From NCBI GenBank assembly GCA_034231615.1, contig CM067317.1, positions 42,720,011 to 42,784,010 on the forward strand: a stretch of DNA of 64,000 bases, read 5' to 3'. The translations under genes were made by a program, and so were the position numbers. Of the stretch, positions 1 through 64,000 are shown piece by piece (the stretch's first letter is position 1; each line of letters begins with the position of its first letter). The DNA comes from Meghimatium bilineatum. Its lineage: Eukaryota; Mollusca; Gastropoda; Stylommatophora; Philomycidae. The notes under the pieces are model-generated. The model had not been told where the DNA came from and ran no database searches. It saw nothing but the letters and a program-made list of their open reading frames with translations.

Positions 1-275
1 ACGGGTTAAAGGGATCGCGTAGTGCAGTAGTTAGCAACTGGCTTCGCATATGAGTGGTCCTGTATCTATTCCCAAGTTGAGACGGAAATGGTTTTTCAGA
101 ACGCAACGGCTCTCGGGTCGACCCAGCCTTAACCGGATTAATCCGGGAAGTAAAGATTGCGAGGGAGAGTAGATGGCAACCGCGCTCATTTAGCAGAGCC
201 ACTGAAATGTGAGATCGCTAACATCTCACACCCTTACGGCACTAATATGTTTTATGGGTTAACTTTACTAACTTA
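1..275 (+). mobile_element. tRNA-derived SINE (family S1), copy 1
   Basis: The first ~75 bases look like a degenerate tRNA head (A-box-like 'tagttagcaactgg'), followed by a body shared with the copy at 18062-18310, including 'agttgagacg', 'cgacccagc', 'gcagagccactgaaatgtga' and a perfect hairpin pair around 'gatcgctaacatc'. The left end may be cut by the window edge. It carries no protein. The family assignment comes from comparing the two copies in this window. Confidence 0.75.
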
Positions 276-858
276 CGAGGTACGAGTTATTTCATGGATT
301 AGTAATGTATTATGTCCGTGGGGTAATCGTTGCCTGGACTTGTAGTTCATGATGCTAAGAATATGGACACTGTCTTCTTTCCAGACATGTCATAGGAAGA
401 GACTAAGGATGGTTGGTGGGGAGGGTTAGACCTACAGCCTGTAATCTGTGGAAAGAATCGTTATTGTCACTGAATGTCTTGTCTGGATTTGTTACTTGTG
501 TATTTTATCAAATGATCCTCGTGGATGGCACAAACATGCAGGTCGGCGGGCATTAACTTTGTCCTGTTGTGGTAGATTCCTAGGTGGTGGGGAATGCTAG
601 ATGTGTCATCACTACAGATGGGTCAACAGATCTGACGGAAGAATGATGAGCTGGTTAGCCGTGTTGTATATGCTACACTCCTGGCAGGAAGTGATGATAC
701 TGAAATGACTACCTTCGAAAACTAAACATGCATCCATAAATTCCTTGCCCCCCTAACAACCATGCTTTTGAAACGACAAATCTTTTTGACAAAAAAGTGA
801 CAAAACACGATTATGCGTCACCTGGTTTTAAAACCTCTATTACAGGTATATTTGTTAC
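276..858. other. No recognisable gene or repeat
   Basis: I read both strands and see no credible coding exon, tRNA or multi-copy repeat here; only short open frames. Confidence 0.4.
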
Positions 859-882
859 TTATATATATATATATGCGTTTAT

Positions 883-922
<40 letters not shown>
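859..922. repeat. Interrupted (TA)n microsatellite
   Basis: Alternating TA broken by 'gcgttt' and a few phase shifts. It is much shorter and less pure than the tract at 1632-1754. Confidence 0.9.
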
Positions 923-924
<2 letters not shown>

Positions 925-992
925 TGAATCATTTTTAAGAGCATGGCAGGTCAACAGTTATAATTTTTGTTGAATACCGGCGGACCTAGGTA

Positions 993-1552
993 TTTTGGAC
1001 CGGAACAAGCCCACGTACCGTAGGTTCGCCGGTCCCTGTCTTAAGAGAACCAATGTATTCATAAGACACTTGATCCAACCCTTTCTGCAGAATAGTTACA
1101 AACAGCATCACATCTTGGTTTATTTTCTCCGTAATTTCATTGGTTGGACACAAAGTGACCAAGGATCAGTTACATCATCTAAGATGGTGACCCTGTATGG
1201 GATCAGCGCGCAGGATTAGAAAGGAGCATGACTTTCTTGATCTGAAATATTTAACAAGCAAAACAGTATACTCGGTAACAAACAAGCAGAGATCAATGCC
1301 TTGATTAACTGTCGTTAGGAGTAAGATAAACAAGGGGCGCACAATCAACAGTGTTTATGCCAGCGGGGAATCAGTGGTACGATAAATGGCAGAGGACCTG
1401 TTGTATGTTCTATAAACAAATCGACTGGAAACACAATGCATAATGTAAATATGGTTTCAGCTAGAATACAAGATCAGCACTGGCAATTAACTGCCGGCGG
1501 GGACATTGCTTTATGATTTACTGTGATACAGCATTTACCTCTTAATTACCTC
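993..1552. other. No recognisable gene or repeat
   Basis: Intermediate base composition with one short open frame at 995-1219 (74 codons) that resembles nothing I know. I do not call it a gene. Confidence 0.35.
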
Positions 1553-1606
1553 TTCTTATTCTGAGATCATTCTCAAACTCCTGCAGAATAGCAGGATCTA
1601 GTCCTT
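1553..1606 (+). repeat. R1 dispersed repeat, short fragment
   Basis: It contains 'attctcaaactcctgcagaa' and 'tagcaggatctagtcc', the hallmark of the R1 repeat found about ten times in this window (best copies 14459-14645 and 63313-63472). Confidence 0.6.
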
Positions 1607-1629
1607 ATAATTACTAATGTGATTGATGT

Positions 1630-2437
<808 letters not shown>

Positions 2438-2450
2438 AATTCTCTGTATA

Positions 2451-3060
2451 CGCATGTGATTGCGTCTGTGGGTCTCACCAATGGCTCACTTGACAAACCA
2501 CCCATGCAACAGAAAACCTTAGTAGATGACATGCCGTTATATTGAGGTTATCTTCTTAGAGAAGATTCATGGCACGTCATCTATACAATTACGCTTGTAT
2601 TTTGTTGTTGAAATGTGTTTCATGTGTACCTGAATATATGTATATATTCACACCCTCTGTGGTTGGGAGGGAGCCAGAGATGTACTGTGCAGCACTGGGG
2701 AGGAGGAAACTAACAGCACTTTTTTCCTATGGCTTAGACCCATCATAGAGGCACACTGGTTCAGGACGTGACAATTCTTTTGACTTGAACAGTTGCATGC
2801 CTAGATCAATACAAGAAGCTCGGCATAACCAGTAGTAAATCGGTGGCGGGGAACGAGCACAGTGAACCCTATCTTGGCTACAGTGACTAGGAGCAGTGCA
2901 TTGGTTGAAACCTTCCTTCCTGGAGGTGTGATAGTTATTCTCTGGCTCTGTCCCTGGGTGGGCCGAAAATTCACAGACTTCCAAACAATATAATGCCATT
3001 TAATGGCATTAGGTCAAAGGGCATGAGCCCATGGACCGCTGGATCAGCAACCAGCCAACC
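2451..3060 (-). mobile_element. R2 non-coding retroelement (~610 bp), copy 1
   Basis: On the - strand it begins 'ggttggctggttgctgatcc' and ends near 'caatcacatgcg'. The same sequence occurs on the + strand at 32145-32763 with high similarity by eye over its whole length. The flanks form an imperfect 13-bp direct repeat (2438-2450 and 3061-3073, two mismatches), read as a target-site duplication. There is no ORF, poly(A) tail or inverted ends. I do not recognise the family. Non-autonomous retrotransposition of a structured RNA is one explanation. Confidence 0.7.
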
Positions 3061-3073
3061 ATTTATCTGTATA

Positions 3074-4029
3074 TATAATTCGTAACGCAGCCAAATAAAA
3101 ATTGCCAAACTTATAGACAATTACGCGAAGACGGTAATGGCGCTTGCGGAATTTCTAATTAATGTTCAGGTATCAGACAAAGCTGATCAATGATACGATT
3201 AGGTAACCTTTTACCTCTGGTCGATTAACAAAGGTCGGACATTTGTAAACAAATTTCGTTAACGACTTATGGCTAATGAGTGGTATAAATATGTATTATT
3301 TCATTTTTATCGGCGATTACCCTGATTAAATAGAATTTTACGATCTATTCATGTGTTACTATTGTTTCAACTTGCGTTTATGCGGTTTTTTGTGGTATCT
3401 TTAATTGTATAAAATGAAGTTTTTACGTCTCAAATCTGTCGCAGAAAGGTCAAGGTCACACGATCGTAGACACATATAACGGGTATATTCCTACCTTCAG
3501 TCTTGAAATAATTATTGTAGTTTTTTTATCCATGTTAAGTGTGCTTTAATTGACGTTTGCGATGCATTAACAACTAAATTCTTATACCCACCTGCGTTTC
3601 TGCTAGTGATCTTGGAAGTTGATTCTATACAATACAAAATTCCACATCTGTTTCTTTTCACGCCGCTCGCTTTCAGCTCATTAACAATCACGTTATATTA
3701 CACACAATTTGTATATAGAGATAAGTTTTACATTTGTAAAAGAGAAATTTAAGAGGCATGTTATAGAAGGAGTTCGATCCCCAGAGACGTCGTTTTAAAT
3801 GTGTTTTTTTTATAATGTTATAAATCTTAGGCCTATACAGATAAACAGATCTTTTGCGCAGTTGAATAATAATAATAATATATATATACAGTTTGTAGCT
3901 TATCCCCTATTCATGACGTTGCGATCAACCCATACTTTTTTGGTGGTAGTTATTTTCTAGACAGTGCGCATACGTTCAAATAGGTTGCCATTGTTTTAAT
4001 AACGCGAATGCACAACTCCCTGTAACAGA
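3074..4029. other. No recognisable gene or repeat
   Basis: AT-rich sequence with short homopolymers and a small (ATA)n stretch near 3867-3890. No exon or element is visible to me. Confidence 0.35.
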
Positions 4030-4161
4030 GATTGAACCGGGCACCTTAGCTACACGAGACGCACTCTATACCTCTCTGTGACAGGGCCGAACATCCCGAG
4101 AGAGATGGCTATCCGAGACGCGCTCTGTACCTCTCCATGACAGGGTCGAACATCCCGAGAT
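4030..4161 (-). repeat. tRNA-like SINE head with a duplicated 48-bp segment
   Basis: Read on the - strand, 'gcccggttcaatctctg' near 4030-4048 resembles a pol III B box. A segment containing 'gagacgcactctatacctct' is repeated twice (4053-4100 and 4114-4161) with a 13-bp spacer. This is probably the broken head of a SINE. It has no coding value. Confidence 0.4.
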
Positions 4162-5494
4162 AAGTGAATGTTAAAGAATATGGCTAAACAAGTTTCTCTC
4201 CTGGAAACTAAAGAGTTTTGGTAGTATGAAACGATATGGCAGAGAAAGAAAAAGTCACAATAGGGGGGGGGGAGAATACCAAACGACGGAAAAAGGCAGA
4301 CCAAGAATGAGATGGACACAAGATATTAAAGATCGGTGCCTTCCACGTTAACACCCGTGCTACATGTGCTGACCCTTTAGAAGGGTGTTAATTGTTGATA
4401 CGAACACATTTTGAAATTAAAGTTACTTATCTGACAGATGAACACTTATCGATACATACAGTCAGGAATTTGTTAATACATGTGGCGACGATATATAGCA
4501 TTTTAACAGGTAGTGACCGACTACATTTCGTTATATTTAACACCCCTCTAAAAGGTAACGTCCGTGTAGTAAATGTGTTACGTTAACCCCATTCCCTCAT
4601 TACCAAATTATTTTTTACAGAGCTGCATCTATTCATTTACCACCAAAACATATCCGTACATCGAACCAAAAAATGTGAACACATCTACCTGCTACTTGAC
4701 TAATCCTGCACATATCTAAAGTTACGATTGTTTCACTGGACCCTACCAGTCTCCAATAAAAGAAATATTTGTGTGTCTATCCAAACACCTGCCAGGTACT
4801 GGGTAATGATGCGCATGTGGTGTTTTACTGACAGAAAAAAATCCATTTATTCAGGACAGATGTGTGGTAATTGACAGCTTGTGTTGTAGGAATACCATGT
4901 CTAATGTGTATTGTGCTGGACTTCTCTTTAAGTTTGTATTGTATGTTGGAACATTTTTAGGGTGGGGGTGGTGGTGAGGAAGGAAAGGGGGTTGGAAGTG
5001 ATGGACAAAGTATGGAAGAAATGATGAGATAGTTAAGAAATGAAGAATGTAAATGATATTCCTGAGTCCCCTCTTCTCCCGTTTGGCCAGCTTTCTGGCA
5101 CACCCCAACGTGATAGTACCAACTGAAGTACAGTTATATATATTTTTACTGTTGTGATGTTAACATTTTTTTTCAAAGATGAGGGAGTGATAACCCATGG
5201 TGACCTGCAGAACAGATAGTGCGTCTGTGAAGATGATCACTTCTCAGGGCCGTAGATTATTGTTAAGTGTGGCGGGGGAGTTACCTTAAAAAGGGAATCA
5301 GCAATGTTCGTGTGGAGCGCCTTCTTTATTCATAAGAAATTGTATTCCCTTTTTGGAAAAATCTCTAAACGGGGAAGGGGTGTTACCCACCTTTTGGCTA
5401 AATTAGAAGCATTGATTGTGCTTTGGAGGGTGGGACAGATTGTCACTTCTTGACAATAGTATAAAAAAATCGTCATGGCAGCTTGATTTATTAC
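4162..5494. other. Mostly unannotated sequence
   Basis: It contains a G9 homopolymer near 4263-4272 and no credible coding exon. I see no element with a second copy in the window. Confidence 0.3.
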
Positions 5495-5619
5495 CTGAAT
5501 CAGCGTAGAGCAGTTGAAAGAAAGATTTCCCTGTGCAAATAAGCCTTTTTTCATGATAGTGCTCAGTTTGTTATAAAGATGCCAGTACTTCGATTTCGGA
5601 CAACATTCAACAAGAAAAA
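5495..5619 (-). CDS. Putative internal exon, unknown protein
   Basis: On the - strand a good acceptor (polypyrimidine tract then 'cttgcag') precedes 125 bases ending in 'attcag' followed by a 'gtaata' donor. The exon is open in one frame for 41 codons, entered with two leading bases and left in phase 0, and includes 'CCPKSKYWHLYNKL'. I do not recognise the protein, and no neighbouring exon was found in a compatible phase. It could be a chance splice-like configuration or a relic. The downstream sequence at 5768-5800 is Penelope-type repeat. Confidence 0.3.
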
Positions 5620-5739
5620 CTGCAAGAAAAATGAAAATTAGTAAATTAACACAAAAATAATTCAATGTAAATTTTACAAAAAGGACAAACAGATTGGGAT
5701 AGAATATACACACACAAAAAACTACGTTGGAGAAAAGAT

Positions 5740-5830
5740 ATATTTCAGCCTGTGTGTTTATTCTTACCTTGACAAAGGTCTAGTGGTCGAAACGTTGAAC
5801 CTGTGTATCTGTCCTATTTTGTAAAATATT
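5740..5830 (+). repeat. Penelope-type terminal repeat fragment with hammerhead-like core
   Basis: The sequence 'cttgacaaaggtctagtgg' runs straight into 'tcgaaacgttgaac'. This matches the conserved block seen in the terminal repeats at 60846-61260 and 57565-58790. It resembles a hammerhead core (CUGANGA, stem II, GAAA), here with substitutions in the first box. Confidence 0.5.
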
Positions 5831-6026
5831 GTCATATTGATCAATTGTTTTGTTTGCTATTTTACTAATTTTGAGACAATATTAGTAACTAATCTATCTA
5901 TGAATTCTCAGGAAAGTTTGTCTTTGGTCTGGTCATACTCATTGGAATTTGCAGTTCATTAGCTTCTTTGTCTGTGAGACTGCTAGTTGTGGGGTATCAT
6001 GGTTTGCTCCCATGATGCAGAGTATA

Positions 6027-6420
6027 GTGTATGGATCATGTGATCTGTACACGTGAAGCATGGACAGTGGACAAAAAAGCTCAAACTGAACTGGAGGCTA
6101 CTGAGATGTGGTTTTTGAGAAGAATGATTAAAATTCCATGGTTAAGTCAGAAAACTAATGTAGAAGTCCTCAGAGATGATGGGGTAAAAAAGACAAATTA
6201 TAGCATACAAAAACGAGAAGCAGACAGTTAATATTTTAGGGGATGTGATGAGGAGAACAAAACTTGAACGTTAAGTAACCACCGAAAAGATTAATGGGAG
6301 AACGGACGGAGGAATACAAGAGATAAATTGTTGGATGAGTTGCCACTATGACATGAGAGAATGTCGTCACCAACTGAACTTAACAACACAAGAGACAGAG
6401 TTGTTGATCGGCATGTCATT
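6027..6420 (+). pseudogene. RTE-type LINE 3' fragment (family B-like)
   Basis: A 66-codon frame at 6031-6231 contains 'LEATEMWFLRRMIKIPW', the post-RT region found in the RTE copies at 26712-27452 and 49168-49690. Downstream, out of frame, come the usual 'rkilD' and 'W' blocks to about 6420. It is 5' truncated and frame-shifted. It is dead sequence that once encoded the C-terminal end of a LINE reverse transcriptase. Confidence 0.7.
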
Positions 6421-6662
6421 TCAGTCATTGATTGATTGATCGTGTGTCGGTTTCATTCTTTGTCGTCATTTGAACTGGACAAATCTACCTGACCACCCTA
6501 ATTAGGCAGTCATTATTATCCTGTATATGAAATTTCACAACCATTGTTGGATTTGTAGACACCAATTATAAGTTCACTATCCCAGTGCAACGTCATCGAG
6601 ACGACTTAAACTGCACTCGAAGCTCAACCTAATTTTCCAGAGTTAAAATTAGAAGAAAAAGT

Positions 6663-6872
6663 TTGGTAGCATGTCATATTCAGGATGTAGCCATCAACCC
6701 AGAATGTTTTCCTAATTGTTTTTCTAGGCATTTTCTAAATACGTTTAGTAGTGTGCCATTGCTTTCTGAACGGGTCGGTTACGCAATTCTCTGCAGCGGA
6801 ATTCGAACCCGGTACCTCGGACGTGCTCTGTACGTCGCCGCTAGAGAGCGGGAGTTAAGAAAATGTTCGTAA
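6663..6872 (-). mobile_element. tRNA-derived SINE (family S2), copy with its head
   Basis: On the - strand the head has a clear B box ('gggttcgaattcc') and the body matches three headless or poorly headed copies at 46253-46385, 46795-46945 and 59265-59400 through 'ttcagaaag..atgg' and 'tacatcctgaatat'. This copy shows that the shared body is attached to a pol III promoter. Confidence 0.6.
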
Positions 6873-6931
6873 ATTCTCCATTTGACACCCCCCACTCCCC
6901 CTGTAGAATTATCTTCAAACACGTTGAGTGT

Positions 6932-7082
6932 ATCAAGTTAATCCATCTAGTTACCTATCAAGTTAATCCATCTAGTTACCTATCAAGTTAATCCATCTAG
7001 TTACCTACCAAGTTAATCCATCTAGTTACCTATCAAGTTAATCCATCTAGTTACCTATCAAGTTAATCCATCTAGTTACCCA
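6932..7082. repeat. 25-bp minisatellite, ~6 copies
   Basis: Unit 'tatcaagttaatccatctag' plus 'ttacc', almost identical from copy to copy. The array is young and short. Confidence 0.95.
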
Positions 7083-7189
7083 CAGAAGCGATGAGATCAC
7101 CAATGGTACTGACATTCAGTATTTAATTTTTTTAGCTGAATTGTTTAAAAAATGAGTAAATTGAAGACTACGGTAAAACTGTGCACCAA

Positions 7190-8365
7190 TAGGTAAGTAA
7201 ATGTGTCTATCTTGATGAAGTGGTGATGTCGGTAGTAGAGTACGCACTGGCAATTCTGACACTGAGGCAGACTCAAACCGAAAGATTGGATAGAATCCAG
7301 AATGAGGCAATGCAAATCATTTTGGGGTGTACGAGAGATACGTCGGCACGGGCTATGCGATATCTACTTGATTGCCCAACTGTAGAGCAAAGAATATAAA
7401 AGTGCAGGACGCGGGACTACCTACCGACTATCACTGTTGATAAAGAGCACCCTATACACCCAGAAATTATCAAAGTGAAAGACTGTCCACTTAAGAGAGG
7501 AAAGTCGTAGATGGGGCGCGCAGAGGACATTATACAGAGCATGTGCAGATTGGAGGATGTACTACCTGGTGCCAAATGGAGTCCGGCGCCCTCAGATTGT
7601 CCGATATCCTTCGAAGGATTAATAACACTCCGTAGAGAGTGCAGGGAATGGTGTCCGACAGTGGTCGAATCAGAGGTTCTCGCTCTGATCGGTGAGAATT
7701 CCAGGGAAGGTGATATGATGAACCGTGCGAGACACATCAATGGTGCCTGGGCCTTCACGACTCAAAGGTGGGGGGAGACCATCAGAGAGGAAAGTCGTGC
7801 ATTTGCTCAGACGACAAGCAGCATGCCATTGGAGATTTTGGTAGTAACCAAAGCTTTGAAATGGGTCTGCTCACAGACTGTCTGCGAGCATGCCTGTATA
7901 CTCAGTGACTCCATGAACATGATTGTGATAGTTCGGGCGGGGTGCGTTCGGGAACAGTGGCTGGATGCAATGAATAATTCATGTGTGCGTAGAGTGACGT
8001 TTATGTTTGTGCTGGGACATACGGGATCTGGGGTGATGAGAGAGTAGATGGGTTGGCCGCCCTCGCTGCTACTGCGGCTGTTGGTAGAGCGATGGATCTG
8101 GCAGACATTTTGAATGCCCTATGAGAAAACGCACGAATACATGACTGTACATTTGACGATGACTCTTGTTCCATGACTAGAATAGGGGATCTTGGTTTGA
8201 AATGTGGTGTCGCTGGAGAGGAGCTGTTTCGTGAGCGAGAAGGAATGGTGGTCAATCAACGACGTACTGGGACCGTCAGTCAGCGTGTAATGACGGATAC
8301 ACTCAAGGAGAGATCTGAGCACCTATTAACTTGTCCGGGGCGCAATGACGATTATCCAACAAACT
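7190..8365 (+). pseudogene. I-group LINE relic: RT thumb to RNase H
   Basis: The + strand reads 'LDRIQNEAMQIILGCTRD', a thumb-region motif of LINEs carrying RNase H, then an open frame at 7511-8047. That frame covers the linker and an RNase H-like domain whose end ('FVLGHTGSGVMRE') corresponds to the His and Asn region. The copy continues out of frame with 'ERADGLAA'-like coding and a C-terminal block to ~8365. A stop at ~7397 and several frameshifts make it non-functional. Related copies are at 50855-51690 (+) and 11590-12105 (-). The catalytic reverse transcriptase core is missing. Confidence 0.7.
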
Positions 8366-8377
8366 AACTAACATACA

Positions 8378-8440
8378 TCTTGATAAAGACATGTTTGGAC
8401 GAAACATCGATTCTGTGTATTATTCCACGTAAAATGATAT
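8378..8440 (+). repeat. Hammerhead-like motif of Penelope type
   Basis: 'cttgataaagac', a short spacer, then 'ggacgaaacatcga' reproduces the block found in the Penelope terminal repeats in this window. It follows directly after the I-group LINE relic. Confidence 0.4.
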
Positions 8441-8835
8441 TCTACCATTTTTTATAGATGTTTATTTTTCGATATTTACTCAACGTAATTGTAGATGTTG
8501 GTGGATGTTTTTCGCCCGAGGTTTCGATATTACTTGCTTCATAAACACATTTTTTTCCTCGTTCTCCTGAGTCATGAAATGTGCCTTGGTCACCAGCACC
8601 GAGACAGGGTCGTAGAGCTTGTCCATACGAGCTGTTTCAGATGGTCATAGTTATCTTCTTGTATTGAGGTACAGTGGACAGATCTGTAAATTATGTTCTA
8701 TTTTTTTGGGAGATTGTTCACAGAGGCACATATTGGTGTCACCAACTCCAAACTTCCCGTATGAATCAACAACTCAGCATTAGAATTATAATAATAATAA
8801 CATTGATCTCTACGGTGGAGCTGAAGTGATTAGAG

Positions 8836-9092
8836 TGTCATTAAGTGACTTTGAAATAGACCAAGATACGTGGAAAGAACTTGCATAGAATAGAGCTGCA
8901 TGGTGTACTAAAGTAAAACAAAAGCGCAATATCTTGTGAAAAGTGGAGAAATACAGCAGCTCAACAGCGGAGAGTATCAAGAAAGTCACGGATAGACAAA
9001 AATTATCTACAGTGGTCATACCATGTCCGAACTGTGCAGTGACATTTGCGGCCAGAATATGGCTTATTAGACATTTGCAAACTCATAGCCTT
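8836..9092 (+). pseudogene. LINE family D, C-terminal fragment with a C2H2 finger
   Basis: The fragment parallels 19620-19883: a basic Ala/Arg-rich segment, then a C2H2-type finger with 'CPNC' and 'HLQTH' near the end. An in-frame stop ('gcatag') interrupts the region before the finger. It breaks off at ~9092, where an unrelated inverted LINE relic starts. The finger probably binds nucleic acid during retrotransposition. That role is inferred. Confidence 0.65.
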
Positions 9093-9095
9093 CTT

Positions 9096-9265
9096 CTTCT
9101 TTCCTTCCTATTTTACCCTTTACGGGTGTCCACAATGTTCTTGTTCTCGCTTTTCTGGCAGCTTCAGATAATGTTATGTGGTGTTCGTGTAATGTCTCTT
9201 TGATGTTGTCGATCCAGCGTACTCTAGGTCTACCATTGGCTCTTCTTAACTCATAGTCACGGACA
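9096..9265 (-). pseudogene. RTE-type LINE relic, inverted
   Basis: The - strand encodes 'RANGRPRVRWIDNIKETL' followed by 'LSEAARKART', the typical C-terminal block of RTE-like reverse transcriptases. It is only ~55 codons long and abuts the family D finger fragment in the opposite orientation. Confidence 0.6.
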
Positions 9266-9489
9266 TAATTCTAACAGAATTTCAAAAGTGAATTTAATAA
9301 ATAGTCATCGCCAAAGTGCGGTGGACAAACACCGTAAAACTGGATGTAACAAATGGTCTTCATCATCGTGCCGTGGACAAACACCATAAAACTGGATGTA
9401 ACAAATGATCATCGTCATCGTGTGATGAACGAGCAACAACAACAATTAGAGTTTATGTTAGCTACTTTCTATGACAGCATCAATCCCTC

Positions 9490-10225
9490 CTCAAGAAAAT
9501 TGTTACGTGATGGTATTGTGTCATTTGTTCATCACGAGAAAATTGTAACGGGATGGTATTGTGTCATTTGTTCATCACGAGAAAATTGTAACAGGATGGT
9601 ATTGTGTCATTTGTTCATCACGAGAAAATTGTAACAGGATGGTATTGTGTCATTTGTTCATCACAAGAAAATTTTAACGGGATGGTATTGTGTCATTTGT
9701 TCATCACGAGAAAATTGTAACGTGATAGTAGTGTGTCATTTGCTCATCACGAGAAAATTTTAACGGAATGGTATTGTGTCATTTGTTCATCACGAGAAAA
9801 TTGTAACGGAATGGTATTGTGTCATTTGTTCATCACTAGAAAATTGTAACGGGATGGTATTGTGTCATTTGTCCATCACAAGAAAATGGTAACGTGATGA
9901 TATTGTGTCATTTGTTCATCACGAGAAAATTGTAACGGGATGATATTGTGTCATTTGTCCATCAGAAGAAAATTGTAACGGGGTGGTATTGTGTCATTTG
10001 ATCATCACAAGAAAATGGTAACGTGATGGTATTGTGTCATTTGTTCATCACGAGAGAATTGTAACGGGATGTTATTGTGTCATTTGTTCATCACGAGAAA
10101 AGTGTAACGGGATGGTATTGTGTCATTTGCTCATCACGAGAAAATTGTAACGGGATGGTATTGTGTCATTTGTTCATCACAAGAAAACTGTAACGTGATG
10201 GTATTGTGTAATTTGTTCATCAACC
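9490..10225. repeat. 43-bp minisatellite, ~17 copies
   Basis: The unit includes 'gtgtcatttgttcatcacga' and 'gaaaattgtaacgggatgg'. Copies differ by a few substitutions and vary at 'cac(g/a)aga'. Just upstream (9290-9440), 'ctggatgtaacaaatggtc'-like sequence occurs twice and is also found after the family D LINE at 19884-19940. The array therefore probably grew in the 3' tail of that LINE. Confidence 0.95.
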
Positions 10226-11119
10226 TGGGTACAATTTATTTCTTCCCTGAAAGTGAGGATGAAGTCCTTTCTTCTTTTGTCTTCGATTATTTTCTCCGGT
10301 ACAATTTCGTTGCAACAATATATGCAAGAGGCCGTGGCATCATAAGAGCTTGAGATACACTATCTACAGACTGATATATATTCTTGGATTAGGGCTTGTA
10401 CTAGAGGTAACTTCTAGATAAGCGAAAAGAGCTGATTTTTTCTCAGCATCCAAATGGTGATCCTGAAAATAGATTGCAATCATTGCAATCTAGCTAAGCG
10501 AATAGAAATCGAAGAGGAATGGTGCACGAGTTATTCAAAAATAGTCAACTGATTACATGTTTGTTGCAAATAAAAGTAGCAATTAATCCAAAGTCAATCT
10601 ACGGTTGAAGATGAGAAAGCTCAATGTGATGTAGATCACATGATAGACAAGTCATTGAGTCTAAAACGCATTTGTTTGATAAATATACAGAAAAATGTGT
10701 GCATAATCACAATCCCATGTACAACCTATCCAAACTGAATTAAAATTATTGATTTTCTCAGTATTAATTCGTTTAGAAGACACCTCAATTTTATGCAGTT
10801 TATATTTTAAAAAAGCACGCCCACAAACAAAGGCTCGGAAGTTGAAATTACATGACTCCATTAAATACACTCGAGGAAAACTTCATCGTTCGATTTCATT
10901 TGTTTATACAGAATAGTGGGATCTCGAGAACAGCTTACGCACATGTACACAACCGCTGTATCTTCAATCACTGGTTTCCTGTCTTGCTAGTTTAATCATG
11001 ACTGCAGATATCAGTTACAAGGAGTAAACGTATTTGAACATTGAAACTTGTCAACTTAGATTATAGATTCCAGTTGGAGAGTTCGAGATGTTTCTGTTTA
11101 AATATTAGAAGCTTGTACG
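10226..11119. other. No recognisable gene or repeat
   Basis: AT-rich sequence with no convincing exon. A 69-codon open frame on the - strand (10661-10870) has no features I recognise. Confidence 0.35.
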
Positions 11120-11127
11120 ATTTAAAT

Positions 11128-11356
11128 CTGTGTTTCCCAACCTTTGTTTTAAGCCATGCCCCACCTAAGTCTTTCTAAAATTCTGATGCACCCCCCCCCC
11201 ATGTGACATACATATTTTTTTTAATATTCAAAAATTGAATTATTCCCTAAATGAAGCCTACTTATTTAAACAATTTAATTGCTCAGGACCCCCCCCCCTT
11301 CCCTGAACAATCAAGTTGCCCCCCTACGGGACGTCGGCCCACGTTGGGAAACACTG
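11128..11356. mobile_element. hAT-like MITE (229 bp)
   Basis: Terminal inverted repeats 'ctgtgtttcccaac' and 'gttgggaaacactg' match the well-known ends of non-autonomous hAT elements. The flanks are an imperfect 8-bp duplication, atttaaat (11120-11127) and atttagtt (11357-11364), the size expected for hAT. The interior is C-run rich with no coding. Confidence 0.8.
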
Positions 11357-11589
11357 ATTTAGTTTATCTGTTCTAAACTGTTTTGATATGCTGCCCCGTC
11401 TTTTGGGACGCATGTCCGACCATGCCCCACCCTTAGTATCTTAATTGGTAATTGATTTTCTTTACAAGTTCCCAATGTGTTTAAGCTTTATCGCTATAAT
11501 TATTTCTTGATTAGGAACAAGCTTAACAGCACTGGGGGAATTCCCATATATGCTCTGCTTGCCGTTCCGTCTGCCATCTAAAAGTGTAT

Positions 11590-12105
11590 AAGCTCAGTGT
11601 CCCAGTTAGTTGCTGATTACTCGTTCTTCTGATCTTCCCGGAGAGGGAGCCCTTTCTCCACCTCTAGTCACTCCCATTTCTACCATTCTCTGAATATGTA
11701 CATCGTCACGTTTGACTTCCTCCTCGTCTTCTCGTAGGTTATCAATGACTGCTCTAATCAATTCATTCCTGTCTCTTCTTATCTCGGTGCCGTTCACCAG
11801 CCAGCACATCGGCTCTTTCATTTCCCCTGACCCCAATATGACCAGGACAGTAAATCCATGTAATGCTCTGCGCATTGTCGAGAAGAGTGACCCATTCAGT
11901 TCTGATCATACACTTTTCTATCTTGCGCAGCATACTTTGAGAGTCCGATAGATTCACTGAGTCTGTTGGTGGTTGCGTCGCTAGACAAGTGAGAGCTGCT
12001 GTCACCGCTTCTATTTTCATTCTCATACTCCATGTTGTAGTGGGGTAGGCAACTGACTTCTCAGCTAATTTCTTGCCATTTTGATGGGCCACGAAACTCC
12101 AACTG
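11590..12105 (-). pseudogene. I-group LINE relic: RNase H domain
   Basis: The - strand frame at 11763-12092 contains 'ITWIYCPGHIGVRGNERADV', the C-terminal RNase H motif with its conserved His, Asn and Asp. A frameshift then moves coding to the frame at 11606-11875, which reads to a charged C-terminus and stop. Upstream catalytic motifs of the reverse transcriptase are absent. It is related to 7190-8365 and 50855-51690. Confidence 0.75.
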
Positions 12106-12117
12106 CACCTGTTTGTT

Positions 12118-12690
12118 TCTTATAATCACGCTATAATTATTTTTCTTGATTGATTCTTGAGTGATGATTGATTCTCGCATGATTCTCGATTTATCCTGGA
12201 TTAGTATCCAGTATCACTGCACAAGGGACATTCCATAAATGGTCTACTTGTCATTCCGTCATACCAACGTTTTGTTTATTCATCTTTTTTTTTGGTCGCA
12301 TATGTGTATTGTTTTTCATGCCATGTTCATCATCGTTTGCGAAGGTGGGGCATCACACATCTAAAATTATATAAGCTCAGTGTCCCAGTGAGTTGTTGGT
12401 TGTGTGTTCTTCTTGTTGTTCCAGTGAGGACGCACTTTCTCCCCTCTCCCTCTGGTCTATTGTCTTTTCCCGGGTGGTTTGTCATCCACTCTTGCCGTTA
12501 ATCGTAGGGGTGATTGGAGCTCGATCTTGCGTTCTAAAACCAGATGTGTGACCTCGGCTGTGCTATGTCCGTGTCTGTTCAGGATACTCCCCCTGGTCAC
12601 TACTATGTATATCATTGTATGAACATGTACTTTTTTTCCACCATCCTCTTCATGGTTTTGTTTATCTTTCAAGTGTTTACCTTATGTGAA
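12118..12690 (-). pseudogene. Second I-group LINE 3' relic with a nested fragment
   Basis: The segment 12374-12460 ('agctcagtgtcccagtgagt' onward) is homologous to 11590-11680, and 12228-12260 is homologous to 11545-11575. Between them, 12280-12355 matches the 3' region of family D seen at 15035-15085 ('ttcatgccatg' then 'gtttgcgaag'). A different LINE tail therefore lies inside this relic. Confidence 0.5.
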
Positions 12691-12734
12691 TCCATCCTGG
12701 TATGTGCCCCCTAATTTTAAACATTTACCACGCC

Positions 12735-12870
12735 GCTCTTCAAGTCTCGGTGGTCCCCCTTTCAAGTCTCGGTGGCCCACTTCAAGTCTTCGTGGCCATC
12801 TTTTAAGTTTCGATGCCCCCCTCCAAGTCTGGATGACCCCTATACAAGTGTCGGTGTCCCCCTAGGGGCC
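12735..12870. repeat. Degenerate ~23-bp minisatellite
   Basis: About six diverged units around 'caagtctcggtggyccccc'. Divergence is high, so the array is old. Confidence 0.7.
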
Positions 12871-13299
12871 AAATGGCCTACCGTGAGAACCACCCGTTAG
12901 TTGCCGTGGCCTTAAGATGGGGCTACACTGTAAACTCGCTTGCAAGTCGTACGATGCGACTAACGATGTTTTCGTTTTAGGGATGGCTGGTTCGTCCCAT
13001 AGAATGTCAGAAGGATCCAGAAGCTATGCTGTAGTCGAATTTGTGGGGAGGGGGTGTTGCGCAGATACCATAGCTTATCTGTAAACCATTACACAACACA
13101 TTCCGTTCACTGGCCTAAATCCTGCTAATATGTAGTAGTTCGGGAATTAACAAAGAAGACACCAAGCGTAAACATTGTTGTTACCATGTGAGAAAATCAA
13201 GTGTCAGTTTCGAACGCATAGTGACAACAGGAAAAATGTGGGTAGAATGATACACAGGATGACACGAAGAGAGAAAATTATGAACAGGCTAGCCTCGTA

Positions 13300-13560
13300 G
13301 TACTGGGAAATGTCATCCTAATCGATAGTTGATAATTAGGAGAGATGTATGTTGATATAATGATGATGATGTGGAGAAGAGGAGAGGTGTAAATGTTGTT
13401 GTGATGCTGTCACAAATGTTACTGTTTGAAAATGATGACAGCCAAACACGAACAGTAGTTATTTTTTTAATAATGTGAGAAACAAACATATAAATATACC
13501 GTTTCGGCAAAAAGGTCTTTGTCAAGCGATGGATGCACATTTAAATCACATTTAAAGAAA
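13300..13560 (-). repeat. Penelope-type terminal repeat fragment
   Basis: On the - strand, 'cttgacaaagacc', a T-rich loop and 'gccgaaacggt' at 13498-13530 form the same hammerhead-like block as in the other Penelope-type repeats. The adjoining sequence toward 13300 is unassigned. Confidence 0.45.
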
Positions 13561-13709
13561 AGCAATACACAGTTTGCGACAACAAAATACATAATGTAGG
13601 GAGGTTGTTTCCCTGTGCATTGTTTTAGTTCTATCTTCTTGTGTCATACTACATTTTTTCTATTGTGTTTCGATATTATATTTTTGTTTGTTCACATCGC
13701 CCTAGTCAT

Positions 13710-13985
13710 TACCATTACATAATATATTGAAATAATTACCATTACAAATATATTGAAATAATTATACAAGATATTGAAGGCATTACCACTACAAATTGTA
13801 ATGACACTATTACCACTACATAAGATAATGAAGTCATTACCATACCTAAGATATTGAAGGCATTATCACTACACATGATGCTGAAGGCATTACTATTACA
13901 CAAAACAATGGCGTTATAACCACTACATAATGTATTGAAGTCATTACCAATACACAAGATATTTAAGTCATTGTCGCTACATAAC
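13710..13985. repeat. Degenerate ~28-bp minisatellite
   Basis: About nine units around 'cattaccactacataagat' plus 'attgaagt'. Units vary in length and sequence. Confidence 0.85.
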
Positions 13986-14458
13986 CTTTTGGTAAGAGCT
14001 TTATAAACACCATCGTTAAATTATTTTCAAATTTAAACAAACATTAGATGTTTTTTTGTTTTCAGTGTGTGATATAAATGAACAGGGGGAAAATTACTTC
14101 ATTATATCTACTTTTCCCATTAGTCTCTGAGTATCCTTTCACCCCGTCTTGGCACCATCACATTGTCTGCTTGGCATCACTAAGTCATTGTTAATATTAC
14201 CAGAAACGTTGACAGCACACGCGACTGTGACTCAGTGAAGATAATTTCTGTCATTTTGTGAAGAAAACTCTTCTTGGTAATGAAGGTGGCACAGGAATGA
14301 GAGATGACATCTCGTTTTGCTCATTTTTCCTTCAGCAGCCGATGTTGTTTTGTTGGATGATAGTAGTTAGAAGAGACTGCAGAAGATGAACTGATCTTTC
14401 ATTTGCCTTGCAGTATCGAAGTTCATTGCATATCATTAGCGCAATTATTGCGTGTATA

Positions 14459-14645
14459 ATTTGCTTCTTCAGCTTCCACTCTCAAACTCCCGCTCGATTT
14501 TGTCTTGTAGCAGGACAATGGACCGACTAGATTTCCAGCAGGATTTAGTCCAGAGAATGAAAATAAGTTGTGGCGTCGTTTTTCTTTGTGCACCAATGTC
14601 ACGACACATCCGTCTTCGGCGGGACAATCGTTTGAACTCCAGGAT
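14459..14645 (+). repeat. R1 dispersed repeat, long copy
   Basis: It includes 'ttctcaaactcccgctcg', 'gtagcaggacaatgg', 'atttccagcaggatttagtc', 'gagaatgaaaat' and 'cgacacatccgtcttcggcg'. The part 'tagcaggac..gaccgacta' is a weak stem-loop that is well conserved in other copies (gtagcaggac/gtcctac). There is no ORF. It looks SINE-like but has no visible pol III promoter. Confidence 0.8.
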
Positions 14646-14989
14646 CTTTATAACGATGTGATCGCGCCGTGTCCACGAGTCGGTGTTTGTCCTATGTTTA
14701 GCTATTGCTGCCAGCTCTTTCCATGTTGTACCACGCCATTTGTTTGTTTTTTTCCATGGAATTAATTTCCCTGTGTATTTCTTGGTCTTCCTGTTTCTTG
14801 TCCCCTATGGGTTACAGAAGAATGTATGTCTTACGTCTATTTATAAACCGTATCCCCTCAGGATGGTAGAGTTACCACAATGTAGGTATCAACAGCATCC
14901 TCCAGTGATGTTTAGCTACAACGATGCCGCTGAGTGTGGACAAATCTTGTCCTATCCATTTCTTGATATTTTATGTCAATACTTTTCTT
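14646..14989. other. No clear feature
   Basis: Short open frames on the + strand but no recognised domain, splice structure or repeat partner. Confidence 0.3.
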
Positions 14990-15235
14990 TGCCCTCCTTA
15001 TCTTTCCACATTCGACCGTTACCTGCTGTGATGATATTCCTTCTTCGCAAGCGAAGATGACCATGGCATGAAAAACAATAAAAATGTGGTGAACAAGTAG
15101 ATAGAAAAACAACATTTGTGATTGTCTAATTTGGTTTGGGTTTATGAGTTCGTAGATGTCCCATAAGTCCGATTCGTGCAAGGAAAGTTCTATAGTAGTG
15201 CATGCAGGAGTGCAGAAGGTCCCGAATCGGAGAGT
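14990..15235 (-). pseudogene. LINE family D 3' relic with a damaged C2H2 finger
   Basis: On the - strand 'RTFLARIGLMGHLRTH' reproduces the second half of the finger at 19800-19870, but the first Cys pair is degraded. The 3' untranslated part that follows ('ttcatgccatgg..cttcgcttgcgaag', reversed at 15040-15080) also appears inside the relic at 12280-12355. Confidence 0.6.
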
Positions 15236-15520
15236 TTTCACTGTAGTAACGTTTTTGACAAGGAATCGTACATGAGGTGTACACATATCCAAATTCTGCA
15301 ATATTTCGTCGTTTTACTATTGAAAGCAATATAATAGTTAAATAATAGTTCTTGTGGACCTGCATACATCTCTATTTTATTTCTTACATTTCTTACGTAC
15401 ACGTTGTGCTCTCTGTAGGAAATTCGTAGAATTCATCGGGAGAATGTGTTTTCGAAGGCCTTTATCCGTCTCTCTATGTCTACAGTGAGTGTCCAACTCT
15501 TGCAACGATATAATAGAAAT
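15236..15520 (-). pseudogene. RTE-type LINE family C relic
   Basis: The - strand reads 'WTLTVDIERRIKAFENTFSR', then 'ISYREH', and after a short gap 'VKRRNIAEFGYV', the usual order of the region after the reverse transcriptase in RTE elements. The same family is seen at 18560-18900 and 49775-50190. Stops and indels interrupt it. Confidence 0.65.
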
Positions 15521-15769
15521 AGCATTAGACGTGCACTCTTCATATTACTGGCTTACGGTTGGTGGAAAAAACTAGAAGACATAACATTAATTGGAGAACA
15601 ACTGTAGAGCTTGTTTACAGAGTATTGGGTCAAAACGTGAACTTGTTGCATGACATCATCATCGTCATCATCAAACCCATACGCCTTTCAGGATCGTAGG
15701 GGTGTCACCCTGAAAACATCGACATAAAAATCCAATCATTTCTCTCTTCTTCTCAGTTCCTTGTTTAAG

Positions 15770-15905
15770 TTAGGATAATCTTAATCCTGTCCAGTCCTTA
15801 ATATTACAAAGACATACTTTCTTTTGACCCCACCCTTTTTACCTTTCACCCTCATCTGTTCCCTGTACGATAGTTTTGGAAAGCGAATGTTGCACCACTT
15901 CCATG
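15770..15905 (-). pseudogene. RTE family C relic, short
   Basis: The - strand contains 'LSKTIVQGTDEGE' and, after a shift, a degraded tail ending near 'LDRIKI'. This corresponds to the '(L/V)QGT(V/L)(K/E)GG' block of RTE reverse transcriptases, also found at 62130-62245 and 63585-63720. Confidence 0.5.
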
Positions 15906-15995
15906 AGATATTCTTGTTGACCTGTAAGAGTATTTATTTTGTTTCTCCCGTATATGTTGTTGTTATTTTCTGTATAATAGATGTGCAATATTCAT

Positions 15996-16396
15996 GGCTC
16001 AGAAACATGGACACTAAATAAACAATTAGAAGACAAAATTGATGCGTTTGAGCTGTGGGTATATAGAAGAATAGGGAGAACATCATGGAAAGAGAAGAAA
16101 ACAAATAAATAGGTGCTAAAGACACTTAATATGAAGAAATAACTACTAAGAGAAATAAAGATCAGGCACATAAAATACTTTGGACACATTAAAAGACATG
16201 ACACCTTATTGAAGACCTTACTTGAGGGTAAAGTCAAAGGGAAGCGAGCACGAGGTAGGCAGAGATACAAGTGGGAGAGTAACATCACACGATGGACGGG
16301 TTACAGTCTAGCAGAGTGCACCACCAAGACAAGAGACAGGAGATGTTGGAGATACGTTGCAACCAACCTTCGTTGCGGAGACGGCACTTGATGATG
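15996..16396 (+). mobile_element. RTE LINE family A, 5'-truncated insertion with TSD
   Basis: Perfect 9-bp target duplication aatattcat at 15987-15995 and 16397-16405. The insert starts in the coding region ('gctcagaaacatggacact' = GSETWT-type block) and ends 'gcacttgatgatg', the usual RTE short 3' tail. An open frame at 16209-16391 encodes the C-terminus ('GKRARGRQRYKWESNITRW'). An earlier stop ('aaataaatag') breaks the upstream part. Copies at 38050-38850 and 44245-44790 are the same family. The perfect TSD suggests a recent event. Confidence 0.85.
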
Positions 16397-16499
16397 AATA
16401 TTCATCCATTTTCGCTGGCTGTAATTGTCCAACTCTGACATCTGCAAAGACGAAACTGTAACAGGGTAATAAAGTTGTGCTAATTGCCGTAAACACATA

Positions 16500-16590
16500 T
16501 GATAACACACACACAAAACGACGTTTCGACCAAAAGGCCTTATAAATAACACATTCACAATAAAACTCGACGAGTAAGAACGGCACTATT
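16500..16590 (-). repeat. Penelope-type terminal repeat fragment
   Basis: On the - strand 'ataaggccttttggtcgaaa' followed by 'cgt' is the conserved hammerhead-like block (stem II 'aaggcc'/'ggt', then GAAA). A run of ACACAC precedes it on the + strand. Confidence 0.5.
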
Positions 16591-16704
16591 GGCGTTCGCG
16601 TTCACATGACAGCCAAAAATATGTATTATTAGAGGTTTATATAGGTTTATCTTCACTGCTGTACTAATTCTGCTCTTCCATATAGTATTTACCTGGACAT
16701 TGTA

Positions 16705-16945
16705 GCTTAGACTATTTGAAGACTAATGTTTCTCGTGTTTCTCCATATGTACTCCGTCCCTAGTAACGAAGCAGAGCGATGCCTGCTGAGAGCACCATTC
16801 ATATCACGTAACTCTGTAGCTAGTAATAATCTCCAGGGTTCCTTGAACAAAAATTCCACCTTGTACACAAGACCACATGAGTCGGATTCGAACACGTAAC
16901 CTCTTGAGCATAAGCCGAAGGGGAGACCTCGCCATGGAGACAACA
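16705..16945 (-). mobile_element. tRNA-derived SINE (family S3), single copy
   Basis: On the - strand a plausible tRNA-like head ('ggcgaggtctccccttcgg', then 'ggttacgtgttcgaatccg') is followed by ~170 bases of body with no second copy here. The B box is nearly canonical. It is not a functional tRNA gene because the arms do not close. Confidence 0.45.
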
Positions 16946-17098
16946 CGGCATTAACAATAAAATATATTCATTGTCTTTATCGTTCATTTACAAACTGCTA
17001 CAGATTAGCAGGAATACGGAGAACGGAATGCTTTGAGTTATTGGTTAAGTATACCCTTCAGTATCTGCACTTTTCGACTCGATGCTTCCATCTTCACC

Positions 17099-17171
17099 AC
17101 GAATTTAGTTAATTTTGACACACTATGAGGTGCTTCACCACGAATTTAGTTAATTTTGACACACTATGAGG
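17099..17171. repeat. 36-bp direct duplication
   Basis: Two adjacent copies of 'caccacgaatttagttaatt' plus 'ttgacacactatgagg'. They are identical, so the duplication is recent or an assembly effect. Confidence 0.9.
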
Positions 17172-17267
17172 TGGAACAGCGAACCTTACTCTCCCCTCCC
17201 CAATCCCATAGGCCACCTCTTAGTACATGCATTACATGTTATGGTGCTGCTATTCTTTGTTCCCCTT

Positions 17268-17600
17268 TCTTCTTCTTCTTTTTCTTCTGCGTTCGTTCTC
17301 AAACTCCTGCAGATTAGCAGGATGTAGTCCGAAGAACGGAATGCGTTGTGTCATGGTTTACAGCATTGCTGCGATATCTGTGCCTTTTGGCCTGACACAT
17401 CCGACTTCAGCATGGCGTTGAGTCACTGATCCTATATGGGATGGGACAGCCAACTCCATCCCATAACCTCCTTAGTCGCCTCTTACGACATTCATGGAAG
17501 GTAAACAGTGTTGCTATTCTTTGCTCCCCTTTCGGGCCCCGATAACACACAGGCGATAACACACAGGCGATAACACACAGGCACACCCTTTCGAACCATG
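17268..17600 (+). mobile_element. R1 repeat fused to a SINE-like 3' domain
   Basis: R1 sequence ('ttctcaaactcctgcag', 'tagcaggatgtagtcc') continues into 'cctgacacatccgacttcag' and then 'cataacctccttagtcgcct' plus 'cttacgaca'. From memory, that last stretch resembles a conserved 3' domain of metazoan SINEs. A 14-bp unit (cgataacacacagg) is repeated three times at ~17538-17581. Confidence 0.55.
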
Positions 17601-18061
17601 TCAATATACGGAAAAATAAATATGTTGAGATAGGCTGTTGGTGTCACTTAGTGGGGCTTCGAGTACTAGATGAACAGGCTAAGAAAGATTGAGAACCGTT
17701 GTACTTGCAGACAGTGGTTCGAGTCGGTGGCACGGTCTATTTTGACAAGAATAAACGTCATATTTGTGCCCGGGGCTTGTCTGTGTCAAAGGAAACGTAC
17801 GATCTGACGTGCTTGATGGTATGGCAATAATGGGGATCAGACGAGCAATGGACCGAGCTAAATGCTCTTAGAGAGATAGAATGAGTGACCGATAGTTCCT
17901 AGAGAGATAAGACGTGTGACCGATGCTTGCAAATCTGCACCCGTGAGCAAACTACAGTAACAGTATGTAAATAAGCTGGTGGGAGTAAACAAGAACACTA
18001 TGCAGATAATCATAGGCGACTTGTACACCAGCACAGAGTGGGTTTGGTCTGTCGTTACACT
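17601..18061. other. No clear gene
   Basis: A short block near 17828-17870 ('gagcaatggaccgagct') resembles sequence at 49125-49150, so it is probably also repeat-derived. Nothing else is recognised. Confidence 0.3.
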
Positions 18062-18310
18062 CTGGGGCCGCGTTGCGTAGTGGTTAGCGCATATTAGGGG
18101 TCCTGGGTTCATTCCCCAGTTGAGACGAAAATATTTTTCAGACAGCGACTGCTCCCGGATCGACCCAGCTTTGAATTGGGTACCGGATCAGTCAGGAAAA
18201 GAAAGACTGCGAGTGAGAGGAGAAGGCTACCGCCCTCATATAGCAGAGCCACTGAAATGTGAGATCGATAACATCTCACACACCCTCGGCAGATAAATGT
18301 TATATTTTAA
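18062..18310 (+). mobile_element. tRNA-derived SINE (family S1), copy 2
   Basis: The head has a good A box ('cgtagtggttagcgc') and B box ('gggttcattcccc'). The body matches 1-275 throughout and ends after the hairpin 'tgtgagat..atctcaca' and 'ttaactttact'. It is the better preserved of the two copies. Confidence 0.85.
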
Positions 18311-18559
18311 CTTTACTTACTCGCTGAAGAATATTTTGAGGAGATGCGATCACTTATGGACCCGATGTTTAGATGCGCAGAGGATGATCTTTCGATTAAC
18401 TAAGTAACTAACAAGCCTAAAATATGGTAAGAGAATCATAACCTGCGCATCTATTGTTTATTACTTTGAGAGTATCAACGAATTTAATGGTGTGAACATC
18501 TTATTGGAATAAATATCCAGCAGATGCAAACAAAAGTATACAATACAATCTTTCCATTA
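18311..18559. other. No recognisable feature
   Basis: AT-rich spacer between SINE copy 2 and the LINE relic. Confidence 0.3.
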
Positions 18560-18900
18560 CAGATGTACGGACCAATTCTGTTCATCTCTTATAGAGAGTA
18601 TAAGGCAAATGTGTACGTGCGAAATAAAATAGTGTAGACAGGTTAGAGAAGAATCATTACTTTCAATAGTGAAACGACGAAGAATTGCATGGTTTGCCGA
18701 CCTGATTCCTGGTTAAAAACGATACTGCGGGGAACAGTCGAGAGTAAATGAATCTGAGGAGGACAAAGAAAATAATGGACAGACAAAAACAAGAGCTGGG
18801 CATGTCAATATTTCCCCCTACCATCCGCATCGCTGAAGATAGAAATCGCTGCAGAACTTGTGTGTTCGTTGATGCGTTCAGTGTGGTACCAATAAGACCC
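18560..18900 (+). pseudogene. RTE LINE family C, 3' end of ORF
   Basis: The + strand encodes the post-RT region in broken frames (YKANVYVRNKI, then LKTILRGTVES), followed by 'IRIAEDRNRCRTCV' and a final 'VDA..VVP' tail. The same terminal order is seen at 49775-50190. Its last coding segment is the sequence that is repeated in the adjoining 44-bp array. Confidence 0.65.
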
Positions 18901-19225
18901 CGATTCTGTGTGGTGATGCATCCAATGTGGTACCCCTACGACCCCGATTCTGTGTGGTGATGCATCCAATGTGGTACCCCTACGACCCCGATTCTGTGTG
19001 GTGATGCATCCAATGTGGTACCCCTAGACCTCGATTCTGTGTGTTCATGCATCCAATGTGGTACCCCTAGACCTCGATTCTGTGTGTTCATGCATCCAAT
19101 GTGGTACCCCTACAACCCCGATTCTGTGTGTTCATGCATCCAATGTGGTACCCCTACAACCCCGATTCTGTGTGTTGATGCATCCAATGTGGTACCCCTA
19201 CGACCCCGATTCTCCATTCTCCGAT
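18870..19225 (+). repeat. 43/44-bp minisatellite derived from a LINE ORF tail, ~8 copies
   Basis: Unit 'gatgcatccaatgtggtacc' plus 'cctacgaccccgattctgtg' plus 'tgtt'. The first unit is continuous with the C-terminal coding end of the family C LINE. A single unit of the same sequence ends other copies at 50100-50140 and 25248-25285, and another is at 19944-19990. Because 44 is not a multiple of three, the array gives several spurious open frames. Confidence 0.9.
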
Positions 19226-19239
19226 CCCCCGGTACCCCA

Positions 19240-19883
19240 TTTCTCGTAGAAATGGCATTAACCTACAGACTAAGCTGAAAGTTTACAGAGCCGTGGTACT
19301 TCCAGTGCTGTTATACGCTAGTGAAACATGGACTGTGTATAGACGTCATGTGAAAAAACTCAATCATTTTCATACAAATTGTCTCAAGTTATGAACATCA
19401 GATGGCAAGACAAGATTCCAGATACCACTGTCCTTGATAGAGCTGGTATCCCCAGCATTGACACGAACCTGATGCAGATACAGATTCGTTGGGCAGGTCA
19501 TTTTGGTGTGTATGTCAGACCATCGTCTACCAAAGATACTTCTCTTTGGTGAGCTAGAGAAGGGTATACGATCTCAAGGTGGCCAAAGGAAGCGCTACAA
19601 GGTCTCGTTAAAGAACTCACTGAAAGCCTTTGAAATAGACCACGATACATGGGAAGAACTTGCACAAAATAGATCTACATGGCGTCCTAAAATTAAAAAG
19701 AGCGCATCATCTTGTGAAAAGAAGAGAAATGCAGCAGCTCAACAGCGGAGAGCAGCTAGAAAGTCACGGATAGACCACGATCCGTCTACAGTCGTCATTC
19801 CATGTCCGAACTGTCCAAGGACATTTGCAGCTCGAATATGGCTCATTAGCCATCTACGAACTCATAATCAAGGACATAACTAA
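19240..19883 (+). pseudogene. LINE family D 3' half with C-terminal C2H2 finger
   Basis: Coding starts in the post-RT region ('LKVYRAVVLPVLLYASETW', a block typical of RTE and related LINEs). It passes one stop and frameshift near 19392-19500, then is open at 19503-19883 (126 codons). That frame includes 'GGQRKRYK', a basic Arg/Ala-rich stretch and a final C2H2 finger ('CPNC' plus 'HLRTH', spacing C-x2-C-x12-H-x4-H by eye) just before the stop. The finger is presumably a nucleic-acid-binding part of the retrotransposon protein. It is 5' truncated, directly after the 44-bp array. Related fragments: 8836-9092, 14990-15235, 31895-32935. Confidence 0.75.
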
Positions 19884-20210
19884 AATTGAATTTTCAAAAG
19901 TGGATGTAACAAATGGTCATCATCACTTGTGATGGACGAACAACACGACCCCGATTCTGTGTGTTCATGCAACCAATGTGGTACCCCTACTCTGACAGAC
20001 TATAGGTTTATGGATGGATGTTATACAATATTCTCTGGTTATAGATCCAAGGCAAGTCCAAGAAAACGACGGATAAGCAACATAGCATTTACTCTTGAAC
20101 AGGCATTGGCTAGGCGCAATCAGTGCTACCCATATGACATTGGAGCGCAAGTTAAAGTTCATCCCCTACGTTTAGCGGCAAGTGTGGTTAACACTGATAT
20201 CATCAACCTG
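19884..20210. other. LINE 3' tail region between arrays
   Basis: It starts with 'ttttcaaaagtggatgtaac', shared with 9275-9360, and has one 44-bp-array unit at 19944-19990. The remainder to the 20-bp satellite is unassigned. Confidence 0.5.
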
Positions 20211-23200
20211 GGGTAATACTAATCCACCTGAGGGTACACTCATCCACCTGGAGTTATATTCATGCAACTGAGATGTTGTATTCATCTACATGGGGTTACA
20301 CTCATCCACCTGAGATTACACTCATCCACCTGAGATTACACTCATCCACCTGGAGTTATATTCATGCAACTGAGATGTTGTATTCATCTACATGGGGTTA
20401 CACTCATCCACCTGAGATTACACTCATCCACCTGAGATTACACTCATCCACCTGGAGTTATATTCATGCAACTGAGATGTTGCTTTAATCTACATGGGGG
20501 TTACATTTATCCACCTGAGATTACACTCATCCACCTGAGATTACACTCATCCACCTGAGATTACACTCATCCACCTGAGATTACACTCATCAACCTGAGA
20601 TTACACTCATCCACCTGAGATTACACTCATCCGCCTGAGATTACACTCATCCGCCTGAGATTACACTCATCCACCTGATATTACACTCATCAACTTAAGA
20701 TTACACTCATCCACCTGAGATTACACTCATCTACGTGGGGTTACACTCATCCACCTGAGATTACACTCATCAACCTGAGATTATACTCATCCACCTGATA
20801 TTACACTCATCCACCTGAGATTACACTCATCCGCCGGAGATTACACTCATCACCCTGAGATTACACTCATCCACCTGAGATTAAAATCATCCACCTGAGA
20901 TTACACTCATCTACATGGGGTTACACTCATCTACATGGGGTTACATTCATCTACATGGGGTTACATTCATCCACCTGAGATTACACTCATCTACATGGGG
21001 TTACATTCATCTACATGGGGTTACATTCATCTACATGGGGTTACATTCATCTACATGGGGTTACATTCATCTACATGGGGTTACATTCATCTACATGGGG
21101 TTACATTCATCCACCTGAGATTACACTCATCTACATGGGGTTACATTCATCCACCTGAGATTACACTCATCTACATGGGGTTACATTCATCCACCTGAGA
21201 TTACACTCATCTACATGGGGTTACATTCATCTACATGGGGTTACATTCATCTACATGGGGTTACATTCATCCACCTGAGATTACACTCATCTACATGGGG
21301 TTACATTCATCCACCTGAGATTACACTCATCTACATGGGGTTACATTCATCTACATGGGGTTACATTCATCTACATGGGGTTACATTCATCTACATGGGG
21401 TTACATTCATCCACCTGAGATTACACTCATCTACATGGGGTTACATTCATCCACCTGAGATTACACTCATCTACATGGGGTTACATTCATCTACATGGGG
21501 TTACATTCATCCACCTGAGATTACACTCATCTACATGGGGTTACACTCATCTACATGGGGTTACACTCATCTACATGGGATTACATTCATCTACATGGGG
21601 TTACATTCATCTACATGGGGTTACATTCATCTACATGGGGTTACATTCATCTACATGGGGTTACATTCATCTACATGGGGTTACATTCATCCACCTGAGA
21701 TTACACTCATCTACATGGGGTTACATTCATCTACATGGGGTTACATTCATCTACATGGGGTTACATTCATCTACATGGGGTTACATTCATCTACATGGGG
21801 TTACATTCATCTACATGGGGTTACATTCATCTACATGGGGTTACATTCATCCACCTGAGATTACACTCATCTACATGGGGTTACATTCATCTACATGGGG
21901 TTACATTCATCTACATGGGGTTACATTCATCCACCTGAGATTACACTCATCTACATGGGGTTACATTCATCTACATGGGGTTACATTCATCCACCTGAGA
22001 TTACACTCATCTACATGGGGTTACATTCATCTACATGGGGTTACATTCATCCACCTGAGATTACACTCATCTACATGGGGTTACATTCATCTACATGGGG
22101 TTACATTCATCTACATGGGGTTACATTCATCTACATGGGGTTACATTCATCCACCTGAGATTACACTCATCTACATGGGGTTACACTCATCTACATGGGG
22201 TTACATTCATCTACATGGGGTTACATTCATCCACCTGAGATTACATTCATCTACATGGGGTTACATTCATCTACATGGGGTTACATTCATCTACATGGGG
22301 TTACATTCATCTACATGGGGTTACATTCATCTACATGGGGTTACATTCATCTACATGGGGTTACATTCATCCACCTGAGATTACACTCATCTACATGGGG
22401 TTACATTCATCTACATGGGGTTACATTAATCTACATGGGGTTACATTCATCTACATGGGGTTACATTCATCTACATGGGGTTACATTCATCTACATGGGG
22501 TTACATTCATCTACATGGGGTTACATTCATCCACCTGAGATTACACTCATCTACATGGGGTTACATTCATCTACATGGGGTTACATTCATCTACATGGGG
22601 TTACATTCATCCACCTGAGATTACACTCATCTACATGGGGTTACATTCATCTACATGGGGTTACATTCATCCACCTGAGATTACACTCATCTACATGGGG
22701 TTACATTCATCTACATGGGGTTACATTCATCCACCTGAGATTACACTCATCTACATGGGGTTACATTCATCTACATGGGGTTACATTCATCTACATGGGG
22801 TTACATTCATCTACATGGGGTTACATTCATCCACCTGAGATTACACTCATCTACATGGGGTTACACTCATCTACATGGGGTTACATTCATCTACATGGGG
22901 TTACATTCATCCACCTGAAATTACATTCATCTACATGGGGTTACATTCATCTACATGGGGTTACATTCATCTACATGGGGTTACATTCATCTACATGGGG
23001 TTACATTCATCTACATGGGGTTACATTCATCTACATGGGGTTACATTCATCCACCTGAGATTACACTCATCTACATGGGGTTACATTCATCTACATGGGG
23101 TTACATTCATCTACATGGGGTTACATTCATCTACATGGGGTTACATTCATCCACCTGAGATTACACTCATCTACATGGGGTTACACTCATCTACATGGGG

Positions 23201-23923
23201 TTACATTCATCCACCTGAGATTACATTCATCTACATGGGGTTACATTCATCCACCTGAGATTACATTCATCTACATGGGGTTACATTCATCTACATGGGG
23301 TTACACTCATCTACATGGGGTTACATTCATCTACATGGGGTTACACTCATCTACATGGGGTTACACTCATCTACATGGGGTTACATTCATCTACATGGGG
23401 TTACATTCATCCACCTGAGATTACACTCATCTACATGGGGTTACATTCATCTACATGGGGTTACATTCATCTACATGGGGTTACATTCATCTACATGGGG
23501 TTACATTCATCCACCTGAGATTACACTCATCTACATGGGGTTACACTCATCTACATGGGGTTACACTCATCTACATGGGGTTACACTCATCTACATGGGG
23601 TTACATTCATCCACCTGAGATTACACTCATCTACATGGGGTTACACTCATCTACATGGGGTTACACTCATCTACATGGGGTTACATTCATCTACATGGGG
23701 TTACATTCATCTACATGGGGTTACATTCATCCACCTGAGATTACACTCATCTACATGGGGTTACACTCATCTACATGGGGTTACACTCATCTACATGGGG
23801 TTACATTCATCCACCTGAGATTACACTTATCCGCCTGAGATTACACTCATCCACCTGAGATTTCACTCATCAACTTAAGATTACACTCATCCACCTGAGA
23901 TTACACTCATCCGCCTGATGTTA
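20211..23923. repeat. 20-bp satellite, ~185 units, two alternating monomer types
   Basis: Monomer A is 'ttacattcatctacatgggg'. Monomer B is 'ttacactcatccacctgaga'. The 5' edge (20250-20470) has a 102-bp higher-order unit with an extra 'ggagttatattcatgcaact' motif, repeated about twice. Next comes a B-rich zone (to ~20900), then an A-rich core to ~23800, then B-type again. The unit has no + strand stop in any frame, so all three frames are open for up to ~287 codons as 20-residue repeats. This is a property of the repeat and not evidence of a gene. Confidence 0.97.
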
Positions 23924-24239
23924 ACAATCAGGAAGGTGAAAAATTAGAGGCAATAGATATGTGGTTCTACAAAAGTAGCTGAGAATACCATGGACTACCG
24001 GGAAAACTAATGTAGAGGTGTTGAAAGTGTACATGGTAAACGGACCTAAATCAGTAATATAAGAAATAAACAGAGAAATAAACAGAGACAGAGGGGGACA
24101 ACGTGAGAAAATATTAGGCAGTTTAACAACCTGTCACTGCAGGGAAACAACAACGATCTTGATACATAATACTGAAGATAGAGAGCTGTGGATAGTCATG
24201 ATCGCCTACGCCAGTCGGCATTGCACCTGATGATGATCG
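23924..24239 (+). mobile_element. RTE LINE family B fragment inserted in the satellite
   Basis: The insert has the post-RT block ('KLEAIDMWF'), 'EVLK', and a C-terminal end ('MIAYASRH'-like) before the short tail 'cacctgatgatgatc'. Target duplication gatgtta is present at 23917-23923 and 24240-24246, and satellite units resume immediately after. Frameshifts make it non-coding. It is 5' truncated. Confidence 0.85.
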
Positions 24240-24300
24240 GATGTTACACTCATCCACCTGAGGTTACACTCATCCACCTGAGGTTACACTCATCCACCGG
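24240..24300. repeat. 20-bp satellite, 3' remnant
   Basis: Three monomer-B-like units ('ttacactcatccacctgagg') continue the array beyond the RTE insertion. Confidence 0.9.
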
Positions 24301-24974
24301 AACACAATACAAATCAATTCCCAAATAAACAACCGTGAACCTGTTTATTTATAACTTCACGTCTGGTAAAAATGTAAAAATGGCATGTTTTTCTTATCGG
24401 TGGACCCACGTGTCGTCTGTTCCCCATCTCCTGAATTATCAAACGTGTCTCGTATTTTAGCTGTAATATGCAGAACAAATCTGGCCAGAATAACAAGCGA
24501 GAGATGACAGAAAATTGTGGCCAAAATAAATCTGCAAAAGCCATGTAAAAATGTTCATTTCATGGAAGCTTGTTTACGATGGTATATAAATGATGAATGA
24601 GTTAACAGCAGGGAAAGGAAGGTAAACGTGTCAAGAATAGGGGTTTTCGGACAAGTCCTTTTCAGAGTAGTCTTCTTTGTAGATTTCAAATAGCGTCACT
24701 TGGCTTGGCTGATGCGACTGAGCATATGTCACTTTGCATATAATCTGTGTTGACAGCCAATGAAAATCGTGGGAAAAGTTGGATCAGTCAAAATAAGTGA
24801 CGTTGTTCTTTTTTTTATCTTTTCGCGGGATTTATCAGAAGACGACTTCGTTAGGAGGTCACGTAAATTTGTTGTGTAAGCTGGTTCTGTTAAAACTTGT
24901 GTCTCAAACTTGTTCCTGTCATGCTTCCATTTGTATAGATCAGTGTATCTCGAACTCTATGCCACTGACCCCTT
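24301..24974. other. No recognisable gene
   Basis: No splice-bounded coding or repeat partner was seen. Confidence 0.3.
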
Positions 24975-25010
24975 TCATATATATATGAAATATATATTCT
25001 GCATATGTTC

Positions 25011-25070
<60 letters not shown>
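24975..25070. repeat. (TA)n microsatellite
   Basis: Two short TA tracts around 'gaaatatatattctgcatat', then a pure run from 25014 to 25070. Confidence 0.95.
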
Positions 25071-25075
<5 letters not shown>

Positions 25076-25209
25076 GAATGTTTTGTACATGAAAGCCGAC
25101 ATGATTCCTTGTCAAGAACGATACAAGAATGATTGATTGTGGAAAAGGCAGAGAAGAACAAAGAAATGCATTGACAGCGACTTCGAGGACTTGTCAGGAC
25201 AAGATTTGT

Positions 25210-25295
25210 CTTCGTTCGACCATATCGTTGAAGAAAGAAATTTCTGTGTTGATGAATCGAATGTGGCACCCCTACAACCCTGACAGGTTTTGGGT
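25210..25295 (+). pseudogene. RTE LINE family C, extreme 3' coding tail
   Basis: The + strand 'VEERNFCVDESNVAPLQP' matches the tail of the copy at 18820-18900. It carries a single unit of the sequence that is tandemly repeated at 18870-19225. Confidence 0.55.
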
Positions 25296-25296
25296 T

Positions 25297-25385
25297 TCTT
25301 CTTCTTCTGCGTTCATTCTCAAACTCCCACTGGTACGCTTTGCATCAATGATAATGGTCTTGCTAGATTTCCCTAGGTCTTCCAA
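25297..25385 (+). repeat. R1 dispersed repeat, partial
   Basis: 'cttcttctgcgttcattctc' and 'aatggtcttgctagattt' match R1. The copy stops where the inverted zinc-finger pseudogene begins. Confidence 0.6.
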
Positions 25386-25400
25386 TTTGTTCATTGAATT

Positions 25401-26125
25401 TTAAAACTCAGGATCTCTGATGAGCTGACGAATTTGAGGACCTTCAAAAATGCCACCTTTCAACCTCTCTATGGTTAATCCTGGGAAAGCGTGGCACAAG
25501 TAAGTGAAGCAGCCACCATCCTTCTCCGTGGCTTTGATGAACTGTTTAATCAAGCCAAGCTTGATATGCAGCGGTGGGAATAGTATCTTGTGTCTGTCTA
25601 CCAGAGGATTGTTGACGCTGTTCTTTGATCTACCCGACACCAATTCTTCTCTTGCAGGCCAGTCCTTCTTGGTATAATGCTGAGACCTGTCCCTACTATC
25701 CCACATGTACAGAAAGCAGGGGTACTTTGTAAAGCCAGACTGTTGTCCCAATAGGAAATTCACCATCTTCAAGTCAACACAAATATACCACTCGTGCTGA
25801 TAATAAGAAACTTTATCCAGCACATACTTCACCGCTTCATACTTCTCCTTCAGTGTAGTCGAGTGAGCAAGGGGTACAGTATCAAACTGATTGCCATTGT
25901 GAACCAGAACACATTTTAGTGATCTCTTGCAGCTGTCAATGAACAGTCTCCAATCTCTGGGTTCATAATGTGCCATGTGAGGAGCCCAAGCTTTATCCTG
26001 GTCACCAAATTTTATACCAAAATACGCATGGAAAGCGTGCTTTATGAAAGTTGTGACTGGTTTCCTATTAGGAACGAGGGTGTATTCACCAGAGATGTAG
26101 CAGAAGATGTTAGGCTTATTTTTGC
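25401..26125 (-). pseudogene. Internally deleted copy of an uncharacterised repeat-gene family
   Basis: A 191-codon - strand frame (25401-25976) contains 'RDWRLFIDSCKRSLKCVL', 'WYICVDLKMVNFLLGQQ', 'ILFPPLHIKLGLIKQFIK' and 'GGIFEGPQIRQLIRDPEF'. From memory, these phrases belong to a large family of unknown function with many copies in aphid, spider and other invertebrate genomes. Upstream in the same direction (26125-25980) the sequence reads 'IFCYISGEYTLVPNRKP' and ends 'GDQDKAWAPH', the zinc-binding N-terminal part of that family (one Cys replaced by Ser). The two halves are joined with the region between them missing, and the C-terminus is cut off. It was possibly spread by a mobile element. 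No function is assigned. Confidence 0.7.
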
Positions 26126-26711
26126 AAGATCTTCAAGTTGAAGCCATTTGAATCACTTGAAACCTTAAAAAATACCAAAAAAATGTAGCAATACTAGTAA
26201 GTTTAAACATGTGAAATCTTCATAATTTGTATATTCCAAGATATATTAAGAAATTTTGCAACATATGACATGAAAATATCCATACATGTGACAATAAAAT
26301 ACTTGATGTCTATATCATTTGTCTTTTTAAATAGACATAATACAACCACTTTTGATCAAATGTGTGAAAATCAATTGTCGTTTTATTGATTGATTTGACA
26401 TGGTATATGACCCACCTATAAAAAACATCATGTGGTGCTAGATTTTAAAAAACCTGACATGATTGGGCAAAACCAATGTGATTTTTGGATTCAGCACAAT
26501 AAAATTATCATAAATCTGTATTTATAAAAAAAAAACACACAAAAAACTATAGACAGCAAATGTGATGTTGACCAGTGTATTAGATCGATAGACAGATATA
26601 GGCTTGTCGTAGAAGAATTATCAACTCTTAGCGTCGCACCGTAAAGCCACTCCAAAATATTCATTTGAGACTATATTCTGTTGAACTTCCATATCAAACA
26701 CAATATACTGT
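26126..26711. other. No recognisable feature
   Basis: AT-rich spacer with an A9 run near 26527-26535. Confidence 0.3.
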
Positions 26712-27452
26712 CATCATCATCATCAGGTGCCATGCCGGGTGGCGTAGGCGGTCATGGCTCTCCACAGCTCTCTATCCACAGTATTATGTATCAAAGTCGT
26801 TGTTGTTTCCTTGCCGTGCCAGGTTGTCAAACTGTCTAATATTTTCTCACGTTGTCGCCCTCTGTCTCTGGTGCCTTCAATCTTGCCTGTTGTGATTATG
26901 TTCTCTAAACCTTCCTGTCTCATGAAGTGGCCAAAAAAAGAAGATTGCCTTTTTCTTATATTCTTGATTAAGGTCCGTTTCGCATTTAACTCTTTTAACA
27001 CCTCTAAATTAGTTTTTCTGGCAGTCCATGGTATTCTCAGCATTCTTCTGAAGAACCACATCTCTGTTGCCTCCAATCTCCCACTTTCCAGTTTGTTTAT
27101 TGTCCAAGACTCGCACCCATATGTTAGTATAGGGGTTATATAGCACTACAGAACTCTCTTTCTCACCTCTAATGACAAGGTCATATTACACAGTATATTT
27201 TTCATTTTTCTGAATGTTGTTTTTGCCTGTCCTATTCTGCATCTTATTTCTGTTGAACTTCTTCCATCTGCTGTAATAATTGTACCTAGATATTTGAATT
27301 GGTGGACCTGTTTTAATACTATATCATTCACTATGATCTTGCAAGGTGTGTTATTTTCTTTCTTTGAAATAACCATTACTTCTGTTTTTTTGATATTTAG
27401 GAAGAGGCCTTTCTCTTTGACTAAAACTCCACAGCAACATGAAAACACTTGG
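26712..27452 (-). mobile_element. RTE LINE family B, 3' 740 bp
   Basis: The - strand enters in the RT palm/thumb region ('GLFLNIKKTEVMVISKKE', 'FKYLGTIITADGRSSTEI'), continues 'LSLEVRKRVL' and, after a frame change near 27100, 'LEATEMWFFRRMLRIPW' to 'MTAYATRHGT'. It ends at the tail 'cctgatgatgatgatg'. The catalytic YADD box lies upstream and is absent. It is highly similar to 49168-49690, the same family inverted elsewhere. It does not encode a working enzyme. Confidence 0.85.
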
Positions 27453-28747
27453 ACGACGCCCCTGAATAGATGAAATATATATGAACAATATGGTGGAAGG
27501 AATTATGAATTAATGAGGGCATAAGCGTGGTCTTAGTTGTAACAGACGGGTATGCCAACCCATTTTACGTCAGTTACTGCGTAAGGTTAATCCGACTATT
27601 TCTGTGCATTTCAATGACAAAACAAATTATAGCTAAATTACCAATGAAAAACATGATAATATTCTCGTATTTGCTTAGAAAAGTGGCACTGCCTTACATT
27701 TCGAAGGTCACAGCATAAGATGCACAGACACAAGAAGATATACAGTCTGACTAGAGATTATAGAGACCTGCGGACGGACGAGTGAATGTATAAGTAATGG
27801 ATGTTTAGATGGATAGAGAGCTGCATAAAAGATATAGAAAGATTTAACAGACAGAAATGACAATAAACAAGATGCAGTTAGACGAGATCAAAAGAGAACA
27901 AGTCAGAAGAAATGATAAATAATTCAGAAGTATAGATGCCAAATAAGAAATATTTATATAGACGCGACTCGAGAGCCAATTACGTAAGCTTGTGTGGGCC
28001 TCGAATATGAATGTTTTAAGGGAGATGATCGAGAAAATTCCGTTGATTTATGCAGAGAAAATGCAAAATGTTGTTTCTGATGTGAACGAAAAATAGAAGC
28101 AATTACTTGAGTACAAATAAATGGAGATGGCACATTCCAGTTTATTATTTGACAAATATGATCTTAAATTTATTAAAGAAGAAATCCGATCTGGTTCTTC
28201 AGTCTAAGAATGAAACAGGATTGTCCAAAAAGGGGGAATAATTTAGTCCTGAAGTAGATTATAATGAGAATTCGAATTCTGAAAATATTTTCTTTTTTAA
28301 ATCTCAAAGGAAGTTAATTGAGACTATGTCAATGTAAAATTGTTTGTAAATGTAAAACAGAAATTTGTATCGAGAGAAACATCTCGTACAGAAAGAGATG
28401 AGTATTAGTTGCCAAATAAGAAATAGTTGTTGTTTTAAATTTAAAACAAACATTTACTGAGTTTCACGTTTTTGTTTCCTCCAATGTCGAACATCAAAAT
28501 CTGACAACGAGCTGTCTTTATAAGTCTATTTCCTCCGTACCACTATTTTTCGACTAACATCGTCACAGGTATGCACCAATCCATTCCTCTTTATCACTGT
28601 TTGGCATCGCTTTGTACAGCGTAGTTGCGATATCTTGTGATTTGATATTTTGTGAACTCATGGGTCAGTGTATATAGTCAGTATAAATTCATACTAGCTG
28701 GCCAGTAAAATTGGCTCGGCTGGTCTACTTTTAGCCCAGCTGTGGTC
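27453..28747. other. No recognisable gene
   Basis: AT-rich sequence upstream of the HDAC6 exons. I searched it for histone deacetylase motifs on the + strand and found none. Earlier HDAC6 exons may be here but are not recognisable to me. Confidence 0.3.
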
Positions 28748-28905
28748 TACAACAACTTGGTACGGACTGAAAAAATGTGTATGTAATTACAGAAATTCGC
28801 TATATACAATACAAACAGTAAAAGATAAATATAATTGGGGATTTTGAAAAGTGTTGTTATATACAAATTTGTTATAAAAGGATGCGCTATAGAGGTATTC
28901 CACTG
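28748..28905 (+). mobile_element. pogo/Tigger-like MITE, 3' part
   Basis: It ends 'gctatagaggtattccactg' followed by TA. It is homologous to 37529-37809 over 'acttggt..ggactga', 'caaacagtaaaagataaata' and 'ttgttataaaaggatg'. The 5' inverted repeat is degraded. Confidence 0.65.
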
Positions 28906-29055
28906 TATTACTTGTAGCTAATTATTAGAAGAATTATGAATTGTGTGGTGACAACCCCTTGCCTTCTCAAGAGAAAAATGATTATTTCCAGGAAGTTGAT
29001 GGTATGCATAGACCCATCTCTTTGTGTCATAGGGCCTATACTTTTATTTCCAGAG

Positions 29056-29570
29056 AATTGATGAAATAAAAGTACCATTATCAGACTGTGCTAAGAGCCA
29101 TATACAAAGATAATGAAAGTACAGTTAGAACAAGTGAAGGACTTATAAAGTGGTTTCAGTAGCATCGGGGCTGTACCATATCACCATTATTGTTTATTAT
29201 TTATATGAATAATGTTAATAAAATAATCAAAACTTTGTACCATCATCGTGTTATCAATATCAGACATGGACACTAACTAAAGAACAAGAGGAAAAACTTA
29301 CTACATGTAAAATGAGTTGTCTAAGAAAAGCAGCAAACAGAACAAGAAGAAATAATGTCAGGAATGAAGAGATTACAAGAACTGTTGGAAGAACATCTGT
29401 GGTCAAATATATTGAAAAACATAGTTTGAAATGGTTTGACCACTTAATGAGAATGAACTCTTACTGGTAAGCGGAAAGAGCATACAGCATGAGAATGGAA
29501 ACATCAAGATGCAAAAGAAGACCAAGAAGAAGGTGGATTAAAGGAGTTACCAACATTCTGAGATATTACA
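29056..29570 (+). pseudogene. RTE-type LINE relic with internal deletion
   Basis: An RT segment ('GCTISPLLFIIYMNNV', the motif before the catalytic box) is followed within ~40 bases by post-RT sequence ('TWTLTKEQEEKL', then 'SLKWFDHLMRMNS'), so the YADD region is deleted. The C-terminal 'RPRRRWIKGV' block is open at 29489-29560. It sits directly upstream of the first recognised HDAC6 exon. Confidence 0.6.
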
Positions 29571-29719
29571 ACTGCATATCAAGCAACCAAATGTGCTATA
29601 ACCCAAAAACCTATCATTTTCGATCCTGCTACCCCATAAAGCAAAAACAGAGAAATGACAATAGATTGATAATCCCAGTCATTCATATCAACATGTAATA
29701 TTATAACTTTTATTTCCAG

Positions 29720-29872
29720 GGAGTGAATGAATTGCATGCTGTCCAGCCCTTGCCTTGGTGCCCTCACCTAACAGAAGTGAGACCACTGCCAAATTCAGGC
29801 CTTAGGGTGAATGCTCCGTGCACTTCCTGTGGGGATGTTTCTGAGAACTGGGTCTGTTTGACCTGCTACACC
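29720..29872 (+). CDS. HDAC6: HDAC6 exon: first half of the UBP-type zinc finger
   Basis: Acceptor 'tttatttccag' and donor 'gtaagt' bound 51 codons (phase 0 at both ends). The exon encodes '[16 protein letters not shown]', then 'CTSC' and 'NWVCLTCYT': the first zinc ligands (Cys, His, two CxxC pairs) of the C-terminal BUZ/ZnF-UBP domain of histone deacetylase 6. In animals that domain binds the free C-terminus of ubiquitin and lets the cytoplasmic deacetylase recruit polyubiquitinated aggregates. The match to HDAC6 rather than a ubiquitin protease rests on 'LPWCPHL' and on the domain lying at the very end of the protein. The catalytic deacetylase domains are not in view. RTE and MITE relics lie just upstream. 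Confidence 0.9.
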
Positions 29873-30452
29873 GTAAGTCTTCCTTATTGATGTTTAAACA
29901 ATTATGAAGCCTACATGCCCACATTCAACTATAGTTCATTATAATTATGTTAGCTCATATTTCATCTAAGTGTAAAAAGCTTACAGCTGTCAAATTTGTC
30001 CTGTTCTTATGTTATACATCTTTCATAAGTCACTATATATTTCTGTTTGTTGTGATACCCAGCAATTATGAGAAGTGAAGCTCATGTTTCCTGTAGGCCT
30101 ATGCATTGTGGAGGTCATCTAGAGTTATCTTTCATACCAAAAATACTCCACCTCTCAATGGTATTCGTAGCTTTATATAATAAGCCTCCTAATCAAAGGG
30201 GGTCTATGTAGAAGAAATGTTCCACTATTTGGTACACAGACATCCAATCACATGGAAGATTGCAACCATTTGATAGTATCATGGTTGACCACTTGTGACC
30301 GCACAGTCCACATGACTGCTCAACAATAATATGCTAGACGAAAGGCAAGAGCTGATAAATATCTGACAGATTCCTTCCATAATTGTTTCAATTTGGAAGA
30401 ATATTCAGTGCACGAATGACTCACTAATTACAGACCGACAGGACACACCACA

Positions 30453-30590
30453 GTCATTGTTTGTTTGTTTTTCGTTCGCTCCATTGTAACCATCACGGAT
30501 ATCCGTGCGGTTTCCGCCGGGAGCGTGATTACGTTGTGCCACCGTTATGCGCCTTGTAGGCCTAGCACATCCGATTTCGGCATGACAGTC
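30453..30590 (+). repeat. R3 dispersed repeat inside an HDAC6 intron
   Basis: It is nearly identical to the - strand of 52868-52990: 'ttcgctccattgtaac', 'catcacggatatccgtg', 'gggagcgtgattacg' and 'cctagcacatccgatttcgg'. It contains a palindrome (cacggatatccgtg). No ORF. Confidence 0.8.
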
Positions 30591-30873
30591 ATTGTGATTT
30601 CTATCCCATTTGAGCTGAGTTGGTCTTTGTTGATTTGTCAGACAAATGTGCACACACACATGCACACAAATACATACAACAAGAGCTATCTGCATTCATA
30701 TAATTCATCATTTTCTGAACAAAACAGCTTCCATTCAACAGCTTGGGAGTGCGTGAATATGGCATCTGTGATGAATGACATACATAAACATTGTGTGACA
30801 CAATAATTCTCAAATCTCTGACATTACATCTTACTAGAAGTCAAATCTGCATTTTTTGTATATTTTTGTTCAG

Positions 30874-31002
30874 GTGGAATGCAGCAGGTTTATTAATGAA
30901 CACATGCTGATGCATAAGATAGAGACTGGACACAATGTGGTCCTTAGTTACTCAGACCTCAGTATATGGTGTTACAGCTGTGAACATTACCTGGACAATG
31001 AG
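30874..31002 (+). CDS. HDAC6: HDAC6 exon: second half of the UBP-type zinc finger
   Basis: Acceptor 'tttttgttcag' and donor 'gtaggt' bound 43 codons in phase 0. It encodes 'ECSRFINEHMLMH', 'GHNVVLSYSDLSIWCYSC' and 'EHYLDNE'. It supplies the remaining zinc ligands (Cys, three His and the last CxxC) and the ubiquitin-tail pocket residues, including the Arg of 'SRF' and the Trp of 'SIWCY'. In human HDAC6 the position after the Arg is Tyr; here it is Phe. All ligands needed for three zinc sites are present across the two exons, so the domain looks functional. The intron to the next exon is ~2.2 kb and full of repeats. Confidence 0.92.
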
Positions 31003-31082
31003 GTAGGTATTGCTGCAAGTACTGGCTCAGATTACAATATTTATGCAATGAACATGCAGAAGTAGCTATTTTTACAAGTATA

Positions 31083-31254
31083 TCAGAATCCCTCTATAGC
31101 ATATTCATTTATAACACATTCCCCTATATAGCAACACTTTTCAAAATCCCCAATTATATTTATTCTTCTATACTGTTTGGACTGTATATAGCGAGTTTCT
31201 GTTATTACATACATATTTTATCGTTCCGGACCAAGTTGTAACGAGATTCCACTA
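31083..31254 (-). mobile_element. pogo/Tigger-like MITE in the last HDAC6 intron
   Basis: Inverted relative to the copies at 28748-28905 and 37529-37809. It ends 'ttgtaacgagattccact' and 'tcagaatccctctatagc', which are imperfect terminal inverted repeats, next to TA. No coding. Confidence 0.7.
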
Positions 31255-31744
31255 TATGGAAAACTGGGTGTTACCATCACAGAACAAAACCACATTTTCA
31301 GTCAGAAGTCAGGAACCGATAAAAAACACCAAGATGTGTTTAAACGGCCAGTGATCACTTGAACAAAGAATAGGTGACATCAAGTGTAAGCAGTCTTAAA
31401 CTCTTCTAATACTAGTTTTCTGTTCAATCCACAATCCTGGATCATAACAGTTGTCAGAACTGTGACAGCAGCTACATCTCTATACCACTATTATAGTTAC
31501 AATCTGTGAGGTCGGCTAGGGGGCTCTAGCCCCTAGTCATCTAATTAAGAACCCAAGTTCTGCCCATGCATGTACAGTATGAAAGCGGCAGAGTGAACTC
31601 AATCTCCTAGTGCCCAATGCGCACAAAAGTGTCACCCGTCATCATAAAGTGCAGCAAGACAGAAAGGTACCATGATCATCTACTGCACCTTGACGTACAC
31701 TCAGTTGTCTTGCCACTGAGACTATTTGCGTTGGAGAAAGAGAG

Positions 31745-31858
31745 TGAAGTTCATGACATTGAACAAGTCTACCTTACTTTAATCCAATTTCATCTTGCAA
31801 GTGAAGTTCATGACATTGCACAAGTCTCCCTTACTTTAATCCAATTTCATCTTGCAAG
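31745..31858. repeat. 57-bp tandem duplication
   Basis: Two adjacent copies starting 'gtgaagttcatgacattg' and differing at only about three positions. In the HDAC6 intron. Confidence 0.9.
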
Positions 31859-31894
31859 TCATGGAATCATATTCTTTTCAGCATCAAAACAAGA

Positions 31895-32131
31895 AATTCA
31901 CAAACATCTTCCACAGCAACTTCTACAATGAACTGTGTTCATGTAACCGTTCAAGTGGAGGCCAGAAGAAATGCTTAGAGGATTACTTGAAGAAATTTTT
32001 CAAGCATTGCAAGATTGACCCAAGATCTTGGAAAATCACAGCTATTGACCATCCAGCATTAAAGTCAGATCAGAGTGGGTATTAAAAGTTGTAAACAGGT
32101 TAGAACATTACAATTCCAAAAAGACAAAAAC
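31895..32131 (+). pseudogene. LINE family D relic, left part (split by R2)
   Basis: Coding in shifted frames includes 'SGGQKKCLEDYLKKFFKHCK' and 'IDPRSW', parallel to 'GGQRKRYK' and 'EIDHDTW' in the copy at 19560-19680. The R2 element interrupts it, and the sequence resumes at 32777. Confidence 0.65.
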
Positions 32132-32144
32132 GAAAGGATAGATG

Positions 32145-32763
32145 GGTTGGTTGGGTGGTTGGTTGCTGATCCAGCGGTCCATGGGCTCCTGCCCTTTGAC
32201 CTAATGCCATTAGATGGCATTATATTGCTGGGAAGTCTGTTGATTTTCGGCCCACCCCGGGACAGAGCCAGAGAATAGCTATCACACCTCCAGGAAGGTA
32301 GGTTTAAACCTATGCACTTCTCCTAGCCACTGTAGCCAAGATAGGGTTCACTGTGCTCATTCCCCGCCACCAATTGACTACTGGTTATGCCGAACTTCTC
32401 TATTGCTCCAGGCATGCAACCAAATGTTCAAGTCAAAAGGATTGTCACGTCCTGAGTCACTGTGCCTCTATGATGGGCCTCAGCCATAGGAAAAACAGTG
32501 ATGTCAGTTTCCTCCTCCTCAGTGCTGCACAGTACATCTCTGGCTCCCTCCCAACCACAGAGGGTGCATACATACATATTCAGGCAAATATGTAAAACAT
32601 TTCAACAACAAAACAAAATCATAATTGTATAGATGATGTGCCATGAAGTTTCTATAAGAAGATAACCTCAATATAACGGCATGTCATCCACTAAGGTTTT
32701 CTGTTGCATGGATGGTATGTCTAGTGGGCCATTGGTGAGACCCACAGATGCAACCACATGCTT
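32145..32763 (+). mobile_element. R2 non-coding retroelement (~619 bp), copy 2
   Basis: Flanked by a perfect 13-bp target duplication, gaaaggatagatg, at 32132-32144 and 32764-32776. It starts with a GGTTGG-rich end ('ggttggttgggtggttggtt') and ends 'caaccacatgctt'. The host sequence is a family D LINE relic that continues on both sides. The same boundaries are seen in copy 1 (2451-3060), also with a 13-bp duplication. No ORF, no poly(A). Confidence 0.85.
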
Positions 32764-32776
32764 GAAAGGATAGATG

Positions 32777-32935
32777 AGACTATACAATTCCAAATAAGAC
32801 AAAAATGAATAGCATCAAAAAAGCATCAAAGAATAGATCAGACTGTTTTCCCTCATCTCAAGACCTGCTATATTCCTGCTCACATTGCAACAGGTCTTTC
32901 AGAGCCAAGATTGGGCTAATGTCATCTAAGGACTC
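32777..32935 (+). pseudogene. LINE family D relic, right part with the C2H2 remnant
   Basis: It continues the relic after R2. Near 32870-32930 the + strand encodes 'YSCSHCNRSFRAKIGLMSS', a C2H2 finger whose His pair is lost. This confirms the family D assignment of the left part. Confidence 0.65.
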
Positions 32936-33227
32936 ATAAACAATCAAATTAAATTTGACCTTTATTAATTGTCATTTCCATCTTTGCATGCGAAGGAGGA
33001 ACCCATCTTTCTAAACCATTGACTTTATGTCCAAAATATGTTAGCTTGTATATTTTTAAAATTTTTGAGGAGCCAATCTTCTTTGTTCAGGTCTTTATGG
33101 TCATCTGTGTTGAGTTGTCTTTCCTTCCATGATATTCTTAAGAACTTTCTCTATCATTTCAAAAACTGATATTCTTGTTTTCCATTTACTGAAACCAAAT
33201 TACATGCCTTTTTTTTTCTCTCACCAG

Positions 33228-33296
33228 ATCTTGTTCCCAATGAAAAATGCAGCACACGAGATCAAGTTTGGAGAATCCTTGACTCAATTTGCTTAA
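33228..33296 (+). CDS. HDAC6: HDAC6 terminal exon and stop codon
   Basis: A strong acceptor (T-rich tract and 'ctctcaccag') is followed by 22 codons and TAA at 33294-33296: 'MKNAAHEIKFGESL' near the end. This matches the last residues of animal HDAC6, where 'VKNIAHQNKFGE' follows the zinc finger, so the protein ends here. Phase 0 joins it to the exon at 30874-31002. The 3' untranslated region probably runs through a 48-bp minisatellite. Candidate AATAAA signals lie near 33985-34010. Confidence 0.88.
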   Translation: MLFPMKNAAHEIKFGESLTQFA

Positions 33297-33477
33297 CAAG
33301 GGTCATTATTACTTCCTGGTAGCAGCCATGGAATTGAGAATTTTTATCAAATATTTCTTCTTGCATGAGTAATGTGCTTTAAGAAATGTGCTTGTTTATA
33401 CATTTTGTCAGATGACACCATCTGATGTGAATGGAATTGTGTTACAAACCTACATTTTATGAGATTATATAACCTAC

Positions 33478-33930
33478 ATCTCATGGTCTATGAGATGTTT
33501 GACCATGTGATGTTATAATTTGTGTGAAATTATGTAATGTCTATGAGATGTTTGGCCGGTATCATTTGTAAGAAATTAAGTAACCAGTCTATGAGATGTT
33601 TGGCCGGTATCATTTGTATGAAATTAAGTAACCAGTCTATGAGATGTTTGGCCGGTATCATTTGTATGAAATTATGTAACCAGTCTATGATATATTTGAG
33701 CAGTATAATTTACATGAAATTATGTAACCAGTCTATATGATGTTTGACCAATATTTATATGAAATTATGTAACCAGTATATGAGATATTTGACCAGTATA
33801 ATTTACATGAAATTATGTAACCAGTCTGAGATATTTGACCGGTATAATTTACACGAAATTATGTAACCAGTCTAAACTGTATGACATGATGTACCCAGTC
33901 TAAATTGTCAGAAATTATATAACCAGTCTC
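33478..33930. repeat. 48-bp minisatellite, ~9 diverged copies
   Basis: Unit 'tctatgagatgtttggccgg' plus 'tatcatttgtatgaaattaa' plus 'gtaaccag'. Three central units are nearly identical and the outer ones are decayed. It lies ~180 bases after the HDAC6 stop, so it may be transcribed in the 3' UTR. Confidence 0.92.
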
Positions 33931-34569
33931 AGAGAAAGAAACAAATAAGGAGCTCCAAGAAAATTAGTAATGAAGAGAGGTGTTTAAAAAAATAAAATGA
34001 GAAATAAATATTTTGATAAAAGACAATGTTGAAAGGAAATGTTGGGAGATGTTGCGAGGCACAAGAGTGAGGGAAATATCACATTTTTATACCACAAGAG
34101 TTACCTAGCCAGTTTGACCAGTAGATAACTACCGGTAGTCTTAGATTGGAATCAGAACATGACACTTAGTACCAGGAAACAAGCCAAAAGACAGGTAAAC
34201 CACCATCCCCACACACACACACACACCCACACCTGCTTAATGATTTTCTCCCCAAATATGTGTCACCAAATAATCTCTCAACAAAAAGGAAGAAATGACC
34301 CATGAAAAGAAAGAGATTGGTTTTTTTAAATATTAAAAACACATCTCGAAGATGTATCACTGCTCCCTTGTTAGTGCCACCTTCAGCATATATTTCATAC
34401 TGATAGTTTCATTCCTCAATCTTCCCAGAGCATGAGTCATGGCCTAATTCTTTATTAGCTGGAATAGACATTTTGTTATATACTCAACCCATAGGTTGCA
34501 ACTCAAAATGAGATTGCAAAGGCTTTTCTGTGGGGCTTGACAACTGCAACAGTAAATTAAAATAATGGT
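33931..34569. other. No gene; (CA)n stretch
   Basis: A short CA-rich run at ~34210-34230. The AATAAA-like motifs near 33985-34010 may serve as HDAC6 polyadenylation signals. Confidence 0.35.
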
Positions 34570-34619
34570 TTCTTCTTTTGCGTTCATTCTCAAACTCCCA
34601 TTGGATCTCTCTTGTGAAT

Positions 34620-34860
34620 ACAAAATAAAGTATAACGGTTGCTATAAAATCCTAACTATCAATGTTAACAATAAATAACTAGCAATAAACAAAAGAACAA
34701 TGACTATTTTCCACATTACGGTCCAATAGGGACCTTTCTCAAGAAACATAATAAAAAATACACAAAACCAGGAAAATATTTTAAACTGGTATGACTTGGA
34801 CATGTTTTTCTCACAACAAAACATTCCCAAGTGAAGAATGAAGAAGGCCATGCATGTCTA
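34620..34860 (-). repeat. Penelope-like element, left terminal copy
   Basis: Its reverse complement closely matches 35830-36030, including 'gagaaaaacat', 'ggttttgtgtatt', 'gagaaaggtccctattggac' and 'tttgtttattgctagttat'. On this strand the hammerhead-like block is in the same orientation as the RT coding at 35520-35745. The GAAA box is mutated to 'gtaa'. Confidence 0.75.
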
Positions 34861-35228
34861 CTGAATGATGAATTATGTGTGTTCAATATGTTTACGCATT
34901 ATTAATAGACAGAAATAGTCATAGATCAATAGGACAATTGCCAGGGGTGATGAAATAATATATCAGATCAAGTGGAAGTCCAATATAAATGATGAAAAAT
35001 GCAAAAGGATAGTTGGCAAAGTAGATAACAAATAGACATAGAGATTATAGAAATATGTAATGAGGATCAGTAGTTGACAGCGTCTAGAATAGATGATGTA
35101 TTAAAATATACACATATCGATACATAATTACGCAACTAAATACATATATATACATACACATCTGAATACGAATACATTAATGCAGAGATGAGAAAAAGGG
35201 AGGGAATGGTGACAAATACTTTGGGTGA
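34861..35228. other. Internal region of the Penelope-like remnant
   Basis: AT-rich sequence between the left terminal copy and the 50-bp array. No reading frame is recognised. Confidence 0.4.
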
Positions 35229-35488
35229 GATGTGTAAAGAAGAAAACTATGAGAAGCAGTTAGGGTTATAATGTACGGATGTGGTAAAGAAGAAAACTAT
35301 GAGAAGCAGTTAGGGTTATAATGTACGGATGTGGTAAAGAAGAAAACTATGAGAAGCAGTTAGGGTTATAATGTACGGATGTGGTAAAGAAGAAAACTAT
35401 GAGAAGCAGTTAGGGTTATAATGTACGGATGTGGTAAAGAAGAAAACTATGAGAAGCAGTTAGGGTTATAATGTACGGATGTGGTAAA
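35229..35488. repeat. 50-bp minisatellite, 5 near-identical copies
   Basis: Unit 'aagaagaaaactatgagaag' plus 'cagttagggttataatgtac' plus 'ggatgtggta'. It sits inside the Penelope-like remnant, between the RT fragment and the left terminal copy. Confidence 0.97.
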
Positions 35489-35489
35489 G

Positions 35490-35760
35490 GATATAAATCC
35501 TATGGAAACACAAATGTCAACAGAAAATGAGACAATAAGACACAGGTAAATTTAATAGCACGATGGAAGTCACTAACAAAAGTTTATGAAACGGTTACGG
35601 TCATACAGAGAAATACCAGTAACTCCAAAACCATCATCAATGTAGCGACGGAATATGTTAGGAACAGGGCCTTGAAAAGTGGAAAAGATAAGATGTTCAA
35701 GGTAACCCATAAATAAGCAGGCATAACTGGGTCCCATCTACTGCTACTATTCTTCGACTG
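35490..35760 (-). pseudogene. Penelope-like reverse transcriptase fragment
   Basis: The - strand is open for about 70 codons with 'YACLFMGYLEHLIFSTF', then 'GPVPNIFRRYIDDGFG' (catalytic YxDD box as RYIDD) and 'FINFVSDFHRAIKFT'. The order and wording fit Penelope-like elements rather than RTE or I LINEs, whose box here is YADD. Upstream finger motifs and the downstream GIY-YIG domain are missing. The flanking inverted terminal copies support the call. Confidence 0.8.
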
Positions 35761-35829
35761 GCTGAATTAGTCCTTACCTTGAATTCAACTGACACTTTTT
35801 TTAAAATCACATTTGCGGTGTAGCTAAGG

Positions 35830-36050
35830 ATACCAGGATGTTTTGTGGTGAGAAAAACATCTCCAAGTCATCCCAATTTTAAATATTTTTATGGTTTTGT
35901 GTATTTTTATTGTTATGTGTTTCTAGAGAAAGGTCCCTGTTGGAACGTAACATGGAAAATAGTCTTTGTTCTTTTGTTTATTGCTAGTTATTTATTGTTA
36001 GGATTTTATAGTAACCTTTTTACTTTATTTTGTATTTACTGCTTATTCAT
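35830..36050 (+). repeat. Penelope-like element, right terminal copy (inverted)
   Basis: It pairs with 34620-34860 in inverted orientation, so relative to the RT reading direction this 5' copy is reversed. It contains 'tctagagaaaggtccctg' followed by 'ttggaacgtaac', a decayed hammerhead-like block. Confidence 0.75.
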
Positions 36051-36107
36051 TTGGTTACTGCGACCTCTCCATTGTGTCGGACATTCTCTAACATTTTTGG
36101 TTATTTA

Positions 36108-36245
36108 TATAGATCTCTCTTGTAACAGGACAATGGTCCTACCAGAGATTTTCAGCAGCCTAGAGTCCAGAGAATGGAAATACGTTGTGGCGCAGTTTTT
36201 TGTGTGCCAATGGCTCGACAACCCTCTTCAGCGGAATATTGATTT
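36108..36245 (+). repeat. R1 dispersed repeat
   Basis: 'tctcttgtaacaggacaatgg', 'agagaatggaaatacgttgt' and 'gtgccaatggctcgacaac' match R1. It sits at the edge of the Penelope-like remnant. Confidence 0.75.
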
Positions 36246-36829
36246 TCTTCTTCTTATTCGTAGCTAAATATATCTCAACAACAAGTAAATGTTAACACAA
36301 TGCTGATGAGTATACTTACGGTATCTTTTATTACCAAGGGTGTTCGCACATTTTTGAACAAACATCAGTTCTGTCTTGCAAAGAAATGCTTATGAAATAG
36401 AGCTTTTGTGTGTCATAATCAATGTGTGATATGATTGGATGTATTAGTGTCGCCTCAAAATTCAACAATAGTTGAACGGTAATGTCATGTACAGGATAAG
36501 CTTGAATTAGTATGATTTATTCATGAATGTTTTTGCATTTTCTAAATGAGTTGGAAAGAACCAGTTTTTCAAAAGCTGAATTGTATTTATTATAATTCTG
36601 AGTGTGATTTTAAAATTACTTTCAATGTATCGCACAAACTGCACATGCTATTGGTGCATCCATTTTCGAATGCCCTACTATCCCACATGAGCTATTTTAG
36701 TATTACTATCAGTGCAGTTACCGTATTAGTGCATTTAACTTTTGTCAAATTCAACTATCAATGAACTTGGTCAGCAAAGTGTTAACTATTTACGTTACAT
36801 GATGTCATGAGGTGCTCAGGTGCCGATTG
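36246..36829. other. No recognisable feature
   Basis: One short + strand open frame (36546-36764) with no splice sites or domain. Confidence 0.3.
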
Positions 36830-36990
36830 GCCTAGTATCTCTGAATTCTGCACCTGTGCTTGATTGTGCAGGACTGTGGTCTTGCTCAATGTAAGGGAAG
36901 GGATGGCCCATCTTAGTTCTGAGCCTCTGTTGGCTGAACTAAGCCCCCATCTCCAGTTCAAGGAGTTGGCCTCAATTCAATGGGGATCGT
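36830..36990 (-). repeat. Relic of the 5' end of the 3.9-kb LINE
   Basis: It is diverged but collinear with 43950-44085: 'gcaggactgtggtcttgctc', 'tggctgaactaagccccc' and 'ttggcct..aatggggat'. That block is the 5' untranslated end of the LINE at 40170-44085. No LINE coding adjoins it. Confidence 0.55.
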
Positions 36991-37528
36991 GAATTTTGAA
37001 ACTTATATTAAATGCGATGGTTTAATTATAGCATATCAGTGAAAATTATATTTAACAATATTATATTTTAAAATCTTCTTGTCTGTGGTGTTTCTTTCAC
37101 TCTGTAAAAGTGTGTTTTTTAATATATCACACATCACTCACTAAATTTTATAAATTTGGTTTTGGGACTCAGTTTAATTTTTTTTATAAAATGTAGATCA
37201 CAACTCAAAATATTTTGGGAACCTGTATCCTAGTGAAAGCTTAGTTTGAAATTTAGTATTCATTTCAATATGTCTGATTTCACATTTCTGATTTTATCTC
37301 TTGATGTAAGTATGAATGTTGTCAGTTACTACATAATAAAAATAGTCTGTATGATTGGTTGAGTCATTTTGTATATATTATGGCTATAAATACAGTAGTG
37401 AAACATCAAATCAACAAAGACGAAAAAGTTGAATAAAGGCAAAACTAGAGTTGAAGTCTTGAATAGTCCAGGATTTTAAGGATTTTACAATGAAGAAGAA
37501 GAATACTGTCTTCTTTTTTTTAAAGATA

Positions 37529-37809
37529 CAGTGGAATCTCATTATAACAACTTGGTCTGGACTGACACAATACAGTTTTAACATCCATTATAACAACTTG
37601 GTATATAGTCTTATCTCATTATAATAACTTGGTAGAGCGAAATCCCATTATAACAACTTGCTCTAGACTGACAAAATATGTAGGCTATGTAATTAATAAC
37701 AGTAATTTGCTATATACAGTATAAACAATTAAAAATAAATAATAATTGGGGAGTTTGAATAGTTTTGTTAATTTGTTATAAAAGGATGTGCTATAGACGG
37801 ATTCCACTG
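37529..37809 (+). mobile_element. pogo/Tigger-like MITE (281 bp)
   Basis: Starts 'cagtggaatctcattataac' after TA and ends 'ctatagacggattccactg'. The terminal inverted repeat CAGTGGAATC is of the pogo/Tigger kind. The left end carries four tandem versions of the 'cattataacaacttgg' segment. It contains no transposase. Confidence 0.75.
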
Positions 37810-37819
37810 GTATGATAAC

Positions 37820-37990
37820 TGAGGCATACCCGTAACAAATTAAATGTTCATAGTACTTTGACAGTGATAAATTACATGCTCATGTCATTTGATATAACAA
37901 ATTAGCCGCTCATAGCACCTGATAGTAACAAATTAGATGCTCAATAACATTTTGATAGTAACATCTCAGATGCTCATTGTACCTGATCAA
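37820..37990. repeat. ~31-bp minisatellite, left part
   Basis: Units like 'agtaacaaattagatgctca' plus a variable 'tagtaccttgat' spacer. The same unit resumes at 39478, beyond a block of RTE sequence. Confidence 0.85.
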
Positions 37991-38049
37991 AAACAATGAT
38001 AATAATCAGCAAAGTCACTGAAGAACAGGTGCTAAACATTAAAAAAAAC

Positions 38050-38345
38050 ATGGAGAGAAACTACAACTAGTATAATATCAATATTTCTGGCACATAATCA
38101 CAAATGATGGCAGATGTTAAAAGAAGAATAGGAATGGATAAAAGTACTTTCAATGACATGAGGAAAATATTAACATCTACAGAAATTACAAACAAGCTAA
38201 AAATAAAAATTATAAAATGCTTCATCTATTCTATATTAATGTATGGCTCAGAAACACTGACAAATAAACAAACAATTAGAAGACAGAATTGATGTCTTTG
38301 AGATGTGGATATATAGAAGAATATGGAGAACATCATGCAAGGAGA
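38050..38345 (+). pseudogene. RTE LINE family A, RT thumb region
   Basis: An open frame at 38104-38292 encodes 'IGMDKSTFNDMRKILTSTEI' and 'FIYSILMYGSETLT', the region just after the reverse transcriptase palm. A frameshift then continues to ~38345, where an unrelated ~185-bp stretch starts. Confidence 0.75.
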
Positions 38346-38529
38346 AGGGAAAAAAAAAAGAGGTCCAATAACACATAGTATGTAGAAAAGACATTAATAC
38401 AGCCCTGCATAATATGATTACCTTCATCGTATTCCGATCTCACCCAATACATGATGGTGATAATTATGATGGTGCTTGAGATGACGTTGTAGAGAAGCCA
38501 CATCAGTTTTATGTACCATGTGGTTGTGT

Positions 38530-38850
38530 CAAAACATGGAAAGAGAAGAAAACAAATAAAGAGATGCTAAAGACACTTAATATAAAGAAAGAACTACTAA
38601 GAGAAATAAAGATCAGGCAAATAAAATACTTTGGACACATTAAAAGACATGACACCCTATTGAAGACCTTACTTGAGGGTAAAGTCAAAGGGAAGCGAGC
38701 AAGAGGTAGGCAGAGATACAAGTGGGAGAGTAACATTACACGATGGACAGATTACAGTCTAGCAGAGTGCACCACCAAGACAAGAGACAGGAGATATTGG
38801 AGATACGTTGCAGCCAACCTTCGTTGCGGAGACGGCACTTGATGATGATG
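38530..38850 (+). pseudogene. RTE LINE family A, C-terminal coding and tail
   Basis: The 92-codon frame at 38564-38842 contains 'IKYFGHIKRHDTLLKTLLEG' and 'RARGRQRYKWESNITRW', ends 'GDGT' and leads to a (TGA)n tail. It is highly similar to 15996-16396. With 38050-38345 it forms most of a 3' RTE copy, separated by an unrelated insert. Confidence 0.85.
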
Positions 38851-39264
38851 ATGATGATGGTTGTGTCTACAAAACCTTTAGTGAGAGGCCATAGAGTACG
38901 TTCGAAAACAGTTTACACTATCTAAAATATCTGCGATCGAGTGTTCAAGGCCCTGTTGCTAGGTCCCTGGTCATCATTTTAAAATATTTGAATATTTTGG
39001 TGACCATTTTAGATAAATCTGGTATTTTATTCAATTGAGACCACAATTCGTTTTTTTGTTTTGTTATAATTTGCTTGAAAAAACATCTTTGCGACTGTCT
39101 TACATATCACACACAAACAATACTTACACCAATATATGCAGAATTGAATTCTTTATATTTACAAATATTATGTAAATATCTCTAACAACAAAAAAGTTAT
39201 AGCGTTTTCAAAACAGTCACCACTTAATACATAACATCACCAAAAAATAATCCAGCGGCAGGAG
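38851..39264. other. Unassigned spacer within the split array
   Basis: No feature was recognised. Confidence 0.3.
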
Positions 39265-39472
39265 GAATATTTTGCACAAATTAAAAGATAGACACCTTGT
39301 TGAAGACCTTACTTGAGGGTAAAGTCGAGGAGAGGTAGGTAGGTAGAGATACAAGTGAGAGAATAACACGAGATGGACAGGTTACAGTCTAGAAGAATAC
39401 ACCACCAAGACAGGGTGCTGGAAGTCTGTTGCAGTTAAACTTCTTTGTGGAGATGGCACTTGAAGATGAGTA
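39265..39472 (+). pseudogene. RTE LINE family A, short decayed copy
   Basis: 'tgaagaccttacttgagggt', 'aagtgagagaataacacgag' and 'gagatggcacttgaagatga' align with the 3' 200 bases of the family A copies. Many indels. Confidence 0.75.
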
Positions 39473-39477
39473 CCTGG

Positions 39478-40068
39478 TCATAACAAATTAGATGCTCATA
39501 GAATTTGATAGTAACAAATTAGATGCTCATAGTACGTAGTAGTAACAAATTTGATAATTCATAGTACCTGATGGTAACAAATTAGATGCTCATAGTATTT
39601 GATAGTAGCAAATTAGATGCTCATAGTATTTTAAAGGAACAAATTAGATGCTTATAGTATTTGATAGTAACAAATTAGATGCTCATAGTATTTGATAGTA
39701 GCAAATTAGATGCTCATAGTTTTTTAAAGGAACAAATTAGATGCTTATAGTATTTGATAGTAACAAATTAAATGCTGATAGTAACAAATTATGCTCATAG
39801 TTTTTATAGTAACAAATTAGATGCTCATAGTACCTAGTAGTAACAAATTAGATAATTCATAGTACCTGATGGTAACAACTTAGATGCTCATAGTACTAGA
39901 TAGTAGCAAATTAGATGCTCATAGTATTTTATAGTAACATTAATTGCTCATGGTACCAAATAGTAATAAATTGCTCATAGTATTTTATAGTAACACATGA
40001 AATGCTCATAGTACTTTGATAGTAAGAAATTAGCTGCTGATAGTAACAAGCTAGAGTAGCATTCAACA
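39478..40068. repeat. ~31-bp minisatellite, right part
   Basis: About 18 variable units of 'aacaaattagatgctcatag' plus 'tatttgatagt'. It resumes the array seen at 37820-37990 and ends ~90 bases before the 3' end of the 3.9-kb LINE. Confidence 0.92.
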
Positions 40069-40202
40069 ATGAATAATTTTTAATCTTAGAGAATTCAAAT
40101 GCCAGCAGGACATCTTCAAGTTATCTCATGTAATATTTCTGTCAAATTGTACTTTTAAAACTGAATATCTTCTTCTTCTTCTTTCATTCACTTGAAAAAT
40201 GT

Positions 40203-40391
40203 CTATATCTGTAATTCTGTCTCCTTAATAAAACTCACTGTCTTTTGTAGTTCATACAGTGTCCCATAGAGTTTTGATTCCAGTGTTGTTTCCTCTGGCC
40301 AATATGTCTGCCTCAGTGTTTCATGCTCAGAACACTCTTGAAGTATATGTTTGGCACTCTGTGCTGCCTGTCCACATGGCCGTGTTGCCAA
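40203..40391 (-). pseudogene. LINE C-terminal Cys/His block
   Basis: In a frame shifted from the main ORF: 'TRPCGQAAQSAKHILQECSE', a CxxC-H-C-like end typical after RNase H in I-group LINEs, then ~35 residues to a stop at 40203. Confidence 0.7.
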
Positions 40392-42025
40392 TCTTTAACT
40401 TTGTATACATGTGACTGCGGAGTCGGTTCTGTTCTGAGACGTAGAATTATAACTTGTTCTGATCTGTTCATAATGTGATAGTCATCTTGTGTTAGTGTTT
40501 GTGGCTTTCTTATTGACTTGATCATCTGTTTTTCCTGATGGTAGGTGATTGGTATATCTGGTTGGTCTTCGGCAGCACCTTCCTTAGCCAGTTGGTCTGC
40601 TTTTTCATTTCCTGGTATTCCACAGTGAGAGGGTATCCACTTCATGGTTACCCTATACTGGTAAGATAATTCGCTAAGTAATTTTTTCAAGTCTGTTAGT
40701 TTTCCAGAGTGGGGAGCTTGAAGCACTGACCTTGCATCTGTCAGGAATACCACAGGCTGTAGGTCAGAGTTGGAGTTCAGCAGTTTTTTAGCTGCCATAC
40801 TAATTGCTTGGATTTCAGCATCATAATTATTGCAGAATTTTCCTGTTGGTGTTCTGATGGTATCTCTAGGCTTGTGTGGATATTCTATATATACACCTGC
40901 ACCTCCATTCCTCACGGCATTCTGTGCTGACCCATCTGTGTATACTCTGACCCATATATCTTGTGGATATTCCTCATCCAGGAAACTGAGGGTGACTGTT
41001 CTTCGCTGCACACTGTTCTGTTCGTCCTCGCTTAGTATTCCTTTCACATGGGTCTGAATGAATATTGGCATTCTATGCCTTTCACTCCATGGGATTTGTT
41101 CTGGTACAGGCCTTAAGGGGCTGTCAACTTCAGGTTGGTCTGTAAGTTGTCTGCGGAGTCGTTTAGCTTGATGGATAAAGCTGCTTCTTTTCAGTCGCCC
41201 CATTGCTAGATTTTGGAATCTTTCCTTCATTGGATGACTTGGCATACACTGAAACTTTTCTGCCTGAATTAGTATTTTTGTGTCTCTGCGTTCACCAAGT
41301 GTTTGCATTCTTCCAATTTTCTGCATCTCTGCTATGGGTGTTGATTTCATTGCTCCCAACATTATTCTAAGTGCCTGGTTTTGCACTTTATCTAGATCTT
41401 GTAATATGGTGTTTGATGCAGAACACCATGCAGCTGAACCATATTCCAGGTGTGGTCTTATGCCTTGCTGGTAAACTTTACTGAGTATATTCCCACTGGC
41501 TCCCCATGTGGTTCCACTTAGTTTTCTCAGGATAGCTAACTTCCTCCTGGCTTTTGTTGTTGCTTTGTTTATGTGCTGCTTCCATATAAGTTTATCATCA
41601 AATGTAACTCCGAGGTATGTGGGTTGTTTGTCTCCTTTTAAGAGTTCTCCATCTATTTTGATATGACCGGCTTTTTGTTTTGATGAGAGGGTAAAGAGTG
41701 TAGTGCTGCACTTATCTGTGTTAATCCTGACGCACCATCTATTAGCCCATAAGGTTAGAGCATCGATAGCTCTTTGTATTTGTTTAGTGGCCACTGTCGC
41801 ATGTTCTTCCGTGCACCATATGACCAGGTCGTCAGCATACATTGCCACTTTGATCCCATGTGGTAGTTCAGCAACTAGGTCATTGATGTAAACCAAGAAA
41901 AGTGTGGGTGACAGGACTCCTCCCTGGGGTACTCCATGACGCAGTAGAACTTTCTTGCTCTTGCGACCATCTAATTGTACCCTGGCTCTTCTATTATGCA
42001 GGTATGCTTTTACCCATTTGTACAT
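40313..42025 (-). pseudogene. LINE reverse transcriptase C-half plus RNase H
   Basis: 570 uninterrupted codons. RT motif B 'HGVPQGGVLSPTLFLVYIND' and motif C 'AMYADDLVIW' come within the first ~80 residues, then the thumb ('PTYLGVTFDDKLIWKQHI', 'QNQALRIMLG'). From ~residue 365 an RNase H domain has 'VRVYTDGSAQN' (Asp), 'NYDAEIQAI' (Glu), 'VVFLTDARSVL' (Asp) and 'WIPSHCGIPGNEKADQLAK' (His, Asn, Asp). RT copies the element RNA at the nicked target and RNase H removes the template. Both active sites are complete. The frame is lost near 40390 before the C-terminal Cys/His block. Confidence 0.92.
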
Positions 42026-42032
42026 TCTTGAG

Positions 42033-42914
42033 CTAACCCTGCAATTTCTTTAGGAGCCCTTCTTTCCAGACCTTATCAAATGCTTTTCTGAGGTCTATCC
42101 ATGCTGCTAGTACCAGTTTCTTATCTTGGAAGGCATCCTCAATCTCTTGGGAGAGGTAAGTTGCCTTATCTTCAGTAGAGTAGCACTGTCTGAAACCTGC
42201 TTGCTGTGATACCAGAAGGTTTTCACTTTCAAGGTACCACTGCATCCTAAGATTGATAATGCGTTCCATTGTTTTGCATAGACAGCTTGTGAGGCTGATG
42301 GGCCTGTAGTTGGAGACTGTGTTGCCATCTTTTCCTGATTTGAGGAGTGGTATCATTATTGCTTCTCTCCACACATGTGGTACATTACCTGTGGACCAGC
42401 TTGTGTTAAAGATCTGCAGTAGCTTTGCTCTTGCTGCAATTCCCAGGTTTCTAATCATTTCATTGGACACTCCATCAGCTCCAGGGGACTTTTTCAATTT
42501 GGATATTGCATGCTCCAGTTCTCTCATTGTGATTGGTGCCTCCATGACTTCAGGTATAGGTTCACCTTGTCCAATGTTTTGCTGGTTCTCTCGAACCTCC
42601 TGTTGTTTGTCTGGACTGACTCTGATGTTATTGTCTTCTGCAAAATAATCAGCTGCATGTTTACCTGTTAAAATGTTTTTATCTTTATAAAGTGTGATCC
42701 TGGTATTTCTCCCTGTACCTTCATCATTTAGTTGTTTTACAAGTTTCCATAATTTCCTAGTATCTCTTTCTAGGTTCAGCGACTCTGTTTTTTCTTTCCA
42801 GCTGCTCCGTCTGGCTTGTAACTTGGCTCTTTGAAATTTAGCCTTTGTTTGCTGATATTTGTTGTGATGTTCTTGGCTAGGTCTGTTCTCGGCCTGCTGT
42901 CTAGATGTTTCCAT
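42033..42914 (-). pseudogene. LINE reverse transcriptase, N-terminal half
   Basis: A coiled, basic linker is followed by RT fingers and palm: 'KLKKSPGADGVSNEMIRN', 'SNYRPISLTSCLCKTME', 'QAGFRQCYSTEDKATYLSQ' and motif A 'AAWIDLRKAFDKVW' with its catalytic Asp. A one-base shift in a G run at ~42036 moves coding to the next frame, which carries motifs B and C. Confidence 0.88.
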
Positions 42915-43030
42915 CTCAGTTTGTAGTTTTTGCGTGCCCCCCTGGGTATGGTTTTACTAGCAGCATGTAGTATACATCTATTAAATTCACTCACTGCTCT
43001 ATTGATGTCTTTGTCCAAGTTCATGTCCAC
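42776..43030 (-). pseudogene. LINE linker between endonuclease and RT
   Basis: The frame reads 'INRAVSEFNRCILHAASKTI' and 'KLRWKHLDS', the usual segment joining the endonuclease and reverse transcriptase in I-group LINEs. It overlaps the next frame. The productive switch is near 42890. Confidence 0.6.
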
Positions 43031-43033
43031 TGG

Positions 43034-43867
43034 TTAAATGCTGGTACATTTTCCAGTCTGCCCTCTTATAGTTCCACCTAGTGAGCGTGCTGCTGTCCTT
43101 GGTAAATTCATTGTGAATTTTTTCCAACGACACGTGTGATATTCCAGGCTTGGTGAGTGGAATGCCAGATCTGGTGTAGAGGTGGTGTGCCATGCTCTCG
43201 AGTAGAAGGTTGGTGAGTCTGCTGGCTGGTTAATAAGGATGAGATTATTTTCATCCTGCCAGCTCTCAAGTTCCTCACCTATCTTGTCGATATGATCGTA
43301 GCCCCAGCTCTGAGAGTGGCTGTTGAAGTCACCACACACCATAAGTCTCTCTTTATCTGGAATTGTGTCTAGTGCCAATGGTTTATCATTTGGGCAGTAG
43401 TAGATCAGGAGATGGAATTCTGCACTGTCTGTTTTTAGGTGGAGCATCTGGTATTCTGCCCCTTCCATATATACTTTCAGCTTACATGCGCTGATATTGT
43501 TTTTAACAAGTGTCAGAATTCCACCCTTTCGCCTGTCCTTTCGGTCAGATCGGTAGCACTGGTAGCCTCTGATTTTGAACGCTATGTCGCTGCTGAGGTG
43601 TGTTTCTTGGATACAGCATATATTAACTTGTTCTTCACTGAGGACATTTTCAAGTTCCAATTTTTTGCTGTATCCATCTCTTTTACTGTTGACACCCTCA
43701 GCATTCCAGTGCATTATTTTTATTGGTCGTTTGTTTGTTTGGCCAGTAGCTCTATTCCCTTGCCTCCTGGCTCCTCGAGGCAATTGAGAAGGACTTTCAG
43801 TAACTGAGGTTGGGCCCTTTCGAGGTATAGGGCCCGGCCTGAACGTCCGCCACAGGGCAGGCACCAT
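43034..43867 (-). pseudogene. LINE endonuclease domain (frame 1 of a broken ORF)
   Basis: It encodes the target-nicking AP-like endonuclease of the 3.9-kb LINE. Starting at Met (43867), a basic leader of ~50 residues precedes 'KIMHWNAEGVNSKRDG', 'ICCIQETHL' (catalytic Glu), 'GGILTLVKNNI', 'MVCGDFNSHSQSWG' (GDFN) and 'STPDLAF' (SxD). The true reading frame leaves this ORF near 43130: the alternative frame (43193-42999) continues with 'EFTKDSSTLTRWNYKRADW'. The last ~30 residues of this ORF are therefore out of frame. Confidence 0.85.
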
Positions 43868-44165
43868 AACTTTTTATAGATACAGACATGTTTCCATTGT
43901 GTTTTGTGCGTGGCATCCTGATTATCTGTGCGCCTTTTGGCTGGATGCCTCCGTCTTCAGCACTCTGCTTACTTGGGCAGGACTATGGTCCTGCTCGAAT
44001 GGGACTGCCCGACCAGTCTTAGTTTCCAGCCCCTGATGGCTGAACTAAGCCCCATCACCACTGCACGGTGCTGGCCTTGATGGGGAACTGAATATCAAAA
44101 TAATTATTACAAATGACAATAAAATAAGTAGGGAAAAAATGTGATAACTTTATAAGAAAGCTATC

Positions 44166-44240
44166 TATGTGACCTATCCTTTACAAAACATTGTTCTCAC
44201 TGCTACTTTGTAAGCCTCTTGGCTCTATATGAGCTACCAA
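44166..44240. repeat. 75-bp flank repeat, left member
   Basis: 'atgtgacctatcctttac' and 'cattgttctcactgctact' recur at 44792-44866 with ~15% difference by eye. The pair brackets the RTE copy at 44245-44790. Confidence 0.8.
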
Positions 44241-44244
44241 CATC

Positions 44245-44790
44245 TTGGACACAATCAAAAATGATGGTAGATGTGAAAGAGAAGTTAAAAGGAGAATAGG
44301 AATGGCTAAAAGTACACACAACAAAATGAGGAAAATATGAACATCTAAACACATTACAATCAAGCTAAAGATGAGAATTATAAAATGCTACATCTATTCT
44401 ATATTTATGTATGGCTTAGAAACATGGACAATGAACAAACAACTAGAAGACAGAATTGATGTGGATATATGAAAGAATAGGGAGAACTTCATGGAAATAG
44501 AAGAAAACGAATAAAGAGGTTCTAACAAAACTTTGTATGAAAAAATAACTATTAGAAATAAATAAAGATCAAACAAATAAATTATTTTGGACATTAAAAG
44601 ACATGACACCTTATTGCTGACCTTACGTGATGCGAGCAAGTGAGTGGCAGATACAAGTGGGAGAGTAATATCACGAGATGGACATGTTAAGTCTAGCAGA
44701 TTGCACCACCAAGACAAGAGACATCGAATGTTGGGAGGTTCATTGCAACCAATCTTCATTGTGGAGACGGCACTTAATGATAATGATGAT
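44245..44790 (+). pseudogene. RTE LINE family A, decayed 3' 545 bp
   Basis: It starts 'ggacacaatcaaaaatgatg' (ITNDGRC-type block), passes 'MAKSTHNKM', 'YIYSIFMYGLETWT' and 'RYKWESNITRW'-like sequence, and ends 'gagacggcacttaatgataa'. Numerous indels. The 5' part corresponds to 38050-38345, so the two copies overlap more than other family A copies here. Confidence 0.8.
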
Positions 44791-44791
44791 T

Positions 44792-44866
44792 CTATGTGAC
44801 GTGCCCTTTACAGAATGTTGTTCTCACTGCAACTTTATAAGACTCTCGGTTCTGTACAAGCTGCCC
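44792..44866. repeat. 75-bp flank repeat, right member
   Basis: See 44166-44240. It differs at scattered sites ('atgtgacgtgccctttac'), so the duplication is not brand new. Confidence 0.8.
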
Positions 44867-45004
44867 AGCCTCTTGCAGTTCACAAGGTGTTTGATATCAT
44901 GTATCAATAGTAGTCCTTGTCTGCCTCTCATTCTTTTTCCTGGAACACTTTTCCCTCCATGATTAAATTTATAAACCATTGTTTCTCTTTATGTGTCTGA
45001 GATA

Positions 45005-46155
45005 TGTTAGTTTGTATTTTTTAGGGGCCAGTCTTCTTAATCATAAAGCTGAGGAGCCAGGCTTCTAAAAATCATAAAGCTGAGGAGCCAGTCTTCTCAA
45101 AGTTATAAAGCTAATGACCCAGTCTTCTCAAAGTCATAAAGCTAATGACCCAGTCTTCTCAAAGTCATAAAGCTAATGACCCAGTCTTCTCAAAGTTATA
45201 AAGCTAATGACCCAGTCTTCTCAAAGTCATAAAGCTAATGACCCATTCTTCTCAAAGTCATAAAGCTAATGACCCATTCTTCTCAAAGTTATAAAGCTAA
45301 TGACCCAGACTTCTCAAAGTTATAAAGCTAATGACCCAGTCTTCTCAAAGTTATAAAGCTAATGACCCAGTCTTCTCAAAGTTATAAAGCTAATGAACCA
45401 GTCTTCTCAAAGTTATAAAGCTAATGACCCAGTCTTCTCAAAGTCATAAAGCTAATGACCCAGTCTTCTCAAAGTTATAAAGCTAATGACCCATTCTTCT
45501 CAAAGTTATAAAGCTAATGACCCATTCTTCTCAAAGTCTAAAGTTAATGACCCAGTCTTCTCAAAGTTATAAAGCTAATGACCCAGTCTTCTCAAAGTTA
45601 TAAAGCTAATGACCCAGTCTTCTCAAAGTTATAAAGCTAATGACCCAGTCTTCTCAAAGTTATAAAGCTAATGACCCATTCTTCTCAAAGTCTAAAGTTA
45701 ATGACCCAGTCTTCTCAAAGTTATAAAGCTAATGACCCAGTCTTCTCAAAGTTATAAAGCTAATGACCCAGTCTTCTCAAAGTTATAAAGCTAATGACCC
45801 AGTCTTCTCAAAGTTATAAAGCTAATGACCCAGTCTTCTCAAAGTTATAAAGCTAATGACCCAGTCTTCTCAAAGTTATAAAGCTAATGACCCAGTCTTC
45901 TCAAAGTTATAAAGCTAATGACCCAGTCTTCTCAAAGTTATAAAGCTAATGACCCATTCTTCTCAAAGTCTAAAGTTAATGACCCAGTCTTCTCAAAGTT
46001 ATAAAGCTAATGACCCAGTCTTCTCAAAGTTATAAAGCTAATGACCCAGTCTTCTCAAAGTTATAAAGCTAATGACCCAGTCTTCTCAAAGTTATAAAGC
46101 TAATGACCCAGTCTTCTCAAAGTTATAAAGCTAATGACCCAGTCTTCTCAAAGTC
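45005..46155. repeat. 31-bp minisatellite, ~37 copies
   Basis: Unit 'aaagctaatgacccagtctt' plus 'ctcaaagttat'. The first copies ('gaggagccagtcttct') are diverged and lead in from unique sequence. A variant 'cccattcttctcaaagtcta' recurs three or four times at ~220-280-bp spacing, suggesting higher-order amplification. Confidence 0.97.
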
Positions 46156-46252
46156 TAAAGCTACAGATTTGTATTTTTTAAATGATACGTTCAGCTCCCA
46201 TCTCATGGGCATTAAATATGAAATTTTATCTCACTATATATACATCAAATCT

Positions 46253-46385
46253 TGCAGCAAGCAACTGTGCATCTGAACTGTTCAGAAAGAAATGGCAACC
46301 TATTAAATGTATTTATATTGCTTGGAAAATAATTTAAACTGAAAAATGTTGGGTTGATTACTATGTCCTGAATAGAATATGTTAC
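46253..46385 (+). mobile_element. SINE family S2 body
   Basis: 'ttcagaaagaaatggcaacc' and 'actatgtcctgaatagaata' match the S2 body at 59265-59400 and 46795-46945. The tRNA-like head is eroded. Confidence 0.6.
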
Positions 46386-46524
46386 AACTTCTCATTATAC
46401 AACATTTTGATATGAATTAATATATTCTCTTTTGTTGTATGTTCATTAATTATACTGTAAAACTCAGTATTTTCATATTTGAAGATATCTTGATACATGT
46501 AGGACATTTTGGTAAAGGCATCAA

Positions 46525-46526
<2 letters not shown>

Positions 46527-46581
<55 letters not shown>

Positions 46582-46582
46582 A
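46527..46582. repeat. (TA)n microsatellite
   Basis: About 25 TA units with one T interruption. Confidence 0.95.
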
Positions 46583-46596
46583 TATCAAAACCTGAC

Positions 46597-46764
46597 CCTG
46601 TATGGCATAAACTGTAGCATGGCAGTTCAAATTGGTGTCAACTGAATGGAACTGGTTGAAATCTCTTCTTATACCTTGATTTTTTAAATAATTATTTGAT
46701 GCTTCGTAATAATATACATTTACCCATGTTGTGTCCAGCTCAGACGGAGAAGTAGAGTGAACTT
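46597..46764 (-). CDS. Putative exon, unknown protein
   Basis: On the - strand an acceptor 'ggttgttttag' precedes 168 bases that stay open in one frame: 'SPSELDTTWVNVYYYEASNN' then 'HSVDTNLNCHATVYAIQ'. A weak donor 'gtcagg' follows. An alternative donor 'gtataa' lies inside at ~46671. The residue pattern looks like a folded extracellular or beta-rich protein, but I do not recognise it. It lies between two S2 SINE copies, so it could be repeat-derived. No partner exon was identified. Confidence 0.3.
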
Positions 46765-46794
46765 CTAAAACAACCAAGATACCTGGTTCAAACA

Positions 46795-46945
46795 TTACCA
46801 GAAGCAATTATGCATCTGGAACATTCAAAAAGCAAACGCAGTCTACTGAATGCATTCATATTGACTAGAAAATCATTACAGTGAATAAATGCTAGATTAA
46901 ATGCTACATCCTGAATAGGATATGCTACCAAGATCAATGCTGCAT
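46795..46945 (+). mobile_element. SINE family S2, copy
   Basis: 'gcatctggaacattcaaaaa' to 'ctacatcctgaataggatat' aligns with the S2 body copies at 46253, 59265 and (inverted) 6663. Confidence 0.6.
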
Positions 46946-49144
46946 CTGCGCAACTTTCTTTCTGTTTGTGATTTATATATGACAGCATGAAGACTTATGG
47001 TGCATACAGTACATAGGACTTCTGCTGTGATCAATTATTAAACATCCAGTCCAATATTGATAATTTTTTTTTGTATTTAGCGATTGTTTTTAGATCATAA
47101 AATTTGTTTTGCAGAGACGCACCCGTGAGCCTGACCTGTTGTTCTTTGAACATTGAAGTTGGGACTGTCATAGTTTTTTGGCCCCCTACTATTTTTGTGA
47201 CCGTGCTCTTGAACATTTTAATGGTGCATGGATTCAATTGTGTAACATAAATGCTCTATTTCAAGTATACCATGTGAGCTGGCGTTTTCTCTGACTGATG
47301 GTAGTAGGTAGTATTCAGCAGGTAGTATATCATGGCTATCTTCAGCAGGTAGTATCTTTTGATGCCTGCTTGAATGCTTCTTTTTAGGAGATTAGCTTTG
47401 TCTTGTAGAATGTATTGTGAGGCCAAATTTTCTTGTTGGTGTTGCTATCATGGTGCATGTGGAAAACCTAATGGTCAGTGCATGCTTAAATGACAGAATT
47501 CACTCCATGTATAAAATTAAGTACAATATAAATTTATCATCACAAAAATATAAAGTGTGATAAAAGGCATACAATTTTCAAGTAATGCTGAATATTGGTA
47601 ATAATGATAACAAAAAATATACTTGAAATTTCAACTGAATACAATATACAACTTCAATTCTCTATAAACAATTCTCTTGAACATACAAATCTATTCTGAA
47701 TCCAACTTTAGTTCTCTGTAAATAAACAGAACTAAACAAGCTTGAACATACAACTCTATTCTGAATCCAACATTAGTTCTTTGTAAATAAAAAGAACTGG
47801 AACATAGAACGTCATTCTGATCAACAATTTCAACATGAACATGAGTAAAGAATAAACAATTTAAAAATTTGATTACAAAAATTAAGGCACATTAAAAAAA
47901 TGTGATAATAGCTGCATTTTGTTCATTGCAATAATTTGAATATCGGCTGCTCTTTGACTTACAAAATGATGATAGGACCCCCTCCCCAAGGAAGCATGCA
48001 TGTGTCACTCATATTTCCTATGCCATGTAGTGGAGTTTTACTTTCAGCCTCAGACTGGTGTTACCCTGGTATTATTTTGTGATGAGGATGTTCTCCTGAA
48101 CTTTTACAAGTCCCAGATGACTGACTTAATGTGACTGTAGCGTGCAATGCCATGCGCTGGACAGTCTTCTACTCGGAGTGATCTTTGCCATGACTTTCTT
48201 GCAATTTCAAGGCATGTTGCACATAAAAGGGTTCATTCCCTTCCAGCATGGATCTTCGGCAGGCTTCATCACAGTGGAGATCATGGTGTGATGTAGTCAA
48301 CCCCGCACCCAAGCCTTCTTAGCAAAGATAATAACATTGTGACCTGTCATGGATGTTGTAAGAGATAACTAAATTGGTTTAGGGGTGGAATTGCTGTCTT
48401 TTAAATGGTCAAAGTGATCACAATGCCATGCTCAAGTAGGATAAATCATTTCCTAAAGTGAGCAAAACCTCATGCTCAAGTCAGATACATGATGGTGAAA
48501 GTCACAGATATCACAGCTCAATGTTAAACAATAACACAGCACATTCCATTTTCTAAACTGTATGGAAGCAGAGTTTGACACTGAACCCAGAAGAACCAGT
48601 GTCATAGCACATGATTTTCTCAAAAGTGTTCAGCTGCCTAGTCAGTGGCTGACCAGAAACTGCAACACAAACATCTTCCACCGTACTTAAGTAGTGATGC
48701 CACCATTTCCTGAACCTTCACAGAGCATAAGCCCTCGTACTCTACTTCCTGGTAGCCGGGTGAACCACTTGAATAATTTTATTACAAACGATGAATATGA
48801 ATTTACTCAAAACCAGAGTCTGCTTGTCGGTGGGAGAGTGATTTAAATACTTTACTACCTCGACTCCCAGATGAACAACAAGAATACAGTACTCCCCAAA
48901 TAAAATTTCAACCTAGATGTGTCATTGCAGTGTGAATATCATGCAGATGCTGACTTCATTCCTCCTTATTATGAACTCACCAACTATAGATTCAATGTGT
49001 GCACATCTGGTTGTTCTCTCAAGCCAGAACATCAAAGATAGTCTATATATGTGATATCCATGATGGTAGCTGCGGGTGGCTGAGGAAATGAACAATCAGA
49101 TGGGCTATCTGGTATAACCAATGGGACCAGACACGCAATGGACT
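46946..49144. other. No recognisable gene or element
   Basis: About 2.2 kb of AT-rich sequence. A 68-codon - strand frame (47031-47237) was considered and not called. A ~30-bp motif ('ctctgtaaataaacagaact'-like) occurs two or three times near 47650-47800. Confidence 0.3.
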
Positions 49145-49167
49145 GAGCTGATATTCTGAATGCCCTT

Positions 49168-49690
49168 CATCATCATCATCAGGTGCCATGCCAGGTGGCG
49201 TAGACAGTCATGGCTCTCCACAGCTCTATGTCCACAGTATTATGTATCAAAGTCGTTGTTGTTTCCTTGTCGTGCCAGGTTGTCAAACTGTCTAAAATTT
49301 TCACCCTCCCTGTCTCTGGTGCCTTTAATCTTGCCTGTTGTGACTATGTTCTCTAAACCTGCCTGTCTCATGAAGTGGCCAAAAAAAGAAGATTGCCTTT
49401 TTCTTATATTGTTGATTTAGGTCAGTTTAGCATTTGACTCTTTCAACACCTCTACATTAGTTTTTCTGGCAGTCCATGGTATTCTCAGCATTCTTCTGGA
49501 GAACCACATCTCTGTTGCCTCCAATCTCCCACTTTCCAGTTTGTTGATTGTCCAAGACTCGCATCCATATGTTAGTATAGAGGTTATATAGCACTGCAGA
49601 ACTCTCTTTCTCACCTCTAATGACAAGGTCATATTACGGTACACAATAAATTTTTCATTTTTCTGAATGTTGTTTTTGTCTGTCCTATTT
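49168..49690 (-). mobile_element. RTE LINE family B, 3' 520 bp
   Basis: Near-identical in content to 26712-27250: '(catcat)n' tail at the low-coordinate end, then (- strand) 'MTLSLEVRKRVLQCYITSIL', 'YGCESWTINKLESGRL' and 'EATEMWFSRRMLRIPW'. A frame break lies near 49420. The insertion divides a sequence that exists undivided at 50812-50880. Confidence 0.85.
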
Positions 49691-49774
49691 TGAACACACT
49701 TAGGGAGGTTAATAAAAGCAACATCAGTATTAGAGAGTGAAAATTAAATATTATAACTTATTAGTGCTTTCTAT

Positions 49775-50190
49775 TGTATTTATATGGCTATGAGAGTTGG
49801 ACACTAACTGTAGATATCGTTACAAGCCTTAGAATACAAATGTTTCAGATGAATTATGTGCATCTGCTATAGAGAACATAAGAAATAAAAAAACATTGCT
49901 TTCAATAGTGAAAAAATGAAAACTTGCATGGTTTGGATATGTATGCCAACACGTTTTCTTGTCTAAAATTATACTACAGGAAACAGTCAAAGATGGAAGA
50001 ATCAGTGGTTAAAAGAAAATCACGGACATCAGACTGGACAGTTCAAGATTTTTCCTCAATCTTCCGCAATGTTGAAGATAGAAATTCTGGAAGAATTTGT
50101 ATGTTGATGTATCCAATTTGGTACCCATACAATCCTTATGTGTTACGGGTTTATGGATGGATTATGTGTAGATGGAGGAAGGTAAAATAA
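49775..50190 (+). pseudogene. RTE LINE family C, 3' end with a single tail unit
   Basis: 'YGYESWTLTVDI' is followed by 'EHKK..NKK' and, after stops, an open frame at 49924-50190. That frame ends 'VEDRNSGRICMLM' and 'PIWYPYNP', the LINE tail that is repeated eight times at 18870-19225 but present once here. Confidence 0.65.
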
Positions 50191-50229
50191 GATATGACTA
50201 ATGCTTGTGAATGTGTAACCCTGCACAGA

Positions 50230-50830
50230 CTGCATGAACATCATCTCATGAGTGGTATGGTTGTTGTTGTTGTCGATATCCGAGTGCTGATGAGTAATGA
50301 TACTCTTGTCAGCACAATGCCGTTCATAAAAAAGTGAGGTCTTCTAAAGTTGACTTAGTGATCCATACAATAAGTTAGTGACTGTTAAGAGTGTCTGTAG
50401 AAGTTTTTTCCTGGCAGTTGAAAGGTAAGGGCTGTCAATAAGGAGGTGTTCAATTCTTTTATTCGGATGAAAGCAGTGTCTGCAAGTGGGTAGTTGCTGG
50501 GGTTTGATATGGTTTAAATGGCTATTGATCCTTGCATGTCCTATTTGAACTGAAAGATAAGGATTGGTTTCTCCTACAGAGTTTGTTTATGCTGTCACTG
50601 TCCTTTGGTCGTGTCATTTCATTAAATAAATTTTGACCAGTCAGCCCATCTGTTCAGCCTGATTTCCCTGGTGTTGTTTCTGAGAATCTATTTGACTGTT
50701 CTCATACTACAAGGTCTTTGCTTTTGTTGAGGCACCTCTTTTTGCAAGTCTGTCTGTTACTTCTATTCCTGCTATATCACTATGTCCAGGGAACCATTGC
50801 ATGATCACAATGAGCTGATATTCTGAATGC
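50230..50830 (-). pseudogene. I-group LINE relic: RNase H and C-terminal Cys/His end
   Basis: The - strand reads 'IVIMQWFPGHSDIAG' then 'VTDRLAKRGAS' (RNase H end), and further on 'QIGHARINSHLNHIKPQQL', 'CRHCFHPNKRIEHLL' and 'TARKKLL', the C-terminal CxxC..H block. Stops at several points. It is a different family from 7190-8365, because the RNase H wording differs. Confidence 0.7.
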
Positions 50831-50854
50831 CCTTAGGGTGATTAATAAAAGCAA

Positions 50855-51690
50855 CATAGCGTTAGAGTGAAATTTTTTATTGGAGGTTTTGCTACCTGGT
50901 GCGGAATGGAGTCGGGCACCTTTAGATTGTCAGACAGCATTCAAAGTAATAATAACACTCAATAGAGAATGCAGGAAATAGTGTCAGACAGTGGTGGAGT
51001 TGGAGGTGCTCACTCTGAATGGTGAGAATTCCAGGGAAGGTGATATAATTATATATACATATGGGTCAGTTGTGAGGCACATCAGGAGTGCCTGGACCTT
51101 CATGGCTCAAAGGTGGGAGGGGAGACCATCAGAGAGGATAGTGGTGCATTCGCTAAGATGACAAGCAGCATGACAATGAAGATTTTGGCCAAAATTTGAC
51201 CAATGGTTTGAAATGAGTGTCTGCGAGCATGCCTGTATACTCAGTGACTCGATGAGAATGATTGTGAAAGTTCAGGTGGGATACATTCAGGAACAGTGGC
51301 TGAATGCAATGAAGAATTCCTGTGTGCATAAAGCATTTTTATTTTTGTGCCGGGACATGCGGGAGTCCGGGGTAATGAGAGAGCAGATAGGTTGGCCGCA
51401 CACACTGCTACTACAGCTGTTGGTGGAGCGATGGATCGACAGACATTTTCAACTGCCTATGGGAAAACACGAACAAATTACTGTATAAGTGATGATGACT
51501 CTTGTTCCATGACTAGAATAAGGGAGTTTGGTTTGAAATGTGGTGTCGCTAGAAAGGAGCGGTTTTGTGGGTGAGAAAGAATTATGGTCAATCAACAGCG
51601 TACTGGGACCATCAGTAATGGCAGATACACTCAAGGAGAGATCTGATCACCTATGGACTTGTCCGGAGTGCAGTGACAATGATCCAATGA
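50855..51690 (+). pseudogene. I-group LINE relic, same family as 7190-8365
   Basis: 'gctacctggtgcggaatgga' onward parallels 7560-8330 closely. Coding frames include 'MSVCEHACILSDSMRMIVKV' and, in another frame, 'MPGHAGVRGNERADRLAAHT' (RNase H His, Asn and Asp present). Frameshifts at several places. Confidence 0.75.
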
Positions 51691-52097
51691 CTAACTAACT
51701 AACTAATTGGATATGCAGAGATAAGATTCTGCGCTGCTCTTGCTATATGGAGAATATCTTGATTTTCATATGGGGTATGATTGATTCCAAAACTGACTGT
51801 AAAATTGACTATATCAAACGGCAATAGGGTCCCAGAGAGTTGATTTCAGTAATAGTGTAAATTTCTTACGCTGGATATTGTTATGTACGCATTACATACC
51901 TGTACTTTGTTCTAACCAAAAAGATCTAACATATTTACACATACTTTCCTTTGTTCTAAACAAAAAACACTTAGTATATTTTCACATACTGTGTCCTACT
52001 CAAACACCAGGTCTAGAAACATACACATAAATAAACAGAAATAATAATAAATAAAACTGGTCCCATAAAATAAATAGCCAGATGATTCAAGTATTAC
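51691..52097. other. No recognisable feature
   Basis: A loosely repeated pair at ~51905-51990 ('ttgttctaa..aaaaa..ttcacatact'). Confidence 0.3.
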
Positions 52098-52215
52098 CTA
52101 TCATATATTTCCATGTATAAGCCAAATTGTTTTAAATTCTTTTCATTTCTTAATTCTTTCAATCCCGACAGATCAGGAAAAACTCCAGGCTTCATGCCCA
52201 GGGCAAGGGGGATAA
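52098..52215 (-). CDS. Putative exon, unknown protein
   Basis: 118 bases on the - strand between an acceptor 'tattttctgtggag' and a donor 'gtaata'. The frame (two leading bases, leaving phase 2) gives 'IPLALGMKPGVFPDLSGLKE' and 'NLKQFGLYMEIYD'. The entry phase is compatible with the candidate first exon at 53531-53651 and with the membrane-protein exon at 59001-59087. Which, if either, it belongs to is unknown. I do not recognise the protein. Confidence 0.35.
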
Positions 52216-52867
52216 CTCCACAGAAAATAAGAGGTGATTGTGTAAGAAAATTAATTAAAAAAATACAATTTGCAAGATTCAATGTCCAATTAACAGATAC
52301 ATGGATCAGGTACTGATCTGTGAACATATCTTTGTGAATGTCATGTCATGTAAGATAAGTTTACTTGTCATGTGACATGGGAGAGACAAAAAATAAGCAC
52401 CAGTTTCATATCAGCTTCATTTACTTGTGTTAAATTATTTGCTGATAAATGTTCCAATAAGGGTTGCAAAGCAGTCTCCCTTACACAGCATGACAACATC
52501 ATTCTGTAACTTGAATACTTCCAAACATATAGGCCTAATTCACAGAAAGAAAGCCCTAGACAGGTTTCCAAAAACAGGATCTGGTTTTTCTGAAAATTTG
52601 TATACAGATTACATATTGGCTGTCCAACTCCTCTGTTGAGTTCTTCCCCTTAAGGAACCAGGCTCACGGATGAGAAACGGTTCAGTACCCAATGGGCACA
52701 GGCACAGCACGTCCAATTACACGAGGCAAGTTCATAGACAGTGGAACACCTCGTTTGAGTCAGACGAGAGCATAAAATCGTCTGGGCGAAGAGGCTCCAC
52801 TACGCGTGCCTGGAGACAGATATAGAGGCTGTCACAGGCTAAGGGTAGCCCACCTGAATTGTCAAGG

Positions 52868-52990
52868 CATGCCGAAATCGGATGTGCTAGGCCTACAAGG
52901 CGCATAACGGTGGCACAACGTAATCACGCTCCCGGCGGAAATCGCACGGATATCCGTGATCGTTACAATGGAGCGAACGAAAAACAAACA
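52868..52990 (-). repeat. R3 dispersed repeat, copy 2
   Basis: Reverse complement of 30453-30590 with very few differences, including the GGATATCC palindrome. The two copies lie 22 kb apart in opposite orientation. Confidence 0.85.
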
Positions 52991-53530
52991 AACAAATAAA
53001 CAAATTGGCTAGCTCTGTGCATGAACGACTGATGTAGAAATAGTGAAAGATAGGCTTAGTTGTGATCAAAGGAGAGGATGGGGGGAGGAGAGACAAATTC
53101 TCACATCATCAATTAGGCCTACACTACAGGTTACCGCTAATTTCAACTAGACCTACTAAATACTGAACTACTACACCATCAATGTCTGATTCACTCTTGT
53201 TCTCTAGAATTCTATTTAAAAATTGCCTATCAACATCATCTGAATCATAAGTAGGTCCATTTTTAACAAGTTTTGATGAAAATTGAAGGTCATAAACCTT
53301 CCGCTGTTCGGAAATGCCAGCTTTTAGAAACGATCAGAAAACAACACTGGAATCCACCATTACCGGTAATCACATTAGGAATAAATTTAGCATGTCTATT
53401 CGCATGGAACCAGTAACGGACATCAATGAAAATTACCATGTGTTAACTCAATTCCTATGTATGTCCGTTTTAACGTAGCATAGTCTCTCCCCTTTGACTA
53501 CGTATGCACGGTATAACGTAACTCTATATA

Positions 53531-53651
53531 TACCCTCCGTTTTGGCCTTGTTTGGTTCGTAAATAACAACTATTAACTTATTTAGCCATTTAACATTTAG
53601 AAATCTGGCTAACAAACGGATACCATCAGCGTGATCAGCAATCCCAAGCAT
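53531..53651 (-). CDS. Candidate first coding exon (- strand), unknown
   Basis: An ATG at 53651 starts 'MLGIADHADGIRLLARFLNV' and 'KWLNKLIVVIYEPNKAKTE', reaching a 'gtatat' donor in phase 1. Continuing past the donor the frame stays open to 53448. Sixty-one bases away a + strand ATG starts another open frame, so the two could share a bidirectional promoter. Evidence is limited to open frames and splice-like sites. Confidence 0.2.
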
Positions 53652-53712
53652 GGTAAAATTATTTCAAATTATAATTCAAACAAGTTAGGTTCTGGATTTC
53701 AAAATTAGCAAA

Positions 53713-53907
53713 ATGACTTCATGTTGCACTAGCAAGAGAGCTGAATCCTTCAGCAAACATCGGGCTTTATTATTCCTGAGTATTATAATTGGAGATATTA
53801 TTTCAAGTGATTTCAAGGTAAACAACAGTGCTTTCGATTTTGACAGTGGAGGTTGCCGACTTGTTGAAAATCGGAAAAGAAATAGACCTACACCTAATAG
53901 ATTAGAG
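53713..53907 (+). CDS. Candidate first coding exon (+ strand), unknown
   Basis: ATG at 53713 with the frame 'MTSCCTSKRAESFSKHRALL' and 'FLSIIIGDIISSDFK', a possible signal anchor. Donors occur at 'aag/gtaaac' and 'gag/gtaaga'. Beyond the second donor the sequence resumes open in another frame (KTVPTDIVSEES...), so a frame-shifted single ORF, possibly transposase-like, is an alternative. No domain recognised. Confidence 0.2.
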
Positions 53908-54833
53908 GTAAGAGCTCAAAAATTATAAAACTGTTCCCACTGATATTGTTTCTGAAGAATCAGATAGGCCTAGTGACATCAATGATAATTTTGTATTATG
54001 TTATACAGAAAATATAGCTAGACCTAATGATAATATTGAGTGGAATAAAAATTTCATCTTTGAAAATTAAATACTTGGAAATATTTCCTGAATTTTCACA
54101 ATATTTTTGTTCGGTTCTGAAATTGGACATTGTGCACTAAAAATAGAATAACACACTAGCCAGTTGATAGATTTACTTCAAATAAACTAATTATGATTAG
54201 TAAATTGGCTATCAATGCATGTACTTTAGTAAGAATGGATATCAACATTTCAAGACAAGTAAAATTGAGGGTGAGTAGAAGAAAATATATGTTAAAAAAA
54301 TGTCTATCCAGCTAACATTCCTGTTTCTGGTGCAGTTTTTGTATGTTGTTCTTACAATTATTATATTTTTATATTGTATATGGATTCCACATTCAATTAT
54401 CTTTCTTTTGATACCTTATATGACCTTCTATAGCTAATACTTTGTCTTCAGGAAGCTTGCGCCTAACTCATGTTGCGGTCCAAAAAGTTAGCCTAAAATT
54501 AATTACGTAAAAACCCCGGGTATAATTACGTGCTGAAAGAGTTAAACAGGCACCAACGGGTTATCCAGGATTAAATATATAGCGGCTACCTGTGGGCTAT
54601 CAGAGATTGATTGGGTTAAAGTAAGAGGCTTGACTTATATATGGAATAATATGCGAACAACAAAAATTATTTTTAAAAAGCTGTAGAAACACAAAAAACG
54701 AGAACAATAACGTCAAATGCTGATAACAGAGGGAAAAAACTTACCAGTACTAGTAGGCTTACAGTCATTCAAATCCTTCAAAGTCGGAATTCCATTGGAA
54801 AAAAAATGACATCTGTTAGACCAAATTCTTTCC
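53908..54833. other. No clear gene; possible MITE trace
   Basis: The segment 54640-54790 resembles 60280-60405 ('cattcaaatccttcaaagtc', 'taggctta') and may be a dispersed MITE. Otherwise nothing recognised. Confidence 0.3.
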
Positions 54834-54985
54834 TGTCAAAGGCGGATGTGTCGGACCATTGTCGCAAATAAAATGACGATACAACGCATTTCCATTCTCT
54901 GGACTACATCCTGCTGGAAATCTAGTAAGACCATGGTCCTGCTACAAGGGAGATCCAGCAGGAGTTTGAGAATGAATGCTGAAGA
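54834..54985 (-). repeat. R1 dispersed repeat
   Basis: Full-length, inverted: 'gcggatgtgtcggaccattg', 'ctacatcctgctggaaatct', 'gtcctgctacaagggagatc' and 'gagtttgagaatgaatg'. The hairpin core is intact. Confidence 0.85.
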
Positions 54986-55719
54986 AGAAGTACATGAAAT
55001 AACTCTTGAGCTTTGAAATTCATTCAAAAAGTGCAAACGTTCATTATGATACCGAGAAAGTTTCAAGGCTCTTTCGAGCGAGTTCAATTTCATACAAATT
55101 TATTAAAGACAGCGATATCGGCCTAAAAAATGTGTTTGCAACCTTGGTATGACGGATAAGAATAGTGAAATGTTGAAACACATCTATTTTCTAGCTCTTT
55201 AGACACCATCTGTGCGAGCGTAGTGCGGGTTCCTAGACACAAATATTCGGTAATACCACTGTGGTGGCCAACCTTCCTGACTGTATGAATAGAATAGCTC
55301 GAAACAATACTGGTTCCTGGATGTTACAGGTTTAATGACTGCTGGCGACACACCTGGGAAGGTCACTGTATCATAAAAGATGTCACTGTATCTTTGATGT
55401 ATTGTTCCCAGCTATACTATTCATTCAGTGAATGGGTGGACTCAAATGACAGAAATGACCTTGCATCTTACAGTTGCTAAAGTTTGTGTTAATTTCCTTT
55501 TAGCGTGTTTTCGCTTGTCCAGCGAGATTCCAGAGTGATTATTACCGGTATTATTATTATTTTGTCCCTGCCTCGGCCTATACACTGATTTTCAATTTTT
55601 GTCAGATTTGGAACATTAAAAGCCATGGGATTGTTTTATAGACGGACCGGCATATACATGGAAACATACAGTATTTTAGAAGCAACATTGACAAAAATGA
55701 GGGAATAATAATCTTCCTA
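54986..55719. other. No recognisable feature
   Basis: AT-rich sequence with no element seen by comparison within the window. Confidence 0.3.
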
Positions 55720-55895
55720 TGGTTAGGAAGATATGGGAATGATCAAGAATATATCGGAGCAATCAGGAATATGGCGGAAATGTCAAGAATATGTCAGAGC
55801 AATCAGGAAGATAAGGTAAAGAATATATCAGACAATCAGGATATGTGGGAACTGTCAAGAAGATGAGGGAACAGTCAGAAAGATTAAATGATAAG
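55720..55895. repeat. Degenerate ~30-bp minisatellite
   Basis: Five or six irregular units around 'tcaagaatatgtcagagcaa' plus 'tcaggaa'. Confidence 0.65.
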
Positions 55896-55993
55896 GATGT
55901 AGATAAACAGATTTTAAAAGATGATATTTACTTTCAGTAATTTGTGCCCAACATCAAATTTCTCAACGTTATCTAAATGAAACAATCAGGTTG

Positions 55994-56155
55994 TGAAAGA
56001 GACCAGAGACGGATGTGTCGGACCATTGGTGCAAAAAAAGGAAACACTGTGCATTTCCATTCTTTAGATTGCATCCTGCTGGAAATCTAGTAGGACCATT
56101 GTCCTGCTATAGGAGGGAACCAGCGGGAGTTTGAGAATGAACATTGAAGAAGATG
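55994..56155 (-). repeat. R1 dispersed repeat
   Basis: Inverted full copy: 'ggatgtgtcggaccattggt', 'tgcatcctgctggaaatcta' and 'gggagtttgagaatgaacat'. Confidence 0.85.
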
Positions 56156-57189
56156 ACCATATCAGCATTCATTTGTGATAGAAGCTGCAAATATACAGTG
56201 ATGATGTAAAAGTTGTGCATTGAGTGTTCAATTCTTTGAACTGCACTCTAATGAGTTGCACGGCCACACAGTTTACATGGAACAATGGATATGGCATATA
56301 TTCAGAAAGATACCTGAGATGCTAGGAAGATACTTGACTGGACCAACAGGGGAAGAAGTGAGTTGGAAGATTAAAGAATACCTGATGTAGAACAATAGCA
56401 GAGAAGACCACATTAATCAGGTCATTCATGGGCAGAGTAGAAGCAGACATTTCAGGATAGAAATTGTTGGAAAACAACAGTTACAGGTCTATGCTCCACA
56501 GGGAGCTGAAAGGAATAAGTAGAACCGTAAACAAATATCCACAAACATCCAGTATGCTTATATAATTCTAAATATATCAACTTCTGCAACATGTTGAATC
56601 ATAAGTCTCATCTGATACTCCATGTTGATCTGTTCGATGTCAACAAACTTGTTTTCTCAGTGGCAACTTGTCTGACTGTTCAAGAATAGAAATAAATATT
56701 TGAATTACAATGTGGCAATGTGAAGAACAGCAGGAGCTCTCAATTTTTTCAGACCATGAACACAGCCTACATGTAATCATTAGTGCTTGCAAGCAAGCAT
56801 TTTTTAACTTGCATGGCATGAGCACATATTCTTACAAGAGCACCAAGGTGCTCATGAGACCAGGTTGAGAAACCCAAACTAGACTTTCATTCATTCATTC
56901 ATTTTCCTTTTGCGCTGAAGTTAGCGCAGAGGTCAGATCTATCCAATTCTGTCTGTTCAAAGCTATTCTGTGCAGTTCTTAATAGTATGAATATTGGTTG
57001 ATTTAATAATAAACTTGAACCCATCTATTTACATATATATCTTTATTACTTGCATTAATTTCTGTAATGGCATATGAGTTAGTGTATGTCTTGGTATATG
57101 GTATATGAGTTAGTGTATGTCTTGGTATATGGCACATGACAAACCTACAAAGATTCATCCATGTCTAACTACATTAATCTAATTTTGTT
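56156..57189. other. No gene; short 31-bp duplication
   Basis: A 31-bp unit ('gagttagtgtatgtcttggt' plus 'atatg...') occurs twice at ~57070-57131. (CATT)n at ~56890. Nothing else recognised. Confidence 0.35.
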
Positions 57190-57340
57190 TTTTATTCGTT
57201 CTCAAACTCCCACTGTATCTCTCTTGTAGCAGGACAATAGTCCTACTAAATTTCCAACAGGATATAGTCCAGAGAATGGAACTTCATTGTGTGAATGCTG
57301 TTGAATGGCCTGTCACATCTGACTTCAGTTGTCACTGGTT
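57190..57340 (+). repeat. R1 dispersed repeat
   Basis: 'cgttctcaaactcccactgt', 'gtagcaggacaatagtccta' and 'ctgtcacatctgacttcag' match R1. Confidence 0.8.
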
Positions 57341-57564
57341 TTAATTAATAATAATAAATCAAGCATATCCTGTACAGGTCATCCCAGTGTGTGTAGACTT
57401 AGAGTTCTGGTCAGGTGTTGATTGTGTGATCTTTAGGGCCTTCCAAAAAAATTAAATTTATTTCCCTCATTTCTAGATAGTACTACTAATATATCTAATA
57501 ATATCAATAGAAAATGTGGATGGTTGATGTTCAATCTACCTAGTCTGACAAGGTAATCAAAATT

Positions 57565-57800
57565 TGCTAATTACTGGAAACATACATAATGATGCACACA
57601 AATTGGCATTTTGAACAAAAGACCTTTATCAAGACTACATACACACAAAAAACGATGAGTAAGAATGACAATTTTGACGTTATCATGACAGAGCAAAATA
57701 TGGATATAACCTGGAAGGGTTCAAACTAGAAGTTTGTGAGGTGAAAAAAAACACACACAGAAGATAGACAAAACAAACCCAAATATTGGTGGAAAAAAGA
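57565..57800 (-). repeat. Penelope-like element, left terminal copy
   Basis: The reverse complement of 58560-58790 shares 'tggaaacayacataat', the 'caaaa(g/a)acctttatcaa' block, 'atatggatataacc' and 'gacaaaacaaacccaaatat'. The hammerhead-like block lies on the - strand, the same direction as the coding fragment. Confidence 0.75.
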
Positions 57801-58365
57801 TAAAACAGAAATGATGAAACAACATCATATCATCCATACGAATGACTGGCATTAATCCCAACAGTGCAATCATACCAAACTGATATAAATAACAGCTCTC
57901 AGGTGCATGACGGGTCTGGCCATCTGAGAGGCATGACTTAATGGTCGTCACCTGATTATCATAGGCACCCTGATAGCACATGCTATTTAAATGGTCAGCA
58001 GCAGAAGTGTCCTTCTGGTTTTTTTTATACTGTATGCATGCACACAGAATCGGTCTGCGAGCCTCCTTCCAGTCTCACCAACATATGTCTTGGTGAACCA
58101 CATGCAGATAATGGCATAGATGGTGTGAACACACATGTGAAACTTTCTTCAATGATGAAGGTAGCTGTGGGGAATGTAACAGACCAGGTCTTGGTGACAT
58201 AGGCACAGGTGTAGCATTTATTATGTTTGCAGCTGATCGTGCTGAAATGATTAGGAATGTCAGGCTTGCGGTGACTCTGGAGTGATAAATTCCTGATATT
58301 CTTGTCACATCTGTAGACAACCAGAGGAGGGGGTCACAGAACATATCACTTGTTGTTGGATCCAA
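57720..58365 (-). pseudogene. Penelope-like element GIY-YIG endonuclease fragment
   Basis: In shifting - strand frames: 'PLVVYRCDKNIRNLSLQSHR', 'HNKCYTCAYVTKTW' (Cys pair), 'HTIYAIICMWFTKTYVGETG' followed by 'RRLADRF', and a C-terminal 'TRHAPESCYLYQFG'. This order (Cys linker, GIY-YIG with TYVGETGRRLADRF, C-terminal Glu block) is the end of Penelope-like elements, where the domain cuts the target DNA. At least two frameshifts inactivate it. The reverse transcriptase part is missing. Confidence 0.8.
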
Positions 58366-58559
58366 CTGAAGAAGATGATGTCAGAGAAGGATACGATGAA
58401 TAGCAGAGCTATGGTGGTGGAAAGTGAGAACAAGTTTGACCTTGTCCATATAGGACCACCTCCAAGTGTTCTTGAGAGTATCCTGGTGGGAGAGGTGTCA
58501 CACACCCGAAACAGTCCAGATGGCAAGATTGAACCCTTTGGGATTAAAGCCCATTATTT
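58366..58559 (-). pseudogene. Penelope-like coding remnant, upstream part
   Basis: The region between the right terminal copy and the GIY-YIG part has short open frames. By position it should hold the linker after the RT, but decay prevents a firm reading. Confidence 0.45.
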
Positions 58560-58790
58560 CTGGGCTGTTTGTCTTGTTTTACCGATATTTGGGTTTGTTT
58601 TATCTATTTTCTATTTTTATTTGTTCATATCTGACCTAGTTTTAACCCATCTGGGTTATATCCATATTTTCTCTGCCATGTGAGCATCAATATGTTCTTG
58701 TATGTTGATAAAACCTTTTTGTCAAAATGTTGATTTTTGTGTTTGATTATGTGTGTTTCCAGTGATTAACAAAACTTCATTACCCTGTTA
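58560..58790 (+). repeat. Penelope-like element, right terminal copy (inverted)
   Basis: Inverted partner of 57565-57800. It contains 'ttgataaaacctttttgtca' then 'aaatgttg', a decayed hammerhead-like block on the + strand, opposite to the coding direction. Confidence 0.75.
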
Positions 58791-58834
58791 CATTTAAGTT
58801 GGATTTACGTTTTGCAGTAGCAAGTACAATATTA

Positions 58835-58972
58835 CCAATCTAATCTGATAAGTTTGGTTTGCCACGGGTTGTAATTATTATCAATCTAGTCTGATAAGTT
58901 GGGTTTGCCACAGGTTTTAATTATTATCAATCTAGTCTAATAAATTGAGTTTGCCACTGGTTTTAATTATTT
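58835..58972. repeat. 46-bp minisatellite, 3 copies
   Basis: Unit 'caatctagtctgataagttg' plus 'ggtttgccacaggttttaat' plus 'tattat'. It adjoins the last recognised membrane-protein exon. Confidence 0.92.
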
Positions 58973-59000
58973 TCTACAGAATTTTACAAGTAACACTTAC

Positions 59001-59087
59001 CATTTTCCTTCAGACCATTTCCAAAGTCTTTGTAAACAAAGATAAGTTCCACCATTAACATAAGCCACACCACAAGACCAATAGCCA
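59001..59087 (-). CDS. Membrane protein, exon C
   Basis: Acceptor '..aaaaaatag' and donor 'gtaagt'. 87 bases enter in phase 1 and leave in phase 1. Residues: 'AIGLVVWLMLMVELIFVYKD' then 'FGNGLKEN', a hydrophobic helix and a charged cytosolic tail. The first two bases complete the codon begun by exon B. Together exons A-C encode two membrane helices separated by an acidic loop. The layout is reminiscent of small arthropod tetraspan proteins (pasiflora/fire-exit type), a weak guess. The 3' exons are not firmly located; 52098-52215 has a compatible phase. Confidence 0.6.
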
Positions 59088-59264
59088 CTATTTTTTAAGA
59101 AGAGATGATATAAGGACTCTTACACATTAACAGTCTAAACACAACAATCTGCAAACACAGGAGTAGAATAAAATAGGTTCTATACTATATTCATAAATTA
59201 AGACCAGCTCTGTGGCAGATACAGAGTCTGTCTCAGATGGTCAAGGTACCATGTTCCATTCAGT

Positions 59265-59400
59265 TACATGCAGTTATGAATCTGGACAATTCAGAAAGAA
59301 ATGGTAACCTACTGAATATTAATATTACATAGAAAATCACTAAGCCAAAATAAACTCTAGATTAATTGTTACATTCCAAATAGGATGCACCATCTATCTC
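59265..59400 (+). mobile_element. SINE family S2 body
   Basis: 'ttcagaaagaaatggtaacc' and 'acattccaaataggatg' align with the other S2 copies. It is in the intron between exons B and C of the membrane-protein gene. Confidence 0.55.
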
Positions 59401-60004
59401 ACTAACTATTGATGTTCCTTCAGAGCAGAATACAGTGCATAGGGTAGAAACTAATGCTCTCCAGTTTGAGCAATGTTATGCTACTGTGTGTAATTCTTGC
59501 ATGTTGTTGAGACTCATAGTCATACCCTCTTTGATGGTTGTTCTGTGAAGAGTCTCTCTTGGTCATCCTCCTTTTCTTTTACCATCTGGTACCCATTGTC
59601 CGATAACAGTCTATCATTTTCTTGCTATTGTAGAAACATATTGCTGTATGTTGTCTTGAAGACATTTATTTTAAAATGAGTTTAATTTCTTCTCCAGATT
59701 TTTAGATATTTTCTAATATATACTACCAGTATATAAAATTAAGCTACATTTAAAGCACAAATGGATAACTCATGTCTTATTCCATCTTGTTCCCAGTGGA
59801 GCATAGGTTTACAACTATCAATCTGATGTTGCTACTACTGATACCGATGCTACTACCATTATTAAAACATTTACATTCAAAAATTAACATTTGTATCTGT
59901 TGACTTTCTCCTTCCGCTGCTACTACCCTGCCACAACTATAATAAATAAATATAATAAAAACATTGCAAATGGTTGAATATAAGTTTTATGTGTAACAAA
60001 TACA
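59401..60004. other. No recognisable feature
   Basis: Intronic AT-rich sequence of the - strand gene. Confidence 0.3.
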
Positions 60005-60060
60005 CAGAAGTGACATTTCAACCGACTAGGTCTTCATCAAGATAGAGACAAACGCAGAAT
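60005..60060 (-). repeat. Hammerhead-like block of Penelope type
   Basis: On the - strand 'cttgatgaagacctagtcgg' runs into 'ttgaaatgtca'. Of the occurrences here this is closest to the CUGAUGA / GAAA / GUC consensus, with the first C changed to T. Confidence 0.5.
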
Positions 60061-60154
60061 GGAACATGAAAATAGAGGACATAACATGGAGTTCTGTGAT
60101 GGAAATTGACAGATATGGAAATAAGTAACAAATAAAGAATACAATGGAAATGTG

Positions 60155-60410
60155 TGGAGTTAAATGTCAAGAAAATGCAATTTTATCAATATAATTTCTT
60201 ATTACCGTATATTTTCAAATTTAAGCAGAGAATTTGTATATTTTCCTGCGCTAGTGATATTGCGGGTTTGGCTTATATATGCGCACAATTAAAAAATATT
60301 AAAATTTTTAACGATAGAAACACAGAATACAGTACAATAGGCTTATTGTATAAAGAAAAACACCAGTATGAAAAGTCATTCAAATCCTTCAAGGTCAGAA
60401 TCATGGTATG
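60155..60410. repeat. Possible MITE, shared end with 54640-54790
   Basis: 'attaccgtatattttcaaat' and 'ggcttatatatgcgcac' recall MITE ends read 'accgtattttc..ataagc'. The right part matches 54764-54790. Boundaries are uncertain. Confidence 0.35.
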
Positions 60411-60534
60411 AATTCTGACATAGTTCATGAATTATCAAAAGAATTTCTTATTACTAAAAGTAAGGTGGATTGGATACTTCAATGCTACTTAAAAACACTG
60501 CTTGTCATAAGCAAGTGAATCATAAACAAATACG

Positions 60535-60810
60535 TAGGAAACTAGAAGTCACAGAGATGTGGCTCTTAGAAGAATGTTAAGAATTGTATGGACAGCTAGA
60601 GAAACCAATGAAGATGTACTGAGAGAGATCAACACCAAAAAGAAAGTTCCTTATTATCATCAGAGAAAAAGCAATCTACATTTATTGGCCACATCATGAG
60701 AAAATGTTTAGAAAACAATACAGAAATGGGCAAAATTTAGGGGAAAAGAGATAGAGGATGACAAAGAGAGAAATTGTTGGATAGTTTTACAACATGGAAA
60801 TACGACAATC
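60535..60810 (+). pseudogene. RTE-type LINE relic
   Basis: 'gaagtcacagagatgtggct' (VTEMWL..RRMLRIVWTA-type) followed by 'gaagatgtactgagagagat' and 'aaattgttggatagttttac' follows the post-RT order of family B. Short and frame-shifted. Confidence 0.6.
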
Positions 60811-60845
60811 AATATAAGGTAACTGCGTGAAACGTAACAACAACT

Positions 60846-61260
60846 GTACTTACGTAAAACACAGGTTAATATAATCGCTTCATTCAGACACGACAGACTA
60901 TAACTAAAACTAGTGGGTAATGATATGCACACAAGAAAACTTACAAATTACGATACACAAAACATATTCAATTTTTCAACCAAAAGATTTTTATCAAGAT
61001 ACACAAAAAACATCAAACGACGACGAATGGAAAAATTATAAATATTTCCATTGTTTGTTTGTTGTGATAATTTTTCCATTCATCGTCTTTTGATGTTTTG
61101 TGTATATCCTGATAAAGACCTTTTGGTTGAAACGTTGAATATGTTTTGTGTATTGTAATTTGTATGTTTTCTTGTGTGCACATCATTACCCACTAGTTTT
61201 AGTTATAGTCTGTCGTGTCTGAGTGAAGCGATTATATTAACCTGTGTTTTACTAAGTACA
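60846..61260. repeat. Near-perfect inverted repeat, ~195-bp arms, Penelope-type
   Basis: Left arm 60846-61040 and right arm 61067-61260 are reverse complements with few mismatches, separated by ~26 bases. Each arm carries 'tgataaagaccttttggt' then 'tgaaacgttgaat' or its decayed version (hammerhead-like). The left motif is on the - strand and the right on the + strand, as at the two Penelope-like loci. In an intron of the - strand gene. A transcript would fold into one long hairpin. Confidence 0.9.
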
Positions 61261-61435
61261 ACAGGGCAATTTAGAAAGTCAGCAATAAAGTGGATTCAAT
61301 TTTCTGAAGATCAATGATTGTCTACACTACCTGCAATGGCACACAATGATTTCAATAAAATAATGCAGTTGTGTAATTGCTTCAAGAAAATAAGTCTATG
61401 ATTATGTGAAACAAATAATGAAGTAAAATAATTAC

Positions 61436-61505
61436 CTGCTGCAAATAATGAGTAGACAATAGTATTGACAGTTGGCTCAGAATCATCTTCTAGTTTCACA
61501 TACTC
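61436..61505 (-). CDS. Membrane protein, exon B
   Basis: Acceptor 'ttttgtgtgtgtgttag' and donor 'gtaatt'. 70 bases: 23 codons plus one base (phase 0 in, phase 1 out). Residues 'EYVKLEDDSEPTVNTIVYSL' then 'FAA': an acidic loop leading into the helix that continues in exon C. Phases agree with exons A and C. Confidence 0.6.
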
Positions 61506-62129
61506 CTAACACACACACAAAAATAATTTCAAATGTTAATATAACATGTTTATAAATGGAAGAACAAGGGACAAATATTATAAACAAACAGAAGATGTGA
61601 CAAAAATGATTGAGGCGACTGAACTGACCTCAAAGGTCTAAAGACAGACCAAAAGGTGCTCACTCTTTGTAGCAAATAGCACATAAAATACATTAACCAT
61701 TAACACGCATCTTGTGAATTTATGGCACATTAAGCTGCCTCATAGGACCCCCACACAGAATAAACTATATAGTATTTAGTGAATTGATAGCACAGAGTGA
61801 ATCTTCATAGCACAAATAGCTTTACTTTAGATTTCTGGTGGGCTTGATGGAATCTGGTATATTTATTGCTCTTCTGACAGATTACCTGCCCTAGCCAGTG
61901 AGGACCGGACAGCAAACAGAACAGACACGACTTTTTCCAGAGAAAATCAAACTGAAACAGTTGCAGCATTTACAGAAATTTTCAAATGAATTAGTCAGTA
62001 TTTTAAACAAAGATATGGAAAGTTCCTTTTAACTAACCAACTTTAAATTCATAACCCATCACGGTCATGGGGTACCTACCATATTGGATGCATCAACAGA
62101 CAGAGTCCTCCAGCAATTTCTATCTTCAA
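61506..62129. other. No recognisable feature
   Basis: Intron between exons A and B of the - strand gene. Confidence 0.35.
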
Positions 62130-62405
62130 CAATGCGGACGAGTGAAGAAAAATCTTTTGTCTTGTCCAATCCTTAATATTATGTAATTCCATGATTTTAT
62201 TTGTCCTCTGCTTCTTCCACCTTTGATGGTTCCCTGCAGTATTGTTTTTGACAAATAATCATGTTTGCACACATTTCCAAATCATGAGTGATTTCACAAT
62301 TGAAAGTAATATTTCTTGTTTAATATCTCTATTTTATTTCTTATGTGCACATTTGTCTTATGTTCTATATATGAGATTCATAGAATTTGTCTATTTTAAC
62401 TATGG
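62130..62405 (-). pseudogene. RTE LINE family C relic, two blocks
   Basis: On the - strand 62405-62300 resembles 'ILRISYIEHKTNVHIRNKI' and 62245-62130 resembles the 'LQGTIKGGRSRGQ'-type block. Both are family C post-RT motifs in the expected order, heavily mutated. Confidence 0.5.
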
Positions 62406-62657
62406 ATTACTGTGGAAATTATAATGCTTTACATTATTTTTTGTGTTTATTTTATTGATAATGTAAAAGACACAATATTTTCAATTCTACGGTGACAAAT
62501 TTATCAGGGTTACAATGCAGAGTAAGTGTAAACAAAGATTATTTGCTCACCATAGACAGCAACGAAATGTATTTTGATAGTAAGGCCTAACTTATCAGCC
62601 TCTTAATATAATATGATTGGAATCATAAACTGAGGTTATTTAGATCTTAAACAATCT

Positions 62658-62745
62658 CTTCTTCTGTAGTCCTTCTCAAACTCCTGCAGATTATTAGGAT
62701 GTAGTCCATAGAATGGAATTTGTTGTGTTGTCATTATTTACAATT
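62658..62745 (+). repeat. R1 dispersed repeat, partial
   Basis: 'ccttctcaaactcctgcaga', 'ttattaggatgtagtcc' and 'agaatggaatttgttgtgtt'. Confidence 0.65.
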
Positions 62746-62911
62746 TTCGACAAAGATAGATTTGGATAGATACAATTTATTGATACCTTATACTTAGGGT
62801 ATGGCTAAAAGAATATTCTTAATGTTTTATTTCTCGATACTTCTGTGCTACAGTATCCTGTATCACCACCAAGAATACTACAAGACAAAACAACACTTAC
62901 AGACAACATAC

Positions 62912-62998
62912 TTTGATTATTTTATACATATAATATCCAGGTTTGATCAATCCAAGAACAGCAAACAGGATAGCTAAGTTCTTGAGTTCATTCCGCAG
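62912..62998 (-). CDS. Membrane protein, exon A
   Basis: Acceptor 'gcttatatctacag' and donor 'gtatgt'. 29 codons in phase 0 at both ends: 'LRNELKNLAILFAVLGLIKP' and 'GYYMYKIIK', a membrane helix with basic flanks. The open frame continues upstream into AT-rich tandem sequence (63005-63190) that is probably intron. The N-terminal exons and start are not in view. First of three phase-matched exons (A-B-C) of a gene read toward lower coordinates. Confidence 0.6.
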
Positions 62999-63004
62999 CT
63001 GTAG

Positions 63005-63190
63005 ATATAAGCAAACAATAACATGTAACAAACCAGCAGAAATTAACATGATAAAATACAATAAAAACATCACTGACCTAGCAGGAATTAACATAGGATC
63101 AAATATAAACATCACTGTACCAGCAAGAAATAACATGGCAAGATACAATAAAAACATCGCAGAACACGCAGAAATTAACAAGAAATCATA
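63005..63190. repeat. Irregular ~50-60-bp tandem repeat
   Basis: Three or four units around 'agcagaaattaacatgataa' plus 'aatacaataaaaacatc'. A related motif recurs at 63838-63920. It is likely intronic. Confidence 0.75.
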
Positions 63191-63312
63191 ATGCAATATA
63201 AAATAATTGAGTCCAACATCACTATGAGGCACCAACATAGGTCTACTTATTATTGCTACTCAGGGATTAATATAAATACGGCAATAAAACATTAATAATC
63301 AACATAAGAATA

Positions 63313-63472
63313 CTTCTTCTTCAGCGTTCATTCTCAAACTCCAACTGGATTTCTCTTGTAACAGGACAATGATCCTACAAGATTTCCAGTTGAATGTAGT
63401 CCAGAGAATGGAAATGCGTTGTGTTGCCGTTTTATTTGCGCCAATGGCCCAACACATCCATCTTCGGCAGTA
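63313..63472 (+). repeat. R1 dispersed repeat, full copy
   Basis: 'cttcttcagcgttcattctc', 'cttgtaacaggacaatgatc', 'agagaatggaaatgcgttgt' and 'cacatccatcttcggcag'. The 3' end is the 'cttcggc' block. Confidence 0.85.
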
Positions 63473-63584
63473 CATAAGAATACTAAAACATAATAATAAT
63501 AATAATAACCCAATAACTCATCAGGGCCAAGGGGTGTCATGCTGGAGACAGCAAAAAAGCCCTCCAGACATCTCAATCATTCAG

Positions 63585-63720
63585 AGGAGTATAGAAAAAT
63601 CATGCCTAGACTATTCCTTGAAGTCATCAATCCAGGATTTTTCTTTCACTGCCTCTTCTCCTTCCACCCTTGACTGTTCCATGCAAAATAATTTTTCCAG
63701 TGTCGCATTTCCATGGGCAG
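63585..63720 (-). pseudogene. RTE LINE family C relic, short
   Basis: On the - strand 'KLFCMEQSRVEGEEAVKE' in one frame, with the 'LHGTVKGGRRRG' block in the alternative frame, corresponds to 15770-15905. Confidence 0.5.
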
Positions 63721-64000
63721 AATTGAATTCAGAAGCGTCCAAATCCTCTCCAGAACTTGGCAAGCAGAAAAATACACAGCTATTATTCTACTATTTAGAC
63801 CAAAAGTTCAAATTTTTTTTTAAATTACTAAAGCAGTAGAAATTAACATCAAAAATTAACATAAAAAAAACATTAACATTTAAAAACCCACTAAAACAGC
63901 TGGAATTAACATTGTAAAATTCAAATAACGATAACAACTTTAAACAACATAGCTAAAACACTGATAAAAAAAAGTGAGCGACATATAAAGATCAATCTCA
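63721..64000. other. AT-rich end of window
   Basis: Contains 'attaacat'-rich sequence related to the tandem repeat at 63005-63190. No gene recognised. Confidence 0.35.

Follow-up and report, generated by a model that had tools for sequence, protein, structure and literature searches.

A decayed, 5'-truncated Penelope-like element with an inverted second 3' end at its front in the genome of Meghimatium bilineatum

The locus at positions 57548-58839 of the window (the whole 64,000-nucleotide stretch of Meghimatium bilineatum DNA that was analyzed, contig CM067317.1) is probably an old, 5'-truncated, endonuclease-bearing Penelope-like element (PLE) whose insertion brought with it a second, more truncated 3' end, placed head-to-head at the front as an inverted pLTR. 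The element parts and the inverted arm are present at this focal locus, the same layout is found in other copies, and target duplications surround the whole structure at another locus of the window (locus 1) and in one genomic copy (L039). At these two loci both parts came in one insertion, which is likely to be the origin in general; for the focal locus itself we infer a single insertion, short of proof.

On the minus strand, the focal element runs from the RT thumb through a Cys linker and a GIY-YIG endonuclease to the 3' end; it is decayed, and its 5' truncation point lies after the RT palm. The direct copy occupies 57548-58520 (minus strand); 30 other genomic copies align to it in the same sense, and its frames contain stops and frame changes. 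The RT thumb remnant (58286-58500, minus strand) includes PPPLVVYRCDKNIRNL at 58333-58286, just upstream of the Cys linker in the element, where relatives have LVLTFHPHS...PLVAYRRDKNLRDLLV. The linker, CKHNKCYTC, is found on the minus strand at about 58205-58231, with the same motif in many relatives. The endonuclease piece at 57987-58148 carries TYVGETGRRLADRF inside an open stretch of the same strand, and the 3' end (pLTR) of the direct copy, also on the minus strand, covers about 57548-57890; comparison of the arms and of sister copies assigned it to a short end type without a tail. We take the PPPLVVYRCDKNIRNL segment to be the thumb of a PLE RT (RT and thumb were recognized by motif), and a Cys linker between RT and endonuclease is a mark of PLEs. 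Thumb, linker and endonuclease in that order mark the focal element as a PLE, in agreement with the consulted part of PMC11167929. A GIY-YIG and Cys linker remnant on the minus strand had been called in an earlier note on this DNA, correctly on both counts.

The Pfam GIY-YIG model gave a weak match to the focal piece alone (E 0.0092, 16.7 bits, below the curated cut-off of 22.6) and matched four of six pieces from relatives at E≤0.1, the best at 1.2e-05. A telomerase-related reverse transcriptase, a hammerhead motif in the pLTR and a target site duplication, on which the observations follow below, belong to the features expected of an endonuclease-bearing PLE. Further such features are a C-terminal GIY-YIG domain, which falls below the cut-off at the focal locus and is stronger in relatives; a Cys-rich linker, here with a pattern that recurs in relatives; and direct or inverted pLTRs with an optional tail, represented here by inverted arms and, at the focal locus and in L039, by a tail on the inverted arm that is absent from the direct end. 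Searches of PDB sequences returned no match to the GIY-YIG piece and nothing relevant otherwise, and the NCBIfam scan yielded a single sub-threshold match, to a group I intron endonuclease (E 0.0043). Two scans of viral contigs and one of prokaryote genome contigs produced pattern matches and no confirmed relative.

The inverted 5' arm (58521-58839, plus strand) holds the last codons of a second copy together with its 3' end, lies head-to-head with the first copy, and matches the 3' ends of other copies. The earlier note had described the flanks as inverted copies, direct downstream and reversed upstream, and had proposed their pairwise alignment. They do align: 57548-57816 and 58552-58788 are 68% identical over 273 bp in inverted orientation (101 bits, E 5e-23), and the flank score was 133 for the inverted versus 16 for the direct orientation. 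None of 1000 equally spaced random window pairs scored as high, which ruled out chance similarity of the flanks. The limits of both arms were widened to those given above by comparison with sister copies. The final ∼45 bp of the inverted arm constitute the tail (58789-58839, plus strand; the L009 alignment extends to about 58841); a separate tail query at E 1e-2 did not detect it. The innermost ∼40 bp of the arm are based on one 42-bp match to L009 (83%) and the pairwise alignment. Six references end 33-75 bp short of the junction on this side, and 58521 is reached via the L009 match only. For the direct side, several references agree on a start at 58520.

The two focal arms are 27.4% apart, and 18 of 25 other copies are nearer to the inverted arm than its partner is. 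Such divergence is compatible with equal age, since an arm may resemble a younger copy more than a partner as old as itself, and two different template RNAs are another possible source. That the focal arms are no nearer to each other than to other copies would also fit two independent PLE insertions in opposite orientation that became adjacent by chance. The large number of family candidates in the genome (6356) favors that explanation as well, and an inverted neighbor 780 bp downstream of L009 shows that chance neighbors exist; the evidence against it comes from the junctions and duplications described below.

A possible target duplication is present at the outer ends of the focal structure. 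CTAGTCTGA at 57540-57548 and CTAATCTGA at 58840-58848 agree in 8 of 9 positions (TCAGATTAG / TCAGACTAG in the sense of the element), with ∼2 nt of overlap between the right copy and the end of the tail. Such agreement was reached by 15 of 5000 random pairs under tight ±2 boundaries that were chosen after inspection, and a wider search preferred a different 7-mer, which was matched by 44 of 400 random pairs. A 46-bp unit, present in three copies (58830-58971), directly borders the element on the right, and the left flank is similar to a part of this unit, which makes a target duplication at the focal locus harder to read.

The family was surveyed in the 1.61-Gb assembly (32 contigs), where 6356 first-look candidates were found and 40 copies, including the focal one, were scored. 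Besides the focal window copy, 20 copies were examined with 10 kb of sequence, 10 with 2.0-2.8 kb (one of them extended) and nine with ∼2.5 kb. At least 926 bp of upstream sequence was available per copy, and inverted segments of at least 40 bp within 1.5 kb were counted. The survey query contained the focal arms and could in principle favor arm-bearing copies. An inverted family segment was found within 1.5 kb upstream in 8/40 copies (focal, L010, L012, L013, L024, L028, L039 and L044), and it abuts the truncated 5' end in 5/40 (focal, L010, L013, L028 and L039). The layout is that of a minority, the other 32 scored copies being without an inverted segment inside 1.5 kb upstream. The case in which other copies would show direct repeats only, named in the earlier note as contrary to its view, was not encountered: a separate same-sense copy of at least 40 bp upstream was seen in none of the 40, and the same-sense upstream pieces in L010 and L024 were taken to be fragments of the direct copy itself, which is interrupted there. 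L029 was classed as ambiguous and left out of the inverted-copy count; it has a 32-bp same-sense tail match ∼1.4 kb upstream and, on extension, a 68-bp inverted piece ∼1.5 kb upstream. On the downstream side, 1.4 kb or more of sequence was available for 22 copies, which showed no abutting inverted segment and one non-abutting segment, that of L009 at 780 bp.

At the junctions of L010, L013, L028 and L039, the homologies of the two parts overlap or miss each other by -5 to +9 nt when the best reference is used for each. Other references leave larger gaps, because those references are truncated or diverged themselves. Abutment within ∼9 nt in five copies, on the 5' side every time, argues against independent insertions, as do the duplications that enclose both arms at locus 1 and in L039, and we regard that explanation as improbable. 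The paired copies start at different points of the element: the offset is 259 bp in L039, 362 bp in L028, 490 bp in L013, 630 bp at the focal locus and 881 bp in L010, and the longer partner is the direct copy in all five abutting pairs. The inverted part of L013 is itself rearranged and stops before the 3' end.

The 3' ends of the family are of two types, ∼45-50 bp apart, without and with the tail. The inverted piece of L012 has a tail, and L010 has one on neither arm. The target duplication of L039, CAATATCAAAGATC / CAATATCAAGGATC, matches in 13 of 14 positions at the two outer ends and encloses both arms (controls: 0/400 in the wide test and 1/5000). The arms of L039 differ by 2.4% in the 3' region, versus at least 38% to other copies; over 909 bp of mostly coding sequence they are 91.4% identical, which is hardly above the values for L036 (90%) and L038 (89%). 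The arms of L010 are 13.4% apart in the 3' region, nearer than any of 27 others (at least 16.3%). A target duplication was looked for in L010 and L028, and none was convincing. In BLAST comparisons, neither L013 nor L028 had arms closer to their own partners than to other copies, and arm identity worked as a test of common origin for L010 and L039 only.

The first PLE locus of the window, locus 1 (34616-36111, minus strand), has the same arrangement around a different part of the element. An RT-like piece with YIDDGFG on the minus strand lies between arms at 34616-34824 and 35838-36039, followed by a 72-bp extension (36040-36111) by which the inverted arm is longer than the direct one. The arms are 84% identical in inverted alignment (34614-34824 / 35838-36039). 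Pfam and PDB searches with the YIDDGFG piece returned no match. Because locus 1 and the focal locus show no mutual match at E≤1e-5, they belong to different families or very distant subfamilies that have the layout in common. The earlier note had pointed to two loci that keep different parts of the ORF in one layout, and this holds, with RT YIDDGFG at locus 1, thumb, linker and GIY-YIG at the focal locus, and inverted arms at both.

Locus 1 sits in an interspersed repeat. Seven other copies of this repeat were aligned, five of them recognizably crossing the insertion site, and the broken halves share GATCTCTCTTGT in 12 of 12 positions (34604-34615 on the left and 36112-36123 on the right). One of 5000 random pairs did as well under tight boundaries, and 39 of 5000 in a looser local-alignment control. 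The head-to-head structure behaves as one insert, since both arms and the 72-bp extension of the upstream arm are enclosed by one duplication. The host repeat (34604-36123 at locus 1) has at least seven further occurrences in the window, e.g., at 63311, 54992, 57194 and 14464, and the ends of L012 and L016 directly adjoin the same repeat. Inside locus 1, a 50-bp minisatellite of ∼5 near-identical copies (35229-35489) has the RT remnant on one side and the 3' arm on the other.

In the consulted portions of PMC3846280, inverted pLTRs placed head-to-head at the 5' end are the typical structure of Penelope, target duplications measure 9-10 bp, and the tail is optional on one of the two inverted pLTRs. 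The inverted upstream layout is already in print for Penelope in those portions, and the focal locus is not a new layout. This published structure, the duplications of locus 1 (12/12) and L039 (13/14) and the inverted segments that abut in 5 of 40 copies support the suggestion of the earlier note that the inverted upstream copy arises by transposition and not by chance rearrangement; as an idea, the transposition origin is not new.

The published reading of how such arms form, proposed by Arkhipova and colleagues for the A. vaga Penelope, is self-priming, in which the template folds back and reverse transcription yields the inverted arm; in the excerpts of PMC3846280 it is inferred from palindromes at inverted junctions. 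A third inverted structure of the window, the pLTR-like palindrome at 60845-61260, fits self-priming well. Its arms (60845-61039 / ∼61067-61260) are head-to-head and begin at the same pLTR point, and the 417 bp are self-inverse at 89%. No ORF was found between these arms and no convincing target duplication around them, and the palindrome may be assigned to the PLE type on its aligned hammerhead-like cores. In the five abutting pairs, however, the partners begin 259-881 bp apart, so that no short hairpin is left, and the outer ends are unequal by a tail or an extension at the focal locus, in L039 and at locus 1, although equal ends would be expected from copying a single template to its end. 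We consider self-priming rather unlikely for this family; a fold-back with a long loop is a possible variant of it. The offsets argue against a short hairpin and would instead favor the end-to-end joining of two cDNAs that were primed separately.

Our tentative preference, held with a little less than even confidence, is that the inverted pLTRs of the focal family stem from two-sided target-primed reverse transcription. Each of the two cut strands of the target would prime cDNA synthesis at the 3' initiation sites of the element, with one RNA or two as template; the resulting cDNAs would end at independent points, and their free ends would then be joined, leaving a head-to-head pair within one target duplication. 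Without recourse to palindrome self-priming, two-sided priming would account for the shared 3' outer ends, the one-sided tail, the direct joins and the inner ends that lie 259-881 bp apart. It would need both target strands to be cut and extended, as PAc does in vitro according to the available text of PMC11167929. The two-sided idea for inverted PLE ends was not found in the consulted parts of PMC3846280 and PMC11167929; the literature search was limited, and no priority is claimed.

LINE-like twin priming offers another route, in which priming by the second target strand takes place internally on the same RNA, so that the upstream part of one element ends up inverted and the downstream part direct. 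In L1 twin priming, one insertion leaves an inverted and a direct part in one target duplication, and it is the upstream stretch that is inverted. The inverted part in the focal locus, L010 and L039 is instead a second 3' end and not the missing upstream part, and we judge twin priming to be a very improbable source of the layout. L024 alone resembles the L1 case: its inverted part covers ∼29-431 and its direct part runs from 298 to the 3' end, so twin priming may have acted there, and the inverted internal ORF segment upstream of L044 would fit as well. In L024 the inverted upstream and direct downstream parts, arranged as LINE-like twin priming would give, span L024:3402-5379. L044 is a young copy, and its inverted segment (136 bp, 592-727 in sense orientation, 97% to L039) lies 384 bp upstream.

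Hammerhead-like cores were aligned in ten pLTR stretches, and the core was stronger in sense than in antisense in 16 of 23 family copies. Rfam gave no hammerhead match at gathering in the window or in 13 loci and none at E≤5 in 57400-58900, with a sub-threshold snoRNA match as its only return. The strict hammerhead pattern was counted six times against a control mean of 2.6, and six was reached by 4 of 60 controls. A hammerhead ribozyme was dropped as firm evidence in view of the Rfam result and of these controls. The hammerhead ribozyme core requires CTGATGA, and the focal family has TTGATAA at the corresponding position, which makes an active ribozyme doubtful. The homologous position in several pLTRs leaves a hammerhead-like motif as a suggestion. 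Such cores, in the form TTGATAAAGG..GGTCGAAACGTTG or variants of it, also occur in pLTR-like stretches at 5769, 8380, 16546 and 60040, and a solo pLTR-like copy at 16454-16626 (minus strand) is related to the two focal arms, with identities of 76% (93 bp) and 70% (167 bp). Elsewhere in the window, long open frames at 40313-43873 (minus strand) look LINE-like by eye, with putative endonuclease, reverse transcriptase (MYADD) and RNase H; a tandem array of a 20-bp unit (20280-23811, ∼176 copies) is organized in a higher-order pattern, with long open frames in a single sense; and a 31-bp unit is repeated ∼37 times at 45028-46163 with 95% matches.

Among known systems, the Adineta vaga Penelope elements Pen2a, Pen2, Pen5 and Pen6 (PMC3846280, in the sections available) have in common with the focal family the GIY-YIG domain, 5'-truncated members, an inverted 3' end lying head-to-head on the 5' side, an optional tail on one inverted pLTR, and duplications of ∼10 bp that some copies have and others lack. 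Those sections stress palindromes at the junctions, whereas the focal family has different truncation points and direct joins in five copies; it also has more copies, in a more decayed state. As far as the consulted text of PMC11167929 goes, Poseidon PAc of Anolis carolinensis has the same RT - GIY-YIG order, which is canonical for PLEs, a tail signature from two initiation sites, and a hammerhead-like pLTR motif; its loci are described as tandem direct repeats. No discussion of inverted copies was found for Poseidon PAc in that text.

By itself, the focal locus, old and decayed, is ordinary, and its value lies in the family. PLE integration is largely unsolved, with further steps still to be validated according to the consulted part of PMC11167929, and inverted ends are a known and unexplained by-product of it. 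With candidate copies in the thousands and an assembly at chromosome scale, the question becomes countable: self-priming and two-sided priming can be told apart by discordance of the inner ends, asymmetry of the tails and target duplications.
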